Assembly: GCA_016184105.1 (NCBI GenBank) | Contig: JACPDI010000010.1 | Location: 62,001-126,000, forward strand | Source of the DNA: Acidobacteriota bacterium | GTDB taxonomy: Bacteria > Acidobacteriota > Vicinamibacteria > Vicinamibacterales > 2-12-FULL-66-21 | Length of the DNA stretch: 64,000 nucleotides | Reading direction: 5' to 3' | Shown: positions 1 to 64,000 of the stretch, piece after piece | Position numbering within the stretch: the stretch's first letter is position 1 | Layout: the number at the start of each line of letters is the position of its first letter | Program-made: the position numbers and the translations under genes | The notes under the pieces: generated by a model | What the model saw: the letters and a program-made list of their open reading frames with translations, nothing else | Databases searched by the model: none | What the model was told of the DNA's origin: nothing

Positions 1-1
1 G

Positions 2-937
2 CAGGACCGCAACCCCAACGCGGTTGCGGGACGCCTCGCGCCGATGCTGGCGTTCGGTGCCGATCATCCGTACGGCCGACCGGTCCAGGGGCTGAAGCGC
101 ACGATCGAGCCGTTGACGCGCGCCGACCTCGCCGCCTTCCACGCGGCGCGCTGGAAGCCGGGCTCGACCGCGCTGATTTTTGCCGGCGATGTGACGCTTG
201 CGCAGGCGACCGAGCTGGCCAGGCAGCATTTCGGGAGCTGGGCCGGCGGCGCCGCGCCCGCCATTCGCATTCCCGCACCCGCGCCGGCGCAGAGCGGCCG
301 GATGTATTTCGTCGACCGCCCCGAATCTGCCCAGACCGTCGTCGCGCAGTGGCTGCCGGGCATCCCGCGCAGGTCGCCCGACTACGACGCGCTGTCGCTG
401 GTGGACGCGGTCTGGGGCGGCGGCGGTTTCGGGACGCGCCTCAACCTGAACCTGCGCGAGGACAAGGGGTACTCGTACGGCGTGTTCTCGAACTTCAGCC
501 CGCTCTCGAGCGGTGGCAGCTGGACGGCGAGCGGCGGGGTGCAGACGGACAAGACCGCCCCCTCGGTGGTGGAGTTCCAGAAAGAGCTGAAGGACCTCGC
601 CGGCAACCGCCCGATCACGGCCGAGGAACTCGCGCATGCGAAGACGCGTCGCGTGCGTGGCTACGCGCAGCAGTTCGAATCGCTGTCGCGCGTCGCCGGC
701 CAGATCGCCACGCTGTGGACGCTGGGGCTGCCGATGACCGAACTGCAGCGCGAGTACGACGCCACCAACGCCGTGACGCCCGCGCAGATCGAGGCGGCCA
801 CGAAGCAATACGTCCGGCCGGACGCGTCCGCGATGCTGCTGGTCGGCGACCGGGCGAAGGTCGACGGGCCGCTTCGCGAGCTGAAGCTCGGGGACATCGT
901 GCTGCTGGATGTCGACGGCAATCCGGTGTCGAAGTAA
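2..937 (+). CDS. M16 (insulinase/pitrilysin) family peptidase, C-terminal part, 5' truncated by window edge
   Basis: The reading frame is open from base 2, so the gene begins left of the window; an internal ATG at 44 is not its start. The visible 311 residues match the second half of M16 peptidases: the AFGADHPYGRPV segment, then a C-terminal M16 domain with RPESAQTVVAQWLPGIPR, the GGGGFGTRLNLNLREDKG loop, and YSYGVFSNFSPLSSGG. The zinc motif HxxEH would lie upstream and cannot be seen, so I cannot tell a catalytic subunit from a non-catalytic partner. Such proteins are usually periplasmic in Gram-negative bacteria. The next gene begins 3 bases after the stop, suggesting co-transcription. Confidence 0.85.
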   Translation, partial: QDRNPNAVAGRLAPMLAFGADHPYGRPVQGLKRTIEPLTRADLAAFHAARWKPGSTALIFAGDVTLAQATELARQHFGSWAGGAAPAIRIPAPAPAQSGRMYFVDRPESAQTVVAQWLPGIPRRSPDYDALSLVDAVWGGGGFGTRLNLNLREDKGYSYGVFSNFSPLSSGGSWTASGGVQTDKTAPSVVEFQKELKDLAGNRPITAEELAHAKTRRVRGYAQQFESLSRVAGQIATLWTLGLPMTELQREYDATNAVTPAQIEAATKQYVRPDASAMLLVGDRAKVDGPLRELKLGDIVLLDVDGNPVSK

Positions 938-940
938 TCG

Positions 941-1564
941 ATGCGCGTGGCGATCGTCGGCGGACCGGGAATCGGCAAGAGCACCCTCGTGCGGCAGCTC
1001 GGCGACCTGTATCACAACGGGTCGTACGGCGAGGGAGAAAAAGGGGTCTGGGAGCCGCGCGTGCTCGCCGACATCGGGGCGGGCCTGAATGCGGTGGGCG
1101 TCACCGCCTACTTCGCGAGGTTGTACGACGCGAACTACCGCGACGCGGCGACGCACGACGCGCCGGACAGGGTGATCTTCTTCGAAGGGGCGCGCATCAC
1201 GCTCGAGGCGCACATCGCGGAGTACCCGCCGGAGCACCACGCGGAGCTGCGCAAGGTGCTCGCCATCGGCGAGGCGTGGCGCCCCGACCGGACCATCGTG
1301 CTCACGTCGAGCACGGACACGATCGACAAGCACATCCGCCAGCGGAACCGTCCACATGAAGCCGCCGACAACATGGTCCGGCGGTTCCGCTTGATCGACG
1401 GCGAGTTCCGCCGGCTCGCGCCGTTATACCCCGACACCGTCATCATCAACCGCGACGGCATGGAGTTCCACGATCGACAAGGCCTCATGACCATTATCAA
1501 GGCGGCGGGGCTGCCGCCGTTTCGCGAGATTCCCTACGAGCAGATTGATCGCTACCGGGGCTGA
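941..1564 (+). CDS. P-loop kinase, deoxynucleoside-kinase-like
   Basis: A 207-residue cytoplasmic protein with a clear Walker A motif, GGPGIGKST, at residues 7-15. Further features are an acidic FFEGARITLE segment near residue 80, the TIVLTSSTDTIDKHIRQRNR segment typical of a nucleoside-kinase lid, and a late DTVIINRDG strand. The length and layout fit the deoxynucleoside kinase/thymidylate kinase-like P-loop group, but the substrate cannot be read from the sequence. It starts 3 bases after the M16 peptidase stop without a strong ribosome binding site, so it is probably translated from that transcript. A general AAA-type ATPase is the alternative. Confidence 0.6.
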   Translation: MRVAIVGGPGIGKSTLVRQLGDLYHNGSYGEGEKGVWEPRVLADIGAGLNAVGVTAYFARLYDANYRDAATHDAPDRVIFFEGARITLEAHIAEYPPEHHAELRKVLAIGEAWRPDRTIVLTSSTDTIDKHIRQRNRPHEAADNMVRRFRLIDGEFRRLAPLYPDTVIINRDGMEFHDRQGLMTIIKAAGLPPFREIPYEQIDRYRG

Positions 1565-1576
1565 TCGCGGAGCAGG

Positions 1577-1582
1577 TATACT
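1577..1582 (+). promoter_or_regulatory. -10 hexamer TATACT, probable leaderless start
   Basis: TATACT ends 8 bases before the ATG at 1591, with no Shine-Dalgarno sequence between. Transcription would start at or next to the start codon. Confidence 0.5.
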
Positions 1583-1590
1583 TGCGCGCC

Positions 1591-2259
1591 ATGAAGCCCT
1601 TCGCCACCCGCGTCATCCCCGCCATGGCCACCGCCGCGGCAGTCGCCTGCCTCGCGCTTCCCGCCCGAGCGCAGCAGACCGCGCTGACCGACGCGCAGCT
1701 GAAGTCCGCAGAGATCGAGGTTCCGCGGCTCGTGGAGCTGCTGGAATTGAAGCCGGGCGTGACCGTCGCGGACGTGGGCGCGGGCTTCGGCGCATGGACG
1801 GCGCGGCTGTCGACGGTCGCCGGCCCGGGCGGGCGCGTGTACGCCACCGAAGTGGGTGCCGCCCAGCTCGCGGCGCTGCGCGAGATGGTGCAACGTGAGC
1901 GGCTGACGAACGTGACTGTCGTGGAGGCGTCGGAAGACGCCGCGAATCTGCCGGCCGCCTGCTGCGACGCCATCCTGATCCGCGACGTGTATCACCACCT
2001 CACGCGCCCCGAGGACATCATTCGCAGCGTCGCCGCGTCGCTGAAACCGGGGGGCAGGCTCGCGATCGTCGACTTCCCGCCGAGGCCGAACTCGGAGGTC
2101 CCCCGCGGCGTTCCCGCGAACCGGAACGGCCACGGCGTGCCGCCGGAGGTGGTGGAACGCGAGGCCGGAGCCGCCTTGACGCACGTCAGGACAGTCCTGA
2201 TGTGGTCGCCTGAGAGCCAGCCGGCTTCGCTGTTCCTGTCGCTCTTCCGAAAGCCGTAG
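1591..2259 (+). CDS. Exported class I SAM-dependent methyltransferase
   Basis: Residues 1-30 form a Sec signal peptide (basic MKPFATR, hydrophobic core, ALPARAQQ cleavage site). A class I methyltransferase fold follows: SAM motif I DVGAGFGAWTARL, the acidic end of motif II (VYATEVG), an EASEDAANLP motif, and motif IV-like AILIRDVYHHL, then LKPGGRLAIVDF. The family methylates small molecules or macromolecules with SAM; the substrate is unknown. I chose the ATG at 1591 because a -10 box sits just upstream; the in-frame TTG at 1582 overlaps that box. A secreted SAM enzyme is odd because SAM is not normally found outside the cytoplasm. The signal may instead be an uncleaved anchor. Confidence 0.8.
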   Translation: MKPFATRVIPAMATAAAVACLALPARAQQTALTDAQLKSAEIEVPRLVELLELKPGVTVADVGAGFGAWTARLSTVAGPGGRVYATEVGAAQLAALREMVQRERLTNVTVVEASEDAANLPAACCDAILIRDVYHHLTRPEDIIRSVAASLKPGGRLAIVDFPPRPNSEVPRGVPANRNGHGVPPEVVEREAGAALTHVRTVLMWSPESQPASLFLSLFRKP

Positions 2260-2262
2260 CGC

Positions 2263-2688
2263 CTACAGGTCGGCGCAGCACGCGGAGCAGCGCCGCGCCG
2301 CGAGCGGAATGGCCGACAGGCACTTCGGGCATTCCTTCATGGTCGGGGCCACCGGCTGCTTGAGCCGGTTCGCCTGTTTCACGACAAGAAAAATCGCGAA
2401 GGCGACGATCAGAAAGTTCACGATCTCGTTGATGAACGCGCCGTACGCGATGACCGGCACGCCCGCGGTCTTCGCGGCCGCCAGCGATTCCGGCGTACCC
2501 TTGCTGTGATCGAGGACGACGAAGAGGCTCGAGAAGTCCACGTTGCCGAGGACCAGCCCGATCGGCGGCATCAACACGCCCTCGACGAGCGCCGTCACAA
2601 TCCTGCCGAACGCCGCGCCGATGATGACCGCCACGGCAAGATCGAGCACGTTGCCGCGCGACACGAACTCCCGGAATTCTCTCAGCAT
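2263..2688 (-). CDS. mscL: Large-conductance mechanosensitive channel MscL
   Basis: A 141-residue protein beginning [20 protein letters not shown], the typical MscL N-terminal amphipathic helix and first membrane span with the pore-lining [14 protein letters not shown] motif. A periplasmic loop ([15 protein letters not shown]) and a second membrane span ([18 protein letters not shown]) follow. It opens under membrane tension to release solutes during osmotic downshock. The C-terminus carries a small CPKC...CSAC zinc-ribbon-like tail, seen in MscL of several phyla but absent from E. coli. The ATG at 2688 is preceded by a strong GGAGGAG ribosome binding site 2-3 bases away. It converges with the methyltransferase; the stops are 3 bases apart. 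Confidence 0.95.
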
Positions 2689-2741
2689 GACTCCTCCCTG
2701 CGCGTCGCACCGGGCCAGGGCCCGGGTCTCCAACGCATACG

Positions 2742-4136
2742 CTACTGCGTTGGCGGTCGTGAGCCAACGGGAGAGATCAGCGGCGGGGCGCCGGCCGTCC
2801 GCTCCAGGCCCGCGCGCCGCATGGCCGCTGGAATCTCGCCATTCTGCATGAACCAGCGCCAGACATTCCCGGTGCGCAGGTTTTCCGCGCTCAGGAGGGT
2901 GATCCCGACGTCGATGCCGATGACGTCCGGGTTCACCCATCCGTCCGTCGGGTGGAACGCATCGGCGAAGCCGTAGCGCCCGTAGATGCGGTCGCCAAAG
3001 CGCTCGCGCAGCTCGCGCATGACGGGCAGCGTGATGTCGGGCGTGAACATCAGGGAACCCGCCGCCGCGCACGGGACGACGCTGCCGTCGATCGCCTTGT
3101 GGCGCGGCGGTCCACCCCACGCCACATAGCCCTTCCGGCTGTCGGACGCCGTGAGGCCCCACACGTGCTCCGTGTAGCCGGGAAACTCGTCCGACACCCG
3201 CAGGCAGAACGCCTTGTGCGCGCGCGTGGCCGTCACGGAGTTCTCGAACCAGTCGATGTGCGGCGCCTGCCGCTCGCGCCAGCCGCGGAAGTCCACCCAC
3301 GCGTGCGCGAACTGGTGGACGAACAGCGGGGGCGGCCCGCCGATGTACGAGTATTCGCCGAACGTGATCGCCGGGCGTCGCCAGGCGAGCCAGGACTCGG
3401 CGGGAAGGGGGTGGGTCGGCGAGCCGATGCCCAGCAGGTACAGAACCATCAGCTCGCAGTAGTGATCCCATCGTGCCTTGACGAACCCGCTCTCCGGCTT
3501 CCAGCCCATGGAGAGGAGCAGCGGGTCTCCCGCCAGCATCCACGGAAAGTCGATGCGGCGATAGATCGTCTCGGCAAGCCGCGGGATCTCCGCGTCATCA
3601 GCGAAGCACTGCCGCACGGTGAGCGCGCCGGCGACGAGCAGCGCCGTGTCGATCGAGGACAGCTCGCTCTTCCATTCGCGCGCCCCCGTTCGCAGGTTCA
3701 CGAAGTGGTAGAACCAGCCCCGGTGATGCTCCATGCGCTCGGCAAAGAACCGGAGCGTCGTCCGGACGCGATCGATCGCCTGCCGGCGGGGAAGCCAGCC
3801 GCGCTCGGCGGCAATGCAGAGGCCGGACAGCCCGAACCCCACGGAGGCAATGCTGCCCACGTCCCTCGCGCGTCCGTCCACCGGAGAGCCGTCGGTGCGC
3901 GAGCGGTCTCGCACGATTCCCGTGGAGGGATCGGCCTGCTCCCAGAAGAACATGAACGAGCGCTTCGAGAGATCCTCGAGGAGCGCCTCGTCTGCGGCCG
4001 ACAGCGGCATTGGCGCGGTGCCGCGTTGGGCAGCCGGCGCGGGCGCCGAGGGACGCCCGCCCGCGCATCCCGCGACCGCCGCCGAGCCGAAGCACAGGGT
4101 GACGAGCAGGGTGACGAGCGATCTTGCGCGGCTCAC
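2742..4136 (-). CDS. Glycoamylase-like (PF10091 / GH144-type) lipoprotein
   Basis: A 464-residue protein with a lipoprotein signal: a hydrophobic stretch, then AVAGCAGG with Cys about residue 24. The body matches the glycoamylase-like family: [19 protein letters not shown], a [16 protein letters not shown] helix, [18 protein letters not shown], and [25 protein letters not shown] near the end. Members of this group (GH144) are endo-beta-1,2-glucanases, although databases often label them glucoamylase. The gene lies 3 bases downstream of a GH3 beta-glucosidase in a TonB receptor operon, so it probably cuts an oligo- or polysaccharide at the membrane surface before GH3 releases glucose. Exact linkage specificity is inferred from the pairing, not seen. 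Confidence 0.8.
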
Positions 4137-4139
4137 GGG

Positions 4140-6386
4140 CTATCTCACCTCGAAGGTACCCGTCAGCCCGCCCACCGAGCTGTTGCTGACGCGCACGCGG
4201 AACGCGCCCGGCTCGACGATCCACTTCATGTCGCGGTCGTAGAAGCCGAGTTCCCTGGGACCAAGACTGAACCTCACCTGTCGCGTCTCGCCGGGCTCCA
4301 ACGTGACACGCTGAAAGCCCCTCAGCTCCTGCACGGGACGCGTGAGGCTTGCGACCACATCCTGAACGTACAGCTGTACGACCTCGTCGCCTTCGCGCGA
4401 TCCGCCGTTGGTGACGTCGACCGACACGTCGATGCCACCGTTCGGCGGAATGCGCGCGGCCCCGAGACGCAGGCTCCCGAGCTTGAACTCCGTGTAGCTG
4501 AGGCCGTGGCCGAACGGGAAGAGCGGCGTCCACGGGACGTCGAGATACTTCGAGGTGTACCTGTCTTTGTCATCCGGCGGGCGCCCCGTGCTCTTGTGGT
4601 TGTAGTAGATCGGCACCTGCCCGACTGCACGCGGAAACGTGATCGGCAGCTTGCCGCCGGGATTGACCTTGCCGAACAGCACGTCTGCGACGGCGTGTCC
4701 CGCCTCAGTGCCCGGAAACCACGCCTCGAGGACCGCCGGCGCGTGGTCGGCCAGCCAGGGAATCGTCAGCGGCCGGCCGTTCATGAGCACGACGGCCGTC
4801 GGCCTGCCCGTCGCGGTGAGGGCCTGCGCAAGCTCGAGCTGCCGGCCGGGGAGATCGAGCGACGTGCGGGAGGAGGCCTCGCCGCTCATCGCGCCAGTTT
4901 CCCCTATCACAAGTACCACCGCGTCGGCGCTTCGCGCGGCCTGCACGGCGCGTTCGATTCCAGCGCGATCGGATCCATCGCTCTCCTGCGCCGCCGCCAT
5001 CAAGTTCTTGACGTCAAGCGCCACGCCCTGCTCGTACACGACCTTCGTGGCGGCGCTCGCCGCGGCCTTGATGCCCTCGAGGACCGTCACGACATCCTCC
5101 TCCCTGCCGTCGCCCGTCCAATTGCCCATCATGTCGTGGCGGTTATCGGCAAGCGGCCCGATCACCGCGATCGTGCCGAGTGAGGGCGAGAGCGGCAGGA
5201 CGGCACGGTCGTTCTTGAGGAGGACCATCGAGCGGGCGGCTATCTCGCGGGCCGCGGCGCGGAATTCCGGTTTGCCGATCGTGACCTTTTCGCGGGCCGG
5301 GTCGGCGTACGGCCGATCGAACACGCCCGCGCGCAACTTGATGCGCAGAACGCGGCGCACGGCTTCGTCCAGCGCGGCCACGGGGAGCCGCCCCTCCCTC
5401 ACCAGCCGCACGCCGTGGCTCACGTACGAGCGGCTGACCATTTCCACGTCCACGCCGGCTGCCAGCGCCTGGCGCGCCGCGTCCGCCTCGTCTGCGGCCA
5501 GCCCGTGGTTGATCAACTCCACGACGGAGCGGTAATCGGACACCACGAGGCCGTCGAATCCCCACTCCTTCCTGAGCACCTGCGTGAGCGTGAACGGGTT
5601 GGCGGATGTCGGCACGCCGTTCAGATCGTTGAACGCGCTCATGAACGTACCGACCCCGGCGTCCACCGCCGCCTGGAACGGCGGAAAGTACACCGTGCGG
5701 AGCGTCCTCTCGGACATGTCGACGGTGTTGTAGTCGCGGCCGGCCTCCGCCGCCCCGTAGGCCACCCAGTGTTTCGCGCAGGCGACCACGCGATCGGGCC
5801 GGCTGTAGTCGTCTCCCTGGAAACCGCGCACGCGTGCGCGCGCGAAGGCGGCGCCCAGGAACGGATCTTCGCCCGCGCCTTCCGCGACGCGCCCCCATCG
5901 TGCGTCCCGTGCGACGTCCACCATCGGCGCGAACGTCCAGTGGAGCCCGACGGCGCGGCTTTCCGCCGCCGCGATCGCCGCCGATCGCTCCGCTGCCGCG
6001 GGATCCCACGTGGCAGCCTCGCCCAGGGGAATGGGAAAGACCGTTCGATACCCGTGGATCACGTCGAAGGCGAAGATGAGGGGAATCCTCAGCCGCGAGC
6101 CTTCCACCGCGGCGCGCTGCAGGGCGTTTACCTGCTCGGCGCCGCGGACGTTCAAGGTCGATCCGAGCAGACCTTTCCGTGCGAGCTCGAGGTGTTCCTC
6201 CCGGTACCGCCCGTCCGCATGGCCATCGAGCTGCTGAAGCTGGCCGAGCTTCTCCTCGATCGTCATCTGCGCGAGGAGATCGTCGATGCGGCGCTCGAGG
6301 CCCGCGGGCTGCGCATCGAGCAGCGGGGAGGCGGCGAGGGCGACCGCGATCGCGCCCGCCGCGAGCGGGAGCGGATGAGGTTTCAT
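4140..6386 (-). CDS. GH3 family beta-glucosidase, periplasmic (BglX-like)
   Basis: A 748-residue protein with a Sec signal (residues 1-26). The N-terminal GH3 barrel contains DARWGRVAEGAGEDP, the KHWVAYG substrate motif, and the nucleophile region WGFDGLVVSDY with Asp about 284. The second GH3 domain (residues about 370-600) and a fibronectin type III-like domain at the C-terminus (DEVVQLYVQDVVASLTRPVQ to the end) complete the BglX-like layout at a normal length. It hydrolyses terminal beta-linked glucose. It lies between the TonB receptor (21 bases upstream) and the glycoamylase-like gene (3 bases downstream), so all three are probably one operon under the LacI regulator. Confidence 0.93.
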   Translation of the reverse strand: MKPHPLPLAAGAIAVALAASPLLDAQPAGLERRIDDLLAQMTIEEKLGQLQQLDGHADGRYREEHLELARKGLLGSTLNVRGAEQVNALQRAAVEGSRLRIPLIFAFDVIHGYRTVFPIPLGEAATWDPAAAERSAAIAAAESRAVGLHWTFAPMVDVARDARWGRVAEGAGEDPFLGAAFARARVRGFQGDDYSRPDRVVACAKHWVAYGAAEAGRDYNTVDMSERTLRTVYFPPFQAAVDAGVGTFMSAFNDLNGVPTSANPFTLTQVLRKEWGFDGLVVSDYRSVVELINHGLAADEADAARQALAAGVDVEMVSRSYVSHGVRLVREGRLPVAALDEAVRRVLRIKLRAGVFDRPYADPAREKVTIGKPEFRAAAREIAARSMVLLKNDRAVLPLSPSLGTIAVIGPLADNRHDMMGNWTGDGREEDVVTVLEGIKAAASAATKVVYEQGVALDVKNLMAAAQESDGSDRAGIERAVQAARSADAVVLVIGETGAMSGEASSRTSLDLPGRQLELAQALTATGRPTAVVLMNGRPLTIPWLADHAPAVLEAWFPGTEAGHAVADVLFGKVNPGGKLPITFPRAVGQVPIYYNHKSTGRPPDDKDRYTSKYLDVPWTPLFPFGHGLSYTEFKLGSLRLGAARIPPNGGIDVSVDVTNGGSREGDEVVQLYVQDVVASLTRPVQELRGFQRVTLEPGETRQVRFSLGPRELGFYDRDMKWIVEPGAFRVRVSNSSVGGLTGTFEVR

Positions 6387-6407
6387 ACGCCGCGCCGTTT
6401 CGTGGCG

Positions 6408-9302
6408 TTAGAAGCCGTAACGAACGCCGAGCTGGAGCCGGCGACCGGGATCGATCAGGCTGCTGGGACGCCCGAAGTTCGGGTTCGTGGCCGGCAGCGT
6501 CGGGATGAACCCCTCGTACCCGGTGAAGTTGTCGAAGCTGAAGATGTTGAAGCCCTGGAAGATGACGGAAACGGCGTGCCTCTCCGCGAACCGGAAGGCT
6601 CTTTCCACCTGCAGGTCGACGCTTCGAAACGCCCAGGCGTTGGGAACGATGAAGTCGAACTGTTCCGGGCGTCCCTCGTTGCGGCGCACGCGCCTGAGAT
6701 CCACCGCGTTGCCAAGCGACTCGTCCACGATCGTATACGGCGTCCCCGAGCCCAGCGTGATGAACGTGCTCGCGATGAAATCCCATGGCAGCCCGACGAT
6801 CCCCGTCACGACGAGGCGATGCCGCTCGTCGTTGTCGATCGGATGCCGCGGGTAGTCCGCCGCCGTCGGGAAGTCGAGGCTGAACAGGTCTCCGCCGGTC
6901 TTCTCGGCTTTCCCGAGCGTGTAGGTCACGCTGAACCCGTAGCGCGTGCCGCCGATCCCGTAGGGTCGATCGGCCTGCACGTAGAGACCGTCGTACCACG
7001 ACTTCCGGCCCTCGAGATCCGACCTGAGGATGTTCGAGAACCCGGGCACCGGCTGGCAGCACGTGCCGTCCGGCCGCCGGTTTCCAAACAGGAACGTGAA
7101 CAGGTTCCGGCTGCGCATGCCCGAGTAGGTGACCGACGTGACGATCCCGCCGAAGCTGTGGCGCACGCCGAGCGACCACTGGTCCGACACCGGCGGCTTC
7201 GTGTCGTTCGCGATGAGAAACACTTCGGGGTTCGGCGCGCGCCCCCTGGCGATGAGCGTCTGCAGTCCCTGAACGCTCAGGAACGAGGGATCCCACGGGA
7301 TCGTGTCGACCCCGTCGCGAATCCCGCCCGCGGCGGAGAACTGGAACGTGCGGACGGCGTACTGCAGCCGGAACCGCTCGTCGAGCGTGGAGTTGTAGAG
7401 CACGCGATCGAAGTAGCGTCCCCACCCGCCAAAGGCGATCGTCTGGCCGTCGCCGGACATGTCGTACGAAAATCCGAGGCGCGGCTGCCACATGCCGTAG
7501 TACGGCGGGCGATCGTCGCCGTCGGTGAAGTACGCGCCGCCGTCCACGAACGACGCGGTTGCCTCGCGCACGTTGTCGGGCGTCACGTAGTCGTTGTTCA
7601 GCATGTCGGACTCGTAGTCCCACCGCAGGCCCAGGTTGAGCGTGAGTCGGCTGGTCGCGGCCCAGTCGTCCTGCGCGAAAAACCCGAGCTGCGAGTTGGT
7701 GGCGCTCAGGTCCGGGTCGCCCACGCCAAACTGCGCGCGCGCCGGGAAGTCCCAGCTGATGCTGCCGGCGTAGGTGAAGATCGGATTGCCGGCGAACAGC
7801 TTGCTCACGTCGTAATCGACGTAGCTCAGCACGCCGCCGCCCTTCACCGTGTGATTGCCCCGCCACTTCGAGAACCGGGAGTAGTCGTTCCTGAGCGAGA
7901 TGCGCTGCTGCACGATGTGCTGGTCGGTGTCACGGCCGCCGATCCTGAGCAGCCCGTCGTAGTTCTGGCCGATGATGCCGGGGTTTTCCGCCGTGGGGTT
8001 CCAGCGATAGCGCTGGTACGACACGTACGTCTCGTTGAGGAACGAGGTGGCCGCGAGCTGCCACTTGCCCTGCACCGAGTCCACGCGGTTCCGCACGTTC
8101 TCCGCCGACTCGAAGCTGGTGCGGCCGCCGAAGCCGCGGATATCGGTCTCGTCGCGCCAGTTGTACGTCACTTCGAGCTGCTGGGCGGACGCCGGCTGCA
8201 TCGAGACCTTGCCGAACAGAAGCTTTTCGCGAAACGGGCTGGTGAACGTGCCCTCGAACGTGCGCAGGCGCTCGACGAGCGCCGGCGGCGCGTTCGACAC
8301 CGTCCCCGCGATCACCGTGCTGTCGCGATCCTGCCGGTTCTCCTCGTAGGACCCGAAGAACTGCACCTTGTCCTGCACGATGGGGCCGCCGACCGACGCG
8401 CCCCACTGCCACCGCTCGAACGTGGGCTTCGGCGTGGTCTTGCCTTTCACGAGCAGCCCCGCGGCGTCCCGCACGACCGTTTCATTCTCCACCAGGCCCT
8501 TGTCCTGGTAGAAGCCGAACACTTCGCCCGAGTAGCGATTGCCGCCGCTCTTGGTCACCGCCGTGATGATGGCGCTCGCCGCCTTCTCGTACTCGGCCTT
8601 GAAATTCTGCGTGAGCACCTGGAACTCCTGCACGGCGTTCTGCGGGAACGGGTTGCCGCGGCTCGCGTCCTGGCCGACCACGCCGCCGTCGATCACGTCG
8701 TTCTTGAAGCTCACGCCGTCGATGAACACGTTGACGTTCTGCGACGGCAGCGCGCCGGCCGAGAACTCTTTCCGGGTTTCGTTGTCCGACACGCGGACGC
8801 CCGGCGCGAGCGCCGCGAAGTTCAGGAAGTTGCGGCTGTTCTGGGGGAGGTGCTGGATCTGCTCGCGGGTGACGTTGGTCGTCACCTCCGACTTTCGCGT
8901 ATCCACCAGACGGGTCTCGCCGACGACGGTGACGTCTTCGGTGTAGATGACATCAGGCGTGACGCGGAAGTACACCGTGACCGTCTGGCCGACGAGCACT
9001 TCCACCGTCTTCGCCTCGGGCTTGTACTGGGCGAACGCAACGGTGAGCCGGTATTGGCCCGGCCGAAGGCCGGCCAGCGTGAACGTGCCGTCCTCGGCGG
9101 TCGCGGTCTCGTGCGTGAATCCGCTCTGCACGTGCCGCGCCACGACGCTCGCGCCGGGGAGCACTCCGGCGTCATCCGACACGGTGCCCTGAATCGTGGC
9201 CGTGGACACCTGGGCGCCCGCGGCGGTTGGAAGCGCGAGCCACGCGAGAGCCAGTGCAAGCATCCACACCGCCGGACGTCTCGCTTCCGTCGAACGACAC
9301 AT
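6408..9302 (-). CDS. TonB-dependent receptor, Oar-like with carboxypeptidase regulatory-like domain
   Basis: About 964 residues. A signal peptide (ending LPTAAGAQ) is followed by a carboxypeptidase-regulatory-like domain (TIQGTVSDDAGVLPGASVV to TVEVLVGQTVTVYF), a plug domain (RNFLNFAALAPGVRVSDNE, NVNVFIDGVSFKND, AVQEFQVLTQNFKAEY, ITAVTKSGGN) and a long outer-membrane beta-barrel ending in RLQLGVRYGF, with the usual terminal aromatic. It would import oligosaccharides using TonB energy. I chose the ATG at 9302 because AAGGAGG lies 5-6 bases upstream; the GTG at 9353 falls inside the operator. First gene of the glycan operon; no SusD-like partner is present. Confidence 0.93.
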   Translation of the reverse strand: MCRSTEARRPAVWMLALALAWLALPTAAGAQVSTATIQGTVSDDAGVLPGASVVARHVQSGFTHETATAEDGTFTLAGLRPGQYRLTVAFAQYKPEAKTVEVLVGQTVTVYFRVTPDVIYTEDVTVVGETRLVDTRKSEVTTNVTREQIQHLPQNSRNFLNFAALAPGVRVSDNETRKEFSAGALPSQNVNVFIDGVSFKNDVIDGGVVGQDASRGNPFPQNAVQEFQVLTQNFKAEYEKAASAIITAVTKSGGNRYSGEVFGFYQDKGLVENETVVRDAAGLLVKGKTTPKPTFERWQWGASVGGPIVQDKVQFFGSYEENRQDRDSTVIAGTVSNAPPALVERLRTFEGTFTSPFREKLLFGKVSMQPASAQQLEVTYNWRDETDIRGFGGRTSFESAENVRNRVDSVQGKWQLAATSFLNETYVSYQRYRWNPTAENPGIIGQNYDGLLRIGGRDTDQHIVQQRISLRNDYSRFSKWRGNHTVKGGGVLSYVDYDVSKLFAGNPIFTYAGSISWDFPARAQFGVGDPDLSATNSQLGFFAQDDWAATSRLTLNLGLRWDYESDMLNNDYVTPDNVREATASFVDGGAYFTDGDDRPPYYGMWQPRLGFSYDMSGDGQTIAFGGWGRYFDRVLYNSTLDERFRLQYAVRTFQFSAAGGIRDGVDTIPWDPSFLSVQGLQTLIARGRAPNPEVFLIANDTKPPVSDQWSLGVRHSFGGIVTSVTYSGMRSRNLFTFLFGNRRPDGTCCQPVPGFSNILRSDLEGRKSWYDGLYVQADRPYGIGGTRYGFSVTYTLGKAEKTGGDLFSLDFPTAADYPRHPIDNDERHRLVVTGIVGLPWDFIASTFITLGSGTPYTIVDESLGNAVDLRRVRRNEGRPEQFDFIVPNAWAFRSVDLQVERAFRFAERHAVSVIFQGFNIFSFDNFTGYEGFIPTLPATNPNFGRPSSLIDPGRRLQLGVRYGF

Positions 9303-9340
9303 GGGAGCCTCCTTGGCGCCTGGCGGGGGTGTGCCCCTAC

Positions 9341-9370
9341 TAAAACGTTTCACTAGCCGAACCGTTTACA
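9341..9370 (-). promoter_or_regulatory. LacI-family operator pair and -10 box before the TonB receptor operon
   Basis: TAAAACGTTTCA at 9341-9352 is a near-perfect palindrome with the central CG typical of LacI-family operators. A related half-palindrome, CGAACCGTTTAC, lies at 9358-9369. Reading leftward, TTGACA (9392-9387) and TGTAAA (9370-9365) form a promoter with a 16-base spacer, so the second site covers the -10 box and the first lies just downstream of the transcription start. Binding would block transcription. The neighbouring LacI regulator is the natural candidate. Confidence 0.65.
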
Positions 9371-9392
9371 CCCGTCCGGCGGAAGTTGTCAA
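9365..9392 (-). promoter_or_regulatory. Sigma-70-type promoter for the glycan operon
   Basis: A perfect -35 TTGACA (9392-9387) and a -10 TGTAAA (9370-9365) are 16 bases apart on the minus strand, upstream of the TonB receptor start at 9302. The -10 overlaps a LacI-like operator. Confidence 0.5.
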
Positions 9393-9416
9393 GGTGAGGC
9401 AGGCGGCAGTGCCGGG

Positions 9417-10493
9417 CTACAAGCTGGGCTGGATGGGCGCGGGCCCGCTCGATCCGCGTACGACGAGAACGGGTTCCACCCGGATGGATGTGTCCGAGCT
9501 GCCGGCAGACGGACGGGCGAGGCGCGCCAGCAGCGTCTGCGCGGCGAGCTCCCCCATCTCGCGCAGCGGCTGCCGCACGGTCGTGAGCGCCGGCTGCTGA
9601 TACGCCGCGCTCTGCACATCGTCGAACCCGACGACCGACACGTCTTCGGGAACGTTCAGGCCCGCCTCGCGAAGCGCCCGTATGGCGCCGATGGCCGCGA
9701 TGTCGTTGAACGCGAAGAGGGCCGTGAAAGGCTCGCGCCGGGCGAGCAAGTCGACGGTGACGCGATATCCCAGTTCGGGCGAGGGGAGATCCCCCTGGAG
9801 CTGGACGACGAGGCGCGGGTGGATCGGGAGGCAGAGCGCCTTTGATGCCGCGTGAATCGAACGCCAGCGCGTCTCGGTGTCCGAGCTGAATTCCTGCCCT
9901 TTGATCACGGCGAGCCGCCGGTGTCCGAGCGACGCGAGATGCTCGAGCGCCAGCCGCGCGGCCCTCGCGTGGTTCAACTCGATGTTCGTGACGCCCTTCG
10001 CGCGATCGTGACCGGAGACCGCCACGACCGGCACCGGCAGATTGTGCACGCCCGGGGTGTCCACTGCGATCAGTCCCTCGACCGCGCGGTCGAGGAGCAG
10101 CCGCGGATACTCGGCGATGAGATCGGCGCGGTGACGGTGGCTGGCCACGAAGTACAGGTAACCCTCCTGGAGCAGGTAGTCCTCGATGCCTCCCATCACC
10201 GTCGCGGAGTAACCCTCGCTGATCTCGGGGACCAGGACGCCCACGGTGAAGCTTCGCCGCCGCTGGAGCGACCGCGCGAGGGTGTTCGGGCGGTAGTTGA
10301 GGCGGCGCGCCGCGGCGAGAATCCGTTCGTGCGTGCGGTGCGGAATGGACTTCGCCGCAGGCGCCCGATTGATGACGATCGATATCGTGGCGGGAGACAG
10401 TCCAAGATAGTCGGCGAGCGTCCTGAGGGTCACGGGCTGTGCCCGTGACGTCTCGAGCCGGCGCCTCGATCCATTCGCAGTGCGTCGGGCCAC
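9417..10493 (-). CDS. LacI family transcriptional regulator
   Basis: A 358-residue repressor-type protein. Residues about 20-70 hold the LacI helix-turn-helix and hinge helix (VTLRTLADYLGLSPATISIVINR, then RRLNYRPNTLARSLQ). The rest is a periplasmic-binding-protein-like ligand domain with ALFAFNDIAAIGAIRALRE and VPEDVSVVGFDD. Such proteins release DNA on binding a sugar or, sometimes, bind with a corepressor. It sits directly upstream of the TonB receptor/GH3/glycoamylase operon in the same orientation, and matching palindromes lie in between, so it probably controls that operon. The frame opens with GTG at 10493 with no obvious ribosome binding site; a start nearer the helix-turn-helix is possible. 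An MFS gene diverges from it. Confidence 0.93.
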   Translation of the reverse strand: MARRTANGSRRRLETSRAQPVTLRTLADYLGLSPATISIVINRAPAAKSIPHRTHERILAAARRLNYRPNTLARSLQRRRSFTVGVLVPEISEGYSATVMGGIEDYLLQEGYLYFVASHRHRADLIAEYPRLLLDRAVEGLIAVDTPGVHNLPVPVVAVSGHDRAKGVTNIELNHARAARLALEHLASLGHRRLAVIKGQEFSSDTETRWRSIHAASKALCLPIHPRLVVQLQGDLPSPELGYRVTVDLLARREPFTALFAFNDIAAIGAIRALREAGLNVPEDVSVVGFDDVQSAAYQQPALTTVRQPLREMGELAAQTLLARLARPSAGSSDTSIRVEPVLVVRGSSGPAPIQPSL

Positions 10494-10552
10494 GATGTCA
10501 AGTGTCCCACAGCGGCAGGGCCAGAGGCCAGCGGTCCACCGCGCGGCGGATC

Positions 10553-10558
10553 TACAAT
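10553..10558 (+). promoter_or_regulatory. -10 hexamer TACAAT before MFS gene
   Basis: TACAAT ends 9 bases before the ATG at 10568 and no Shine-Dalgarno sequence is visible, consistent with a leaderless or nearly leaderless transcript. Confidence 0.45.
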
Positions 10559-10567
10559 CGGCGCGCG

Positions 10568-11737
10568 ATGATCAGCAGGAGCGCGGCCATGCCGCTTGCC
10601 GCCGCGCACGCCGCGTTTGTTCTGACGGGCACGCTGACGACGCTGCTTGGACCGATCCTGCCGGTGGTGAGCGCCTCGTGGTCGCTCGACGACACCGCGG
10701 CGGGCGCCCTCTTTGCGGCGCAGTTTGCCGGTTCGATCGCGGGCACCGCGGTCTCAGGCGCGCTCGTCCAGCGAGCCGGATTCAGCGCCGCCGTCACGCT
10801 CGGCCTCGCGCTGATGTCGGCAGGAACCGGAGGGCTTCCCCTCGCCGCGTGGCCAGGGGCGCTGCTGCTTGTCGGCAGCTACGGCGTGGGGCTGGGGATC
10901 ACGATTCCGGCCACGAACCTGTACGTCGCTGAATCGGCTCCCGGACCGAGGAGCGCGGCCCTCAACATCCTGAACCTGGCGTGGGCCGCCGGCGCGGTCG
11001 TGTCTCCTCCTGTTTTCGCGTGGATGGCGGCGCGAGGGCGCACGGACCTGTTCTTCTTCGGCCTTTCGGCCGCGCTCGTCGCGGCGGCAATCGCCTGCGC
11101 GGCGTCAATGCGGGCCCGAGTTGAAGGCGCGGCGAGTCTCCAGCCGCCGCCCCGGGGCGCGCGCGGCGCCGCCACGCAGCCGGTGTACTGGCGGTCGACC
11201 GCGTTCATCGCGTTCGCGGTGCTCTTCTTCGTCTACGTCGGTACCGAGAACGCACTGGCCGGGTGGGTGGCGGTCTACGCGCACCGGGTGGAGTCCTCCG
11301 CGGCGTCACTGTCGATGTCCACGCTGTTCTGGGGGGCGTTGATGCTCGGCCGTGCCGTCGCACCCTACTCGCTCCGGCACGCAAGCGAGACGGCGTTGAT
11401 CCTGTGCTGGCTGTTGCTGGCGGCGATCGGCACCGTGCTCCTGCTCCGCGCCGCGGATCTTGCCGCCATCGCCTTCAGCACGGCGCTGTGCGGTTTCGGC
11501 CTGGCCGCCGTGTTCCCAACGACGATCGCACAGCTTTCGCGGGAGTTCGGTGGGGCGAGCGCCCGCGCCGCCGCAATCGCGTTCGTGTTCGCCGGCCTCG
11601 GCGGCGCGGTCGTGCCCTGGCTGGTGGGCGCATGGTCGACCGCCACCGGCAGCCTCAGAACCGGACTGCTGGTTCCGCTCGCGGGATGTCTCGTGATGCT
11701 GGCGCTGCACGCCTGGCGCCCGAAGGTCAGGGCCTGA
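10568..11737 (+). CDS. Major facilitator superfamily transporter
   Basis: A 389-residue membrane protein with about 12 hydrophobic segments starting at AAAHAAFVLTGTLTTLLGPILPV. The loop after the second span has GALVQRAGF, the place of the MFS motif A, and the middle holds a long cytoplasmic loop (MRARVEGAASLQPPPRGA). The fold is clear; the substrate is not. Because it diverges from the LacI regulator of a glucosidase operon, uptake of glucose or a glucose disaccharide is a fair guess. The start is set by an upstream -10 box and by the first membrane helix. Its 3' end overlaps the convergent PHP gene by 11 bases. Confidence 0.85.
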   Translation: MISRSAAMPLAAAHAAFVLTGTLTTLLGPILPVVSASWSLDDTAAGALFAAQFAGSIAGTAVSGALVQRAGFSAAVTLGLALMSAGTGGLPLAAWPGALLLVGSYGVGLGITIPATNLYVAESAPGPRSAALNILNLAWAAGAVVSPPVFAWMAARGRTDLFFFGLSAALVAAAIACAASMRARVEGAASLQPPPRGARGAATQPVYWRSTAFIAFAVLFFVYVGTENALAGWVAVYAHRVESSAASLSMSTLFWGALMLGRAVAPYSLRHASETALILCWLLLAAIGTVLLLRAADLAAIAFSTALCGFGLAAVFPTTIAQLSREFGGASARAAAIAFVFAGLGGAVVPWLVGAWSTATGSLRTGLLVPLAGCLVMLALHAWRPKVRA

Positions 11738-12728
11738 CGACAGGCTGCGTCCACGCCACGTTGCCGTTCGAGTCCATGATCTTCGCGCGGACGTAGCCTT
11801 CGCCTCCCGCGAAGTCGTAGGTCGCCGGGCTCGCAATCGCCTCCTTCAGCACGCGGCCTCCGCGCCCGACGAACAGCACGCGGTACTTCGCCATGGCCTG
11901 CCCGTCGATCACGATGGTCATCCGCCGCTCGTCGACCGTGTAATCGCGCAGCACGACGCCGGTGGACGCGTAGAACTCGCCGCGTTCCAGCGCGTTCAGC
12001 ACGTTGCCGGCGGTCAGCTCGCGCGCGCGCACCATGACCCAGCCCCGGCCGGGGAGCGCCGCCATGCGGTCCCACGGCCGCTTGAAGTTGTGCGCATCGT
12101 CCACCGCGATGCCGTAGACGAGCTGCCCGCTCGACAGGATGCGGTCCCAGACCTCTTCGAGGCCGGGAAGTCCCCCGCCACCCTCGTTGTTGACCAGCGG
12201 GTGTCCGTTGAAGATCTCGAACAGGCGGTAGTTCCGGACCTGCACCAGCTCGTCGGGGCCGATCGCCCAGCCAAAATTTGGATGGTTGATGTGCGGCACC
12301 CCTCGCGCGTCCCGGACCGCGTTCACATTGCGCTGCACCGTTTCCACAACAGTCTTGCCCCCTTGAGGCTCGACGAACCGCTCGACGTTCAGGCCGTTGA
12401 CGTGGATCGGTTTATCGCCGGCCCGATCCGTGACCTCTTCTCCGCCGACGACGATGAACTGGCCGGGAGCGCCCACCAGCGCGTTGAGGGCATCGACCCG
12501 GGTCAGGTAGTTGTGGTCGGTCAGCACGAGGAATTGATATCCGTGCTCGCGATACCACCGCACGACCTCCTCGGGCGTGCTGTCGCCGTCGCTGTTCAGC
12601 GTGTGCGTGTGGGTGTTTCCCTTGAACCAGCGGAGGGCCGGCGGCCCCTGGGCAACGAGCCAGGCTGATTCCTGCAGCACGACGACCGCGGCAAGCGCCG
12701 CGGCGCACAACAGAACGCGTGAGGGCAT
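11727..12728 (-). CDS. Exported PHP-domain (CehA/McbA-like) metal-dependent phosphoesterase-type protein
   Basis: About 333 residues with a signal peptide or anchor at residues 1-27. The PHP metal-binding motifs are present: KGNTHTHTLNSDGDSTPEEVV (HxH), LVLTDHNYL, and HINHPNFGW. This layout matches the CehA/McbA-like branch, whose members hydrolyse ester or carbamate bonds; natural substrates are largely unknown. I chose the ATG at 12728 with TTTGGAG 7 bases upstream over the TTG at 12740. It follows the truncated DUF1579 gene after only 13 bases, suggesting co-transcription. Confidence 0.8.
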   Translation of the reverse strand: MPSRVLLCAAALAAVVVLQESAWLVAQGPPALRWFKGNTHTHTLNSDGDSTPEEVVRWYREHGYQFLVLTDHNYLTRVDALNALVGAPGQFIVVGGEEVTDRAGDKPIHVNGLNVERFVEPQGGKTVVETVQRNVNAVRDARGVPHINHPNFGWAIGPDELVQVRNYRLFEIFNGHPLVNNEGGGGLPGLEEVWDRILSSGQLVYGIAVDDAHNFKRPWDRMAALPGRGWVMVRARELTAGNVLNALERGEFYASTGVVLRDYTVDERRMTIVIDGQAMAKYRVLFVGRGGRVLKEAIASPATYDFAGGEGYVRAKIMDSNGNVAWTQPVVRP

Positions 12729-12741
12729 CGAGCGCTCCAAA

Positions 12742-13146
12742 CTATTGGGGACGGCCGTTCGAGATGCCGGTCGACATCGAATCGGTCCAGCTCCCCACGT
12801 ACTTCTTCTTCGCCGGATCCCACGCGGACATGCCGTGGCCGTGGAACGCCGCGCCGGGCATCACCTCGCCCTTGAAGTCCGTGATCAGGCACAGCCCGCC
12901 GCACCCGATCGTGTTGACTTCGACACCCTTGGACGTGGCCGGAGGCGCACCGGGCTGCATGTAGGTCTCGACGACGGCGTCCCAGGTGCCGGCGTCCTCC
13001 TTGAGCAGCTCGTGCTCGGCGCCGGGCTTGGGCATCGGCGGCATGCCCTGCGGCGTGCCGGTCTGTGACGATTGCGCGCGCGCCGGCGCCGCGACGAGCA
13101 GCACGCAACCCATGGCGAACACGAGCGCTGATTTCCACAACGTCAT
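12742..13146 (-). pseudogene. DUF1579 family exported protein, 3' truncated
   Basis: A 134-residue product with a signal peptide (MTLWKSALVF to ARAQ) and the first part of a DUF1579 domain: KPGAEHELLKEDAGTWDAVV, a GGLCLITDFKG segment, FHGHGMSAWDPAKKKYVGSW, then TDSMSTGIS. Family members normally continue for some 50-60 residues after the DSMSTG motif; here the frame stops eight residues later and the next gene starts 13 bases on, leaving no room for the rest. The 5' end is intact, with a GGAGGAGG ribosome binding site. The truncated product may be stable or non-functional; the family's role is unknown. Confidence 0.7.
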
Positions 13147-13223
13147 ACGTCCTCCTCCCCCCGAAGCCCCCTGAAACAACGACGTAAGGCCGGCATTCTG
13201 CGCTCGTTGACGGCACCAGCACA

Positions 13224-13244
13224 CGTGGCGAGCGCCGCGCCACG
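13224..13244 (-). terminator. Hairpin just after vapC, possible terminator
   Basis: CGTGGCG and CGCCACG, separated by 7 bases, form a perfect 7-bp stem immediately past the vapC stop. No T-run follows, so termination is uncertain. Confidence 0.3.
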
Positions 13245-13246
13245 CT

Positions 13247-13687
13247 TCAGGCGGCGTAACTGGCGAGCTGAATGACGCGAAGGCCCGGAACGGGTGGCAG
13301 CCGGCGGTCGTTGGTCACGAACGTGGTGCAGTTCATGGACAGCGCTGCGACGAGCTGCAGCGCGTCCGGCGCCTTGACGCCGGTTGCCGCCCGGAGCTGG
13401 GCGGCAGCCCGCAGCTGGTCGCGGGTGAGATCGACAATCCGAATTCCCCGGCTGCCCACCAGCAGCGCCTCGTATCGCTCCGCAAGCAGCCTGTCGCCGC
13501 CACGGTAGGGTACGACGAGGACCTCCAGCAGCGTGAGCGCAGACGTGACAAGGGTCCGGCTGCCCTGGTCGGCATCGTGAAAGAGGGGCGCGACGATTGG
13601 GAGAAAGGCCGGGTGCTCTTCTATGAAGTAGATGAAGACCGCCGTATCGATCGCGACGTCCTTCCCGACCTCGTCGATCAGTCCCAT
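13247..13687 (-). CDS. vapC: PIN-domain toxin, VapC family
   Basis: A 146-residue PIN-domain protein. The four conserved acidic residues of the ribonuclease site are visible: Asp14 (VAIDTAVFIYF), Glu55 (LTLLEVL), Asp108 (KAPDALQLVAA) and Asp127 (FVTNDRRL). VapC toxins cleave specific RNAs, commonly tRNA or rRNA, when freed from their antitoxin. The start at 13687 overlaps the upstream antitoxin gene by 10 bases, the usual coupled arrangement. Length is normal for the family and nothing looks broken. Confidence 0.9.
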   Translation of the reverse strand: MGLIDEVGKDVAIDTAVFIYFIEEHPAFLPIVAPLFHDADQGSRTLVTSALTLLEVLVVPYRGGDRLLAERYEALLVGSRGIRIVDLTRDQLRAAAQLRAATGVKAPDALQLVAALSMNCTTFVTNDRRLPPVPGLRVIQLASYAA

Positions 13688-13908
13688 GATCCGCGTTCTT
13701 GACGGACATGGGTTGCCGCATCGATGCCCTGCCAGTGCTCCTTGCCAAGGCCCTGCAGATCGAGGATCGACAACGGCTTCGGCTTGTCGAGCGCCTCGGT
13801 CAGCAGGCGCGTGACCTCCTGCGCGACGGACCGGCGCTCGCGCCGCGCCCGCGCCTGGAGTTTCCTGTAGAGGCCGTCGGGCAGGTTCTTGATGTTCAGC
13901 GTCGCCAC
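13678..13908 (-). CDS. vapB: Ribbon-helix-helix antitoxin, VapB/FitA type
   Basis: A 76-residue protein. The N-terminal ATLNIKNLPDGLYRKLQ is a ribbon-helix-helix strand and first helix, followed by RRERRSVAQEVTRLL, as in FitA-like antitoxins. The C-terminal part (LQGLGKEHWQGIDAATHV) would wrap the toxin. It begins at GTG 13908 and overlaps vapC, so toxin translation is coupled to it. Repeats directly upstream are the probable autoregulatory operator. The antitoxin binds and inhibits VapC and, with it, represses the operon. Confidence 0.88.
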   Translation of the reverse strand: MATLNIKNLPDGLYRKLQARARRERRSVAQEVTRLLTEALDKPKPLSILDLQGLGKEHWQGIDAATHVRQERGSWD

Positions 13909-13917
13909 CAGAGCGTA

Positions 13918-13945
13918 TCCTCCATTTTTCCTCCATTTTGGAGGA
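13918..13945 (-). promoter_or_regulatory. Candidate vapBC operator: two direct repeats plus an inverted copy
   Basis: TCCTCCATTT occurs at 13918-13927 and again at 13929-13938 (11-base period). The second copy forms a perfect inverted repeat with TGGAGGA at 13939-13945 (7-bp arms, 3-base spacer). Repeated half-sites just upstream of an RHH antitoxin gene are what autoregulatory VapBC-type complexes bind. Confidence 0.6.
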
Positions 13946-14011
13946 AGAAGACGGCGGTTGTCAAACGGCCGGCGAACTCCCCCAGTCCACCGCCGGAGAC
14001 GCCAAGAAGCG

Positions 14012-15388
14012 CTACATCCTCGAGAGCCTCTTCACGAAGGCCCCCGCCCCCGCTTTCCCGGTGAACTTCCCGCCATCGACGATGACGCGGCCGCGCGAGA
14101 TGACGGTGTCGGTCGCGCCGGTGACCTCGCGTCCTTCGTACGGGTTGTAGTCCACCTTCATGTGCAGCGTCTTCACCGAGAGGCGGACCTTCTTCCGCGG
14201 GTCGAAGACGACGAGGTCCGCGTCGGAGCCGGGGGCGATGGTGCCCTTGCGCGGGAACAGGCCGAAGATCTTCGCCGGCGCGGTGGACGTCAGCTCCACG
14301 AAGCGGTTCAGCGAGATGCGGCCGGTGCGCACGCCGCCGTCGTACACGAGGCTCATGCGCGTTTCGATGCCCGGCGCGCCGTTCGGGATCTTCGAGAAGT
14401 CTCCCTCGCCGAGCGTCTTCTGCTCCTTCATGCAGAAGGGGCAGTGGTCGGTGGAGATGGCCTGCAGGTCGTTGAACGCCAGCCCGCGCCACAGCCGCTC
14501 CTGCGTCTCTTTCGATCGCAGGGGCGGGCTCATCACGTACTTCGCTCCCTCGAACCCCGGCTCCTCGTAGTTGTCGTACGACAGGAACAGGTACTGCGGG
14601 CAGGTCTCGGCAAATGCCGGCAGGCCGCGGTCGCGCGCCTCGGTGACCATCTCGAGCGCCTCGGCCGCCGACAGATGGACGATGTAGACCGGCACGTCGG
14701 CGATTTCCGCGAGCGCGATCGCGCGGTGCGTCGCTTCCGCCTCGGCGCGCGCGGGGCGCGTGAGGGCGTGGTACTTCGGCGCGGTCTTCCCTTCGGCGAG
14801 CGCCTTCTTGACCAGGACGTCGATGACGCCGCCGTTCTCGGCGTGCATGCAGATCGTGCCGCCGTTTCGCCCGGTCCGCAGCAGCGCCCGGAAGATGCTC
14901 GCGTCGTCCAGCATGAAGACGCCCGGGTAGGCCATGAACAGCTTGAACGAGCTGACCCCCTGCCGCACGAGCGCGTCCATCTCCTGCTCCACCTGGCCGG
15001 TCAGCTCGGTGATGATCATGTGGAAGCCGTAGTCGATCGCGGCCCTGCCCTCCGCCTTCTTCATCCACGCCTCCCACGCGTGATGCAGCGTCTGGCCGTG
15101 GTACTGGATGGCGAAGTCGACGACCGTCGTCGTGCCGCCGTGGGCGGCGGCGATCGTGCCGGACTCGAAGTCGTCGGCCGACGTCGTGCCGCCGAAGGGC
15201 ATGTCGAGATGCGTGTGCGCGTCGATGCCGCCGGGGAGCACGTACTTGCCGGCTGCGTCGATGACGCGGTCCGCCTGCATGGAGAGCGACGAGCCGATCG
15301 TCGTGATCGTCTCGCCGTCGATGAAGACGTCGCCCCGATAGAGATCGGTCGCGGTGACGATCGTGCCGTTCTTGATCAGGAGGGTCAT
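14012..15388 (-). CDS. pydB: Dihydropyrimidinase (D-hydantoinase family)
   Basis: A 458-residue amidohydrolase that opens dihydrouracil or dihydrothymine to the N-carbamoyl-beta-amino acid, step two of reductive pyrimidine breakdown. All metal ligands are visible: HTH in GGIDAHTHLDMPFGG, the Lys to be carboxylated in GVSSFKLFMAYPG, His in ICMHAENGG, His in VYIVHLSAAEA, and Asp in AISTDHCPF. Length is normal. The ATG at 15388 overlaps the stop of the upstream ureidopropionase gene by 4 bases (ATGA), so the two are translationally coupled. Context with PreA, NCS1 permease and aminotransferase supports a pyrimidine role over a general hydantoinase. Confidence 0.95.
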   Translation of the reverse strand: MTLLIKNGTIVTATDLYRGDVFIDGETITTIGSSLSMQADRVIDAAGKYVLPGGIDAHTHLDMPFGGTTSADDFESGTIAAAHGGTTTVVDFAIQYHGQTLHHAWEAWMKKAEGRAAIDYGFHMIITELTGQVEQEMDALVRQGVSSFKLFMAYPGVFMLDDASIFRALLRTGRNGGTICMHAENGGVIDVLVKKALAEGKTAPKYHALTRPARAEAEATHRAIALAEIADVPVYIVHLSAAEALEMVTEARDRGLPAFAETCPQYLFLSYDNYEEPGFEGAKYVMSPPLRSKETQERLWRGLAFNDLQAISTDHCPFCMKEQKTLGEGDFSKIPNGAPGIETRMSLVYDGGVRTGRISLNRFVELTSTAPAKIFGLFPRKGTIAPGSDADLVVFDPRKKVRLSVKTLHMKVDYNPYEGREVTGATDTVISRGRVIVDGGKFTGKAGAGAFVKRLSRM

Positions 15389-16254
15389 CGCGGCTCCACC
15401 ATCGCGCCGTAGCTCTCTGGCCGCCGATCGCGATAGAACTGCCAGACGCGGCGCACGTCTTCAATCATGTCCAGGTCCATCTCGGCGGTGACCAGCTCGT
15501 CCCTGTCCTCCGATCCCTGCGCGAGGAAATTGCCGCGCGGATCGACGAAGTAGGACGTGCCGTAGAACCTGCCGATGTTCCAGGGGGCCTCGGTGCCCAC
15601 GCGGTTGCTGCACGCCATGAAGTAGCCGTTCGCCACCGCGTGCGCCGGCTGCTCGAGCTTCCACAGGTACTGCGAGAGGCCGGCGACGGTCGCCGACGGA
15701 TTGAAGACGATTTCGGCGCCGTTCAGGCCCAGCAGCCGCGCGCCTTCCGGGAAGTGCCGGTCGTAGCAGATGTACACGCCAATCGTCGCGAAGCGCGTCT
15801 TGAACACGGGGTAGCCCAGGTTGCCCGGTTTGAAAAAGTACTTCTCCCAGAAGCCGGAAGTGTGGGGGATGTGGTTCTTGCGGTACTTGCCGAGGTATGC
15901 CCCGTCCGAATCGTACACGGCGGCGGTGTTGTAGTAGACGCCGGCCTGTTCGCGCTCGTACACGGGGACGACCATCGCCATCCGGTACTTCTTCGCGTAC
16001 TGCGCCATCAGCTCGGTGGTGGGGCCAGGCACTGGCTCGGCAATGTCGTACCAGTGCGGGTCCTGCGACGGGCAGAAATACGGCCCGTTGAACACCTCCT
16101 GGAGGCCGAGGATCTGCACGCCTCGCCTGCCGGCCTCTTCGATGAGCGGGATGTGCGCATCGATCGCCGCCTGGCGCACTTCTTCGATGGGCGCCGCCGG
16201 GTCGGTGATGGGGGCGGCGGCCTGGATGAGGCCGCCCACAACGCGTCTGGGCAT
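15385..16254 (-). CDS. pydC: Beta-ureidopropionase (nitrilase superfamily)
   Basis: A 289-residue carbon-nitrogen hydrolase. The catalytic triad is readable: Glu in ILGLQEVFNGPYF, Lys in YRKNHIPHTSGF, Cys in GVYICYDRHFPEGAR. It removes the carbamoyl group from N-carbamoyl-beta-alanine, giving beta-alanine, CO2 and ammonia: step three of the pathway. I chose the ATG at 16254, with AGGAGAT about 8 bases upstream; the longer frame reads through the divergent promoter. It is first of a two-gene operon with dihydropyrimidinase and diverges from preA. Confidence 0.93.
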   Translation of the reverse strand: MPRRVVGGLIQAAAPITDPAAPIEEVRQAAIDAHIPLIEEAGRRGVQILGLQEVFNGPYFCPSQDPHWYDIAEPVPGPTTELMAQYAKKYRMAMVVPVYEREQAGVYYNTAAVYDSDGAYLGKYRKNHIPHTSGFWEKYFFKPGNLGYPVFKTRFATIGVYICYDRHFPEGARLLGLNGAEIVFNPSATVAGLSQYLWKLEQPAHAVANGYFMACSNRVGTEAPWNIGRFYGTSYFVDPRGNFLAQGSEDRDELVTAEMDLDMIEDVRRVWQFYRDRRPESYGAMVEPR

Positions 16255-16320
16255 CGGCAGATCTCCTGATTGGCGGCCATTATAGTGAGCTATAGTGGCC
16301 CCTGCCGCGAGGACCATACC
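16255..16320. promoter_or_regulatory. Divergent promoter region between pydC and preA
   Basis: These 66 bases hold a minus-strand TATAAT (16284-16279) facing pydC and two plus-strand TATAGT copies (16281-16286 and 16291-16296), 10 bases apart, facing preA. The -10 boxes of the two directions overlap, so the arms of the pathway are probably expressed in a linked way. I see no clear operator palindrome. Confidence 0.55.
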
Positions 16321-17459
16321 ATGTCTACCCAGCGCGCAGAACTGGCCGTCACGTTCACGGGGCTGCGGTTCGAGAACCCGTTCCTGCTGGCCTCGGCTCC
16401 GCCCACCGAATCCGACACGAACATCATGCGCGCGTTCGAAGCCGGGTGGGGTGGCGTCGTCACGAAGACGATCGGGCTGCACCCGGTGGTCAACGTGGAC
16501 GGACCGAAGACGAGATTCCTGCGCGCCACTCCTGACTCACCTCGCCTCTCCATGCAGAAGCGTCCCGGCACGGCGCTGCACTCGTCGTGGAACTGGGAGC
16601 TGATCTCCGACAAGACGATCGACTGGTGGGCGCCGCGCCTGTCGCGGATCAAGGCGGCGCACCCCACGCGCGTGCTCGTCGCGTCGATCATGGCGGGCTC
16701 CGGTTCGGATCAGGAGCTGGCGCACTGGCAGACGCTCGCGAACATCTGCCAGGACGAAGGGGTCGATGCCCTCGAGCTGAACCTCTCGTGCCCGCACATG
16801 GACCGCAAGGACATGGGCTCGAACATCGGCAAGGACCAGGGCCTGATTTCCGTCGTCACGCAGGTGGTGAAGGAAGTCGCGCGCGTGCCGGTGTGGGCCA
16901 AGCTCACCCCCTCGACCACCGACATTGTCGAGGAGGCCCGCGCCGCGTTCCTGGGGGGCGCCGACGCGATCTCGTCGTCGAACACGTTTCCATCGTTGCC
17001 GTTGGTGGATCCCGAGACGCTCGAGTTCGAGGTCAACGTGGACGGCCTGGTGTCGAGCGGCGGCCTGGGCGGTCCCGCGATCCTGCCGCTGTCGCTGGCG
17101 AAGATGTCGCAGCTCGTGCAGGCATTTCCCGACCGGGCGTTTTCCGGCATCGGCGGGATCGGCGAGTTCGCGCACGCGCTGAACTACTTCCTGCTTGGGT
17201 GCGGCACGGTGCAGGTGTGCACGGCGGCGATGCTGGACCATGCGGTGGGGCCCAACGTGATCAAGGAGCTGACCTCCGGCATGCGCGCGGCGATGGAGCG
17301 GCACGGCTGGTCGTCGCTGGAGGACTTCCGCGGCACCCGGCGCGACCGCGTCGTCGTTCACTCGAAGATCCGGCGCCCCGGCGCCAAGCCGTACCACGGC
17401 GGCTACGAAGAGGGCTATGCGTCGGCGGAGGACGTGGCGGCGCGCGTGGAACCGCAGGC

Positions 17460-17463
<4 letters not shown>
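16321..17463 (+). CDS. preA: PreA-like dihydropyrimidine dehydrogenase, catalytic FMN subunit without ferredoxin domain
   Basis: A 380-residue dihydroorotate-dehydrogenase-like barrel that reduces uracil or thymine, step one of the pathway. Diagnostic segments are LRFENPFLLASAPPTESD, WGGVVTKTIG, ALELNLSCPHM, DMGSNIGKD, WAKLTPSTTDI, SSNTFPSLP, FSGIGGIGEFAHALNYFLLGCGTVQV. E. coli PreA is about 30 residues longer and ends in two CxxCxxC iron-sulfur motifs; here the C-terminus (KPYHGGYEEGYASAEDV) has none. No PreT-type flavoprotein is nearby, so the electron donor is unclear. The ATG at 16321 follows a GAGGAC ribosome binding site. It overlaps the permease gene by 4 bases. Confidence 0.9.
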
Positions 17464-18956
<1,493 letters not shown>

Positions 18957-18971
18957 TGTTCGAGGATCCCT

Positions 18972-20300
18972 ATGTCTACCGTCACAGCCGGCATGAGCAG
19001 CCGTGAAATTGTCGATCTCTCACGGCGCCACACGCTGTTCGAGTGGTCCGCGCAAAGCCAGGTGGATCCGATCCCGGTCGCCGGCGCCAAGGGCGTGTAT
19101 TTCTGGACGCCTGAAGGCAAGCGCTTCCTCGACTTCAACAGCCAGCTGATGTGCGTGAACATCGGCTACGGCGACGAGCGCGTGGTCCGCGCCATCCAGC
19201 GGCAGGCGGAGACGCTCGCGTACGCGAACCCGTTCATGGCGACCGAGGTGCGCGCGCGGCTCGGTGCGAAGCTCGCGACGATCACGCCCGGGGACATCGA
19301 CACGTTCTTCTTCACCAACGGCGGCGCCGAGGCCAACGAGAACGCGATCAAGCTCGCGCGGTTCTTCACGGGCCGCCACAAGATCCTCGCGCGCTACCGC
19401 TCGTACCACGGCGCGACGGCCGGCAGCATCTCGCTGACGGGCGACCCGCGGCGGTGGCCCGCCGAGCCCGGGATCCCGGGGGTCGTGCACGTCCTCGATC
19501 CGTACCACGGCATCCAGCGCGGGTGGGAGGACGCCGCCTCGTCGCTCGCGATGCTCGAGGAGATCATCCAGCTCGAAGGCCCGCAGACGATCGCGGCCTT
19601 CATCCTCGAGCCGGTCACCGGCACCAACGGCATCCTCGTGCCCCCGGAGGGGTACCTGCAGGGCATCCGCGCGCTGTGCGATCGTCACGGCATCCTCATG
19701 ATTGCCGACGAGGTGATGTCCGGCTTCGGGCGGACCGGCGAGTGGTTTGCCGTCGATCACTGGAAGGTCGTGCCCGATCTGATGACGATGGCCAAAGGGC
19801 TGACGAGCGCCTACGTGCCGCTCGGCGCGGTGGGCATGCGGCAGCACATCGCGCAGCACTTCCGCGACCGCGTGTACTACGGCGGGCTCACCTACAACAG
19901 CCACCCGCTCGGGTGCGCGGCGGCGATCGCCACGCTCGACGTCTACGAGGAAGATCGCCTCATCGAGAACGCGCGACGGATGGGGCGCGTGATGAGCGGC
20001 CTGCTCGCGGATCTGGAGGCCCGCCACCCGTCGGTGGGCGCCGTGCGCTCGATCGGCCTCTTCGGGATCGTCGAGCTGGTGCGCAGCCGCAAGACCCGCG
20101 AACCGATGGCACCCTTCAACGGGACCTCGCCCGAGATGAAGGCGCTCGGGCACGAGTTGCGCGAGAACGGCCTGTACACGTTCGTGCGCTGGAACACGTT
20201 CTTCACCAACCCGCCTCTGTCGATCACCGAGGCGGAGCTGCGAGAGGGTTTTGCGATCATCGACCGCGCGCTGGCGACGACGGATAGAGCGGTTGCGTAG
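18972..20300 (+). CDS. Class III aminotransferase, probably beta-alanine:pyruvate type
   Basis: A 442-residue PLP-dependent enzyme. Conserved segments are FTNGGAEANENAIKLAR, YRSYHGATAGS, the ADEVMSGFGRTGEWFA segment (Asp246 binds the PLP ring nitrogen) and the Schiff-base lysine Lys275 in TMAKGLTSAYVPLGAV. Sequence style matches the taurine/omega-amino acid:pyruvate group. Between a ureidopropionase and a malonic semialdehyde dehydrogenase it most likely turns beta-alanine into malonic semialdehyde. It follows the permease by 15 bases. The amino acceptor (pyruvate or 2-oxoglutarate) cannot be read from the sequence. Confidence 0.9.
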   Translation: MSTVTAGMSSREIVDLSRRHTLFEWSAQSQVDPIPVAGAKGVYFWTPEGKRFLDFNSQLMCVNIGYGDERVVRAIQRQAETLAYANPFMATEVRARLGAKLATITPGDIDTFFFTNGGAEANENAIKLARFFTGRHKILARYRSYHGATAGSISLTGDPRRWPAEPGIPGVVHVLDPYHGIQRGWEDAASSLAMLEEIIQLEGPQTIAAFILEPVTGTNGILVPPEGYLQGIRALCDRHGILMIADEVMSGFGRTGEWFAVDHWKVVPDLMTMAKGLTSAYVPLGAVGMRQHIAQHFRDRVYYGGLTYNSHPLGCAAAIATLDVYEEDRLIENARRMGRVMSGLLADLEARHPSVGAVRSIGLFGIVELVRSRKTREPMAPFNGTSPEMKALGHELRENGLYTFVRWNTFFTNPPLSITEAELREGFAIIDRALATTDRAVA

Positions 20301-20345
20301 CGCGAGCCTGTCAGGCTCGCGCGGACGGACCCGAAAGGTCCGTCC
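20301..20345. repeat. Two tandem perfect hairpins between aminotransferase and mmsA
   Basis: Hairpin 1 (20301-20321) has 10-base arms CGCGAGCCTG/CAGGCTCGCG around one base. Hairpin 2 (20323-20345) has 9-base arms GGACGGACC/GGTCCGTCC around CGAAA. No T-run follows, so a mobile or REP-like intergenic element, or an mRNA-stability structure between operon genes, fits better than a terminator. Confidence 0.7.
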
Positions 20346-20366
20346 ACACGTATGAGGGGAACAGAG

Positions 20367-21884
20367 ATGGCTCCAGGGACCGTATCGACTCCCGTCAGCA
20401 CCGTGCCGTTCTGGATCAACGGCGCGCCCGCCGGTTCACGCGGCACCCGGCGGGGCGAGGTGACCAATCCGTCGACAGGAGCGGTCATCCGGACCGTGCC
20501 GTACGGTGACGCGCAGGACGTGGATCGCGCCGTCGCCGCCGCGGCGGCCGCCTTTCCCGCGTGGAGCGCGCTTCCGCCGGTGCGGCGCGCGCGGATCCTC
20601 GCGCGGTTCCTGGAGCTGCTCAACGCCCGCAAGAGCGAGCTGGCCGCGCTCGTCAGCGAAGAACACGGCAAGGTGTTGCTGGACGCGGCGGGATCGGTGC
20701 AGCGCGGCATCGAGGTCGTGGAGTTCATCTGCGGCGCGCCACACCTGCTCAAGGGAGAGTTCGCGCCGTCGGTCGGGCGCGACGTGGACACCTATTCGCG
20801 GCTCGAGCCCATCGGCGTCTGTGCCGGGATCACGCCGTTCAACTTTCCCGTGATGGTCCCGCTCTGGATGTTTCCCGTCGCGCTTGCGTGCGGCAATACG
20901 TTCGTCCTGAAGCCGTCCGAAAAAGATCCCTCGCCCAGCATTCGACTCGCGCAGTTGATGAAGGAGGCGGGCCTCCCCGACGGCGTGCTGAACGTCATTC
21001 ACGGCGACCGGGAGGTGGTGGACGCCATCCTGGCGCACCCGGGCATTCACGCCGTGTCGTTCGTGGGCTCGACCGCGGTCGCGCGGCACGTGTACACGAC
21101 GGCCGCCGCCGCCGGGAAGCGCGTGCAGGCGCTTGGCGGCGCAAAGAACCATGCCGTGGTGCTGCCCGACGCCAATCTTGACATGACCGCCGATGCGCTC
21201 GCCGGAGCGGCCTACGGGTCCGCGGGCGAGCGCTGCATGGCGATCTCCGCCGTCGTCGCCGTTGGCGAGATCGCCGATCCGCTGGTGCGCGCGATCGCCG
21301 ATCGGACGCAGCGGCTCAAGGTGGGGCCGAGCGGCGCGGACGGGATGGACATGGGGCCGCTGGTGACGCGCGAGCATCGCGCGCGCGTGAAGAGCTACAT
21401 CGACGCGGGCGCCGCCGAGGGCGCGGACCTCGTGGTGGACGGGCGCGGCCTGTCGGTTGCGGGGCACGAGCAGGGTTTCTTTCTCGGGCCGACGCTGTTC
21501 GACCGCGTCACGCCGTCCATGTCGATCTATCAGAACGAGATCTTCGGCCCCGTGCTGGTCGTGCTGCGCGCCGGCACGCTGGACGACGCGATTGCGCTCG
21601 TGAACCGCAATCCGTACGGCAACGGCACCGCGATCTTCACCGAATCCGGCGCCGCCGCCCGCAAGTTCGAGAACGAGATCCAGGTCGGCATGGTCGGCAT
21701 CAACGTCGCCATTCCCGTGCCGGTCGCGATGTTCCCGTTCGGTGGATGGAAGCAGTCGCTGTTCGGCGATCTGCACATCTATGGGCCCGAAGGGGTGAAG
21801 TTCTACACGCGCACGAAGGCTGTGACGACGCGCTGGCCGCGCGAGAGCGCCGGCAGCGGGTTCCACATGCCGACGCTCGGGTGA
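20367..21884 (+). CDS. mmsA: CoA-acylating (methyl)malonate-semialdehyde dehydrogenase
   Basis: A 505-residue aldehyde dehydrogenase of the MmsA branch: GVCAGITPFNFPVMVPLWMFP, SFVGSTAVARHVYT, GGAKNHAVVLPDAN, and the catalytic Cys290 in GSAGERCMAIS. Asn261 in AKNHA replaces the general-base Glu of hydrolytic aldehyde dehydrogenases, the mark of CoA-acylating enzymes. It would convert malonic semialdehyde plus CoA and NAD+ to acetyl-CoA and CO2, ending the pyrimidine pathway. I chose the ATG at 20367 with GAGGGG 7 bases upstream over the ATG at 20352. A TonB receptor follows after 29 bases. Confidence 0.93.
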   Translation: MAPGTVSTPVSTVPFWINGAPAGSRGTRRGEVTNPSTGAVIRTVPYGDAQDVDRAVAAAAAAFPAWSALPPVRRARILARFLELLNARKSELAALVSEEHGKVLLDAAGSVQRGIEVVEFICGAPHLLKGEFAPSVGRDVDTYSRLEPIGVCAGITPFNFPVMVPLWMFPVALACGNTFVLKPSEKDPSPSIRLAQLMKEAGLPDGVLNVIHGDREVVDAILAHPGIHAVSFVGSTAVARHVYTTAAAAGKRVQALGGAKNHAVVLPDANLDMTADALAGAAYGSAGERCMAISAVVAVGEIADPLVRAIADRTQRLKVGPSGADGMDMGPLVTREHRARVKSYIDAGAAEGADLVVDGRGLSVAGHEQGFFLGPTLFDRVTPSMSIYQNEIFGPVLVVLRAGTLDDAIALVNRNPYGNGTAIFTESGAAARKFENEIQVGMVGINVAIPVPVAMFPFGGWKQSLFGDLHIYGPEGVKFYTRTKAVTTRWPRESAGSGFHMPTLG

Positions 21885-21913
21885 CCCGAACACACGTAAA
21901 CAAGGAGCATAGA

Positions 21914-24900
21914 ATGCGGACGAGGCATTTCCTCGCGGCCGCCTGCGCCTGGCTGGCGCTGGCGCTTCCGGCCGCGGCGCAGACCCAGATCACGACCGCC
22001 GTCATCGAAGGCGTGGTGGTCGATTCGAGCGGAGCGGTTCTGCCGGGGGTGGATGTGGAGGTTCGCAACGTGGAGACCAACTTCACGCGAGCGCTCGCCA
22101 CCGATCTCGACGGGCGGTTCGTCGTCCTCCAGGTGCCGCCGGGCCGCTACCGCGTCACGTTCAGGCTGGCCGGCTTCGCGACGCTCGTCCAGGAGGACGT
22201 GCTCGTGACGGTTGGCGTGGCCGTACGGCTGAACCCGGTGATGAAGGTCTCCGGCGTGGCAGAAACGGTGACGGTGTCAACGCAGGCGTCTCCCGTGGAG
22301 CCGACGCGGACGGCCGCGGCCAGCACGCTCGATCAGAGGACCATCGAGGCCACCCCGATCCTCGGGCGCAAGTTCGAAGACCTGCTGACGCTCACGCCCG
22401 GCGTCTCCGTCGTGCAGGGGCCCGACGGTGACGAGATCACCTTCTCCGGGCAGCGCGGCGTGTTCAACAACATCAGCCTGGATGGCGGCGACTACAACAA
22501 CGGGTTCTTCGGCGAGCAGATGGGTGGTCAGCGCGCCGCGATCGACATCACGCTCGAAGCGGTCAAGGAATTCCAGGTCGTCGCCACCGGCGCGAACGCC
22601 GAGTTCGGCCGCACGGCCGGCGGCGTCGTCAACGTGATCACGAAATCGGGCACCAACGACCTCCACGGCAGCCTGTTCCACTACCAGCGGCTGGAGGACC
22701 TCACGTCGAAGACGTCGGACGGCAAGACGCTGACCGATTTTCACCGCGAGCAGTTCGGCGGCACCGCCGGCGGGCCGATCGTGCGAGACAAGGCGTTCTA
22801 CTTTCTCGCGTTCGAGGGCATCCGCGAGCATTTCATCCGGCCGAACCTGTCGGAGGCGATTGGCTCGCCGTGCCCCGTCGGCTCGCCGACGCTTGCCGCC
22901 AACGAAGCGCTGATCGCGGGCAGCGCCGACTGCCAGAGGCTCGCGCTGCTGAACTTCTTCAAGACCACGCGCGGATCGGACGAGGGGCAGCCCGTCGAGC
23001 ACGCGATCAACAACAACGCCGTCCTCGCAAAGGTGGACTGGAACCTCGGGACGAACCACAACATCGCCGCGTCGTATAACTTCGACTTCTCGAAGAACCG
23101 CAACCAGACCTTCGATGTCCCCACGTATGGAACTTCGGCGAACGGAACGGAAGGGCCGTCGAAGATCAACATCCTCAACCTGAACCTGTTCAGCACCCTC
23201 ACGTCGAACAGGCTGAACGAGTTCCACATCACGTACTCGCGCGAGGACCGGCCGCGATCGGCGACCCCGTCGAATATTCCCGCCGACACGGGCATCGGGT
23301 TCGCCCCGTCGTTCCGCTTCGGCAACCCGTTCTTCGTGGCGCCGAACATCGACGAGCTGGTGGAGCGCTTCCAGATCAAGAACAACTTCTCGCTCGTCCT
23401 CGGCCGGCACACCCTCAAGACCGGCGGCGAGTGGCTGCACACGAACAACTTCCAGGTGTTCCGCGGCTTCTTCGAGGGACGGTATCTCTTCGACAGCGTC
23501 CCCGGATTCCTGCGTTACGCGTCGCCGGCGGCTCCCGGCGGGTTCGGCCCGTACACCATTGCCTGCTCCAACGGCTCGTACGTGACGTCTCCAACGCCGT
23601 GCCCCGCGGGCTCGGCGCCGACCGGCGGCCCGTTGCTCTTCTATCTGCAGAGCAGCAGCCCTGACGGCATTGCCCGCGACGATGCGGGCGCGTCGGACAT
23701 CTCGAACGAGGAGTTTTCGCTGTTCATCCAGGACCGCTGGCAGGCGGGGGGCGGCCTCACCCTCGACTACGGCTTCCGGTGGGACGCCCAGTTGATGCCC
23801 GAGACGGTCGATCCGGCGACGACGGCGTACGCCGCGTTCCTGAACGACCCGCGGTTCCCGTCCGACGGCACGATCCCCGACCAGTGGAAGCAGTTCCAGC
23901 CGCGATTCGGTTTCGCGTGGGACATCGGGCAGCGCGGGAAGACGGTCGTGCGCGGCAGCGCGGGTCTCTTCTATGCGCGGCAGAACATGCTGAGCCAGGT
24001 GGGCTCGGTCACGACCAACGGCATCCAGCAGAAGAGCGATTTCCGTGCGTCCGCCTTTGCCGACATGCCGGTGTGGCCCAACCTGCTCGCGCCGAGCGCG
24101 GTGCCCGCCGGCACGTTCCCGCTGTTCACCGGCGTTCGCGTGTTCGACAAGGACTACCGCAACCCGAGGATCTTCAGCGTGAACGCCGGGTTCGACCGCG
24201 AGATCGTGCCCAGCGTCGCCCTCTACGCGGACTTCACGTACGCGCGGGGCGACCACCTGACGCGGTTCCTCAACTACAACGGTCACGGGACCGCCGCCGC
24301 GCCCGAACAGCCGCCGACGCGCGACACGACGACCTATATCGGGAACAACCCGTTCTCGCTGCAGCTGGGCGACGTGTTCGTCACCAACAGCCGCGGCCGG
24401 TCGCGCTACCGCGGGGCGACGTTCGGCGTGCGGAAGCGGTACTCGCGGAACTACCAGTTCGAGGCGAACTACGTGCTCTCGAAAGACGAGGACGACGACT
24501 CGAACGAGCGCGACCCGTTCACGGACCGGTCGTTCAATTTCTACGACCTGAGCCTCGACTACGGGCCGTCGGATCGCGACATCCGCCACAAGTTCAACTT
24601 CTTCACCTACGCCGAGCTGCCCGCGCGCGTGCTGGTCAACGTGCGCGTGCAGGCGAGGACGGCGCAGCCCATCACGACGTCACCGCGCGTGCTGAACGGC
24701 AACGACCGGGGCCGCAACTGGGACCGGAAGGACAACGGCTACTTCTCGCTCGACTGGCGCCTGCAGCGGCCGTTCGCGGTGGGCAAGGGCGCCCGGATCA
24801 TCCCGAGCGTGGAGATGTTCAACACGTTCAACAACGCGAACAACATCAACCCGCTCTCGACGCCGGCGCTGTTCAACTTCGACGGGTTCCTGCGGCAGGG

Positions 24901-24949
24901 CGTCGGCGACCCGCGCCAGGTGCAGGTTGCCGTGAAAGTCACCTTCTGA
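21914..24949 (+). CDS. TonB-dependent receptor, Oar-like, in the pyrimidine gene set
   Basis: A 1011-residue outer-membrane receptor. A signal peptide (ending LPAAAQTQ) is followed by a carboxypeptidase-regulatory-like domain (IEGVVVDSSGAVLPGVDVEV to LNPVMKVSG), a plug with GRKFEDLLTLTPGVSVV, NISLDGGDYNNG, AVKEFQVVATGANAEFGRTAGG and VVNVITKSGTN, and a long barrel ending QVQVAVKVTF. AAGGAG lies 6 bases before the ATG. It starts 29 bases after mmsA in the same direction with no terminator visible, so it is probably the last gene of the pyrimidine operon and may import nucleobases, nucleosides or related compounds. The substrate is inferred from position only. Confidence 0.92.
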   Translation: MRTRHFLAAACAWLALALPAAAQTQITTAVIEGVVVDSSGAVLPGVDVEVRNVETNFTRALATDLDGRFVVLQVPPGRYRVTFRLAGFATLVQEDVLVTVGVAVRLNPVMKVSGVAETVTVSTQASPVEPTRTAAASTLDQRTIEATPILGRKFEDLLTLTPGVSVVQGPDGDEITFSGQRGVFNNISLDGGDYNNGFFGEQMGGQRAAIDITLEAVKEFQVVATGANAEFGRTAGGVVNVITKSGTNDLHGSLFHYQRLEDLTSKTSDGKTLTDFHREQFGGTAGGPIVRDKAFYFLAFEGIREHFIRPNLSEAIGSPCPVGSPTLAANEALIAGSADCQRLALLNFFKTTRGSDEGQPVEHAINNNAVLAKVDWNLGTNHNIAASYNFDFSKNRNQTFDVPTYGTSANGTEGPSKINILNLNLFSTLTSNRLNEFHITYSREDRPRSATPSNIPADTGIGFAPSFRFGNPFFVAPNIDELVERFQIKNNFSLVLGRHTLKTGGEWLHTNNFQVFRGFFEGRYLFDSVPGFLRYASPAAPGGFGPYTIACSNGSYVTSPTPCPAGSAPTGGPLLFYLQSSSPDGIARDDAGASDISNEEFSLFIQDRWQAGGGLTLDYGFRWDAQLMPETVDPATTAYAAFLNDPRFPSDGTIPDQWKQFQPRFGFAWDIGQRGKTVVRGSAGLFYARQNMLSQVGSVTTNGIQQKSDFRASAFADMPVWPNLLAPSAVPAGTFPLFTGVRVFDKDYRNPRIFSVNAGFDREIVPSVALYADFTYARGDHLTRFLNYNGHGTAAAPEQPPTRDTTTYIGNNPFSLQLGDVFVTNSRGRSRYRGATFGVRKRYSRNYQFEANYVLSKDEDDDSNERDPFTDRSFNFYDLSLDYGPSDRDIRHKFNFFTYAELPARVLVNVRVQARTAQPITTSPRVLNGNDRGRNWDRKDNGYFSLDWRLQRPFAVGKGARIIPSVEMFNTFNNANNINPLSTPALFNFDGFLRQGVGDPRQVQVAVKVTF

Positions 24950-24964
24950 GGCGCGGCCCGCGCC
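24950..24964. terminator. Perfect hairpin filling the gap between two convergent stop codons
   Basis: GGCGCG-GCC-CGCGCC exactly fills the 15 bases between the TonB receptor stop and the HAD gene stop. It could act on both strands, although no T-run follows on either side. Confidence 0.45.
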
Positions 24965-25711
24965 TTACCTTCTGAAGCGCGACCGGCTCGCGGGGCTCTC
25001 GAGTGATTCGAGCAGCCCCGCGAGCTCTTCGAGCGAGGCCAGCTCGAAACAGCGGGCGCGTGCGGCCTCCGGCAGTTCGGCGTGTTCGTGGGCCCAGCTG
25101 AGCGCGGCGGGCACGTACACCGCCCATCCACCGGCCTCGATGACGGGCAGGACATCCGATCGCAGGGAGTTGCCGATCATCAGGAACCGGTCGGGGCTGA
25201 CGCCCCGTCGCTCGAGAATGTCGGCGTACACCGGCGGCGTCTTGTGGCTCACGACCTCGACGTACGTGAACGAGGGACGAAGGCCGGACCGCTCGAGTTT
25301 CGATGTCTGGTGCAGCAGGTCCCCCTTCGTGACGAGCATCAGCGGGTAGGTGGCCGCCGCCACGTCAACGGCGGCGCGGGCGCTCGGAAAGAGCTCGATG
25401 TCCTCCGACAGCATCTCCTTCGCGAGCGCGATCAAGCCGTGCAGGTCGCGACCGCTGACGCGGCCGCCCGTCAGCTCGATGGAGGTCTCGATCAGCGAGA
25501 GGACAAAACTGGACACGCCGTAGCCGTAGTACTCGATGTTGGCCAGCTCGGTACGGTTCACACGCGCTTCCACTTCCTCCTCGGTCAGATCGACGCCCGC
25601 CGCGGCGAGCATCCGCTGGAAGCGCTCCCGCGCGTCGCGATAGCTCCGCTCGTTGTGCCACAGGGTGTCGTCGCCGTCGAAGGCGATGAGGTCGAACGCG
25701 CGCCGCCGCAT
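24965..25711 (-). CDS. HAD family hydrolase
   Basis: A 248-residue haloacid-dehalogenase-fold hydrolase. Motif I is IAFDGDDTLWHN (nucleophile Asp in DxDxT), motif II is LMLVTKGDLLHQ, Lys in VVSHKTPPVYADIL serves motif III, and motif IV is FLMIGNSLRSDVLPV. A helical cap lies between motifs I and II. The family dephosphorylates small phosphorylated metabolites; the substrate is not evident. The ATG at 25711 is preceded by TATAAA with a 7-base gap, fitting a leaderless start. It diverges from the DUF3014 gene and converges on the TonB receptor. Confidence 0.88.
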   Translation of the reverse strand: MRRRAFDLIAFDGDDTLWHNERSYRDARERFQRMLAAAGVDLTEEEVEARVNRTELANIEYYGYGVSSFVLSLIETSIELTGGRVSGRDLHGLIALAKEMLSEDIELFPSARAAVDVAAATYPLMLVTKGDLLHQTSKLERSGLRPSFTYVEVVSHKTPPVYADILERRGVSPDRFLMIGNSLRSDVLPVIEAGGWAVYVPAALSWAHEHAELPEAARARCFELASLEELAGLLESLESPASRSRFRR

Positions 25712-25718
25712 GATCGCT

Positions 25719-25724
25719 TTTATA
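25719..25724 (-). promoter_or_regulatory. -10 hexamer TATAAA for the HAD gene
   Basis: On the minus strand TATAAA lies 7 bases before the ATG at 25711; no ribosome binding site lies between. Confidence 0.5.
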
Positions 25725-25735
25725 ACATGCGGGAG

Positions 25736-25741
25736 TAGACT
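25736..25741 (+). promoter_or_regulatory. -10 hexamer TAGACT for the DUF3014 gene
   Basis: TAGACT lies 6 bases before the ATG at 25748. With the opposing -10 box at 25719-25724 it shares a 36-base divergent intergenic region. Confidence 0.45.
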
Positions 25742-25747
25742 CTTCCC

Positions 25748-26602
25748 ATGGGGCAGCTGGACGACTTCGAGCTTCAGAAGACGCCGCCGCTCGACAGGCA
25801 GGACGACGAGTCGGGCAGCGGGCTGTGGATGGTTCTCGCCGCTGCGTTCGTCGTGCTGGCGGCCGCGGCGGGCTACTACCTCTGGCAGCGGCGGCCGGCG
25901 GACGATCGGCCCGCTGCGGCGGTCGCGACGCAGTCCCCGGCGCGCGCAGGCCAGGAACCCCGCGGGGTCGCGGAGCCGGCAGAGGACATCGAGGTGCCGC
26001 CGCTCGACGAGAGCGATCCGGTCGTGCGCGAGCTGGTGCGCCGGCTCTCCTCGCATCCTTCCGTGGCCGCGTGGCTGACGACCGACGGGTTGATTCGTAA
26101 TTTCGTCGTCGTGACGGCCAACATTGCCTCCGGCGGGCGGCCGGAGCGCCACCTGCGGCGCCTGGCGCCGCAGGCGGCATTTCTCACGCGCGGCGTCGAG
26201 GGAGACCTGACCATCGATCCCCGCAGCTACCGGCGTTATGACGGCTACGCCGGCGCGATCGCGGCGATGGACGCTCGCGGCGCGGCGCGGCTCTACGCCA
26301 CGCTGAAGCCGAGAATCGATGAGGCGTACCGCGAACTGGGAGAGGGGTCCGGCGAATTCGACGCGGTGCTCGAGCGGGCGATGAGCGAGCTGCTTCGCGT
26401 GCCTGTCGTCCAGGATCCGGTGCGGCTCACGCCGAAGCCCATGACGTACGCCTACGAGGATCCGCGGCTCGAAGCGCTCTCGCCGCCGCAGAAGCAGCTC
26501 CTGCGCATGGGGCCGCAGAACGTCCGCGCGATCCAGCAGAAGATGCGCGACGTTGCCGGGTACCTCGGCATTCCTCCCTCGCGCTTTCCCGCTCCGCGCT
26601 GA
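25748..26602 (+). CDS. DUF3014 domain-containing membrane-anchored protein
   Basis: A 284-residue protein: a short cytoplasmic N-terminus, one membrane span (LWMVLAAAFVVLAAAAGYYLW, residues about 26-46), an Ala/Pro/Arg-rich linker, then a DUF3014-type domain from about residue 80 (LDESDPVVRELVRRLSSHP, WLTTDGLIRNFVVVTANIASG, YAGAIAAMDARGAARLYATLKPRIDEAYRELG, PKPMTYAYEDPRLEALSPPQKQLLRMGP). The function of the family is unknown; topology predicts a periplasmic domain. Its last 150 bases overlap, antisense, the abnormal tail of the CocE-type gene. A -10 box immediately upstream supports this start. Confidence 0.85.
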   Translation: MGQLDDFELQKTPPLDRQDDESGSGLWMVLAAAFVVLAAAAGYYLWQRRPADDRPAAAVATQSPARAGQEPRGVAEPAEDIEVPPLDESDPVVRELVRRLSSHPSVAAWLTTDGLIRNFVVVTANIASGGRPERHLRRLAPQAAFLTRGVEGDLTIDPRSYRRYDGYAGAIAAMDARGAARLYATLKPRIDEAYRELGEGSGEFDAVLERAMSELLRVPVVQDPVRLTPKPMTYAYEDPRLEALSPPQKQLLRMGPQNVRAIQQKMRDVAGYLGIPPSRFPAPR

Positions 26603-28701
26603 GACAGCGCGGCATCAAATAAGGAGTCGTGGAGGCGCTGCACGAGGCGGGCGCCCACGGGTCGGGTGGACACGAGCCCCCGCAGAAATAACAGCGGAGT
26701 TCCACCGCGGTGGCGCAGAACGCGCAGAAAGGCCTGGCGAAAGACTTCTGCGCGTTCAGCGCGTTCAGCGGTGGGTGAGGTGACCACAGGCAGGTCCACG
26801 AAGCTGGCCTGTCCCGGCGCATGGTAGATGCGCTGCGTCGCCTTCCGGTAATCGGCCGGCTTCGCCCAGAAGATGCTCGGCACGAACGTCTGCGGATTGC
26901 GGTCGTACAGCGGGAACCAGCTCGATTGCACCTGCACCATGATGCGATGGCCGGGCAGGAACACGTGATTCGCGTTGGGCAGCGCGAACCGGTAGCGAAG
27001 CGGCGCGCCCGCCGGGATCGGCTTCGCGGTTTCGAAGCTCTCGCGATAGCGGCCCCGGAAGATGTCGGCCGACACCATCAGCTGGTACCCGCCCATCGCC
27101 GGCTGCGCCGCCACCTCGTCGGGATACACGTCGATCAGTTTCACCACCCAGTCGGCATCCGTTCCGCTGGTGGAGGCGACCAGGTTGGCAACCGGTTCCC
27201 CGCTGATCTTCACCGGTGAAGTGAGGACGCCGGAGACGAACGCGAGCACGTCCGGGCGGCCCGACGCCTCCCGCTGATCGTCCACGAGCCACTGCGCCCA
27301 CGTGAGGCCGTTGCCGCCGCCGACCGGCTGGATCGGGCGCGCGCGGAACGGCACCGGTTTCGAGGGGTCGGACACGTATTCGGCGAACGCGGCAGCGCCC
27401 TCAGCCGGCGCCGCGAAACTCAATTTCAGATCGGCTGCAAGATAGAGCGGCGTCCGGTCGATCCGACAACCGCTGGCGCAGCCGGCCGGCCAGGCAGGAA
27501 GCCGGCGCCACGCGTTGCTGCCCGTCTCGAACGCCGCGACCGGCGGAACGTCGGCTTTCGGGGCACCGTCCTTCAAGTACTGATCGAGGAAGGGCCGAAG
27601 GATGGCCTGCCGGAAGTGGAGCGCCGTGTCGCTGTTGAACTTCACGGCGCCGAGGCTGCTGCCGTCGCCGATCTGCTGGCCGTGATGCCACGGCCCCATG
27701 ACGAGGAAGACCTTGTCGTTCGCCGTGTCCTTCGGCTCGAGCGCCTTGTACACGGCCGGCGCGCCGTAGATGTCCTCCTGGTCCCACAGCCCGTGCACGA
27801 GCATCACGGGCACCGTCAGCGGCCGCGCGCCGAGGATCTTGTCCACGGCCTGCTCGCGCCAGAACGCGTCGTAGGCCGGGTGCTCGAGGATCTTGCGCCA
27901 GAACCCAACCTGCTCGAGCCCGCGCAGGCGTCCCAGCTCGCCGGCCGAACCTGCCTGCAGGTACGTGTCGTACTGGTCGAAGTGGCTCGTCCACCACGTC
28001 GCTTCGGATCCTCGCCTGGCCTCCTGGCCGTAGATGTAGGGCATCATCTGCTGGCGGAACGCGCCGTTGTGGAACCAATCGTCACCCATCCACCCGTCGA
28101 CCATCGGGTTCATCGGCACCGCGACCTTCAGCGCCGGATGCGGGTTGACCAGCGCCATCAGCGGCAGGAATCCGTCGTACGAGATCCCGATGATGCCGAC
28201 GCGGCCGTTGCTCTCCGGCACGTTCTTCACCAGCCACTCGATGGTGTCGTACGTATCGGTCGCATGATCGACCGTCGTCGGGTTCTGCGGGCCGCTCAGA
28301 GGACGGTTCATCACGTAGTCCCCTTCGGACCCGTACTTGCCCCGCACGTCCTGGACGACGCGGATGTAGCCTCCTTCGGCGATGACGTCCGTCGCGTTGT
28401 CGTAGCCGTACAGGATGGACGCGAGGTGCGCGCTGCTGGCGTGGCTCGTCAGGCGCGTCGCGTCGTACGGCGTGCGCGTGAGGAGCATCGGCGCTCCCTT
28501 CGCACCGCGCGGCACGATGACGACCGTGTGCAGCTTCACGCCGTCCCGCATCGGGATCAGCACGTCCCGTTTGACGTAATCGAACGAGTCGGTCTTCGGC
28601 GTGAAGGTCTCGGGCGTCTCGCTCGGGAACCGGGGGGCCGGGGTTTGCGCCTGCGCGAGGACGCCGAGCAGGCAGAGCAGCGGTGCGAGGAAGGTCCGCA
28701 T
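26452..28701 (-). CDS. CocE/NonD-type alpha/beta hydrolase (X-Pro dipeptidyl-peptidase fold), abnormal C-terminal extension
   Basis: A secreted serine hydrolase of the CocE/NonD group, acting on esters or acylated peptides. A signal peptide (MRTFLAPLLCLLGVLAQAQ) is followed by an alpha/beta hydrolase domain with RDVLIPMRDGVKLHTV, nucleophile Ser in GIIGISYDGFLPLM, Asp in LVHGLWDQEDIYG and His in MGPWHHGQQIG, then a C-terminal jelly-roll domain ending FVDLPVVT at about 26780. The frame then runs on for about 109 residues of low-complexity sequence through an inverted repeat and 150 bases into the antisense of DUF3014. The stop seems to have been lost; the catalytic part looks intact. The ATG at 28701 fits the signal peptide. 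Confidence 0.85.
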   Translation of the reverse strand: MRTFLAPLLCLLGVLAQAQTPAPRFPSETPETFTPKTDSFDYVKRDVLIPMRDGVKLHTVVIVPRGAKGAPMLLTRTPYDATRLTSHASSAHLASILYGYDNATDVIAEGGYIRVVQDVRGKYGSEGDYVMNRPLSGPQNPTTVDHATDTYDTIEWLVKNVPESNGRVGIIGISYDGFLPLMALVNPHPALKVAVPMNPMVDGWMGDDWFHNGAFRQQMMPYIYGQEARRGSEATWWTSHFDQYDTYLQAGSAGELGRLRGLEQVGFWRKILEHPAYDAFWREQAVDKILGARPLTVPVMLVHGLWDQEDIYGAPAVYKALEPKDTANDKVFLVMGPWHHGQQIGDGSSLGAVKFNSDTALHFRQAILRPFLDQYLKDGAPKADVPPVAAFETGSNAWRRLPAWPAGCASGCRIDRTPLYLAADLKLSFAAPAEGAAAFAEYVSDPSKPVPFRARPIQPVGGGNGLTWAQWLVDDQREASGRPDVLAFVSGVLTSPVKISGEPVANLVASTSGTDADWVVKLIDVYPDEVAAQPAMGGYQLMVSADIFRGRYRESFETAKPIPAGAPLRYRFALPNANHVFLPGHRIMVQVQSSWFPLYDRNPQTFVPSIFWAKPADYRKATQRIYHAPGQASFVDLPVVTSPTAERAERAEVFRQAFLRVLRHRGGTPLLFLRGLVSTRPVGARLVQRLHDSLFDAALSQRGAGKREGGMPRYPATSRIFCWIARTFCGPMRRSCFCGGESASSRGSS
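26701..26775. repeat. Inverted pair of a ~29-base dispersed repeat inside the CocE 3' end
   Basis: The left arm (26701-26730) reads, as reverse complement, TTCTGCGCGTTCTGCGCC...; the right arm (about 26747-26774) reads TTCTGCGCGTTCAGCGCGTT.... The arms pair over 15 of 16 bases at their inner ends. The same unit occurs singly at 52503-52530 and 54449-54477. Confidence 0.65.
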
Positions 28702-28759
28702 GCCGGGGATTCTATACCGCGAGCCCCTGCGCCTCCCGCGTTCCCTGCTGGACTCCCGG

Positions 28760-28765
28760 TAAAAT
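28760..28765 (+). promoter_or_regulatory. -10 hexamer TAAAAT before efpL
   Basis: TAAAAT lies 7 bases before the chosen ATG at 28773, which suggests a leaderless transcript and argues against the overlapping ATG at 28764. Confidence 0.45.
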
Positions 28766-28772
28766 GGGAGCA

Positions 28773-29348
28773 ATGCCCAGCCTGATTGAAGCGATCGACA
28801 TCAAGCGGAAGATGTTCTTCGAGTTCGAGGACGCGCCGTATCACTGCATCGACGTGGAGGTCTCACGCCCCACGGCGCGCGGCGGGCAGACGCTCGTGCG
28901 CGTCAAGATGCGCAACCTCCTCACGCGAGCGGTGTTCGATCGCACCTTCAAGGCGGGCGAGAAGTTCCGCGAACCGGACCTGGACGTCATCGCGGCAACA
29001 TTCCTGTACCGCGACGCGGCCGGTTACCACTTCATGGACCAGGAGAGCTACGAGACGCTCACGCTGGCGCCAGAGGCGCTCGGCGACGACCAGCAACTGC
29101 TCGTGGACAACGTGGCCGTGCAGATCCAGAAGTACAACGGCCGTCCGATCGGCGTCCAGTTTCCGCCGCACGTCGAGTTGACGGTGACCTCCACCGAGCC
29201 GGGCGTGCGCGGCGACACGGCCAGCGGCGGGGTCACCAAGCTTGCGACGCTCGAGACCGGGCTGCAGATTCGTGTGCCGCTCTTCATCAAGGAAGGGGAG
29301 AAGGTGAAAGTGCACACCGAGACGAAGGAGTTCGCGGGGCGCGCCTAG
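28773..29348 (+). CDS. efpL: Elongation factor P paralogue, EfpL/YeiP type
   Basis: A 191-residue three-domain EF-P-family protein, the same size as E. coli YeiP (190). The loop that contacts the peptidyl-transferase centre reads RPTARGG, close to SPTARGA of E. coli EfpL (YeiP), with Arg36 at the place of EfpL Arg33; canonical EF-P has a PGKGxA-type loop with a modified Lys. The C-terminus (LQIRVPLFIKEGEKVKVHTETKEFAGRA) also resembles YeiP. It should relieve ribosome stalling at polyproline and other difficult motifs. I chose the second ATG because it gives the family length and has a -10 box 7 bases upstream. Confidence 0.88.
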   Translation: MPSLIEAIDIKRKMFFEFEDAPYHCIDVEVSRPTARGGQTLVRVKMRNLLTRAVFDRTFKAGEKFREPDLDVIAATFLYRDAAGYHFMDQESYETLTLAPEALGDDQQLLVDNVAVQIQKYNGRPIGVQFPPHVELTVTSTEPGVRGDTASGGVTKLATLETGLQIRVPLFIKEGEKVKVHTETKEFAGRA

Positions 29349-29540
29349 CCGGCGCGCCGATGAGCCTGCGAGGAGGGCGAGCGCGTCGCCGGCGCCCATG
29401 GCGCGCGCGATGTCGGAGGCCGTCAGTCAGGCCTGCCGCGTCGCGGCGATCGCGCGCCGGTGCCGGCGCTGAGCCGCGACTGAGCCTTAACCCGCCGGGA
29501 ACGGGCCGTGCATTCCTTCCAGTCTTCTGGAGGAATCTGT
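29349..29540. other. 192-base intergenic stretch, nothing recognised
   Basis: The region between efpL and the DUF2934 gene has no conserved reading frame, hairpin or repeat that I can support. A minus-strand segment reads a little like the end of an ankyrin repeat but is too short to call. Confidence 0.4.
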
Positions 29541-29795
29541 ATGGCACGACGACGGTCCACGAAGGAGCGCGGCGATACGGCCGCGGACACTGTCACGGCG
29601 TCTCCCACCGAAGCGGCCGGCACCATCGAACCCCAGGATCCCGCGGGGAACAGGGGAGCGGACAATCGCGAGGACGAGATCGCCCGGCGCGCCTACGAAC
29701 GGTACGAGGCGCGCGGTGGGGCACACGGGCACGATCAGGACGATTGGTACGAGGCCGAACGTGAAGTACGTGGCGGCAGGTCGCGGCACAAGTAG
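29541..29795 (+). CDS. DUF2934 domain-containing small protein
   Basis: An 84-residue hydrophilic protein. Residues about 44-75 (REDEIARRAYERYEARGGAHGHDQDDWYEAEREV) carry the DUF2934 motif, a short helical pair common in Acidobacteriota and Proteobacteria with unknown function. The N-terminus is basic (MARRRSTKERG), then Thr/Ala/Pro rich and probably disordered. The ATG has a good GGAGG ribosome binding site 7 bases upstream. Confidence 0.8.
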   Translation: MARRRSTKERGDTAADTVTASPTEAAGTIEPQDPAGNRGADNREDEIARRAYERYEARGGAHGHDQDDWYEAEREVRGGRSRHK

Positions 29796-29891
29796 GTAGC
29801 CGGTTTCGCCCCTCCCGTTCAGTTGTCATACGCGCACGGCCCCGCGCCGATACAGGTCTGCCTCGGCGGCAAGCCGGCGGCAAGGCGGCGG

Positions 29892-29897
29892 TAAGAT
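29892..29897 (+). promoter_or_regulatory. -10 hexamer TAAGAT before the thiamine-binding protein gene
   Basis: TAAGAT lies 7 bases before the ATG at 29905 and overlaps the alternative ATG at 29896, favouring the later start and a leaderless message. Confidence 0.45.
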
Positions 29898-29904
29898 GGG
29901 ACGT

Positions 29905-30204
29905 ATGAACGTGCTCGTCGACGTGTCCATCGTGCCGCTCGGCGTCGGCATTTCCCTCTCGAAATACGTCGCGGCGTGCGAGCGCGTCCTGCAGGACGCA
30001 GGGCTCCGGCCCCAGCTCCACGCATACGGGACGAACGTCGAAGGTGAGTGGGACGCGGTCTTCGCGGCGGTCAGACGCTGCCACGAGGTGCTCCACGAGA
30101 TGGGCGCGCCGCGCGTCAGCACCAACCTCCGCGCCGGCACGCGCACCGATCGCGATCAAACCCTGCAGGACAAGGTCGACAGCGTGAAGGCGAAGCTCCG
30201 GTGA
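29905..30204 (+). CDS. MTH1187 family thiamine-binding protein (DUF77)
   Basis: A 99-residue protein with the family opening VDVSIVPLGVGISLSKYV, the LHAYGTNVEGEWDAVFAAVRRCHEVLHEMGAPRVSTNLRAGTRTD core and a helical end. Members form ferredoxin-like oligomers and several bind thiamine or related heterocycles; the physiological role is not settled. Its stop overlaps the GTG start of the hemerythrin gene by 4 bases (GTGA), so the two are co-translated. The start is supported by a -10 box just upstream. Confidence 0.88.
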   Translation: MNVLVDVSIVPLGVGISLSKYVAACERVLQDAGLRPQLHAYGTNVEGEWDAVFAAVRRCHEVLHEMGAPRVSTNLRAGTRTDRDQTLQDKVDSVKAKLR

Positions 30205-30860
30205 AGCTCATCGACGATCTGCGTGCCGAGCACGATCTCATCGAGCAAGTCGTCGGATCGCTGAGGACATTCGTCGACCTTCGCCTCCGCGGCGAGGGGG
30301 CCACGGCCGACGGCCCCCGGTTCGTCGCCTTCTTCCGGCTGTTCGCCGGCGACTTCCACCACGCCAAAGAGGAGGACACGCTGTTTCCCGCCCTGCAGAC
30401 GATGGCGGATCTCCCCGCGCAGGGTCCGATCGCGGTCCTCACCGAGGATCACCGACAGCTCGGGGCGGTGCTCGGCGAGATGGACGCGCTGCTCGCAACC
30501 GCGTCGCTCAACGATGAGCAACGCCAGCGGCTGCAGATGCTGGCCATCGAGTACTCCCACGGGCTGTGGCATCACATCGACGCCGAGAACTCCGTGCTGC
30601 TGCCCGAAAGCGAGGGACGACTCGCGAAGAAGGGGGTTCGGGAATTGCCGTCGCGCCCGATGACGGCTGACGAAGCCGCCGCTCGGCAGTCGGCCGCCGA
30701 TCTCCTCGAGCGATATCCGCCCGCGTTCGACCCCACCATCGTTCGCGGCGAGGGCTGTATCTCCTGCCGCGCGTTCCCCGACGCCTGTCGCGGCCTCGAG
30801 CGCGAGTGGTGGAACGAATGGGAGTGGGAGGAATTCGAGGATCACGTCGGCGGCGACTGA
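30201..30860 (+). CDS. Hemerythrin HHE domain protein with cysteine-containing tail
   Basis: A 219-residue cytoplasmic protein. The iron-ligand pattern of a hemerythrin four-helix bundle is present: His11, His54 with Glu58 (DFHHAKEEDTLFP), His84 (LTEDHRQL), and His120/His124 with Glu129 (YSHGLWHHIDAEN). Such proteins bind O2, NO or iron and some act in nitrosative stress. After the bundle comes a 60-residue tail with Cys186, Cys189 and Cys196 (GCISCRAFPDACRG) and a Trp/Glu-rich end. The start is GTG at 30201, overlapping the thiamine-binding protein stop. Confidence 0.85.
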   Translation: MKLIDDLRAEHDLIEQVVGSLRTFVDLRLRGEGATADGPRFVAFFRLFAGDFHHAKEEDTLFPALQTMADLPAQGPIAVLTEDHRQLGAVLGEMDALLATASLNDEQRQRLQMLAIEYSHGLWHHIDAENSVLLPESEGRLAKKGVRELPSRPMTADEAAARQSAADLLERYPPAFDPTIVRGEGCISCRAFPDACRGLEREWWNEWEWEEFEDHVGGD

Positions 30861-30950
30861 TCCACAAGGCACACCCTTTGCTGCCCGTCGCGTACTCGGC
30901 CTGAAATCTGCCGGAATCCCGTCACCCGCGGCCCGCGAAAGGACTGTCCC

Positions 30951-33146
30951 ATGCCAGGCGTCGCCACGCCGGAATCCCTCCGCACCCTGCCGACCGACGA
31001 AATCCGCCAGCTTCTCTGGCGGCTGTCCGATCGCTACGCGCACCAGCTCCTGATCCAGAGCGCGCGCGCCGTGGCGCGCGGGCCGGTGGCGCGGCTGGTC
31101 GCCGCGGGGCAGCGGCACTCCCATGACTGGACGCCGGAGAAGGCCGCCCTGCTCCAGGAGTTCGACGCGGCGGGACTGACCTCGGTCTACCTCGATCCGG
31201 AACACGGTGGATTCATCGACGGGCCGAAGAACCTGGCGCTCGCGCTCGTGGCCTTCGAGCTGGCGTGGGTGGACGCGGGCGCGGCGACCTGCAGCCTCGC
31301 CGGTCACCTCGCGCTCGCACCGATCCACGAGCGCGGCACGCCGGAGCAGCGCGCGTTCTATCTCTCGCGCACGCTGCCCGCGCAGCCCGGCGAAGATCGC
31401 CAGACGTGGCGCGGCGCGTTCTGCCTCACCGAGCCCATCCCCTACGTTGGCGTCGAGACCGGGCTGCTCAACGGGAAGCTGCGCGTCGATTCGTGGGACG
31501 GCGCGGAGCCAATGCTGCGCGTCGAGAAACGCGGCCGCTTCATCACCAACATGGGCTTTGCCACCTTCGTCACCGCCGCGGTCGATTCAGACGACGAGCG
31601 CATCAAGGGAAGCTGCATGGTCGTTCTCGAAGAGACCGACCCCGGCGTGTTCGATCGCGGCACGCCCACGCGGAAGCTCGTGCACCAGCTCTCATCCACC
31701 AACGATCCGATCTTCAGCCTCACCGTCCCCGCCAGCCGCATCGTCGGCGGCTACACGGTGGAGAACGGCGTCATCGTGCCGCGCTTCAGCCACGGCGAGG
31801 TGATCGAGGCGGTGTTCCGCCGCACGCGCGTCACGGTCGGCCTGATGACCGCGGCCAAGCTGCTTTCGGCGGTCGAGCCCGTACTCCGCTACCAGCGCAC
31901 ACGATTCCGGGGCGGCGAATCGATCGCGCCCGGATCGCCGCGCTACGAGCTGGGCCTGCAGCAGCGCGAGGACGCGATCCATCGCCTTGTCGACATCTGG
32001 GCGGCGGGGGAGGCGAGCGCGTCGATCGGCTTCGCGACCGCGCGGCTGTTCGACGAGCTGGACCCGATCGAACGGCGCAAGCAGGAGATCTTCGCCGAGC
32101 GCGGCATCGCCGGCGCGCGTGCGCAGATGAGGGCGATGGCGAAGATTTCCGACGAAGCCGTCGCGCATCTCCGCGATCCGCAGGCGAAGCCCGCCGACGA
32201 GCTGGTGAACTACGCGCTGCTGGACTCGGTGGCCAACGTGCTCTGTCCCGCCGTCAAGCTCTGGAACACGGGGCAGGGCGCGACGATGATGCGCGAGGCG
32301 GTCAGCCTGATGGGGGGCTACGGCATCACCGAGGATTGCCCCGGGTTCCTCGGCTACAAGTGGATGGATTCGCAGCTCGAAGCCACGTACGAAGGCCCCG
32401 AGGCCGTGCAGCGGCGGCAACTGTCGATCACGATGACCAACGACGTGTTTCTCGCGCAGTTCCACTTCTGGACGCGCGAGATGCGCGCAATCGCGGCGCG
32501 GCGTCCGGGGACCGGCGCGTGCACGATCGCCTCGGCGATGCAGCTGTGGTCGTGGACCCTGGCGCACCTGCAGCGCACCGCGGACGCCAACGGCGCGAAG
32601 TTGTACCAGGGCAACAGGCAGGGGGTGACCTTCCCGCTGGCCGACGCGCTCTGCTGGCTGCTGGCGGCACGCTGCCAGATTCTCGACGTCCTCGAGCTGG
32701 AAGCGCGCGCCGCGGAACGGCCGGACCTCGCGGACGTGTCGGCCGGCTACGTCGCGTTCCTCAGCGATCTGTGCCACGTGCAGGCGGCGCGGGCCGCCGG
32801 CGAAGCCGGGCGCATCTGCACTGAACTCGTCTATGGATACCGGCGCCATCCCTCGTGGGACGACGCGTGCGCGGCGGGGTGCTGCCAGAGCGAGGCCGCG
32901 GACGCGCTCGAGGGCCTGATCCCCGGCTTCGGCGCCAGCGCCGTGACGTACATGGACGTCATCGAAGCCGACGGCGCGCATCCGGACAAGGCAGGTCCCT
33001 GCGTGCGGTTTCCGGCGCTGCAGACGTTCCAGCGCCTTCGCGCGAAGCTCGACGGCTGCCTGACCGGCGCGCGTCTGGCGAAGGACCGCGCCGCCGACGC
33101 GCTCACGAAGGTGATGATTCCCGAGGCGCCGGACTATCCCGCATGA
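30951..33146 (+). CDS. Large acyl-CoA dehydrogenase family flavoprotein
   Basis: A 731-residue protein, nearly twice the usual acyl-CoA dehydrogenase length. The ACAD core shows FCLTEP, ITNMGFATFVTAA, the helical region LMTAAKLLSAVEPVLRYQRTRF, MGGYGITED, and the catalytic Glu in ATYEGPEAVQRRQLS. The N-terminus and a C-terminal helical part of about 200 residues are extra; the latter is Cys-rich (GRICTEL, AAGCCQSEAADAL). It should oxidise an acyl-CoA or similar thioester and pass electrons to the ETF encoded downstream. An AAAGGA ribosome binding site precedes the ATG; the stop overlaps the next start (ATGA). The substrate is unknown. Confidence 0.85.
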   Translation: MPGVATPESLRTLPTDEIRQLLWRLSDRYAHQLLIQSARAVARGPVARLVAAGQRHSHDWTPEKAALLQEFDAAGLTSVYLDPEHGGFIDGPKNLALALVAFELAWVDAGAATCSLAGHLALAPIHERGTPEQRAFYLSRTLPAQPGEDRQTWRGAFCLTEPIPYVGVETGLLNGKLRVDSWDGAEPMLRVEKRGRFITNMGFATFVTAAVDSDDERIKGSCMVVLEETDPGVFDRGTPTRKLVHQLSSTNDPIFSLTVPASRIVGGYTVENGVIVPRFSHGEVIEAVFRRTRVTVGLMTAAKLLSAVEPVLRYQRTRFRGGESIAPGSPRYELGLQQREDAIHRLVDIWAAGEASASIGFATARLFDELDPIERRKQEIFAERGIAGARAQMRAMAKISDEAVAHLRDPQAKPADELVNYALLDSVANVLCPAVKLWNTGQGATMMREAVSLMGGYGITEDCPGFLGYKWMDSQLEATYEGPEAVQRRQLSITMTNDVFLAQFHFWTREMRAIAARRPGTGACTIASAMQLWSWTLAHLQRTADANGAKLYQGNRQGVTFPLADALCWLLAARCQILDVLELEARAAERPDLADVSAGYVAFLSDLCHVQAARAAGEAGRICTELVYGYRRHPSWDDACAAGCCQSEAADALEGLIPGFGASAVTYMDVIEADGAHPDKAGPCVRFPALQTFQRLRAKLDGCLTGARLAKDRAADALTKVMIPEAPDYPA

Positions 33147-34885
33147 GCGTCGCACGCGGACAGATGGACGTCGACGTCGTCTGCGCCGGCTTCGGGCCGG
33201 CGACGGGCGGTTTCCTCACGACGCTCGGGCGCGCGCTGACGCGTGAGGACGGCGGCGTGCGGCTCGAGAGCCGCGTGTCGCCCGGCATGCCGCTGCAGGT
33301 GATGTGCTTCGAGCGCGCGGACGACTTCGGCGTCGGCGTCTCGGGCGTCGTGACGCGCGCGCGCGGCCTTCGCGCGTCGTTCCCTGATTTCGAGCGGGCG
33401 CAGATCCCGCTCTGCACGCGCGTCACGGGCGAGAAGCTTGTCTACCTCCTCGATCCGATTGGCGCGAGCCGCCGATCGCGTCCGCTGCGCGCGATCGATG
33501 TGCTGCTTCGCGGCGCCGGCCGGGTCGCAGGTGTTCGTCATCATGCCGTCGTGCTGCCATTCATGCCGTCTTTTCTCAGGAAGCACGACGGGTTCGTGCT
33601 CTCAATCGGGCAGTTCGGGCAGTGGCTCTCGGGACAGATCATGGCCGGCGGGGGCGCGCAGATCTGGCCCGCGTCTCCCGTAGACGGTCCGCTCTTCGAT
33701 GGAGACAGCGACCGCGTTGCGGGCGTGCGGCTCGTGGATCAAGGCACCGATCTGAAAGGCGAGCCGACCTCCGCCTACACGCCGGGGATGGACGTGCGGG
33801 CCGCGCTCACCGTCGTCGGCGATGGGCCCGTGGGCGCCGTCGGGCGCGCGCTCGACGCGCGCTTCGGGCTGCCGGAGGGGCACGCTCGCGACCAGTGGGC
33901 GCTCGGCATGAAGATGGTGGTCGATCTCCGCGAGGGGGTCGATCTCGAGCCGGGCACGGTGATTCATACCTTCGGGTTTCCCGAGCCGGAGATCTTCGGG
34001 TTCCTGTACGTGCTCAAGCCGGGCACCGTGTCGCTCGGCATCTTCGTGCCCTCGTGGTTCGACAGCCCGGTGCGCACCGCGTACCGCTACCTGCAGCACT
34101 GGATGCAGCATCCGTACTTGTGGCGATGGCTCGAGGGAGGATCGCTGCGGTCGTGGGGCGCGAAGTCGCTCCAGGAGTCGGGGCGGCGGGGCGAGCCGCA
34201 CCTGGTTGGTGACGGGTACGCGCGTATCGGCGAAGGATCGGGCAGCACGAATGCGCTGACCGGCTCCGGTGTGGACGAGGCGTGGACGACCGGCGCGCAG
34301 CTTGCTGAAGCGGTGATCGAGCTGGCGGAACGCGGTGACCCGTTCACGCGCGAGAACCTGGAGCGGACCTACGTGCGGCGGCGCCGTGCGAGCTGGCTGG
34401 ACCTCGAGCTGCGGATCGCGGAGAGCGCGCGGAACGGCTTCGCCCGCGGGATGCTGTGGGGGATGTTCGGGATGGGACTGGCCGGCCTGACGGGCGGGCG
34501 TTTGCGGCTGCCACGAATGAGCGATTCGCGGCGACCACAAGACGAGCATTGTTCCAGCCTCGACGAGCAGGGCTGGCCGGCGATCGTGCATGACGGCCGG
34601 CTGCTCGTGACCCACCAGGACGCGCTGTTGATGGGCGGCAAGGTGCGGGCGGCGCCGGGCTATGCCGACCACGTGCGGATCAAGGAGCCCGGCGTGTGCC
34701 GCGACTGCCGCGCGCGCGTCTGCGTCTCGATGTGCTCGGGGCAGGCGATCACGTCGGCCGGCGCCGAGGGAATTGCGTTCGATCGCGAGAAATGCGTTCA
34801 CTGCGGCGCGTGCGTCTGGAACTGCGCCACCAGCAACCTCGAGTTCCGCGCGGGCGCGGGCGGGTTGCATTCGGTTGAGAACTGA
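33143..34885 (+). CDS. ETF:quinone oxidoreductase-like flavoprotein with C-terminal iron-sulfur domain
   Basis: A 580-residue protein. The N-terminal Rossmann fold (VDVVCAGFGPATGGFL) and the ALTVVGDGPVG, GYARIGEGSGSTNALTGSGVDEAW segments match the FixC/ETF-QO flavoprotein group. The C-terminal domain has eight cysteines in two sets: 519, 522, 527, 531 and 551, 554, 557, 561 (CVHCGACVWNC). Known ETF-QO uses four cysteines for one 4Fe-4S cluster, so a second cluster is possible here. It would take electrons from the EtfAB encoded next and give them to the quinone pool at the membrane. It overlaps the dehydrogenase gene by 4 bases and precedes etfB by 2. Confidence 0.85.
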   Translation: MSVARGQMDVDVVCAGFGPATGGFLTTLGRALTREDGGVRLESRVSPGMPLQVMCFERADDFGVGVSGVVTRARGLRASFPDFERAQIPLCTRVTGEKLVYLLDPIGASRRSRPLRAIDVLLRGAGRVAGVRHHAVVLPFMPSFLRKHDGFVLSIGQFGQWLSGQIMAGGGAQIWPASPVDGPLFDGDSDRVAGVRLVDQGTDLKGEPTSAYTPGMDVRAALTVVGDGPVGAVGRALDARFGLPEGHARDQWALGMKMVVDLREGVDLEPGTVIHTFGFPEPEIFGFLYVLKPGTVSLGIFVPSWFDSPVRTAYRYLQHWMQHPYLWRWLEGGSLRSWGAKSLQESGRRGEPHLVGDGYARIGEGSGSTNALTGSGVDEAWTTGAQLAEAVIELAERGDPFTRENLERTYVRRRRASWLDLELRIAESARNGFARGMLWGMFGMGLAGLTGGRLRLPRMSDSRRPQDEHCSSLDEQGWPAIVHDGRLLVTHQDALLMGGKVRAAPGYADHVRIKEPGVCRDCRARVCVSMCSGQAITSAGAEGIAFDREKCVHCGACVWNCATSNLEFRAGAGGLHSVEN

Positions 34886-34887
34886 CC

Positions 34888-35688
34888 ATGGGTTACCACA
34901 TCGTTGTCTGCGCCGGGATCGTGCCCGATCCGCTCCAGTCGCTGGAGCCGGTGATGGGCCCCGGCGGCCCGGGACTGAAGAACGAGGCCATGCTGCCGGC
35001 CGTGCTCGATCCGTGGGGCGCGCACGCGTTGTACGAGGCCGCGCATCTCGCCAGGCAGCACGCAGACTCGAAGGTGTGGCTGGTGAGCTTCGCGCCGAAG
35101 GCGAAGCTGCAGCAGGTCATGATGACGATCGCGCAGAAGGTTGCGTTCGAGCTGGTCGCCATCGACGGCGCCGCCCACGGTTTCACCGACGCGTCCGGGG
35201 TGGCGGCCACGATCGCCGAGGCGGTCGCCGGCATCGCGGGCCTGGACCGATCGAAGCTGCTGCTCTTCGGCGGGTGGGAATCCGCCTCGCGCGCCGCGGG
35301 CGCCACGCTGTCGATGGCCGGCGAACGGCTCGGCATCACCGATCAGTTCTTCGGCGTGGACGGCATCACCGTCGGCGCCGACGGTTCGTTCGAAATCCTC
35401 GAGCGCGTTGAAGGCGGGCAGCACCAGGTCTCGAACTGCGGCGGCCCCCCCGCCGTGTTCGGCTGGGCGACTGGCAGCCTTCACGAGCCGGCGAACAACC
35501 CGCAGCTCGGCATGACGAACATGCGCGCGTTGATCCCCGCGCTCCAGAGAGCGAAGGCTGCTTCACCGGCGCCCGCGGGCACGTTTGCCGGCGTCGCGGT
35601 TCCCTCGCAGCGGCGCGAGACGCGCATCGTCAAGGACCAGTCGCCTGATGCGATCGCGAAGGAGATCGTGGAGTGGATCAGGCAATGA
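34888..35688 (+). CDS. etfB: Electron transfer flavoprotein, beta subunit
   Basis: A 266-residue ETF beta-type protein: YHIVVCAGIVPDP at the N-terminus, LDPWGAHALYEAAHLARQH, the KLLLFGGWESASRAAGATLSMAGERLG helix-strand region and a C-terminal GVAVPSQRRETRIVKD. It pairs with the alpha subunit to carry electrons from the acyl-CoA dehydrogenase to the quinone oxidoreductase. Several consensus stretches are more divergent than in mitochondrial or fix-type ETF. It lies 2 bases after the ETF-QO-like gene and overlaps etfA by 4 bases (ATGA), showing tight coupling. Confidence 0.85.
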   Translation: MGYHIVVCAGIVPDPLQSLEPVMGPGGPGLKNEAMLPAVLDPWGAHALYEAAHLARQHADSKVWLVSFAPKAKLQQVMMTIAQKVAFELVAIDGAAHGFTDASGVAATIAEAVAGIAGLDRSKLLLFGGWESASRAAGATLSMAGERLGITDQFFGVDGITVGADGSFEILERVEGGQHQVSNCGGPPAVFGWATGSLHEPANNPQLGMTNMRALIPALQRAKAASPAPAGTFAGVAVPSQRRETRIVKDQSPDAIAKEIVEWIRQ

Positions 35689-36722
35689 GCGGGAGCGGAC
35701 CTGTGAAAGTACTGGTGCTGGCGCACAGCGAGGCGGATGGCACGGTCGGGAACGCGGGGCTCGAGGCGCTCGGCGCCGGGCGGGCGCTCGCTGCGGCTGC
35801 CGGCTGTGGGCTTGATGTTGGCCTCGTGGGAGCACACGTCGCTGCCGCCGCCAGACAGATTGGATCCTGCGGCGCCGCGCGCGTGCTCGGCGTGAGCGGC
35901 GAGGCGTTCGCGCAGCCGCGCTACGTGACCGACGCAGCGGCCGCTGAAGCCATCTGCCGCGCGTCTGGCGCCGACCTCATCCTGGCTGCCGGCACCTCGC
36001 GGTGGATGCGCGTGCTGGGCGGCGTCGCCCAGCGGCTTGGCGGCTCCGTGGACACGCACGTGACGCGCGCGACGGCCGCCAACGGTGCGATCTCCGTCGC
36101 ACGGTGGTTTTATCGCCAGCGCATCGAAGGGGAGGTCTCGAGAACGGCCCGGCCCTGGGTGATCGCGATCGAGCCCGGCACGCAGGCGCCGTGGAGCGGC
36201 GCGCCGGCCGAGGTGACGGTCGAGGCCATCAACGCGGCGCCGCCGCCGGTCAGGACGCGCGTGACCGGCGTGCGGTCTCCCTCGTCTGGCCAGCAGACCG
36301 TGCGTCCCGAAGCGGAGCTGCTGCTCGTCGCGGGCGCCGGGTGGACGAAGAAGCAGGCGGACGGGCAGGCGCACGTCGGCGACGCCGAGCGCCTGATCCT
36401 CACCTTCCTCAGGCAGGCGCAAGCCTCCCTCGGCGGCAGCAAGTCGCTCGTCGATCAAAGCGGAGATGGCAACGACGTGCTCGGATTCATGACCCACCTG
36501 AACCAGGTCGGCCAGACCGGCTCGAGCCCGCGGCACCGCAAGGGGCTCGCGACCTGCTGCCACGGCGAGGAGCCGCACGTCGTCGGGTGGCGGTTCATCA
36601 CCGAGCGCAGGGCGGTCAATCTGAATCCGAACTGCGGCTGGGCGCTGGGCAAGGCGGACGTGCTCTACGTCGCCGATGCGTTCCAGGTGATGGCGAAGGT
36701 GAACGACCTCCTCGCGAAGTAG
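35685..36722 (+). CDS. etfA: Electron transfer flavoprotein, alpha subunit, divergent C-terminal FAD domain
   Basis: A 345-residue ETF alpha-type protein. The N-terminal half is normal ([29 protein letters not shown]). In the FAD domain, LGGSKSLVD and QVGQTG (residues 275-279) are kept, but the usual GISGAIQHxAGM and INKDPxAPIF stretches are replaced by [15 protein letters not shown] (Cys291, Cys292) and [14 protein letters not shown]. The flavin environment or partner choice therefore probably differs from standard ETF. It is the last gene of the four-gene operon. The ATG at 35685 overlaps the etfB stop. Confidence 0.83.
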
Positions 36723-36740
36723 CGCGCACGGGATCCCCGC

Positions 36741-36746
36741 TATAAT
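36741..36746 (+). promoter_or_regulatory. -10 hexamer TATAAT before glnS
   Basis: A consensus TATAAT lies 10 bases before the ATG at 36757, with a weak GAAGG between. The leader would be only a few bases long. Confidence 0.55.
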
Positions 36747-36756
36747 TGAAGGATCC

Positions 36757-38448
<1,692 letters not shown>

Positions 38449-38528
38449 AGCTGGTTTCGCCGCGCCGCCCGTCACGAAACCCGCTTTCGCGGTATCTTTC
38501 AAGGAGGGGCGGGCGCCTGGAGGTTCCC

Positions 38529-38993
38529 GTGCGGTCTTACCTGGCCATCGCGGCGGCGCTGCTGTTAGTGTTCTCGACTCCTGCGGCCGCCGATCCCATC
38601 GAGGACGAGGCGCGCGCCATCGAGGCGATGCTCGTGGCCCCCTGCTGCTGGACGCAGCAGGTGTCCGTGCACCAGTCCGAGGCGGCCGCCGAAATCAAGC
38701 GGGACGTCCGCGCGGGTCTGCGCGCCGGACGCACCCGCCAGGAAATCATCGACGGCTACGTCCAGCGGTACGGCACGCGCATCCTGATCGAGCCGCCCGC
38801 CCGCGGCTTCGGCGCGTGGCTGTACGTCCTTCCCGTCGTCACGCTGCTCGTGAGCGCCGCGGGCCTTGGCTTTGTCGTCCGCAGGTTGGCCTCGCGCGGT
38901 GGCGAAGCCGCGGCGGGCTCTGTCGAACGCGCCGCGCCCGCAGACGACCCCGCGCAGCAGAAACTGGACGATGAGCTGCGCGAGTTGGATTGA
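38529..38993 (+). CDS. CcmH/CycL-like cytochrome c biogenesis protein with altered cysteine motif
   Basis: About 154 residues: signal peptide or anchor (SYLAIAAALLLVFSTPAAA), a small CcmH-type helical domain (DEARAIEAMLVAPCCW, AAEIKRDVRAGLRAGRTRQEIIDGYVQRYGTRIL, then EPP), and a C-terminal membrane span (LYVLPVVTLLVSAAGLGFVVRRL). CcmH normally carries LRCxxC to reduce the apocytochrome haem site; here adjacent Cys39-Cys40 (PCCW) replace it. No other ccm gene is nearby. I chose the GTG at 38529, which has GGAGG 5 bases upstream and begins the signal peptide; the ATG at 38445 overlapping glnS is an alternative. Confidence 0.75.
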   Translation: MRSYLAIAAALLLVFSTPAAADPIEDEARAIEAMLVAPCCWTQQVSVHQSEAAAEIKRDVRAGLRAGRTRQEIIDGYVQRYGTRILIEPPARGFGAWLYVLPVVTLLVSAAGLGFVVRRLASRGGEAAAGSVERAAPADDPAQQKLDDELRELD

Positions 38994-38996
38994 GGA

Positions 38997-40550
38997 TTAC
39001 CAGCGCGCCGGCGGCGGCTCGCGACCTGTCATCTCCTCGTAGATCTTCTGCACCGTCGCGAACGTGTCCGCCTCAGCGGCGGTCTTGTCCGCGCGATACC
39101 GCTTCACGCGCGCGAAGCGCAGAGCCAGCCCGCCGGGGTAGTGCGGGCTCTCCTGAAGATCGTTGAAAGCGATCTCCACGACGACCTCCGGCTTCAGATA
39201 CACCGTGTAGTCGTCGCGGCCGATCTCGAGCTGCAGGAAGCGCTCGGTCTGCCACGCCAGCATCTCGTCGGTCAGCCCCTTGAAGGTCTTCCCCAGCATG
39301 ACGAACGCGTTGTGGTCGGGATCGCGCGCGCCCAGGTGGATGTTGCTCAACCAGCCGTGCCGGCGGCCGCTGCCCCACTCGACCGCCAGCACCACGAGGT
39401 CCAGCGTCCGTGCCTGCTTCACCTTCAGCCACGACGCGCCGCGGCGTCCCGCCGCGTACGGCGCGTCGAGGGATTTCACCATCACCCCTTCATGCCCCTG
39501 CGCGAGCGCCTGAAACAGAAACGCATCGGCGTCGGCGGCCGACGGTGCGTGCAGGCGAGCGACGGTGCGCGTGGGGGAGGCGGCGGAGTGGAGGAGGTCG
39601 AGGCGACGGGAGAGCGGCTCGTCGATTGCGGGCGCGCCGTCCGCGTACAAACAATCAAAGAACAGCGCCGTCAGCGGCAGCTCCCGCCGCAGCGCGTCGT
39701 CGTCTTTTCGGCGGCCGAAGCGGCGCATCGTCATCTGGAATGGGTGCGGCGCGCCTCCGGGCTTGAGGGCGATCGCCTCGCCGTCCAGGATGAGGGAGCG
39801 CGCCGGCATCGCGCGCACGACTGCGACCACCTCCGGGACTGCCGTGGTGACGTCGCGCAGGTTGCGCGTGAAGACGCGGACGTCGCCTCCGTCCTTGTGG
39901 ACCTGGATCCGGGCGCCGTCCAGCTTCAGCTCCACGGCCGCACGGCCCGCCGACGCGATCGCGTCTTCCACCGTCGCGGCTGATTCAGCGAGCATCGGCT
40001 GGACCGGCTGAAAGAGCTGGACGGAGTAGCGGCCGAGGCCGGCGAGTCCTTCTGAGAGCGCGGCGCGCGCCACCGGCGCGAGGTCGCCGGCGAGCATGGC
40101 CGCGCGGCGCACCGCGTCGGACGAAACGCGCGCGGCGCGCGCGACGGCTTCCATCAGCACCCCCTCGAGGGCGCCCTGCCGCAGTTCGCCGTAGAGCAGC
40201 CTCGTCAGAAAGCGTTGTTCGCCGGCGGTGGCGCGTTCGAGCAGCGAGCGAAGGCGTTCGACGCGGTGCTTCGGGAGGCCGATCGCGGCGATCTCGCCGA
40301 ACGCAGCATCCACCTCCGCGATCGTCAGCGAGGGGGTGTCAGCCGATCGCGCGGGCACCGCGGCGCGGATCGCGGCGCCGCCGATGCCGATGCGCCCCTG
40401 GCGCGGCCCGCCCGACAGGAACGCGATCAGCAGCTCGACTTCTCCGGGCGCCGCGGACGACAGCAGCGCGGCAAGGTGGTCGATCTTCTTCAGGCGGCTC
40501 GGCGTTGCCGTGACGGCGGCGGACGTCTCGACGAGTCGGGCGAGCTGCAT
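38997..40550 (-). CDS. ATP-dependent DNA ligase (LigB-type)
   Basis: A 517-residue ligase. Residues 1-180 form the helical DNA-binding domain (GIGGAAIRAAV, LLYGELRQGALEGVLMEAVARAA). The nucleotidyltransferase domain has motif I ELKLDGARIQVH with the AMP-accepting Lys209, motif III LILDGEAIA and FFDCLYADG, motif IV EGVMVKSLDAPY, and motif V SWLKVKQ. The OB domain includes VVEIAFNDLQESPHYPGGLALRFARVKRYR. It seals nicks using ATP and probably acts in repair beside the NAD-dependent LigA expected elsewhere. No Ku or ligase-associated helicase gene is nearby. It converges on the ccmH-like gene after 3 bases. Confidence 0.93.
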   Translation of the reverse strand: MQLARLVETSAAVTATPSRLKKIDHLAALLSSAAPGEVELLIAFLSGGPRQGRIGIGGAAIRAAVPARSADTPSLTIAEVDAAFGEIAAIGLPKHRVERLRSLLERATAGEQRFLTRLLYGELRQGALEGVLMEAVARAARVSSDAVRRAAMLAGDLAPVARAALSEGLAGLGRYSVQLFQPVQPMLAESAATVEDAIASAGRAAVELKLDGARIQVHKDGGDVRVFTRNLRDVTTAVPEVVAVVRAMPARSLILDGEAIALKPGGAPHPFQMTMRRFGRRKDDDALRRELPLTALFFDCLYADGAPAIDEPLSRRLDLLHSAASPTRTVARLHAPSAADADAFLFQALAQGHEGVMVKSLDAPYAAGRRGASWLKVKQARTLDLVVLAVEWGSGRRHGWLSNIHLGARDPDHNAFVMLGKTFKGLTDEMLAWQTERFLQLEIGRDDYTVYLKPEVVVEIAFNDLQESPHYPGGLALRFARVKRYRADKTAAEADTFATVQKIYEEMTGREPPPARW

Positions 40551-40596
40551 GCTCCGATCTTGCCGCGAAAGCGCCGCGGGTGGTACATCTGCATGG

Positions 40597-41370
40597 ATGA
40601 CCTGGCTGTTTCCGCGCGAGCACGGCGCCTACGGACAGCTCGCGTTTCCTCTGGTCGCCGCGCTGGCGGGCGGCACGCCCGGCGCGGCAGCGCTGGCTCT
40701 CACGGTGGCCTTCGTCGCGGCGTTCGTCGCGCACGAGCCGCTGCTCGTGCTCTTGGGGCAGCGCGGCCCCAGGGCGAGGCGCGAGCAGCAGGACGCCGCG
40801 GTGCACACGCTCGTGTGGATGGGCGGGATGGCGGCGCTCGACCTTGCCTTCGGGATCTACCGGATGCCGCCGGCGTTGCGGTGGACCGTGGTGGTGCCGA
40901 TCGCCTTCGCGGTGGCGACCATCCCGCTGATCCTGCAGCGCAAGCAGAAGACGGCGCTCGGCGAGATGCACGTCGCACTGGCGCTCTGCTCGTGCGCGCT
41001 GCCGGTCGGCGTGGCGGCCGGGCTCTCGCCGCAGCAGGCCGCGGGCACCTGGTTCGTGCTGACCCTCGGCTTCTGGGCCGCTACTCTCGCGGTCCGCGCG
41101 ACGATCGCGCTGCAGCGGCGCGAGCCGTCGCTGGCGAGCCGGATCTTCGCCGCCGTGCTGGCCATCGCATCCCCGTTTGTCGCCATCGCGCTCAGCCGGC
41201 GCCTCGGCCTGCACCCGCACTTGTGGCTCGCGACGCTGCCGCTCTCCGCGATGGCGCTCGTCTTTGCCGCGACACCCCCGTCCGCGCGCAAGCTCCGCGC
41301 CGTGGGCTGGTCGCTGGTGACCGCCGGCGGCGCGGCGACCGTGCTCCTGATCGCGCTCGCGCGCGCGTGA
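40597..41370 (+). CDS. YwiC-like family membrane protein
   Basis: A 257-residue protein with about 8 hydrophobic segments. It opens with FPREHGAYGQLAFPLVAAL, the signature of the YwiC-like family, and has AHEPLLVLLGQRG in the second loop. The function of the family is unknown. I chose the ATG at 40597 that starts MTWLFPREHG; an out-of-frame ATG lies 4 bases earlier. Its stop overlaps a possible GTG start of the M20 peptidase gene, and the ligase gene diverges from it across 46 bases. Confidence 0.78.
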   Translation: MTWLFPREHGAYGQLAFPLVAALAGGTPGAAALALTVAFVAAFVAHEPLLVLLGQRGPRARREQQDAAVHTLVWMGGMAALDLAFGIYRMPPALRWTVVVPIAFAVATIPLILQRKQKTALGEMHVALALCSCALPVGVAAGLSPQQAAGTWFVLTLGFWAATLAVRATIALQRREPSLASRIFAAVLAIASPFVAIALSRRLGLHPHLWLATLPLSAMALVFAATPPSARKLRAVGWSLVTAGGAATVLLIALARA

Positions 41371-41391
41371 GCAAATTCACTGCGGCCGCAA

Positions 41392-41397
41392 TATACT
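41392..41397 (+). promoter_or_regulatory. -10 hexamer TATACT before the M20 peptidase gene
   Basis: TATACT lies 8 bases before the GTG at 41406, with no ribosome binding site between, suggesting that the message starts at or near the GTG. Confidence 0.5.
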
Positions 41398-41405
41398 CGG
41401 CCTCA

Positions 41406-42554
41406 GTGAACCCCGCCGCCGACGTCAACCGGGATCTCGTCATCGATGCCGTCCGGACGCTCGTCCGCGTGCCGTCGGTCAATCCGACGATCGCGCCGGA
41501 CGAGGGCACCGGAGAGGCGGCAGTAGCCGCGGCTGCGCGGGACTGGCTCGCGGCGCACGGCGTGCGCGCGTGGCTCGAGGAGGCGGCGCCCGGGCGGCCG
41601 AACGCCGTCGCCGAGATCGGCGCAGCGGCCGGGCCGGCGCTCGTCTTCTGCGCCCACCTCGACACGGTCGGCACCCGCGGAATGACGATCCCGCCCTTCG
41701 AGCCGCGGATCGAGGGAGGGCGGCTCTACGGCCGCGGCAGCTACGACATGAAGGGGAGCGCGGGCGCGATCATGGCGGCCGCCGTCGCGCTCTCGCGCGA
41801 CAACTTCGGCGGGCGCGTCCTTCTCGCGCTCGTCGCAGACGAGGAAGACGCCAGCGCGGGCGCGAGCGACTTCGTCAAACGCCACCCGGCCGACGCCTGC
41901 ATCGTCACCGAGCCAAGCGAAGGGCAGCTCGTTCTCGCGCACAAAGGGTTTGCCTGGGCCGAGATCGTTACGCGCGGCGAGGCGGCGCACGGCAGCCGGT
42001 GGGATCTCGGCGTGAGCGCGGTCGGCCGCATGGGGCGCATCATCACGGCGCTCGAGGACTTCGATCGGCGCGAGCTGCGCGGGCGGACGCACGCGCTCGT
42101 CGGGCCGGCGTCGATGCACTGCGCGATGATCGCCGGCGGATCCGGCATGTCCACCTACGCGCCGGAGTGCCGGCTGAAGATCGAGCGGCGCACCATCCCC
42201 GGAGAAACGCCCGCGCAGGTCCTCGACGAGTTGCGCGCCGTTGCCGCCGCCGCCGGCGAGCAGGCGGATGTCAGCCTCCTGTTCGAACGCCCTCCTCTCG
42301 TCTGCAATCGCGACGACGACGTCGTCAGCTGCGTTCGCGACGCGGCGACGCACGTGACGGGACGCGAGCCGCGGGAGATCGGCGTCGCCTACTGGATGGA
42401 CGCCGCCATCTTCGCCGAGGCAGGCATCCCCACCGTCAACTACGGGCCGGCGGGCGAGGGAGCGCACGCGGACGTCGAATGGGTGGATATCGGTTCCGTG
42501 ATCACGACCGCCCGGGTGCTCATCGAGAGCGCCAGGCGCTTCTGTTCCCGCTGA
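41406..42554 (+). CDS. M20 family zinc metallopeptidase / deacylase (ArgE/DapE-like)
   Basis: A 382-residue protein. Metal and catalytic motifs are LVFCAHLDTVGT (His and catalytic Asp), GRGSYDMKGSAGAIMAA (bridging Asp), ALVADEEDASAG (catalytic and metal Glu), and a late VNYGPAGEGAHADVEWV (His). The middle dimerisation domain has AHGSRWDLGVSA. The group hydrolyses N-acyl amino acids or short peptides; ArgE, DapE and carboxypeptidase G types cannot be told apart here. The GTG at 41406 sits just after a -10 box; a GTG at 41367, overlapping the YwiC-like stop, is the alternative. The PfkB gene follows after 3 bases. Confidence 0.87.
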   Translation: MNPAADVNRDLVIDAVRTLVRVPSVNPTIAPDEGTGEAAVAAAARDWLAAHGVRAWLEEAAPGRPNAVAEIGAAAGPALVFCAHLDTVGTRGMTIPPFEPRIEGGRLYGRGSYDMKGSAGAIMAAAVALSRDNFGGRVLLALVADEEDASAGASDFVKRHPADACIVTEPSEGQLVLAHKGFAWAEIVTRGEAAHGSRWDLGVSAVGRMGRIITALEDFDRRELRGRTHALVGPASMHCAMIAGGSGMSTYAPECRLKIERRTIPGETPAQVLDELRAVAAAAGEQADVSLLFERPPLVCNRDDDVVSCVRDAATHVTGREPREIGVAYWMDAAIFAEAGIPTVNYGPAGEGAHADVEWVDIGSVITTARVLIESARRFCSR

Positions 42555-42557
42555 GCG

Positions 42558-43469
42558 ATGGCCCATCGCGCAATTTTCGACGTCCTGGGCGTCGGCACGA
42601 ACTCGGTCGACACCGTCCTGCGCCTGCCGCGCACGCCGCAGCCCGGCACGGCCGACTCCAAGCTGCACGTGAGCGACAAGCTGATCTGCCTCGGCGGGCA
42701 GACGGCGACGGCGATGGTCGCGTGCGCGGGCTTCGGCCTTCGCGCGGCCTACATCGGCGCGTTCGGGTCGGACGATCACGGCCGGAAGATGCGCGAGGCG
42801 CTGGCGACGCACGGCGTGAGTCTCGACCGCGCCGTCGTCCGTGACGCCCCGAACCACTACGCGGTGATCCTCGTGAACGACGCGAACGGCGAGCGGATGG
42901 TGCTCTGGGGGCGCGACGAGAGGCTCAACCTGTCCCCGTCCGAGATCAGTCCCGATGCCATCGCCTCCGCCCGTCTCGTCCACGTGGACGATGTGGATAC
43001 CGAGGCGGCGGCGAGGGCGGCGACGCTCGCCAGACGCGCCGGCATTCCGGTGACGAGCGACCTCGATCGCGTCAACGACCGCACGCCGGAGCTGGTGCGG
43101 GCGGTGTCGGTCCCGATTTTTGCGGAGCACATGACCGAGGCGCTGACCGGCGAGACCGACCACGAGCGCGGACTGCGCAAGCTGCGGCGCGAGCACGACG
43201 GCCTGCTGTGCGTCACGCTCGGCGAGCGCGGTGCGATGGCGCTCGACGGCGATCGCCTGGTGCACGTGCCGGCGTGTCGGATCGATCCCGTGGACACGAC
43301 CGGCGCGGGCGACGTGTTTCGCGCCGGCTTCATCCTGGGCCTGCTCGCCGGTTGGCCCGTCGAAGAGATTCTCCGTTTCGCGAACGCCGCGGCGGCGGCG
43401 AGCTGCCTCGTGCTGGGCGCGATGAACGGCGTCCCCACCCGTGCCGACGTCGAGCGCATGATGGCGTGA
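42558..43469 (+). CDS. PfkB family carbohydrate kinase
   Basis: A 303-residue ribokinase-fold kinase. It begins DVLGVGTNSVDTVL, has the CLGGQTATAMVACAGFGL motif (PfkB signature 1 region) and the catalytic signature DTTGAGDVFRAGFILGLLAG near residue 250, whose Asp is the general base. It phosphorylates a sugar or nucleoside with ATP; the substrate is not evident. It is 3 bases downstream of the M20 peptidase gene and probably shares its transcript. A long inverted repeat follows. Confidence 0.88.
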   Translation: MAHRAIFDVLGVGTNSVDTVLRLPRTPQPGTADSKLHVSDKLICLGGQTATAMVACAGFGLRAAYIGAFGSDDHGRKMREALATHGVSLDRAVVRDAPNHYAVILVNDANGERMVLWGRDERLNLSPSEISPDAIASARLVHVDDVDTEAAARAATLARRAGIPVTSDLDRVNDRTPELVRAVSVPIFAEHMTEALTGETDHERGLRKLRREHDGLLCVTLGERGAMALDGDRLVHVPACRIDPVDTTGAGDVFRAGFILGLLAGWPVEEILRFANAAAAASCLVLGAMNGVPTRADVERMMA

Positions 43470-43485
43470 TCCACAGCCTCTGGAG

Positions 43486-43550
43486 GCGGAAGTGGGACAG
43501 TCACACTTTTCTGACGGTTCGCCGGAAAAGTGTGACTGTCCCACTTCCGC
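43486..43550. repeat. Perfect 26-base inverted repeat with UUCG-type loop
   Basis: Arms at 43486-43511 and 43525-43550 are exact reverse complements (left arm begins GCGGAAGTGGGACAGTC). The 13-base centre adds a CGG-TTCG-CCG mini-hairpin (43515-43524). It lies between the PfkB stop and the macroglobulin gene. With no T-run it looks like a REP/RAYT-type or other mobile intergenic element, though it could also end transcription. Confidence 0.8.
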
Positions 43551-43601
43551 CGCGCGGTGTTAGACTTGCCCGACCCCAGCCAACAAAGCGAGGAGCGCCA
43601 G

Positions 43602-46600
43602 ATGCGCGTCCGACGTCATTCTGCCCGCAAGGCTGCAGCCCTGCTTCTGTTTGCTCTGTGCGTGTCGCCGCCGCTGTTCGCGCAAACGGCGCCGCTGACT
43701 GTCGTCAGCGCCGGTCCCACGGGCGAGCTGGCGAGCCTCGACCAGGCGAACGAGATCCGCGTGCTCTTCTCGGAACCCATGGTCACGCTCGGCCGGATTC
43801 CCGAGCCGGTGACCGCGCCGTTTCTGCGCCTCCGGCCGGCGATCCGCGGGACGTTCCGGTGGTCGGGGACGACGCTCCTCATCTTCACGCCTGACGCCGA
43901 CCGCCGGCTGCCGTTCGCGACGACCTATGAAGTGACGGTCGGCACGGAGGCGACCGCGGTCAGCGGGACGAGGCTCGCGCAGCCTTACCGCCTCCGCTTC
44001 ACGACGCCGACCGTCCGGCTGCTCAGCACGACGTGGGTGCGGCGCAACAACGGGCGCTTCGATTCGCCGGTTCAGATCTTTCTGCGGTTCAATCAGCCCG
44101 TCGATGCCTCCTCGGTGTTCCCGCACCTTCAGGCACGTCACGAGAGGCACCCCTTCGATCCGCCGGTGATGCCGCCGGCCGGCGTGGAGCGGCTTCGCGC
44201 CACGAATCCGGCCGGCCTGCAGGCGTTCCAATCCAAGGTGACCGCCGCGGCAGCGGCGGCGTCGAGCGAAGCGCCGGTTCCGCTCGTGCCGTCCACGAGC
44301 TGGGACGAGAAACGCTTCCCGCGCGCGCGCGACCTGGTCGTCGTCGAAACAACGGGCGTGCCGCCGCCGGACTCGTGGATTCGCATGACGATCGGGCCGA
44401 ACGTGCCGTCCGTGCAGGGGCGCGCGGTGCCGGGCATCGAGCAGCGCTACACCGTACAGCTCCCGCCCACGCTGTTCGTGAACGGCTTCGGCTGCGCGGT
44501 GGCGTGCGATCCGGACATGTACAACGGCGCGCGGCTCCGCGGCGACGTCCACATCGACAAGTGGCGGAGCGCTGTCAGCGCGATCGATGTCTCCACGCGC
44601 GGCCGTGACGTCCCGGTGAAGCCGGCGGCGCCGCGCCCGCGCGGGACGTACGAGCTGGACGCCGCGGACCGGTTCAGTCTGGAGGACGCCGGCTTCGCGC
44701 AGCCCCCCGCGCGCACGTGGCTCGTGCGCGTCGATCCGTCGCTGGCATCCGTCGACGGCCAGACGCTCGGCTACCCGTGGCTCGGCACGGTTGAAAGCTG
44801 GCACCAGTCGGCGTTCACGAGCTTCGGCGACGGCCACGGCGTCTGGGAATCCTCGGGCGGCCTGGCGCTGCCGTTCTACGCGCGGAACTTCCGTGACATC
44901 ACGCAGTGGACGCTGAGGATCGAGCCGCGCGATCTGATGGCGATGGTGCTCCGCCTGCAGCGTGGACAGTTCCGCGCGGTACCCGACGCCGACGGAGCGC
45001 CGCGCCGGCTCCCCGTGACTCCGGACAAGATTCAGTCGCACGGGATCGATCTCGCCGCGGCGCTCGGTGCGAAGACCGGGTTGGTCTGGGCGGCGATTCG
45101 CGAGAACACGCCCATCGAACGATCGCGCGCGTGGATTCGCAACCGCGACCGCTCGACGATTGTTCAGGTTACGAACCTCGGCATCACCGTCAAGGACAGT
45201 CCTGACAACACGCTGATCTTCGTCACGCGGCTCGACAACGGCGAGCCGGTCGCCGGGGCGCGCGTGTCGATCATCACCGGTGCCGAGAGCGCCACGTGGA
45301 CCGGCACGACCGGCGCCGACGGCGTCGCGATCGCGCCCGACACGAAGCTGCGCAATCCCCGCGAGTGGTGGCAGTTCGCCTTCATCGTCACCGCCGAGAA
45401 GGACGGCGACATCGCCTACGTCGGCAGCGACTGGACGGAGGGGATCTCGCCCTGGGAGTTCGGACTGCGCTACGACCTGTCGGAGGCGGACCCGATGCTG
45501 CGGGGAACGGTGTTCAGCGACCGCGGCGTGTACCGGCTGGGCGAAGAGATTCACTTCAAGACGATCCTCCGTCGCGATACGCCCCGCGGCATCCAGCTGC
45601 TGGACCCGGGAACGACGGTGTTTGCCCTCGTGAAGGACGGCGAAGGGCGGGAGATCGACCGGCGCGCGCTCAAAGCGAGCGACTGGAGCAGCGCGGAATG
45701 GACGCTGAGCCTTCCATCCCGCGGCGCGCTTGGCACGTACTCCGTCGAAATCTCGCTGGCCGAGCCGCCGCAGGCCGCCGCTCCGTCCGAACAGGAGTTC
45801 GACGAGGACGGGTGGCATCACCGCGTATCGAACAACTTCCTGGTTGCCGCGTACCGCCGGCCGGAGTTCCGCGTTGACGTGACGCTCACCGGCGCGCCGT
45901 CAATCGCCGGCGGTACGTTGAGCGGCGTCGTCAACGCGCGCTACCTGTTCGGTGCGCCGATGGCGGGCGCCTCTGCCAAGTACCGGCTGCTTCGCGACCG
46001 CGAGTACTCGGTCCCGGCCGCGATTACAGAGAAGTTCTCGACGGACCAGTTCCTGTTCGTCGGCTGGACTGGCGGCCAGCGCGACGAGGTCGCCGCCGAA
46101 GAGGTCGAGGTCGCACCCGACGGCACGATCGTCGTCGAGTACGCGACGCCGCTGGACCTGAAGTGGCCGTACCGCTACACGCTGGAGGGTGAGGTCGAAG
46201 ACGTATCGCGCCAGCACATCGCGGGGCGATCGAGCTTCGTCGTACACCCGGCGCCGTGGTACATCGGCGTCAAGCGGCCGCCGTACTTCGTCGATCAGCG
46301 CGCCGGGCTCTCGACCACCCTCGTCGCCGTGACTCCCGATGGCATCGTCACGCCCGGCGTGAAGATCGACGTGACGCTCACGCAGACGCAGTATCACAGC
46401 GTGCGGCGCGCCGAAGGCAACGGCTTTTACACCTGGGAGACGACGCGGCAGGAGGTGCCGGCGGGATCCTGGACGGTGACCACCGCCGTGGACCCCGTGC
46501 CGCTGTCGGTCCCGCTTCCCGCGGGCGGATCCTTCACGCTCACCGCGCGCGCGCAGGACGGCGACGGGCGATCGACCGTCACGCAGATGTCTTTCTACGT

Positions 46601-49424
46601 GCTCGGCTCGGGCTACACGGCCTGGGTCCGGTACGATCACAACCGCATCGATTTGGTGCCCGAGCGGACCACGTACAAGCCCGGCGACACCGCAAGAATC
46701 ATGGTGCAGTCGCCGTGGGAGCAGGCGACGGCGCTCGTGACGACGGAGCGCGAAGGCGTGCGACACCACCGGCAGTTCGCCCTCGCATCCACGCAGCAGA
46801 CCGTCACCGTACCGATCACCGACGCAGATATTCCGAACGTGTACGTTTCCGTCCTGCTGGTCAAAGGCCGGACGAAGGTGGACGGCGAGTCCGACGGCAG
46901 CGATCCGGGCAAGCCGGCGTTCCGCCTCGGTTACGTCGAACTCAAGGTCGAGGACGCAAGCCGGCGCTTGACAGTCGATCTCAAGGCGAACAGAGACGAG
47001 TACCGTCCGGCCGGGACCGCGACGGTGGACATGAGCGTTCGCGACAACGCCGGAAAGCCATCGCAGAGCGAAGTGACGCTGTGGGCCGTGGATTACGGCG
47101 TGCTCTCGCTGACCGGCTTCCAGACGCCGGACGTCCTCTCGTCCGTCTACATCGCCAAGGCCCTGCAAGTCTCCACCGAAGATAACCGCCAGCGCATCGT
47201 CAGCCGCCGCGTGCTCACGCCGAAAGGGGACACGGAAGGGGGCGGGGGTGGCCGCGACGCTGGCGCGGCGAGCGTGCGCAAGGACTTCCGCGTGCTGGCG
47301 TTCTGGCTCGGCTCGGTGCAGACCGACGCGAGCGGCCGCGCGACGACGCAGGTGAGGTTGCCGGAGTCGCTGACGACGTACCGGATCATGGCGGTGAGCG
47401 GCGATCGGTTGTCGCGGTTCGGCGCGGGGCAGAGCGAGATCCGCATCAACAAGCCGCTGCTGCTGAGGGCGGCGTTTCCCCGCTTCCTCGCCGTCGGCGA
47501 CCAGGCGCACTTCGGCGCCGCTGTCACCAGCCAGCTTGCGCAGGGAGGCAAGGCGACGGTCACGATCCAGAGTCTCGATCCCGCTCTGCTGACATTCAGC
47601 GGCGCCTCGAAGCAGACGATCCAGCTCGGGCCGCGCGGCACGCAGGAAGTGCGGTTCGACGCGCGGGCACAAGGCGTGGGACGCGCGCGCGTGCGCATGA
47701 CGGTGCGCATGGGATCGGAGTCCGATGCCTTCGAGGACCTGATTCCCATCGAAGTCCTCGCCTCGACGGAAACCGTCGCCGCATATGGCGAGGCGAAGCC
47801 GGACGCGAAGGAAAGGCTCGAGATTCCCGCGGGCGTGATGTCCGGCATCGGCGGCCTCGACGTGTCGCTCTCGTCCACGGCGATGGTCGGCCTTGCGGAA
47901 GGCGCGCGATACGTCGTCGAGTATCCGTTCGGCTGCGCGGAGCAACGTGCGTCGCGCGCGCTGGTCCTGACCTACGCCGCGGATCTCGGCCAGACGTTCC
48001 CGCTGCCCGGCATCAAGCCAGGCGAATTGCGCGCGACGGTCCAGGACACGGTGGACGAGCTGCGCGAGTTCCAGTGCGCCAGCGGCGCGTTCTCGTTCTG
48101 GAAGGGCGGATGCCCCGGATCCGCGTATCTCACGGCTTACGTGCTGCACGTGCTCCAGTCCGCCGAGGCGATGAGGTATCGAGTCGATCCCGCTGTGCTC
48201 CAGAACGCCGCGGCGTACCTGGAGGGGGAGCTGGGCGCGCCGCCCCCGGACAACGGCGGCTGGTGGCCCGCCTACACCGCGTGGCAGGCGTTCGCGGTGA
48301 ACGTGCTCGTCCGGGCCGGGCGCAACCAGGACTCGAACGTGACGCGGCTCTTCGGCCACCGCGACCGGATGCCGATTTTCGCCCTCGCGCACCTCTACGA
48401 TGCGATCGCGATCCGGAACGCCAGCGACGCACGGCTCGCGGACCTGCGGACGCGAATCGCGAACGCGATCCTCACGGAAGGAGGCCTGTCGCACGTCGAG
48501 GAGCTGTCGGATCCGTACCTGCTCTGGTTCTGGAATTCGAGCGTCCGGACGACGTCCATCGTGCTGGACACGATGGTGCGGCACGGCTTCGACGAGCCGG
48601 TCGTGCGCTCGATGGTGCGCTGGCTGCTGGGAGCGCGCAGGAAGGGCCGATGGGACGACACGCAGGAGAACGCGTGGGCATTGTCGTCGCTCGTCTCGTA
48701 CTACAAGCGCTACGAGCGCGAGACGCCGGACTTCCGCGCGATGGTGCGCCTGGGGCGCGACGAGCTGGCAAACGCGACGTTCCAGGGGCGATCCACCGGC
48801 GCGGCGTCTGCTTCGGTGCCGATGTCGAAGCTCCTGGCGTCGGCACGTCCCGGTGAACCGCGGCAGCTCGACTTCTCGCGGGACGGCACCGGGACGCTCT
48901 TTTATTCCGCGCGCCTTCAGTATGCGAGCGCCGCGCCGGCCCTGCAGGACATGGACAACGGCATCCGCGTGCGGCGCACGTACGAGAAGTACGTGGACGG
49001 CAAGGCGGTGGCGGCGGGCATCGATTTCGCTGCGGGGGATCTGGTCCGCGTGACGATTGCGCTGGATCTGACGAAAGAGCGCCGGTATCTCGCCGTGCTC
49101 GATCCGCTGCCGGCGGGTCTCGAGCCGATCGAGTCCTGGTTCGCGACCACGGCGACGGCGCTCGCCGAGGTGCAGCAGCGGGAAGACACCCGCGGCTCGT
49201 GGTTCTCCTGGTGGGAGCGCGGCGGATTCGACCACGTCGAGCGCCACGACGATCGCGTCCAGCTCTTCGCCACGCGGCTGGCGGAAGGGCACCACGAGTT
49301 CTCGTACATCACGCGCGCGACCACCGCGGGCACGTTCGTGACGGCGCCCACCCACGCGGAAGAGATGTACGAGCCGGAGGTGTTCGGGCGGACCACGACG
49401 GCCACGGTAACGATTAAGAGATGA
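43602..49424 (+). CDS. Bacterial alpha-2-macroglobulin family protein
   Basis: A 1940-residue periplasmic protein: signal peptide (LLLFALCVSPPLFAQ), an N-terminal Big-like/MG1 domain (EIRVLFSEPMV), a run of macroglobulin domains, the bait region near residues 1200-1240 (ending at a glycine-rich TEGGGGGRD), then the thioester domain. The reactive CAEQ thioester is intact at Cys1445-Gln1448 (YPFGCAEQRASRAL), followed by alpha/alpha repeats and a receptor-type C-terminal domain. It traps attacking proteases by bait cleavage and covalent linkage. AGGAG precedes the ATG. It overlaps pbpC by 4 bases, the known yfhM-pbpC pairing. Confidence 0.95.
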   Translation: MRVRRHSARKAAALLLFALCVSPPLFAQTAPLTVVSAGPTGELASLDQANEIRVLFSEPMVTLGRIPEPVTAPFLRLRPAIRGTFRWSGTTLLIFTPDADRRLPFATTYEVTVGTEATAVSGTRLAQPYRLRFTTPTVRLLSTTWVRRNNGRFDSPVQIFLRFNQPVDASSVFPHLQARHERHPFDPPVMPPAGVERLRATNPAGLQAFQSKVTAAAAAASSEAPVPLVPSTSWDEKRFPRARDLVVVETTGVPPPDSWIRMTIGPNVPSVQGRAVPGIEQRYTVQLPPTLFVNGFGCAVACDPDMYNGARLRGDVHIDKWRSAVSAIDVSTRGRDVPVKPAAPRPRGTYELDAADRFSLEDAGFAQPPARTWLVRVDPSLASVDGQTLGYPWLGTVESWHQSAFTSFGDGHGVWESSGGLALPFYARNFRDITQWTLRIEPRDLMAMVLRLQRGQFRAVPDADGAPRRLPVTPDKIQSHGIDLAAALGAKTGLVWAAIRENTPIERSRAWIRNRDRSTIVQVTNLGITVKDSPDNTLIFVTRLDNGEPVAGARVSIITGAESATWTGTTGADGVAIAPDTKLRNPREWWQFAFIVTAEKDGDIAYVGSDWTEGISPWEFGLRYDLSEADPMLRGTVFSDRGVYRLGEEIHFKTILRRDTPRGIQLLDPGTTVFALVKDGEGREIDRRALKASDWSSAEWTLSLPSRGALGTYSVEISLAEPPQAAAPSEQEFDEDGWHHRVSNNFLVAAYRRPEFRVDVTLTGAPSIAGGTLSGVVNARYLFGAPMAGASAKYRLLRDREYSVPAAITEKFSTDQFLFVGWTGGQRDEVAAEEVEVAPDGTIVVEYATPLDLKWPYRYTLEGEVEDVSRQHIAGRSSFVVHPAPWYIGVKRPPYFVDQRAGLSTTLVAVTPDGIVTPGVKIDVTLTQTQYHSVRRAEGNGFYTWETTRQEVPAGSWTVTTAVDPVPLSVPLPAGGSFTLTARAQDGDGRSTVTQMSFYVLGSGYTAWVRYDHNRIDLVPERTTYKPGDTARIMVQSPWEQATALVTTEREGVRHHRQFALASTQQTVTVPITDADIPNVYVSVLLVKGRTKVDGESDGSDPGKPAFRLGYVELKVEDASRRLTVDLKANRDEYRPAGTATVDMSVRDNAGKPSQSEVTLWAVDYGVLSLTGFQTPDVLSSVYIAKALQVSTEDNRQRIVSRRVLTPKGDTEGGGGGRDAGAASVRKDFRVLAFWLGSVQTDASGRATTQVRLPESLTTYRIMAVSGDRLSRFGAGQSEIRINKPLLLRAAFPRFLAVGDQAHFGAAVTSQLAQGGKATVTIQSLDPALLTFSGASKQTIQLGPRGTQEVRFDARAQGVGRARVRMTVRMGSESDAFEDLIPIEVLASTETVAAYGEAKPDAKERLEIPAGVMSGIGGLDVSLSSTAMVGLAEGARYVVEYPFGCAEQRASRALVLTYAADLGQTFPLPGIKPGELRATVQDTVDELREFQCASGAFSFWKGGCPGSAYLTAYVLHVLQSAEAMRYRVDPAVLQNAAAYLEGELGAPPPDNGGWWPAYTAWQAFAVNVLVRAGRNQDSNVTRLFGHRDRMPIFALAHLYDAIAIRNASDARLADLRTRIANAILTEGGLSHVEELSDPYLLWFWNSSVRTTSIVLDTMVRHGFDEPVVRSMVRWLLGARRKGRWDDTQENAWALSSLVSYYKRYERETPDFRAMVRLGRDELANATFQGRSTGAASASVPMSKLLASARPGEPRQLDFSRDGTGTLFYSARLQYASAAPALQDMDNGIRVRRTYEKYVDGKAVAAGIDFAAGDLVRVTIALDLTKERRYLAVLDPLPAGLEPIESWFATTATALAEVQQREDTRGSWFSWWERGGFDHVERHDDRVQLFATRLAEGHHEFSYITRATTAGTFVTAPTHAEEMYEPEVFGRTTTATVTIKR

Positions 49425-51730
49425 TCAGGCGGCGCGCGGTTCTTCCGGCGGTCGTGGCGGCGCTGGCGCTCGTGGCGTGGCTGCGGCTCGGCACGTTGCC
49501 TGACGGGCTGGTGGACGACCGCGCGGAGCCGTCCACGCTCGTGATCGACCGCTCCGGCGCCGTGCTGTACGAGGCGCGATCCGCTGAAGGGGCGCGCGCG
49601 ATCCGCATGCGCGCCGACGCGATCCCGCCCGTGCTCGCCGCGGCGACGCTGGGGGCCGAGGATCACCGCTTCTACCGTCATCCGGGCCTCGATCCGCTCG
49701 CCATCGCGCGCGCGTTCATGCGCAACGCGCGCGCCGGGCGTGTCGTGGAGGGCGGATCCACGATCACGCAGCAGGTGGCGAAGCTGCTGCTCGCGCGCCG
49801 CGCCGGATCCAGGCACGGCTGGCGCGCCAAGGTGCAGGAAGCCATCGTGGCGCTCAGGCTGGAGCACCGCCTCGCCAAACGCGACATTCTCGCGCTTTAC
49901 CTGACGCTGGCGCCGTACGGGAACCAGATCGGCGGAGCCGAGCGCGCCAGCCGCGCGTATTTCGCGCGCGATCCCGCCCAGCTCACGCCGGCGCAGGCCG
50001 CGTTCCTGGCCGCGCTGCCGCAGCGCCCGTCTTCGTTCAACCCGTGGCGAGACGCGGGCAAAGCGCAGCCGCGCCAGCGCGCGATCCTGCGCCGCATGCA
50101 GGCGCTCGGCCTGCTCTCCGCGGCTGACGCATCGCACGCGCTCGCCGAGCGCGTCACACCGCTGCGCCCCGGCGACGAATCGCCTGCGCCGCACTTCGTC
50201 GAGAACGTGCTCGCGTCGTTCGGACGCGGCCGGCGCCCGGCGCGCATTCAGACGACGCTGGACATCGAGCTGCAGCGCGCGGTTCGAGGAATCATCGAAA
50301 CGCGGCGCGACGACCTTCGCGCCCACGGCGCGCATCACGTGGCCGTCGTCGTGCTCGACAACCGGAGCGGCGAGTGGCTGGCGTGGGAAGGGTCCGGCGA
50401 CTACTTCGATCCGAACGGCGGAACGATTGACGGCGCGCGCGTGCCGCGTCAACCCGGCTCGGCCCTGAAGCCGTTCACCTACGCGCTCGCCTTCGAAGAA
50501 GGATACAGCCCCGCGTCGGTCCTGCCCGACGTTCCGTCCCACTTCCCGACGGCCGAGCCCGGCGTGTTCTACAGCCCGCGCAACTACGACGGCGAGTACC
50601 GCGGCCCGCTGCTCGCGCGCGCGGCGCTTGCCGGCTCGGAGAACGTGCCGGCCGTCGCGTTGCTCTCGCGCCTCGGCGTCCCGTCGCTGCTGCGCCTGCT
50701 CCGGCGCGCGGGCGTGACAACGCTGGAGAAGGCCGGCGTGTATTACGGGCTCGGGCTGACGCTCGGAAATGCGGAGGTGCGGCTCGACGAGCTCGTCACG
50801 GCATACGCCGCGCTGGCGCGCGGCGGCGTTGGTGTATCGCCTGTGTCGGTGAAGGGCGCCCCGCGCGAGGGGAGGACAGAGGAGCGCCTCGTCTCGAACC
50901 GATCGGCCTACTGGGTGACGGACATCCTCGCCGACGCGGACGCGCGCGAATACGTGTTCGGCCGCGGCGGCAGCCTCGAGTTTCCGTTCCCGGTGGCCGC
51001 CAAGACAGGCACGTCGCAGGCGTATCACGACAACTGGGCGATCGGCTACACGCGCGAGGTGACAGTGGGCGTGTGGGTCGGCAACTTCGATCGGACGCCG
51101 CTGAGAAACTCCTCGGGCGTGACCGGAGCGGGGCCGATCTTCCACGCGGTGATGCTTGCGGCGATGGAGCGGGTCGCGCCCGCGTCCGGCGCTGCTGCCG
51201 GCGGCGACACCTTCGAGATCGTCGCGGCGCCTTCCGACGCGGAGCGCCGGACGATCTGCCTCGTGTCAGGGCTGGCGGCAACCGACTCGTGCCCGCGGCA
51301 GGCGCTGGAATCCGTGGCGCGCGAGGTCGTGCTGTCCCCCTGCTCGTGGCACCAGAAGAGCGCGGACGGCGTGGCCACCGTCTGGCCGGATGAATACCGC
51401 CGGTGGGCGCACGACCGGGGGTTGATCGAACCGGCGCCGCCGCGCCTGCGCACGATCGCGATCCGCCCGCGATCCGCCGCGCTCGAGATCCTGAACCCGC
51501 CGCAAGGGGCCATTTACCTCATCGATCCCACGCTGCGGCGCGGCTACCAGACGCTGCCGCTCCGCGCGTCCGGCACTCCAGGAGCGCTGAGGTGGATGGT
51601 GGACGGCCGGCACGTCGGGAGTGCGCCGCCGGAGGAGGCCGTGCAGTGGCCGCTCGCCGCCGGCGCTCATCGGATCGAGGTGACCGACGCGCGCGGCCGG
51701 CGTGCCGAGACCAGGATTATCGTGCGGTAG
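49421..51730 (+). CDS. pbpC: Penicillin-binding protein 1C
   Basis: A 769-residue bifunctional peptidoglycan synthase. A membrane anchor (VLPAVVAALALVAWLRL) is followed by the glycosyltransferase domain (TLGAEDHRFYRHPGLDP with catalytic Glu, GGSTITQQVAKLL, LYLTLAPYG), then the transpeptidase domain with SxxK in RQPGSALKPFTYAL and KTGTSQAYHDNWAIGYT, and a C-terminal PBP1C domain (LEILNPPQGAIYLIDPTLRRGYQ). It polymerises and may crosslink peptidoglycan. Coupling to the macroglobulin gene (ATGA overlap) suggests joint work in repair and defence of the cell wall after protease attack. It overlaps the convergent exonuclease III gene by 14 bases. Confidence 0.95.
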   Translation: MIRRRAVLPAVVAALALVAWLRLGTLPDGLVDDRAEPSTLVIDRSGAVLYEARSAEGARAIRMRADAIPPVLAAATLGAEDHRFYRHPGLDPLAIARAFMRNARAGRVVEGGSTITQQVAKLLLARRAGSRHGWRAKVQEAIVALRLEHRLAKRDILALYLTLAPYGNQIGGAERASRAYFARDPAQLTPAQAAFLAALPQRPSSFNPWRDAGKAQPRQRAILRRMQALGLLSAADASHALAERVTPLRPGDESPAPHFVENVLASFGRGRRPARIQTTLDIELQRAVRGIIETRRDDLRAHGAHHVAVVVLDNRSGEWLAWEGSGDYFDPNGGTIDGARVPRQPGSALKPFTYALAFEEGYSPASVLPDVPSHFPTAEPGVFYSPRNYDGEYRGPLLARAALAGSENVPAVALLSRLGVPSLLRLLRRAGVTTLEKAGVYYGLGLTLGNAEVRLDELVTAYAALARGGVGVSPVSVKGAPREGRTEERLVSNRSAYWVTDILADADAREYVFGRGGSLEFPFPVAAKTGTSQAYHDNWAIGYTREVTVGVWVGNFDRTPLRNSSGVTGAGPIFHAVMLAAMERVAPASGAAAGGDTFEIVAAPSDAERRTICLVSGLAATDSCPRQALESVAREVVLSPCSWHQKSADGVATVWPDEYRRWAHDRGLIEPAPPRLRTIAIRPRSAALEILNPPQGAIYLIDPTLRRGYQTLPLRASGTPGALRWMVDGRHVGSAPPEEAVQWPLAAGAHRIEVTDARGRRAETRIIVR

Positions 51731-52481
51731 CACCGTCAAAGACCGCGACGAGCGGGGCGTGATCGCTCGTGCCGAACTCGCGCTGCGACTCGAACGTGCG
51801 CGCGCGCTCGCCGAGCGCCTGGCTGGCGAGGATGTAATCGATCCGCCAGCCGATATTCCGCTGCCGGAGGTTGCGCCACGGCGCCCACCACGTGAACAAC
51901 GCCGCATCGTCCGGGTGGAGATGGCGCGCCACGTCCACGAGCCCCTGGTCGAGCAGGCGCGCGAAGAGCGCGCGCTCCTCGGGAAGCTGCCCGATCGCGC
52001 GCGGCTTGCGCTCCTTCGGGTGGACGTCGATCTCCGCGCGTGCGACGTTCAGGTCGCCGCAGATGATCACCGGCGCGCCGGTGGCGCGGAACGATCCCGC
52101 GTACGATTCCATCGCCTCCAGGAACCGCATCTTGCCGGGAAAGTCCTTTCCGCCATTGGGGACGTACACCGACGCGACGGTGAGCGTCCCCATCTGCGCC
52201 GTGACGACGCGGTTCTCGAGATCGAAGGGAGGATGGGAAAACGCCGGGCGCTCCGGGAACGTGGACTTGCGCACGTGCAGGCCGACGCCGGAGTACCCCT
52301 TCTCGCCGTGCCAGTAGCACCAATAGCCTTCCAGCTCGCACAGCTCGGGCGCAAGCTGCGCTGGCGCGGCCTTGATCTCCTGCAGGCAGAAGACGTCCGG
52401 CTGCTCGCGCGCGATCCACTCGTGGACCTGCGCCGCGCGGGCGCGGATGCCGTTGACGTTCCAGGTGGCGATCTTCAGCAC
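51717..52481 (-). CDS. xth: Exodeoxyribonuclease III
   Basis: A 254-residue AP endonuclease/3'-exonuclease. Conserved motifs: KIATWNVNGIRAR, CLQEIKA (metal Glu), GYSGVGLHV, VASVYVPNGG, ICGDLNVA (Asp/Asn), WAPWRNLRQRNIGWRIDYIL and the catalytic GTSDHAPLV. It cuts DNA at abasic sites and removes blocked 3' ends in base excision repair. The start is GTG at 52481: TACAAT lies 7 bases upstream on the same strand and there is no ribosome binding site, so a leaderless message is likely. Confidence 0.95.
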   Translation of the reverse strand: MLKIATWNVNGIRARAAQVHEWIAREQPDVFCLQEIKAAPAQLAPELCELEGYWCYWHGEKGYSGVGLHVRKSTFPERPAFSHPPFDLENRVVTAQMGTLTVASVYVPNGGKDFPGKMRFLEAMESYAGSFRATGAPVIICGDLNVARAEIDVHPKERKPRAIGQLPEERALFARLLDQGLVDVARHLHPDDAALFTWWAPWRNLRQRNIGWRIDYILASQALGERARTFESQREFGTSDHAPLVAVFDGATAR

Positions 52482-52488
52482 TCGCTGA

Positions 52489-52494
52489 ATTGTA
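52489..52494 (-). promoter_or_regulatory. -10 hexamer TACAAT for xth
   Basis: On the minus strand TACAAT lies 7 bases before the GTG start at 52481; leaderless transcription is likely. Confidence 0.5.
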
Positions 52495-52502
52495 CCGCGC
52501 GT

Positions 52503-52530
52503 CACCGCGGAATCCGCAGAACCCGCAGAA
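52503..52530 (-). repeat. Copy of the ~29-base dispersed repeat
   Basis: On the minus strand this reads TTCTGCGGGTTCTGCGGATT then CCGCGGTG, the unit also found at 26701-26775 and 54449-54477. It lies between xth and pepT. Confidence 0.6.
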
Positions 52531-52565
52531 ACCTCCTTGTCAAAGAAGTGGAACCCGAACGAGGT

Positions 52566-52571
52566 TATGCT
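52566..52571 (+). promoter_or_regulatory. -10 hexamer TATGCT before pepT
   Basis: TATGCT lies 8 bases before the ATG at 52580, with no good ribosome binding site. Confidence 0.4.
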
Positions 52572-52579
52572 GGAACGTG

Positions 52580-53821
52580 ATGAGCGCGCGCGCGGTCGAT
52601 CGCTTCCTGCGCTACGTGCGCGTGGACACACAATCACACGAAGCCTCGGGCACGTCGCCGAGCACGTCCGGACAGCTCACGCTGCTCACGATGCTGCGCG
52701 ACGAGCTGCGCGAAATGGGCGCAACGGACGTCACGCTGGACCAGCACGGCTACGTGATGGCGAGGCTGCCGGCCACCGCGCCCGGCGGAGACGAGGTGCC
52801 GATTGTCGGCTTTCTGGCGCACGTGGACACTTCGCCGGAGATGAGCGGCAGGGACGTCAAGCCGATCGTTCACGCGGCGTACGACGGCCGCGACCTCCTG
52901 TTTCCTGACGATCCCGCGCTGGTGCTGCGCAGCTCCGATCATCCGGAGCTCAGCACCTGCCTCGGCCACGACATCGTCACCGCGTCTGGCCTGACGTTGC
53001 TCGGCGCCGATGACAAAGCAGGCGTCGCCGAGATCATGGCTGCCGCGGCGCACCTGCTCGCCCATCCCGAGATTCCGCACGGCCGGGTGCGGATCGCCTT
53101 TACACCGGATGAAGAGATCGGACGCGGCACCGCGCACTTCGATGTCGCCGCGTTTGGCGCGGCAGTCGCGTATACGCTGGATGGCGGCGCGCGCGGGGAG
53201 TTGGAGTTCGAGAGCTTTTCCGCCGACGCCATGACGGTCGTGTTCCACGGGTTCAACACGCATCCGGGCTACGCGAAGGGGAAGATGGTCAACGCGCTCA
53301 GGGCCGCGGGCGCATTCCTGGCCGGACTTCCGCAGGATCGTCTCTCGCCGGAGACGACCGGCGGCTACGAAGGGTACGTGCATCCGTACGTCATCGACGG
53401 CGGCGTCGAGCGCGTGCGCGTGCGCGTGCTGCTGAGGGACTTCGACACGCGCGCCCTCGCCGGGCACCGTGCGCTGGTGGAGCGCGCGGCCCACGCCGCG
53501 GCGGCGCGCGTTCCCGGCGTGCGCGTGGAGATCGCCGTCGAGGAGTCGTACCGCAACATGCGGGAGGTGCTGGAGCATCACCCGCGCGCGGTGGAGAGCG
53601 CGAAGGAAGCCATCCGACGCGCCGGGCTCGAGCCGGTGATGAAGCCGATCCGCGGCGGGACGGATGGATCGCGACTTTCATTCATGGGACTGCCGACGCC
53701 GAATCTCTTTGCGGGGGAGCACAACTTCCACTCGCGGCTCGAGTGGGTGTCCGCGCAGGACATGGACACGGCGGTGGAGGTGATCGTCCACCTGTGCCAG
53801 ATTCTGGCGGAGCCCGCCTGA
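52580..53821 (+). CDS. pepT: Peptidase T (tripeptidase)
   Basis: A 413-residue M20B zinc aminopeptidase releasing the N-terminal residue from tripeptides. Motifs: GFLAHVDTSPEMSGRDVKP (metal His, catalytic Asp), LTLLGADDKAGVAEIM (bridging Asp), AFTPDEEIGRG (Glu pair), TLDGGARGELEFESF (metal Asp), GFNTHPGYAKGKMVNA, PIRGGTDGSRLSFMGLPTPNLFAGEHNFHSRLEWV (C-terminal His). Length matches E. coli PepT. The ATG at 52580 agrees with the usual N-terminus and follows a -10 box. The next gene's ATG overlaps its stop by one base. Confidence 0.95.
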   Translation: MSARAVDRFLRYVRVDTQSHEASGTSPSTSGQLTLLTMLRDELREMGATDVTLDQHGYVMARLPATAPGGDEVPIVGFLAHVDTSPEMSGRDVKPIVHAAYDGRDLLFPDDPALVLRSSDHPELSTCLGHDIVTASGLTLLGADDKAGVAEIMAAAAHLLAHPEIPHGRVRIAFTPDEEIGRGTAHFDVAAFGAAVAYTLDGGARGELEFESFSADAMTVVFHGFNTHPGYAKGKMVNALRAAGAFLAGLPQDRLSPETTGGYEGYVHPYVIDGGVERVRVRVLLRDFDTRALAGHRALVERAAHAAAARVPGVRVEIAVEESYRNMREVLEHHPRAVESAKEAIRRAGLEPVMKPIRGGTDGSRLSFMGLPTPNLFAGEHNFHSRLEWVSAQDMDTAVEVIVHLCQILAEPA

Positions 53822-54423
53822 TGCCGTTCGCGCTGCCGTTTCGGGAGAAACCGGCGGCCGACAGGCCGCGCCCCGTGCGGGTGGGGGGCCGCGTGCATCT
53901 CGTCAGGTTCGTGCGCGTCCGTCGCGCGCGCCGCTACGTCATGCGGATGAAGCCGGACGGCACGCTGCGCGTGGCGGTCCCCCCGTTCGGAAGCCTGGGG
54001 GACGCGGCGGCGTTCGTGCAGTCGCAGCGGGAATGGATCGAGCGGGAACGCGCGAGGGTGCTGCGCGCCGCCGCCGCGCAGCCGCCGCGCGACGAGATCG
54101 CGGCGCTGCGTCGTCGCGCAAAGCGCGAGCTGCCTCCCCGGCTGCTGGTGCTGGCGCGGGAGCACGGGTTCACCGTGGAACGCGTCAGCGTCCGGAACCA
54201 GCGCACGCTGTGGGGATCGTGCTGCCGCCGCAAGGCGTCGATCTCGCTCAACTGGCGCCTGATCCGGATGCCGGACGAGGTGCGCGACTACATCCTGCTT
54301 CACGAGCTGGCGCACCTGCGGCACGCGAGCCACTCGCGGCAGTACTGGAGGCTGGTCGCATCGATCTGCCCGTGGTATCGCGACGCGCACCGCTGGCTGC
54401 GCCGTCACGGCTCGCTGCTGTAG
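53821..54423 (+). CDS. YgjP-like M48-type metallopeptidase domain protein
   Basis: A 200-residue protein of the YgjP/DUF45 group. An N-terminal beta-rich half (VRFVRVRRARRYVMRMKPDGTLRVAVPP) precedes the conserved VSVRNQRTLWGSCCRRKASISLNWRLI segment and the zinc site in YILLHELAHLRHASHS, with HExxH and a third His downstream, then YWRLVASICPWY. It is a probable zinc-dependent protease with unknown substrates. The start at 53821 overlaps the pepT stop (TGATG), so it is translationally coupled. Confidence 0.85.
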   Translation: MPFALPFREKPAADRPRPVRVGGRVHLVRFVRVRRARRYVMRMKPDGTLRVAVPPFGSLGDAAAFVQSQREWIERERARVLRAAAAQPPRDEIAALRRRAKRELPPRLLVLAREHGFTVERVSVRNQRTLWGSCCRRKASISLNWRLIRMPDEVRDYILLHELAHLRHASHSRQYWRLVASICPWYRDAHRWLRRHGSLL

Positions 54424-54448
54424 CCCCGGACGCTTCACGAGCCAAGAG

Positions 54449-54477
54449 TTCTGCGTGTTCTGCGGCTTCAGCGGTGG
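54449..54477 (+). repeat. Copy of the ~29-base dispersed repeat
   Basis: TTCTGCGTGTTCTGCGGCTT then CAGCGGTGG, directly before the -10 box of the S9 peptidase gene. It matches copies at 26701-26775 and 52503-52530. Confidence 0.6.
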
Positions 54478-54483
54478 TAGTGT
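54478..54483 (+). promoter_or_regulatory. -10-like hexamer TAGTGT before the S9 peptidase gene
   Basis: TAGTGT lies 6 bases before the ATG at 54490 and abuts the dispersed repeat. Confidence 0.35.
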
Positions 54484-54489
54484 ACGGAC

Positions 54490-56547
54490 ATGCGTGTCAA
54501 AGGAATCGTTCTTGCGCCCGCAATCATCGTTGCTATCACCAATCTCGCGGGCGCCCAGCAGGCGGGGCGGCCGATGGCCATCGAGGAGCTGATCACCGCC
54601 GTTCGCGTGAGCGAGCCGCAGCTCTCGCCGGACGGCAAGACGGTGGCCTACGTTCGGACCGTCACCGACGGCAAGACTGGCCGCCGTAACGCCGACATCT
54701 GGTCTGTCCCCGCCGACGGCGCCGGAGAACCCAAACTCCTCATCGGCGGGGACAAAGGCGAGACGACCCCGCGGTTCCTGCCGGACGGAAAGCGTATCGC
54801 GTTCATCTCAACCCGCGACGGCGCGCCGCAAATCTACACGGCGGACATGGACGGCGGCGACGTGAAGGCCATCACGAAGCTCGCCGCCGGAGCCCAGAGC
54901 CCCTACGCGATCTCGGCGGACGGCGCCAAAGTGGCGTTCGTATCCGACGTCTATCCCGAGTGTCCAGACGAGGCGTGCAACAAGCAGCGCGCGGAAGAGG
55001 CCGAGAAGAGCCCCGTGAAAGTACACCGCATCACGCGCCTCCTGTTCCGCCACTGGGCGGAATGGCGCGAGAACGTGCGCCATCACATCTTCGTCACCGA
55101 TATCGCGTCCGGAGATACCCGGGATCTGACACCCGGCGACTTCGACTCGCCGCCGTATTTCTACGAGGACGGCGCGCTGGCCTTCTCGCCGGACGGCAAG
55201 GAAATCGCGTTCGCGTCCAACCGCGAAGGAAAGGACGCCGAGGCCTGGACGACGAACCAGGACATCTTCGTCGTGCCGGTCGCGGGCGGCGAAGCGAAGC
55301 GGGTGACTGGCGGCAAGGGTTACGACGTGCAGCCCGTCTACTCGCCGGACGGCAAGGCCATCGTCGTCCGCTCGCAGCGGCGCGCCGGGTTCGAGGCGGA
55401 CCGCTGGTACCTCGTCGCGTTCGATCGTGCCACCGGCCAGCACCGCCCCGTGTTCGACACGCCCGATCTCTCGGTGGGCGATTTCGCGTTCGGCCGCGAC
55501 GGCCAATCGATCTTCTTCACGGCCGCCGATCGCGGCGTGGAAAACCTCTATTCGGTTACGTATCCCGCCGGCACGCCGAGGGTGGTTGCCAGGGGGGGCG
55601 CGGTCGGTTCCTTCGAGCCCGGGGAGGGGTTTGTGGTGTTCGCGCGCAGCTCGCTCGCCTCGCCGCCCGACGTGTTCCGCGTGGAGCTGGCGAGCGGCGC
55701 AGAGAAGCGCCTGACCAGCGAGAACCAGGGCTGGTTGAAGGATGTGGCGTTCACGCCGGCCGAGAGCAAGACCGTGGCGGGCGCGGGCGGCACGCCGGTG
55801 CAGTACTGGCTGATCAAGCCGCCGCACTTCGACGCCGCGCGCAGGTACCCGGTGGTCTTCATGATTCACGGCGGGCCGCAGGGCGCGTGGGAAGACGCGT
55901 GGTCGTACCGCTGGAACCCGCAGCTCTGGGCGGCCCAGGGCTACGTGATTGCCGCGCCCAACCCGCGCGGCTCGACCGGCTTCGGGCAGAAGTTCGTCGA
56001 CGAGATCTCGCAGGACTGGGGCGGGAAAGTCATGACGGACCTCGACGCCGTGTTTGCCGAGGTCGCGCGCCTGCCGTACGCGGATTCGCAGCGGATGGGC
56101 ATCGCGGGCGCGAGCTACGGCGGCTACGCGGTGAACTGGATCGCCGGCCACACCGATCGGTTCAAGGCCGCCGTGTCGCACGACGGCGTCTTCAACCTCG
56201 AGTCGATGTCGCTCGCCACCGAGGAGCTGTGGTTCCCCGAGTGGGAGTTCGGCGGCCCAGCCACCTCTGCCGCCGCGCGCGCGAACTTCGCGAAGTGGTC
56301 GCCGCACCTGTTCGCGCAGAACATCAAGACGCCGATGCTGGTGATTACCAACGAGCTGGACTACCGCGTCCCGGTGGATCAGGGCATCCAGTTGTTTACG
56401 GCGCTCCGCCGCCAGGGGGTGCCGAGCGAGATGCTCATCTTTCCCGATGAAGGGCACTGGGTCCTGAAGGCCCTCAACAGCCGCGTCTGGCACGAGGCCG
56501 TGTTCGGCTGGCTGCAGAAGTACCTTGCGCCTGCTCCACGTCGCTGA
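54490..56547 (+). CDS. Secreted S9 family (prolyl oligopeptidase-like) peptidase
   Basis: A 685-residue serine peptidase. The signal peptide ends near AGAQQ. A seven-bladed TolB-like propeller follows (repeats of SPDGKTVAY, LPDGKRIAF, SADGAKVAF, SPDGKEIAF, SPDGKAIVV), then the alpha/beta hydrolase domain from about residue 435: HGGPQGAWEDAWSYRWNPQ, nucleophile Ser in GASYGGYAVNW, Asp in NELDYRVPVDQ, His in PDEGHWVLK. It resembles dipeptidyl/acylaminoacyl peptidases and would trim peptides in the periplasm. It overlaps the TrmH gene by 23 bases. Confidence 0.93.
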   Translation: MRVKGIVLAPAIIVAITNLAGAQQAGRPMAIEELITAVRVSEPQLSPDGKTVAYVRTVTDGKTGRRNADIWSVPADGAGEPKLLIGGDKGETTPRFLPDGKRIAFISTRDGAPQIYTADMDGGDVKAITKLAAGAQSPYAISADGAKVAFVSDVYPECPDEACNKQRAEEAEKSPVKVHRITRLLFRHWAEWRENVRHHIFVTDIASGDTRDLTPGDFDSPPYFYEDGALAFSPDGKEIAFASNREGKDAEAWTTNQDIFVVPVAGGEAKRVTGGKGYDVQPVYSPDGKAIVVRSQRRAGFEADRWYLVAFDRATGQHRPVFDTPDLSVGDFAFGRDGQSIFFTAADRGVENLYSVTYPAGTPRVVARGGAVGSFEPGEGFVVFARSSLASPPDVFRVELASGAEKRLTSENQGWLKDVAFTPAESKTVAGAGGTPVQYWLIKPPHFDAARRYPVVFMIHGGPQGAWEDAWSYRWNPQLWAAQGYVIAAPNPRGSTGFGQKFVDEISQDWGGKVMTDLDAVFAEVARLPYADSQRMGIAGASYGGYAVNWIAGHTDRFKAAVSHDGVFNLESMSLATEELWFPEWEFGGPATSAAARANFAKWSPHLFAQNIKTPMLVITNELDYRVPVDQGIQLFTALRRQGVPSEMLIFPDEGHWVLKALNSRVWHEAVFGWLQKYLAPAPRR

Positions 56548-57319
56548 TCCCGAAGACCCGCGCGTCGCGCTCTATCGCGGCGTGCGCGACCCCGAGCTGC
56601 TGCGCGACCACGGCGTGTTCATCGCCGAAGGGCGGCTGGTCGTGCAGCGGCTCATCGAGCAGTCCCCGTTCCGCGTCCGCTCCGTCCTCGTCACGCCGCC
56701 CGCGCTCACCGCGCTGGCCGCCACACTGGCCTCGTCGCCCGCCGACGTCTTCACGGTTTCCCTGGACGTGATGGCGTTGATCACCACCTACAACGTGCAC
56801 CGCGGCTGCCTGGCGATTGCCGAGCGCGCGGCGGCCGCAACGCTGGACGCGCTGCTCGCGTCGCGAGGACCGCTCGTCGTGCTCGAAAACGTGGGAAACC
56901 CGGACAACGTGGGGGGCACGTTCCGAAACGCGGCGGCGTTCGGTGCGTCAGGCGTCGTGCTGTCGCCGGGCTGCAGCGATCCGCTCTACCGAAAGGCGAT
57001 ACGCACGTCGATGGCGGCAACCCTGACGACGCCGTTCGTCGTTGCGGAGCCGTGGCCCGAGAGCGTGGAGCGCCTGCGCCTGGCGGGGTGGAAGGTGATC
57101 GCGCTGTCGCCCGGCGCGGACCGCGAGCTGGCGGACGTTGCGCGAGGGGTCGGATCCACTCACACCGCGCTGCTCCTCGGCCACGAAGGGGAAGGGCTGT
57201 CGGTCGATGCGGCGCGCCTCGCCACGCACCACGCGCGGATCCCGATGGCGGCGGGCGCCGACTCGCTCAACGTGGCAACGGCGGCCGCCGTGGCGCTCTA
57301 CGAACTGCGGACGATCTGA
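56525..57319 (+). CDS. TrmH/SpoU family RNA 2'-O-methyltransferase
   Basis: A 264-residue SPOUT enzyme. The N-terminal substrate domain (DHGVFIAEGRLVVQRLIE) precedes the knot domain with motif 1 LENVGNPDNVGGTFRNAAAFGASGVVLSP, motif 2 ALLLGHEGEGLS and motif 3 IPMAAGADSLNVATAAAVALYEL. It methylates a ribose in rRNA or tRNA; the target is unknown. The start is uncertain: TTG at 56525 gives the best N-terminus (RLLHVADPEDPRV) and overlaps the S9 gene, while the next in-frame ATG is too late to keep the domain whole. Confidence 0.88.
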   Translation: MRLLHVADPEDPRVALYRGVRDPELLRDHGVFIAEGRLVVQRLIEQSPFRVRSVLVTPPALTALAATLASSPADVFTVSLDVMALITTYNVHRGCLAIAERAAAATLDALLASRGPLVVLENVGNPDNVGGTFRNAAAFGASGVVLSPGCSDPLYRKAIRTSMAATLTTPFVVAEPWPESVERLRLAGWKVIALSPGADRELADVARGVGSTHTALLLGHEGEGLSVDAARLATHHARIPMAAGADSLNVATAAAVALYELRTI

Positions 57320-57350
57320 CCGGGATGGCTATCGTCCTCAAGCGACGCGC

Positions 57351-58613
57351 TCAGCTGACGAGCGCACTCGCGTTCGCAGCAGAGAAGCTCCGGACATCAT
57401 CCGTCAGGCGGGCATCATCACTTGCCCGCTGCCAGAACTCGGACGCCGCCGCGCGGGCGTCATCCCACACGTCCAGCGTATCGGCTGTGGCGTGCGGTGG
57501 CGCAAAGGTGCGAGGCGGCACCTGGCCATCGGCCGTTGGCGCGTACAACATCGATACCTGATCGAACGCCGGCGCAAGCCGCAGACTGACACCCTCCACA
57601 AAAAAGACGACGTTGTACGGATGCCGATCCGTATTCGCGATGAGCGCCCCAAACGCATCGAGCCACTGGAGGCGACGGGCATCTTCGCTGGACAGGCGCC
57701 CAGCGTGTCTCAGCAGCACAGCCGCCCGAGCCCATGGGTCCGCGGGATCCTCTTGAACCGCCGCCAAGCTCAATACAGCCACACGGCCCCTGACTCCGAC
57801 GCGATCGAACCGGTCGCTCTCGAGGAAGCAGTGCGAATCGGTTTCGACAATGCGTGTCAGGGCTGCGGGCACGCCGCGCGAAGACACCACGTTCAGCGCG
57901 AGCGCCTCGAGCACAAGGAGATCGCACCAGCGCCGGGCCACTCCGTCGCCTGCGCCGCCGCGGGCGGCGAACTTGACAAGTACGTGACGTCCATCAACGA
58001 ACGCCCCGAACTTGGGACGCTCGCCGCCCGCAGATGATCCCGGGGGATGTCCTGCGATCGTCGCCTCGGCCACATCCGGATACTCGTTGCGCGGCCTGGC
58101 GGGAATGTCGAGCGCCTGCCAGCGAGCAAACGATTCTTCACCAACGATGAGATTGCCAGGCAAGTCCTCACCACGTCGCGACATGGCAAGCAGTACGTGG
58201 TGATCGGACCAATCCACCAGGCGCGCCGGCAGCCGCAGGTCGGCGTGAATCGCGGCAACGTGTCGTCCGAGGAATCCCGAGGGGCGTGCGTCCGCGAGCT
58301 CAATCGGAAGCCCGTTCGACACCGTGCCCATCGGCATCCATACCGTCTGCCGCGCCGCCAGGGTGAGGAGTTCGCCTGCCGACCGAGCGGCTCCGTCTTC
58401 CAAGATCCGGAACACGGGAAAACGCGACGTATCAAGAGCTGGCCATGTTTGACGCAACCCATAGCGCGTGGCACGGCCCCGGCCGATTGGGACGACGTCG
58501 GGCCCGGCTTCCCGTATTCCACGCATCAGGGTGGCCGGAGAAACGCCGAGTCTCTGCCGAAGCTCCGCCGCGTGAACGACTCCCCGACTGAGCTCGGTCG
58601 CAATTACGCCCAT
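57351..58613 (-). CDS. HipA-family kinase, YjjJ-like, with its own N-terminal helix-turn-helix
   Basis: A 420-residue protein. Residues 1-55 are a winged-helix domain (HAAELRQRLGVSPATLMRGI, VPIGRGRATRYGLR), as in YjjJ-type proteins that lack a separate HipB. The central part (GFLGRHVAAIHADLRLP, HHVLLAMSRRGEDLPGNLIVG) matches the HipA N-domain. The kinase part has VLVKFAA, the catalytic loop LIANTDRHPYNV and the metal-binding AFDQVSMLYAP. HipA kinases phosphorylate a tRNA synthetase and slow growth; here the target is unknown. Upstream DNA is much richer in A and T than the surroundings, suggesting acquisition. Confidence 0.85.
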   Translation of the reverse strand: MGVIATELSRGVVHAAELRQRLGVSPATLMRGIREAGPDVVPIGRGRATRYGLRQTWPALDTSRFPVFRILEDGAARSAGELLTLAARQTVWMPMGTVSNGLPIELADARPSGFLGRHVAAIHADLRLPARLVDWSDHHVLLAMSRRGEDLPGNLIVGEESFARWQALDIPARPRNEYPDVAEATIAGHPPGSSAGGERPKFGAFVDGRHVLVKFAARGGAGDGVARRWCDLLVLEALALNVVSSRGVPAALTRIVETDSHCFLESDRFDRVGVRGRVAVLSLAAVQEDPADPWARAAVLLRHAGRLSSEDARRLQWLDAFGALIANTDRHPYNVVFFVEGVSLRLAPAFDQVSMLYAPTADGQVPPRTFAPPHATADTLDVWDDARAAASEFWQRASDDARLTDDVRSFSAANASALVS

Positions 58614-58720
58614 GATTTGAAATGATTATATCGCGACACTATTGTCACAAATACCGCTAAAAATGCGTATTATGTCGATATTGTGAAATCAAATACGAAA
58701 TTATTTATGAAACTATTATA
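58614..58720. promoter_or_regulatory. AT-rich control region upstream of the HipA-like gene
   Basis: About 107 bases, strikingly AT-rich for this window. On the minus strand TATAAT (58630-58625) lies 11 bases before the HipA-like ATG. A GACA-CTAT-TGTC inverted repeat just upstream (58636-58647) could be an operator. More AT-rich sequence extends to 58720 without a recognisable gene. Confidence 0.5.
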
Positions 58721-58736
58721 TGCCTGAGGTCAGGCA
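58721..58736 (-). terminator. Probable terminator hairpin after the HAD phosphatase gene
   Basis: TGCCTGA-CC-TCAGGCA (minus strand) forms a perfect 7-bp stem 6 bases beyond the stop of the minus-strand HAD gene, followed by the AT-rich TATAATAGTTTCATAAATAA. The tail is rich in T and A rather than a clean T-run. Confidence 0.5.
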
Positions 58737-58742
58737 TCGGCC

Positions 58743-59390
58743 TTAACGGATGGCCTTGCCGGCGATCTCCCCCGGCGAGCCCGCGACCGCCACGCCTCGC
58801 AGCTCGGCGTCGTCGAACCTGAACCCGAAGCCGTAGCGGACCAGGCACGCGCGCACGCCCGCGTTCCGCGCCGTTTCGAGGTCGATGCGCGAATCGCCGA
58901 CCAGCACGGTTTCCTCCGGCGTGGAACCGAAGCGATCCATCAGGTGCAGCAGCGCGGCGGGATCGGGCTTGCGCGGCAGGGCGCTGTCGCCTCCAATCAC
59001 TTCGTCGAAGAAGCGCGCGAGCTTCAGTCCCTCGAGGATGCGGAGGCTTGCGGCGCCGGGCTTGTTCGTGAGGACGGCCAGGCGCGTGCGGCCGTGCAGC
59101 GCCTGGAGCAGCTCGGGAATCCCATCGTAGGGCGCCGTGTGATTCAGCAGCCGCGCGTCGTACAGCGCCAGGAACCGTTGCAGCGCGGCCGGCGCAAGCG
59201 CGGCTTCGACGCGGCTGGCCGCCAGCGCGCGATCGATCAGCACGCGCGCCCCTTCGCCCACCATCTCGCCGACCGCCGCCTCGCTCAGCGACGGGCGCCC
59301 CAGCTCCGCGAGCAGGGCGTTCACCGCATCCGCGAGATCCTTCCGCGAATCGACCAGCGTGCCGTCGAGATCGAAAACGGCCAGTCGCAC
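58743..59390 (-). CDS. gph: Phosphoglycolate phosphatase-like HAD hydrolase
   Basis: A 215-residue HAD hydrolase of the Gph/PGP type: motif I AVFDLDGTLVDSRKDL, a helical cap (LGRPSLSEAAVGEMVGEGARVLI), motif II LAVLTNKPG, motif III Lys in PRKPDPAALLHLM, and motif IV VLVGDSRIDLETARNAG. It probably dephosphorylates 2-phosphoglycolate from DNA repair or oxygenase activity. It starts 2 bases after the MutS-like gene ends, so the two form an operon. The assignment within the family is likely but not certain. Confidence 0.85.
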   Translation of the reverse strand: MRLAVFDLDGTLVDSRKDLADAVNALLAELGRPSLSEAAVGEMVGEGARVLIDRALAASRVEAALAPAALQRFLALYDARLLNHTAPYDGIPELLQALHGRTRLAVLTNKPGAASLRILEGLKLARFFDEVIGGDSALPRKPDPAALLHLMDRFGSTPEETVLVGDSRIDLETARNAGVRACLVRYGFGFRFDDAELRGVAVAGSPGEIAGKAIR

Positions 59391-59392
59391 GG

Positions 59393-61261
59393 CTACGAAT
59401 CCGCCGGCGCGGCGTCGATGCCGACCATCTTCATCAGCTTCAGCGCGTTTCGCGACGTCGCCACGCCGGGACGCAGCGTGTAATCGAACTGCATCGACAT
59501 GCCGTCCGGCCCTTCGTGGAAGTGCTCGGTGAAGTGCACGGGCACCGCCGCCCGCCTCAGGTCATCCGCGTCGGCAAGGCTGAGGTCGTGCGAGGTCACC
59601 GCGCCGATCGCACCGGAGGTCAGCAATTGCACCAGGATCGTTCGCACCGCGATCTGGCGTTCAGCGGTGTTGGTGCCCTGGAGAATTTCATCCAGCAGGT
59701 AAAGAACTCGCGGGGCGTCCGTCTGCATTTTCCAGGGCGCGCGGGGCGCAGCGTCGCCCCTGGCCTCTGCGAGGATCATCTTGAGCCGCTTCAGCGCAGC
59801 CATGAAATACGACACCCCCTCTTCGAGCGAGTCCTGCACCCGCATGCTGGTCTGGACGGCCAGGCGCGGCAGGCGCATCGCGGCGGCGCACACCGGCGCG
59901 CCCGCCTGTGCGAGGACGACGTTGACGCCAATCGCCCGCAGGAGTGTGCTCTTGCCGGACATGTTGGAGCCGGTGACGAACAGGAACGTGCCCGGCGGGC
60001 CGACGCGCACGTCGTTGGCCACGCGCACGCGCTCGTCGATCAGCGGGTGCCCGAGCGCCCGGGCGTCGAGCAGCGCGTCGGCGCCCAGGTCCGCCAACTC
60101 CGGCATCGCCCAAGCTGGATTGTCGTGACGCAGTCCGGCGAAGCCTGACAGCGCCTCGAGCTCGCCAATCGCATCGAACCAGTCGCGGACCCGGCTGCCG
60201 GCGGTCGCCTGCCAGCGTTCCACGGCGAAGAGCACGTGGAAATCCCACAACGTCAGCGCATTCAGGGGAAAGTGCACGAGCGTCGTCAGCCGGATGTCGG
60301 CAAGCTCCATCAGACGTTGCAAGCGGCGCATCGCCGTGTCGGCGCCCAGCGTCCGCGCGCGAAGGGCCCGCAGCAGGGGTGAGGTGAATTCCCGTCGGCA
60401 GACCACCTCGAACATCACGGCTTCCTGGCCGGGCGCGGCATTGCGGGCGAACGCGTGGTCGAAGGTCCGTTCGATACGGCGCGCCAGCACGAACCACAAG
60501 ACCACGTTCGGGATGACCGGCAGAAGCCAAAGAGGCTCGCTCGTGAGGCCGGCGGCATGCGCCAGGGCCAGGCCCGTGGCAATCGCGCCGAGCAGGCGCG
60601 TCAGCCAGGCCAGCCAGGGGCGCGAGATCAGCCAGGGTCTTCCTTCCGACCAGGCGAAGAAGCGTTCGAGCGTCGCCGCGTCCGCGGCGGCTCCGCGCCG
60701 GGCGAGCGTCGCCCGCGCCAGCAGTTCCTGGCGAAAGTCGAGCAACGGCGCCAGTTCCGCCACCGCCTGCTGTCGATCGAGGATCGCGGCCGGCTCGGCG
60801 GGCGCGAGCAGCCACGCCTCCAGCGTCCTCACGCCCTGCGGCGTTCCCGCGGCGAGGCACAGATTAATGAGCGACGCGCGCCCGGCGACATCCAGATCCT
60901 GGGCGTAAGGGTGGGCATCTGAAACCGGACCACCCGCTGGCGGGAAGTCGGTCCAGACCCGTCGCACCCGTGCGGCCTGCCGCCGGTTGATCGAGGCGAG
61001 GACCTCCTCGCGCTGCAGCCGGTCTTCGATCCGGTTGTGGACGGCCACGAGGCCGGCAAAGGCCGCCGCGAGGCTGGCGGCGGCAATGAAGAGGGTCGTG
61101 CGCAGGGGATCGCCGGAGTTGAGGGCGGCCACGAGCGCGACCGCGCCGCCCACGAACGCGGCGAGCCGCGCGCGCGAGAGCGCCAGCGACCGCCGCTGTT
61201 CGGCGCCGGCCTGCCGCCGGAACGACGCTTCGCGCGCCTCGTACAGCGCCTCGACTGCCAT
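59393..61261 (-). CDS. Membrane-anchored MutS-like ATPase
   Basis: A 622-residue protein. Near the N-terminus are two hydrophobic spans (AAFVGGAVALVAALNSG, LFIAAASLAAAFAGLVAVH) and a hydrophobic pair in the middle (AIATGLALAHAAGL, PLWLLPVIPNVVLWFVLA). The C-terminal third is a MutS-family ATPase: Walker A TGSNMSGKSTLLRAIG, RVQDSLEEGVSYFMAALKRLK, Walker B LYLLDEILQGTN, and VTSHDLSLAD. There is no mismatch-recognition or connector domain of true MutS. The family occurs in several phyla with unknown function. The ATG at 61261 has TAAAGT 7 bases upstream. It diverges from a small winged-helix regulator. Confidence 0.88.
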   Translation of the reverse strand: MAVEALYEAREASFRRQAGAEQRRSLALSRARLAAFVGGAVALVAALNSGDPLRTTLFIAAASLAAAFAGLVAVHNRIEDRLQREEVLASINRRQAARVRRVWTDFPPAGGPVSDAHPYAQDLDVAGRASLINLCLAAGTPQGVRTLEAWLLAPAEPAAILDRQQAVAELAPLLDFRQELLARATLARRGAAADAATLERFFAWSEGRPWLISRPWLAWLTRLLGAIATGLALAHAAGLTSEPLWLLPVIPNVVLWFVLARRIERTFDHAFARNAAPGQEAVMFEVVCRREFTSPLLRALRARTLGADTAMRRLQRLMELADIRLTTLVHFPLNALTLWDFHVLFAVERWQATAGSRVRDWFDAIGELEALSGFAGLRHDNPAWAMPELADLGADALLDARALGHPLIDERVRVANDVRVGPPGTFLFVTGSNMSGKSTLLRAIGVNVVLAQAGAPVCAAAMRLPRLAVQTSMRVQDSLEEGVSYFMAALKRLKMILAEARGDAAPRAPWKMQTDAPRVLYLLDEILQGTNTAERQIAVRTILVQLLTSGAIGAVTSHDLSLADADDLRRAAVPVHFTEHFHEGPDGMSMQFDYTLRPGVATSRNALKLMKMVGIDAAPADS

Positions 61262-61268
61262 CGGAGGA

Positions 61269-61274
61269 ACTTTA
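61269..61274 (-). promoter_or_regulatory. -10-like hexamer TAAAGT for the MutS-like gene
   Basis: On the minus strand TAAAGT lies 7 bases before the ATG at 61261, fitting a leaderless start. Confidence 0.4.
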
Positions 61275-61285
61275 CCATTTTCATA

Positions 61286-61319
61286 TTGACCAATAAACAT
61301 GGTCATGTGACCATATGTC
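61286..61319. promoter_or_regulatory. Palindromic operator between the MutS-like gene and the winged-helix regulator
   Basis: ATGGTCA-TG-TGACCAT at 61299-61314 is a perfect inverted repeat. Further TGACC-type half-sites lie at 61286-61291 (TTGACC) and across the regulator start (ATGGTC, 61320-61325). The 58-base divergent region is locally AT-rich. The small regulator encoded next to it is the likely binder. Confidence 0.65.
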
Positions 61320-61634
61320 ATGGTCGTTTCTTCTCCGTTTGGGTCCGTGGCGCGGACGCGCGCGCTGCTCGCGCTCTCGCTGATGACTGAAACCTACCCG
61401 CGCCAGCTCGCGCGCGTGCTCGACGCGCCGCTCTTCTCGATCCAGAAGGCGCTCGCCTCGCTCGAGCGGGACGGCCTCGTCGCCAGCCGGGTGCTCGGTC
61501 GTACCCGTCTCTATGGCCTCAACTCCCGCTACCTCGCGTCGCGCGAGCTGCGGGAGTACCTCGAACGGCTCGCGGGGCGGGAGTTCGACCTCCGGCGGAC
61601 AATCGCGCAAACGCGCGCGGGGCCGTCCCGCTGA
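61320..61634 (+). CDS. Small winged-helix transcriptional regulator
   Basis: A 104-residue protein. Residues about 10-70 form a winged helix of ArsR/MarR-like type: ARTRALLALSLMTETYPRQLARVLDAPLFSIQKALASLERDGLVASRVLGRTRLYGLN. No metal-binding Cys pair is visible. The start ATG follows directly after a palindrome, so self-regulation and control of the divergent MutS-like/HAD operon are likely. The ligand or signal is unknown. Confidence 0.8.
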   Translation: MVVSSPFGSVARTRALLALSLMTETYPRQLARVLDAPLFSIQKALASLERDGLVASRVLGRTRLYGLNSRYLASRELREYLERLAGREFDLRRTIAQTRAGPSR

Positions 61635-61720
61635 CGATCGCCCCCGTCGCTGTTCCGGGGGCCCCGCGCCCCACGCGGTCGCAACTCCTGCGATACACTC
61701 TCGCGCATCGAGGAGCCAGC

Positions 61721-64000
61721 ATGAACCTCCGTCATCCGGCCCGTTTTGCCGCTGCCTTTCTTCTTTGCTTACTGTCCTCTGCTGCCTGGCTCGCCCTGGC
61801 CTCCGCGCAGGCGCCGGCGCCGGCGGCAGGCGCTGCCGCAAAGGTCTCCGAATGGCGCGAGATGCGCTGGCGCAACATCGGCCCGCACCGCGGCGGGCGC
61901 GGCAAATCCGCCGTGGGCATTCCCGACCAGCCCAACGTTTTCTATGTCGGCTTCCACAACGGCGGCGTCTGGAAGACGACCGACTACGGGCGCACCTGGG
62001 TTCCGCTCTTCGACGACCAGCCCAGCGGATCGATCGGCGCGATCGCAATTGCGCCTTCGGATCCCAACGTCATCTATGTCGGCAGCGGCGAAGGGCTGCA
62101 GCGTCCCGACCTGGCGACAGGCGACGGCATCTACCGCTCGAACGACGGCGGGAAGACGTGGACGCACTACGGCCTCCGCGACGCGCAGCAGATCCCGCAG
62201 ATCGCCGTCGATCCGCAGAACCCCGACCGCCTGTACGTTGCCGCGCTCGGCCACCCCTACGGCGCGAACGACGAGCGCGGCGTGTTCCGTTCCACCGATG
62301 GCGGCAGAAGCTTCGAGAGGGTTCTCTACAAAGGACCGGACATCGGCGCTGCCGACGTCGCCCTCGATCCGCGCAACCCGTCGATCGTCTACGCCGCGCT
62401 GTGGGAAGCACGGCAGGGGCCGTGGGAGAACGCGGCGTTCGCCGGCCCGGGCAGCGGGCTCTTCAAGTCCACCGACGGTGGCACGACGTGGAGCCAGGTC
62501 GGCAAGGGGCTGCCGGCCGGAGAGGAAGGGCTCGGGCGAATCGGTCTTGGCATTTGCGACGCGGATCCGAACCGCATCTACGCGATCGTGGCGTCACCGG
62601 CGAGCATGGGCGGGCTCTACCACTCGGCCGATGCCGGCGCCAGCTTCGCGCGCGTCAACAGCGATCCGCGCATCTGGAGCCGGGAAGGAGACTTTCACGA
62701 GATCAAGCCGGACCCGACCAACTGCAACACGGTCTACGTCGCGAACGTCGCCTCGTGGAAATCCGTTGACGGCGGGAAGACGTTCATGGACTTCCGCGGC
62801 GCGCCGGGAGGCGACGACTACCACCGCATCTGGATCAACCCCAGGAACCCGAAGATCATCATCCAGATCGCGGACCAGGGGGCGATCGTCACGGTCAACG
62901 GCGGCCAGACGTGGAGCTCGTGGTACAACCAGCCCACCGCGCAGTTCTACCACGTGAACACGGACAACGCGTTCCCCTACCGCGTGTGCGGCGGCCAGCA
63001 GGAGAGCGGGTCCGCGTGCGTCTCTTCGCGGGGCGAGGATGGCCAGATCACGTTCCGCGAGTGGCACCCGGTCGGGGTCGAGGAATACGGCTATGCCGTT
63101 CCGGACCCGCTCGATCCCGACATCGTCTACGGCGGGAAGATCACCCGCTACGAGCGCCGCACCGGCCAGGTGCAGAACATCTCGCCGAAGCCGATCCGCG
63201 ACGCACGTTATCGCGTCGTCCGCACCATGCCGGTGGCGTTTTCTCCCGTGGACAACAAGACGCTGTTCTTCGCGTCGAACACCGTCTGGAAGACGCTGAA
63301 CGGCGGCCGGAGCTGGACCGAAATCAGCCCGGACCTTTCGCGCCCCACGTGGGAGGTGCCGGAGAACGTGGGCAAGTACCGCGGGACGGAGGCCGCGAAG
63401 CCCTCGCAGCGCGGCGTGGTCTACGCGCTTGCGCCCTCGCCGCTCCGGATCGGCACGCTCTGGGCGGGCACCGACGACGGGCTGATTCACGTGACGCGCG
63501 ACGGCGGCGCGACATGGACGGACGTGACGCCGAACGACCTCAAGCCGTGGGCGAAAGTGTCCATCATGGACGCGTCGCACTTCGACGTGAACACGGCGTA
63601 CGCGGCGATCAACACGTTCCGCCTCGACGATCTGCGCCCGCACATCTACCGCACAAAGGACGGCGGGAAGACCTGGACGCACATCACCAACGGCATCCCG
63701 GACGGCGGGATCGTCAACGTGGTGCGGGAGGACCCGAAGCAGCGCGGGCTGCTCTACGCGGGCACCGAGCAGGCGGTATACGTCTCGCTCGACGCTGGCG
63801 AGAGCTGGCAGTCGCTTCGCCTGAACATGCCCGCCACCTCCATCCGCGATCTCGTCATCAAAGACGACGACATCGTCGTCGCGACGCACGGGCGGTCTTT
63901 CTGGATCCTCGATGACGTGACTCCGCTGCGGCAGGCGGCGTCTGGTGTGGGGCGGACCTTCACGTCCACCGTTCTCTTCACCCCGCAAGACGCCTGGCGG
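61721..64000 (+). CDS. Exported BNR/VPS10-like repeat protein, 3' truncated by window edge
   Basis: The frame is open from the ATG at 61721 to the window end (760 residues seen). GAGGAG lies 5 bases upstream and TACACT, a -10 box, at 61694-61699. A signal peptide (residues 1-30) precedes a beta-propeller made of repeated Asp-box units: GVWKTTDYGRTWVPL, GIYRSNDGGKTWTHY, GVFRSTDGGRSFERV, GLFKSTDGGTTWSQV, TVWKTLNGGRSWTEI, HIYRTKDGGKTWTHI. Such proteins resemble sortilin/VPS10-type propellers and are very common in Acidobacteriota; some are annotated as glycosyl hydrolases without proof. The function is unknown. Confidence 0.88.
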   Translation, partial: MNLRHPARFAAAFLLCLLSSAAWLALASAQAPAPAAGAAAKVSEWREMRWRNIGPHRGGRGKSAVGIPDQPNVFYVGFHNGGVWKTTDYGRTWVPLFDDQPSGSIGAIAIAPSDPNVIYVGSGEGLQRPDLATGDGIYRSNDGGKTWTHYGLRDAQQIPQIAVDPQNPDRLYVAALGHPYGANDERGVFRSTDGGRSFERVLYKGPDIGAADVALDPRNPSIVYAALWEARQGPWENAAFAGPGSGLFKSTDGGTTWSQVGKGLPAGEEGLGRIGLGICDADPNRIYAIVASPASMGGLYHSADAGASFARVNSDPRIWSREGDFHEIKPDPTNCNTVYVANVASWKSVDGGKTFMDFRGAPGGDDYHRIWINPRNPKIIIQIADQGAIVTVNGGQTWSSWYNQPTAQFYHVNTDNAFPYRVCGGQQESGSACVSSRGEDGQITFREWHPVGVEEYGYAVPDPLDPDIVYGGKITRYERRTGQVQNISPKPIRDARYRVVRTMPVAFSPVDNKTLFFASNTVWKTLNGGRSWTEISPDLSRPTWEVPENVGKYRGTEAAKPSQRGVVYALAPSPLRIGTLWAGTDDGLIHVTRDGGATWTDVTPNDLKPWAKVSIMDASHFDVNTAYAAINTFRLDDLRPHIYRTKDGGKTWTHITNGIPDGGIVNVVREDPKQRGLLYAGTEQAVYVSLDAGESWQSLRLNMPATSIRDLVIKDDDIVVATHGRSFWILDDVTPLRQAASGVGRTFTSTVLFTPQDAWR

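Follow-up and report, generated by a model that had tools for sequence, protein, structure and literature searches.

Sequence analysis of a 64,000-nucleotide stretch from an Acidobacteriota bacterium (the whole stretch is called the window hereafter) led to a module of four intact co-directional genes, ACD-EQO-EtfB-EtfA, at window positions 30951-36722 (+). In our judgment the chances are about even that ACD, EtfAB and EQO constitute a self-contained electron-transfer module, leading from an acyl thioester to a quinone or quinone-like acceptor. Acyl-CoA dehydrogenases (ACADs), ETF and ETF-QO are usually regarded as shared parts of beta-oxidation. The module belongs to a known kind of system, of which it is a deep-branching variant, and probably serves a job that nobody has described; a literature search of partial coverage found no paper on this four-gene set.

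Organization and Conservation of the Module

The first gene, ACD (30951..33146, +), encodes an oversized acyl-CoA dehydrogenase-like protein of 731 aa. It overlaps by 4 bp with EQO (33143..34885, +), whose ATG lies within the sequence ATGA and which encodes a fusion (580 aa) of an ETF-QO-like flavoprotein and a ferredoxin-like domain bearing two [4Fe-4S] motifs. After a gap of 2 bp follows the EtfB-like subunit (34888..35688, +, 266 aa), and a second 4-bp overlap (ATGA) joins it to the EtfA-like subunit (35685..36722, +, 345 aa from its most likely start; the alternative GTG at 35673 is the start of the longest mechanical ORF). These junctions bear out the original prediction of four genes with overlapping or nearly abutting ends. 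That prediction was also correct in that all four products differ from the textbook forms: none of ACD, EQO, EtfB and EtfA reaches any NCBIfam model cut-off, and EtfB scores 24.2 bits against PF01012 (ETF), below the curated Pfam cut-off of 26.7. A hemerythrin-domain gene (30201-30860), 90 bp upstream of the module, and glnS (36757-38448), downstream of it, are both outside the conserved set. Toward its C-terminus the hemerythrin HHE protein has a cluster of cysteines, CISCRAFPDAC.

Scanning GTDB genomes for EQO by peptide patterns revealed at least 64 loci, an undercount since the scan needs exact short peptides. The loci belong to Acidobacteriota, Desulfovibrionaceae, Verrucomicrobiota, Kiritimatiellota, Lentisphaerota, Gemmatimonadota, Latescibacterota, Sumerlaeota and others; the Desulfovibrionaceae include isolates, namely Solidesulfovibrio alcoholivorans, S. 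aerotolerans and Fundidesulfovibrio agrisoli. The order ACD-EQO-EtfB-EtfA was found again in many phyla, and most loci on contigs of sufficient length retain it. Because the set recurs over many phyla at 50-75% identity with its order mostly kept, the module is not a chance arrangement. Its distribution is patchy, and plasmid records gave matches at 25-31% identity only. Some loci have further genes inserted between EQO and EtfB, encoding a radical SAM protein, a secreted protein and others, none of them common to the loci; in one Bryobacteraceae locus, for instance, it is the radical SAM gene (L030:7115-8125).

Concerning the Acidobacteriota, full-length ACD and full-length EQO were detected in the identical seven of 199 genomes, spread over four families, while about 60 of the other genomes have an ordinary ETF-QO instead of EQO. 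If genomes were independent, the chance of hitting the same seven would be 1/C(199,7)=4.5e-13, a value that serves as an illustration only, the seven being non-independent. Genomes picked by EQO contained ACD in 26/26 cases and the module EtfA in 23/26, even where the genes are unlinked; the module genes are far apart in many Kiritimatiellota and Lentisphaerota and in some Desulfovibrionales. Additionally, the four proteins co-vary in their pairwise distances: every pair of proteins gave a correlation (r=0.48-0.76) that was reached by 0/2000 permutations and that partly reflects shared ancestry. These data support the view that the four module proteins evolve together and are passed on as one set. 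ORF clustering around the 64 loci and the unlinked copies yielded no conserved fifth gene; the immediate flanks are mostly unrelated housekeeping genes, and no substrate pathway gene is conserved beside the module among the loci examined.

The Acyl-CoA Dehydrogenase-Like Protein

ACD matches Acyl-CoA_dh_N (4e-11) and Acyl-CoA_dh_1 (7e-8), both above the Pfam cut-off, and its best solved relatives by sequence are butyryl-CoA dehydrogenases. It consists of N, middle and C domains, followed by an extra helical C-terminal domain of about 230-240 aa (residues ~490-730; 32417..33140, +), and no Pfam match was found outside the ACAD core. The AlphaFold (AF2) model (mean pLDDT 83, pTM 0.85) matches in Foldseek the large ACADs 2z1q, FadE5, PA0508 and DmdC (6ijc) at 14-18% identity. 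Residues Y480, E481 and G482 (YEG) are invariant in 33 ACD homologues, and E481, within YEGPE, aligns with the YEGT of butyryl-CoA dehydrogenase; Glu481 is the predicted catalytic base. By its domains, modelled fold and putative catalytic Glu motif, ACD can be assigned to the acyl-CoA dehydrogenase superfamily.

The alignment also displays a variable insert of ~45 residues at ~638-686 (about 32862-33008), with a conserved CxxC, a His and a later Cys. It resembles a metal site and is present in the long ACD forms and missing from those of Desulfovibrionaceae and Kiritimatiellota. Stand-alone proteins 46-48% identical to the C-terminal domain only are encoded in two other Acidobacteriota (L148:8012-8680, - strand, and L149:715-1368, + strand), so the extra domain seems to be separable and linked to ACAD/ETF systems. 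The L148 gene is divergent and adjoins an ordinary EtfB-EtfA-ACAD cluster.

The ETF-QO-Like Protein

EQO matches the ETFQO_UQ-bd domain (PF21162) above the Pfam cut-off (1e-9, 38.9 bits) and contains the GxGPA motif. Its similarity to the porcine ETF-QO 2gmh has an E-value of 2e-25, with a fold TM of 0.79, and its catalytic half is nearer to ETF-QO than to FixC (2e-25 vs 3e-5). The segment of quinone contact is ~2 residues shorter than in ETF-QO. ETF-QO carries one [4Fe-4S] cluster. EQO differs in this respect: its eight cysteines at 519, 522, 527, 531, 551, 554, 557 and 561 are all invariant in 57 homologues, and its C-terminal part aligns with EtfX of T. maritima, a two-cluster ferredoxin. 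Two [4Fe-4S] clusters are described for FixX/EtfX (PMC6085437, PMC10765413). Fer4_ETF_QO (PF05187) has no match in EQO, whereas it does match the ordinary ETF-QO of a gut MAG contig (L133). EQO thus has the ETF-QO fold with a UQ-binding domain, its ferredoxin-like part departing from the single-[4Fe-4S] Fer4_ETF_QO type. The same gut contig (L133:4051-7849) encodes, with that ETF-QO, an EtfB and an EtfA with an N-terminal double 4Fe-4S domain.

EtfB and EtfA

Homology to reference ETFs was confirmed by profile (HH) comparison with probabilities of 99.7% for EtfB and 99.9% for EtfA, and EtfA also matches PF01012 (3e-20). The closest solved relative of EtfA is 5ol2_A of the C. difficile butyryl-CoA dehydrogenase complex (2e-18 by profile), and that of EtfB, by a weak match, is CarD of caffeyl-CoA reductase (6fah_B). 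In EtfB the canonical nucleotide-binding motif GxQAxDxD is replaced by GGxxSASR and the partner-recognition loop is expanded. In the FAD domain of EtfA, QVGQTG is kept, SR has become SK, and GISGAIQH has become CHGEEPH.

In maximum-likelihood trees the module proteins form single clades with 100/100 support, at 3.6 substitutions/site from the references for EtfA and 2.5 for EtfB; such long branches make the attachment point of the clades unreliable, and the EtfB tree gave a long-branch warning. The references were C. difficile, CarE, E. coli FixB/YdiR and the host ETFs for EtfA, and human, Paracoccus, Methylophilus (these three in the EtfB tree only), Acidaminococcus, CarD, E. coli FixA/YdiQ and the ordinary ETFs of the host genomes for EtfB. 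Among these references, which cover some of the five ETF groups distinguished by Garcia Costas et al. (2017), the module ETFs fall outside the clade of standard, non-bifurcating ETFs and also outside the bifurcating (group 2) clades of CarDE, Acidaminococcus and E. coli Fix. Placement of the subunits inside the standard beta-oxidation families, the outcome opposed to the original prediction, was thus absent among the groups tested.

Host Metabolism

ACD is the sole protein with the ACAD N-terminal domain (PF02771) in 11/20 module genomes, 7/21 have no ETF other than the module EtfAB, and no crotonase-family protein above cut-off was found in 8/11 of the sole-ACAD genomes; most hosts being MAGs of unknown completeness, these absences are provisional. 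The pattern repeats across lineages, and in the isolate S. alcoholivorans DSM 5433 ACD and the module ETF are the only ACAD and ETF detected. Since several genomes have only the module ACAD and ETF, they offer no general ETF pool on which the module could draw. Since many hosts have no crotonase and no other ACAD, the module substrate would not be a standard beta-oxidation intermediate in them. The window's own genome is equipped otherwise, with canonical EtfAB, about six other ACADs and several to many crotonases, and with no ETF-QO-like gene found other than EQO, so that sharing with the general ETF is possible there. The idea of a dedicated chain outside the general ETF pool is therefore upheld by strict co-occurrence, co-varying distances, the sole-ACAD and sole-ETF genomes and the separate clades, with the window's own genome as a place where it may not apply.

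Concerning the acceptor, neither MqnA/D nor a crotonase, the family of MenB, was detected in five Kiritimatiellota/Lentisphaerota genomes. Menaquinone may be missing there, which makes a quinone acceptor doubtful in these genomes. UbiA-family genes were found in nearly all genomes searched, these five included, and are a poor discriminator as a quinone marker. The quinone-binding segment of EQO is nearly the same in the lineages of these five genomes and in the others. The originally proposed quinone acceptor may consequently not hold in every host, given these five genomes without the two menaquinone-synthesis markers tested.

Comparison with Known Systems

The mitochondrial and bacterial ACAD-ETF-ETF-QO chain (human/Paracoccus ETF, porcine 2gmh) comprises the same four protein types and offers a plausible electron path, and EQO shares the 2gmh fold. 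The module ETFs belong, however, to another clade, and the module is one operon with one ACAD, carried also by hosts that have no beta-oxidation. Fix/EtfABCX (Thermotoga maritima 7koe, E. coli fixABCX) likewise combines ETF genes, an FAD oxidoreductase and a two-cluster ferredoxin, but the module has C and X as one fused protein, includes an ACAD and has lost the nucleotide motif of EtfB. Bcd-EtfAB (C. difficile 5ol2) and CarCDE (6fah), the best sequence matches of the module EtfA and EtfB, also pair an ACAD with a dedicated EtfAB; their ACADs are ~380 aa long and have no ETF-QO partner, identity is about 20%, and the clade is a different one. Finally, large ACADs (VLCAD/ACAD9, FadE5, DmdC, 2z1q) have a fold with an extra C-terminal helical part like ACD, which is about 130 aa longer than they are and has a C-terminal domain of its own without a Pfam model.

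Proposed Function and Alternatives

By analogy with the established ACAD-ETF-ETF-QO chain, ACD would take two electrons from the alpha and beta carbons of a particular acyl thioester, using Glu481 as base and FAD, and would pass them to its dedicated EtfAB. EtfAB would transfer them to EQO via two [4Fe-4S] clusters and FAD, and EQO would deliver them at the membrane to a quinone or a similar acceptor. Such a chain would need neither the general ETF of the cell nor any further acyl-CoA dehydrogenase. The gene set, its conservation and co-occurrence, the deep separation, the fold class and the motifs are observed; what we infer in this scheme is the direction in which electrons flow, the occupancy of the cofactor sites, the quinone acceptor and the thioester substrate. 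Counting against it are the altered motifs for FAD binding in EtfA and nucleotide binding in EtfB, the shorter quinone-contact segment of EQO, the lack of a conserved pathway gene beside the module and the five genomes without the menaquinone markers. With regard to the original reading of a chain for one substrate, the self-contained chain stands, while one acyl-CoA as the substrate is not supported.

A broader reading, which we hold tentatively, is that the module represents an unrecognised ETF group that is obligately complexed with a dedicated acyl-thioester dehydrogenase and with a FixCX/ETF-QO-like fusion protein, four proteins in all. The complex would act outside beta-oxidation (e.g., in anaerobic lipid synthesis), and its acceptor in Kiritimatiellota/Lentisphaerota would possibly not be menaquinone.

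Electrons could also flow in the opposite direction, from a quinol or other donor through EQO and EtfAB to an ACD that reduces an enoyl thioester, in a respiratory or redox-balancing role comparable to crotonobetainyl-CoA or caffeyl-CoA reduction. Sulfate reducers and gut anaerobes are among the hosts, many of which have no beta-oxidation, E. coli couples an ACAD-type reductase with FixABCX, and the closest solved EtfA and EtfB come from the C. difficile butyryl-CoA dehydrogenase and caffeyl-CoA reductase complexes. We nevertheless find such reverse flow unlikely, as these likenesses are weak (about 20% identity), some hosts are Acidobacteriota and Verrucomicrobiota, groups not known to respire in this way, and a CoA ligase, CoA transferase or transporter, expected for respiration of one particular acid and present beside the ydi genes, is not conserved nearby.

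A role in fatty-acid or lipid biosynthesis would have acyl-ACP or acyl-CoA oxidized to the 2-enoyl thioester, for remodelling or oxygen-independent unsaturation together with FabI. Many hosts have neither a crotonase nor other ACADs, and in two Acidobacteriota genera (gaps of about 55 and 110 bp) and in Fundidesulfovibrio (gap about 615 bp) the next gene downstream of the module EtfA, on the same strand, encodes a FabI-type enoyl-ACP reductase. This adjacency (L154:5330-6112, L153:5912-6685, L064:14421-15188; two phyla), spotted post hoc at 3 of many loci only, is a weak hint of a tie to fatty-acid synthesis. No isomerase or elongation gene is conserved and the distribution is patchy, all of which leads us to regard this role as quite unlikely.

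We rate as improbable a bifurcating complex of the Fix/EtfABCX kind, in which EtfB and the extra iron-sulfur cluster would serve NADH/ferredoxin and ACD would be the high-potential arm. The eight ligand cysteines of EQO are like those of FixX/EtfX and the nearest ETFs by profile are of the bifurcating type, but where bifurcating EtfB has a motif of the GRQAIDGDxxQ type the module has GGxxSASRxAG, and in the trees its clade stands apart from the bifurcating ETFs, so the bifurcation considered in the original prediction found no support. An ordinary beta-oxidation set that has merely diverged is highly improbable, as the module occurs in genomes without another ACAD or crotonase and is deeply separated from standard ETFs, even if in the window's genome, which has other ACADs, canonical EtfAB and several crotonases, the module could feed into the same pathway; for the whole family, a standard beta-oxidation role is largely refuted by the sole-ACAD, crotonase-free hosts.

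The module ETFs represent a branch outside the groups used here to separate bifurcating from ordinary ETFs. As a cultured host, S. alcoholivorans DSM 5433 makes the function of the module directly testable. A scattered, strictly co-inherited private set in hosts without beta-oxidation points to an acyl-thioester redox step that is probably undescribed.
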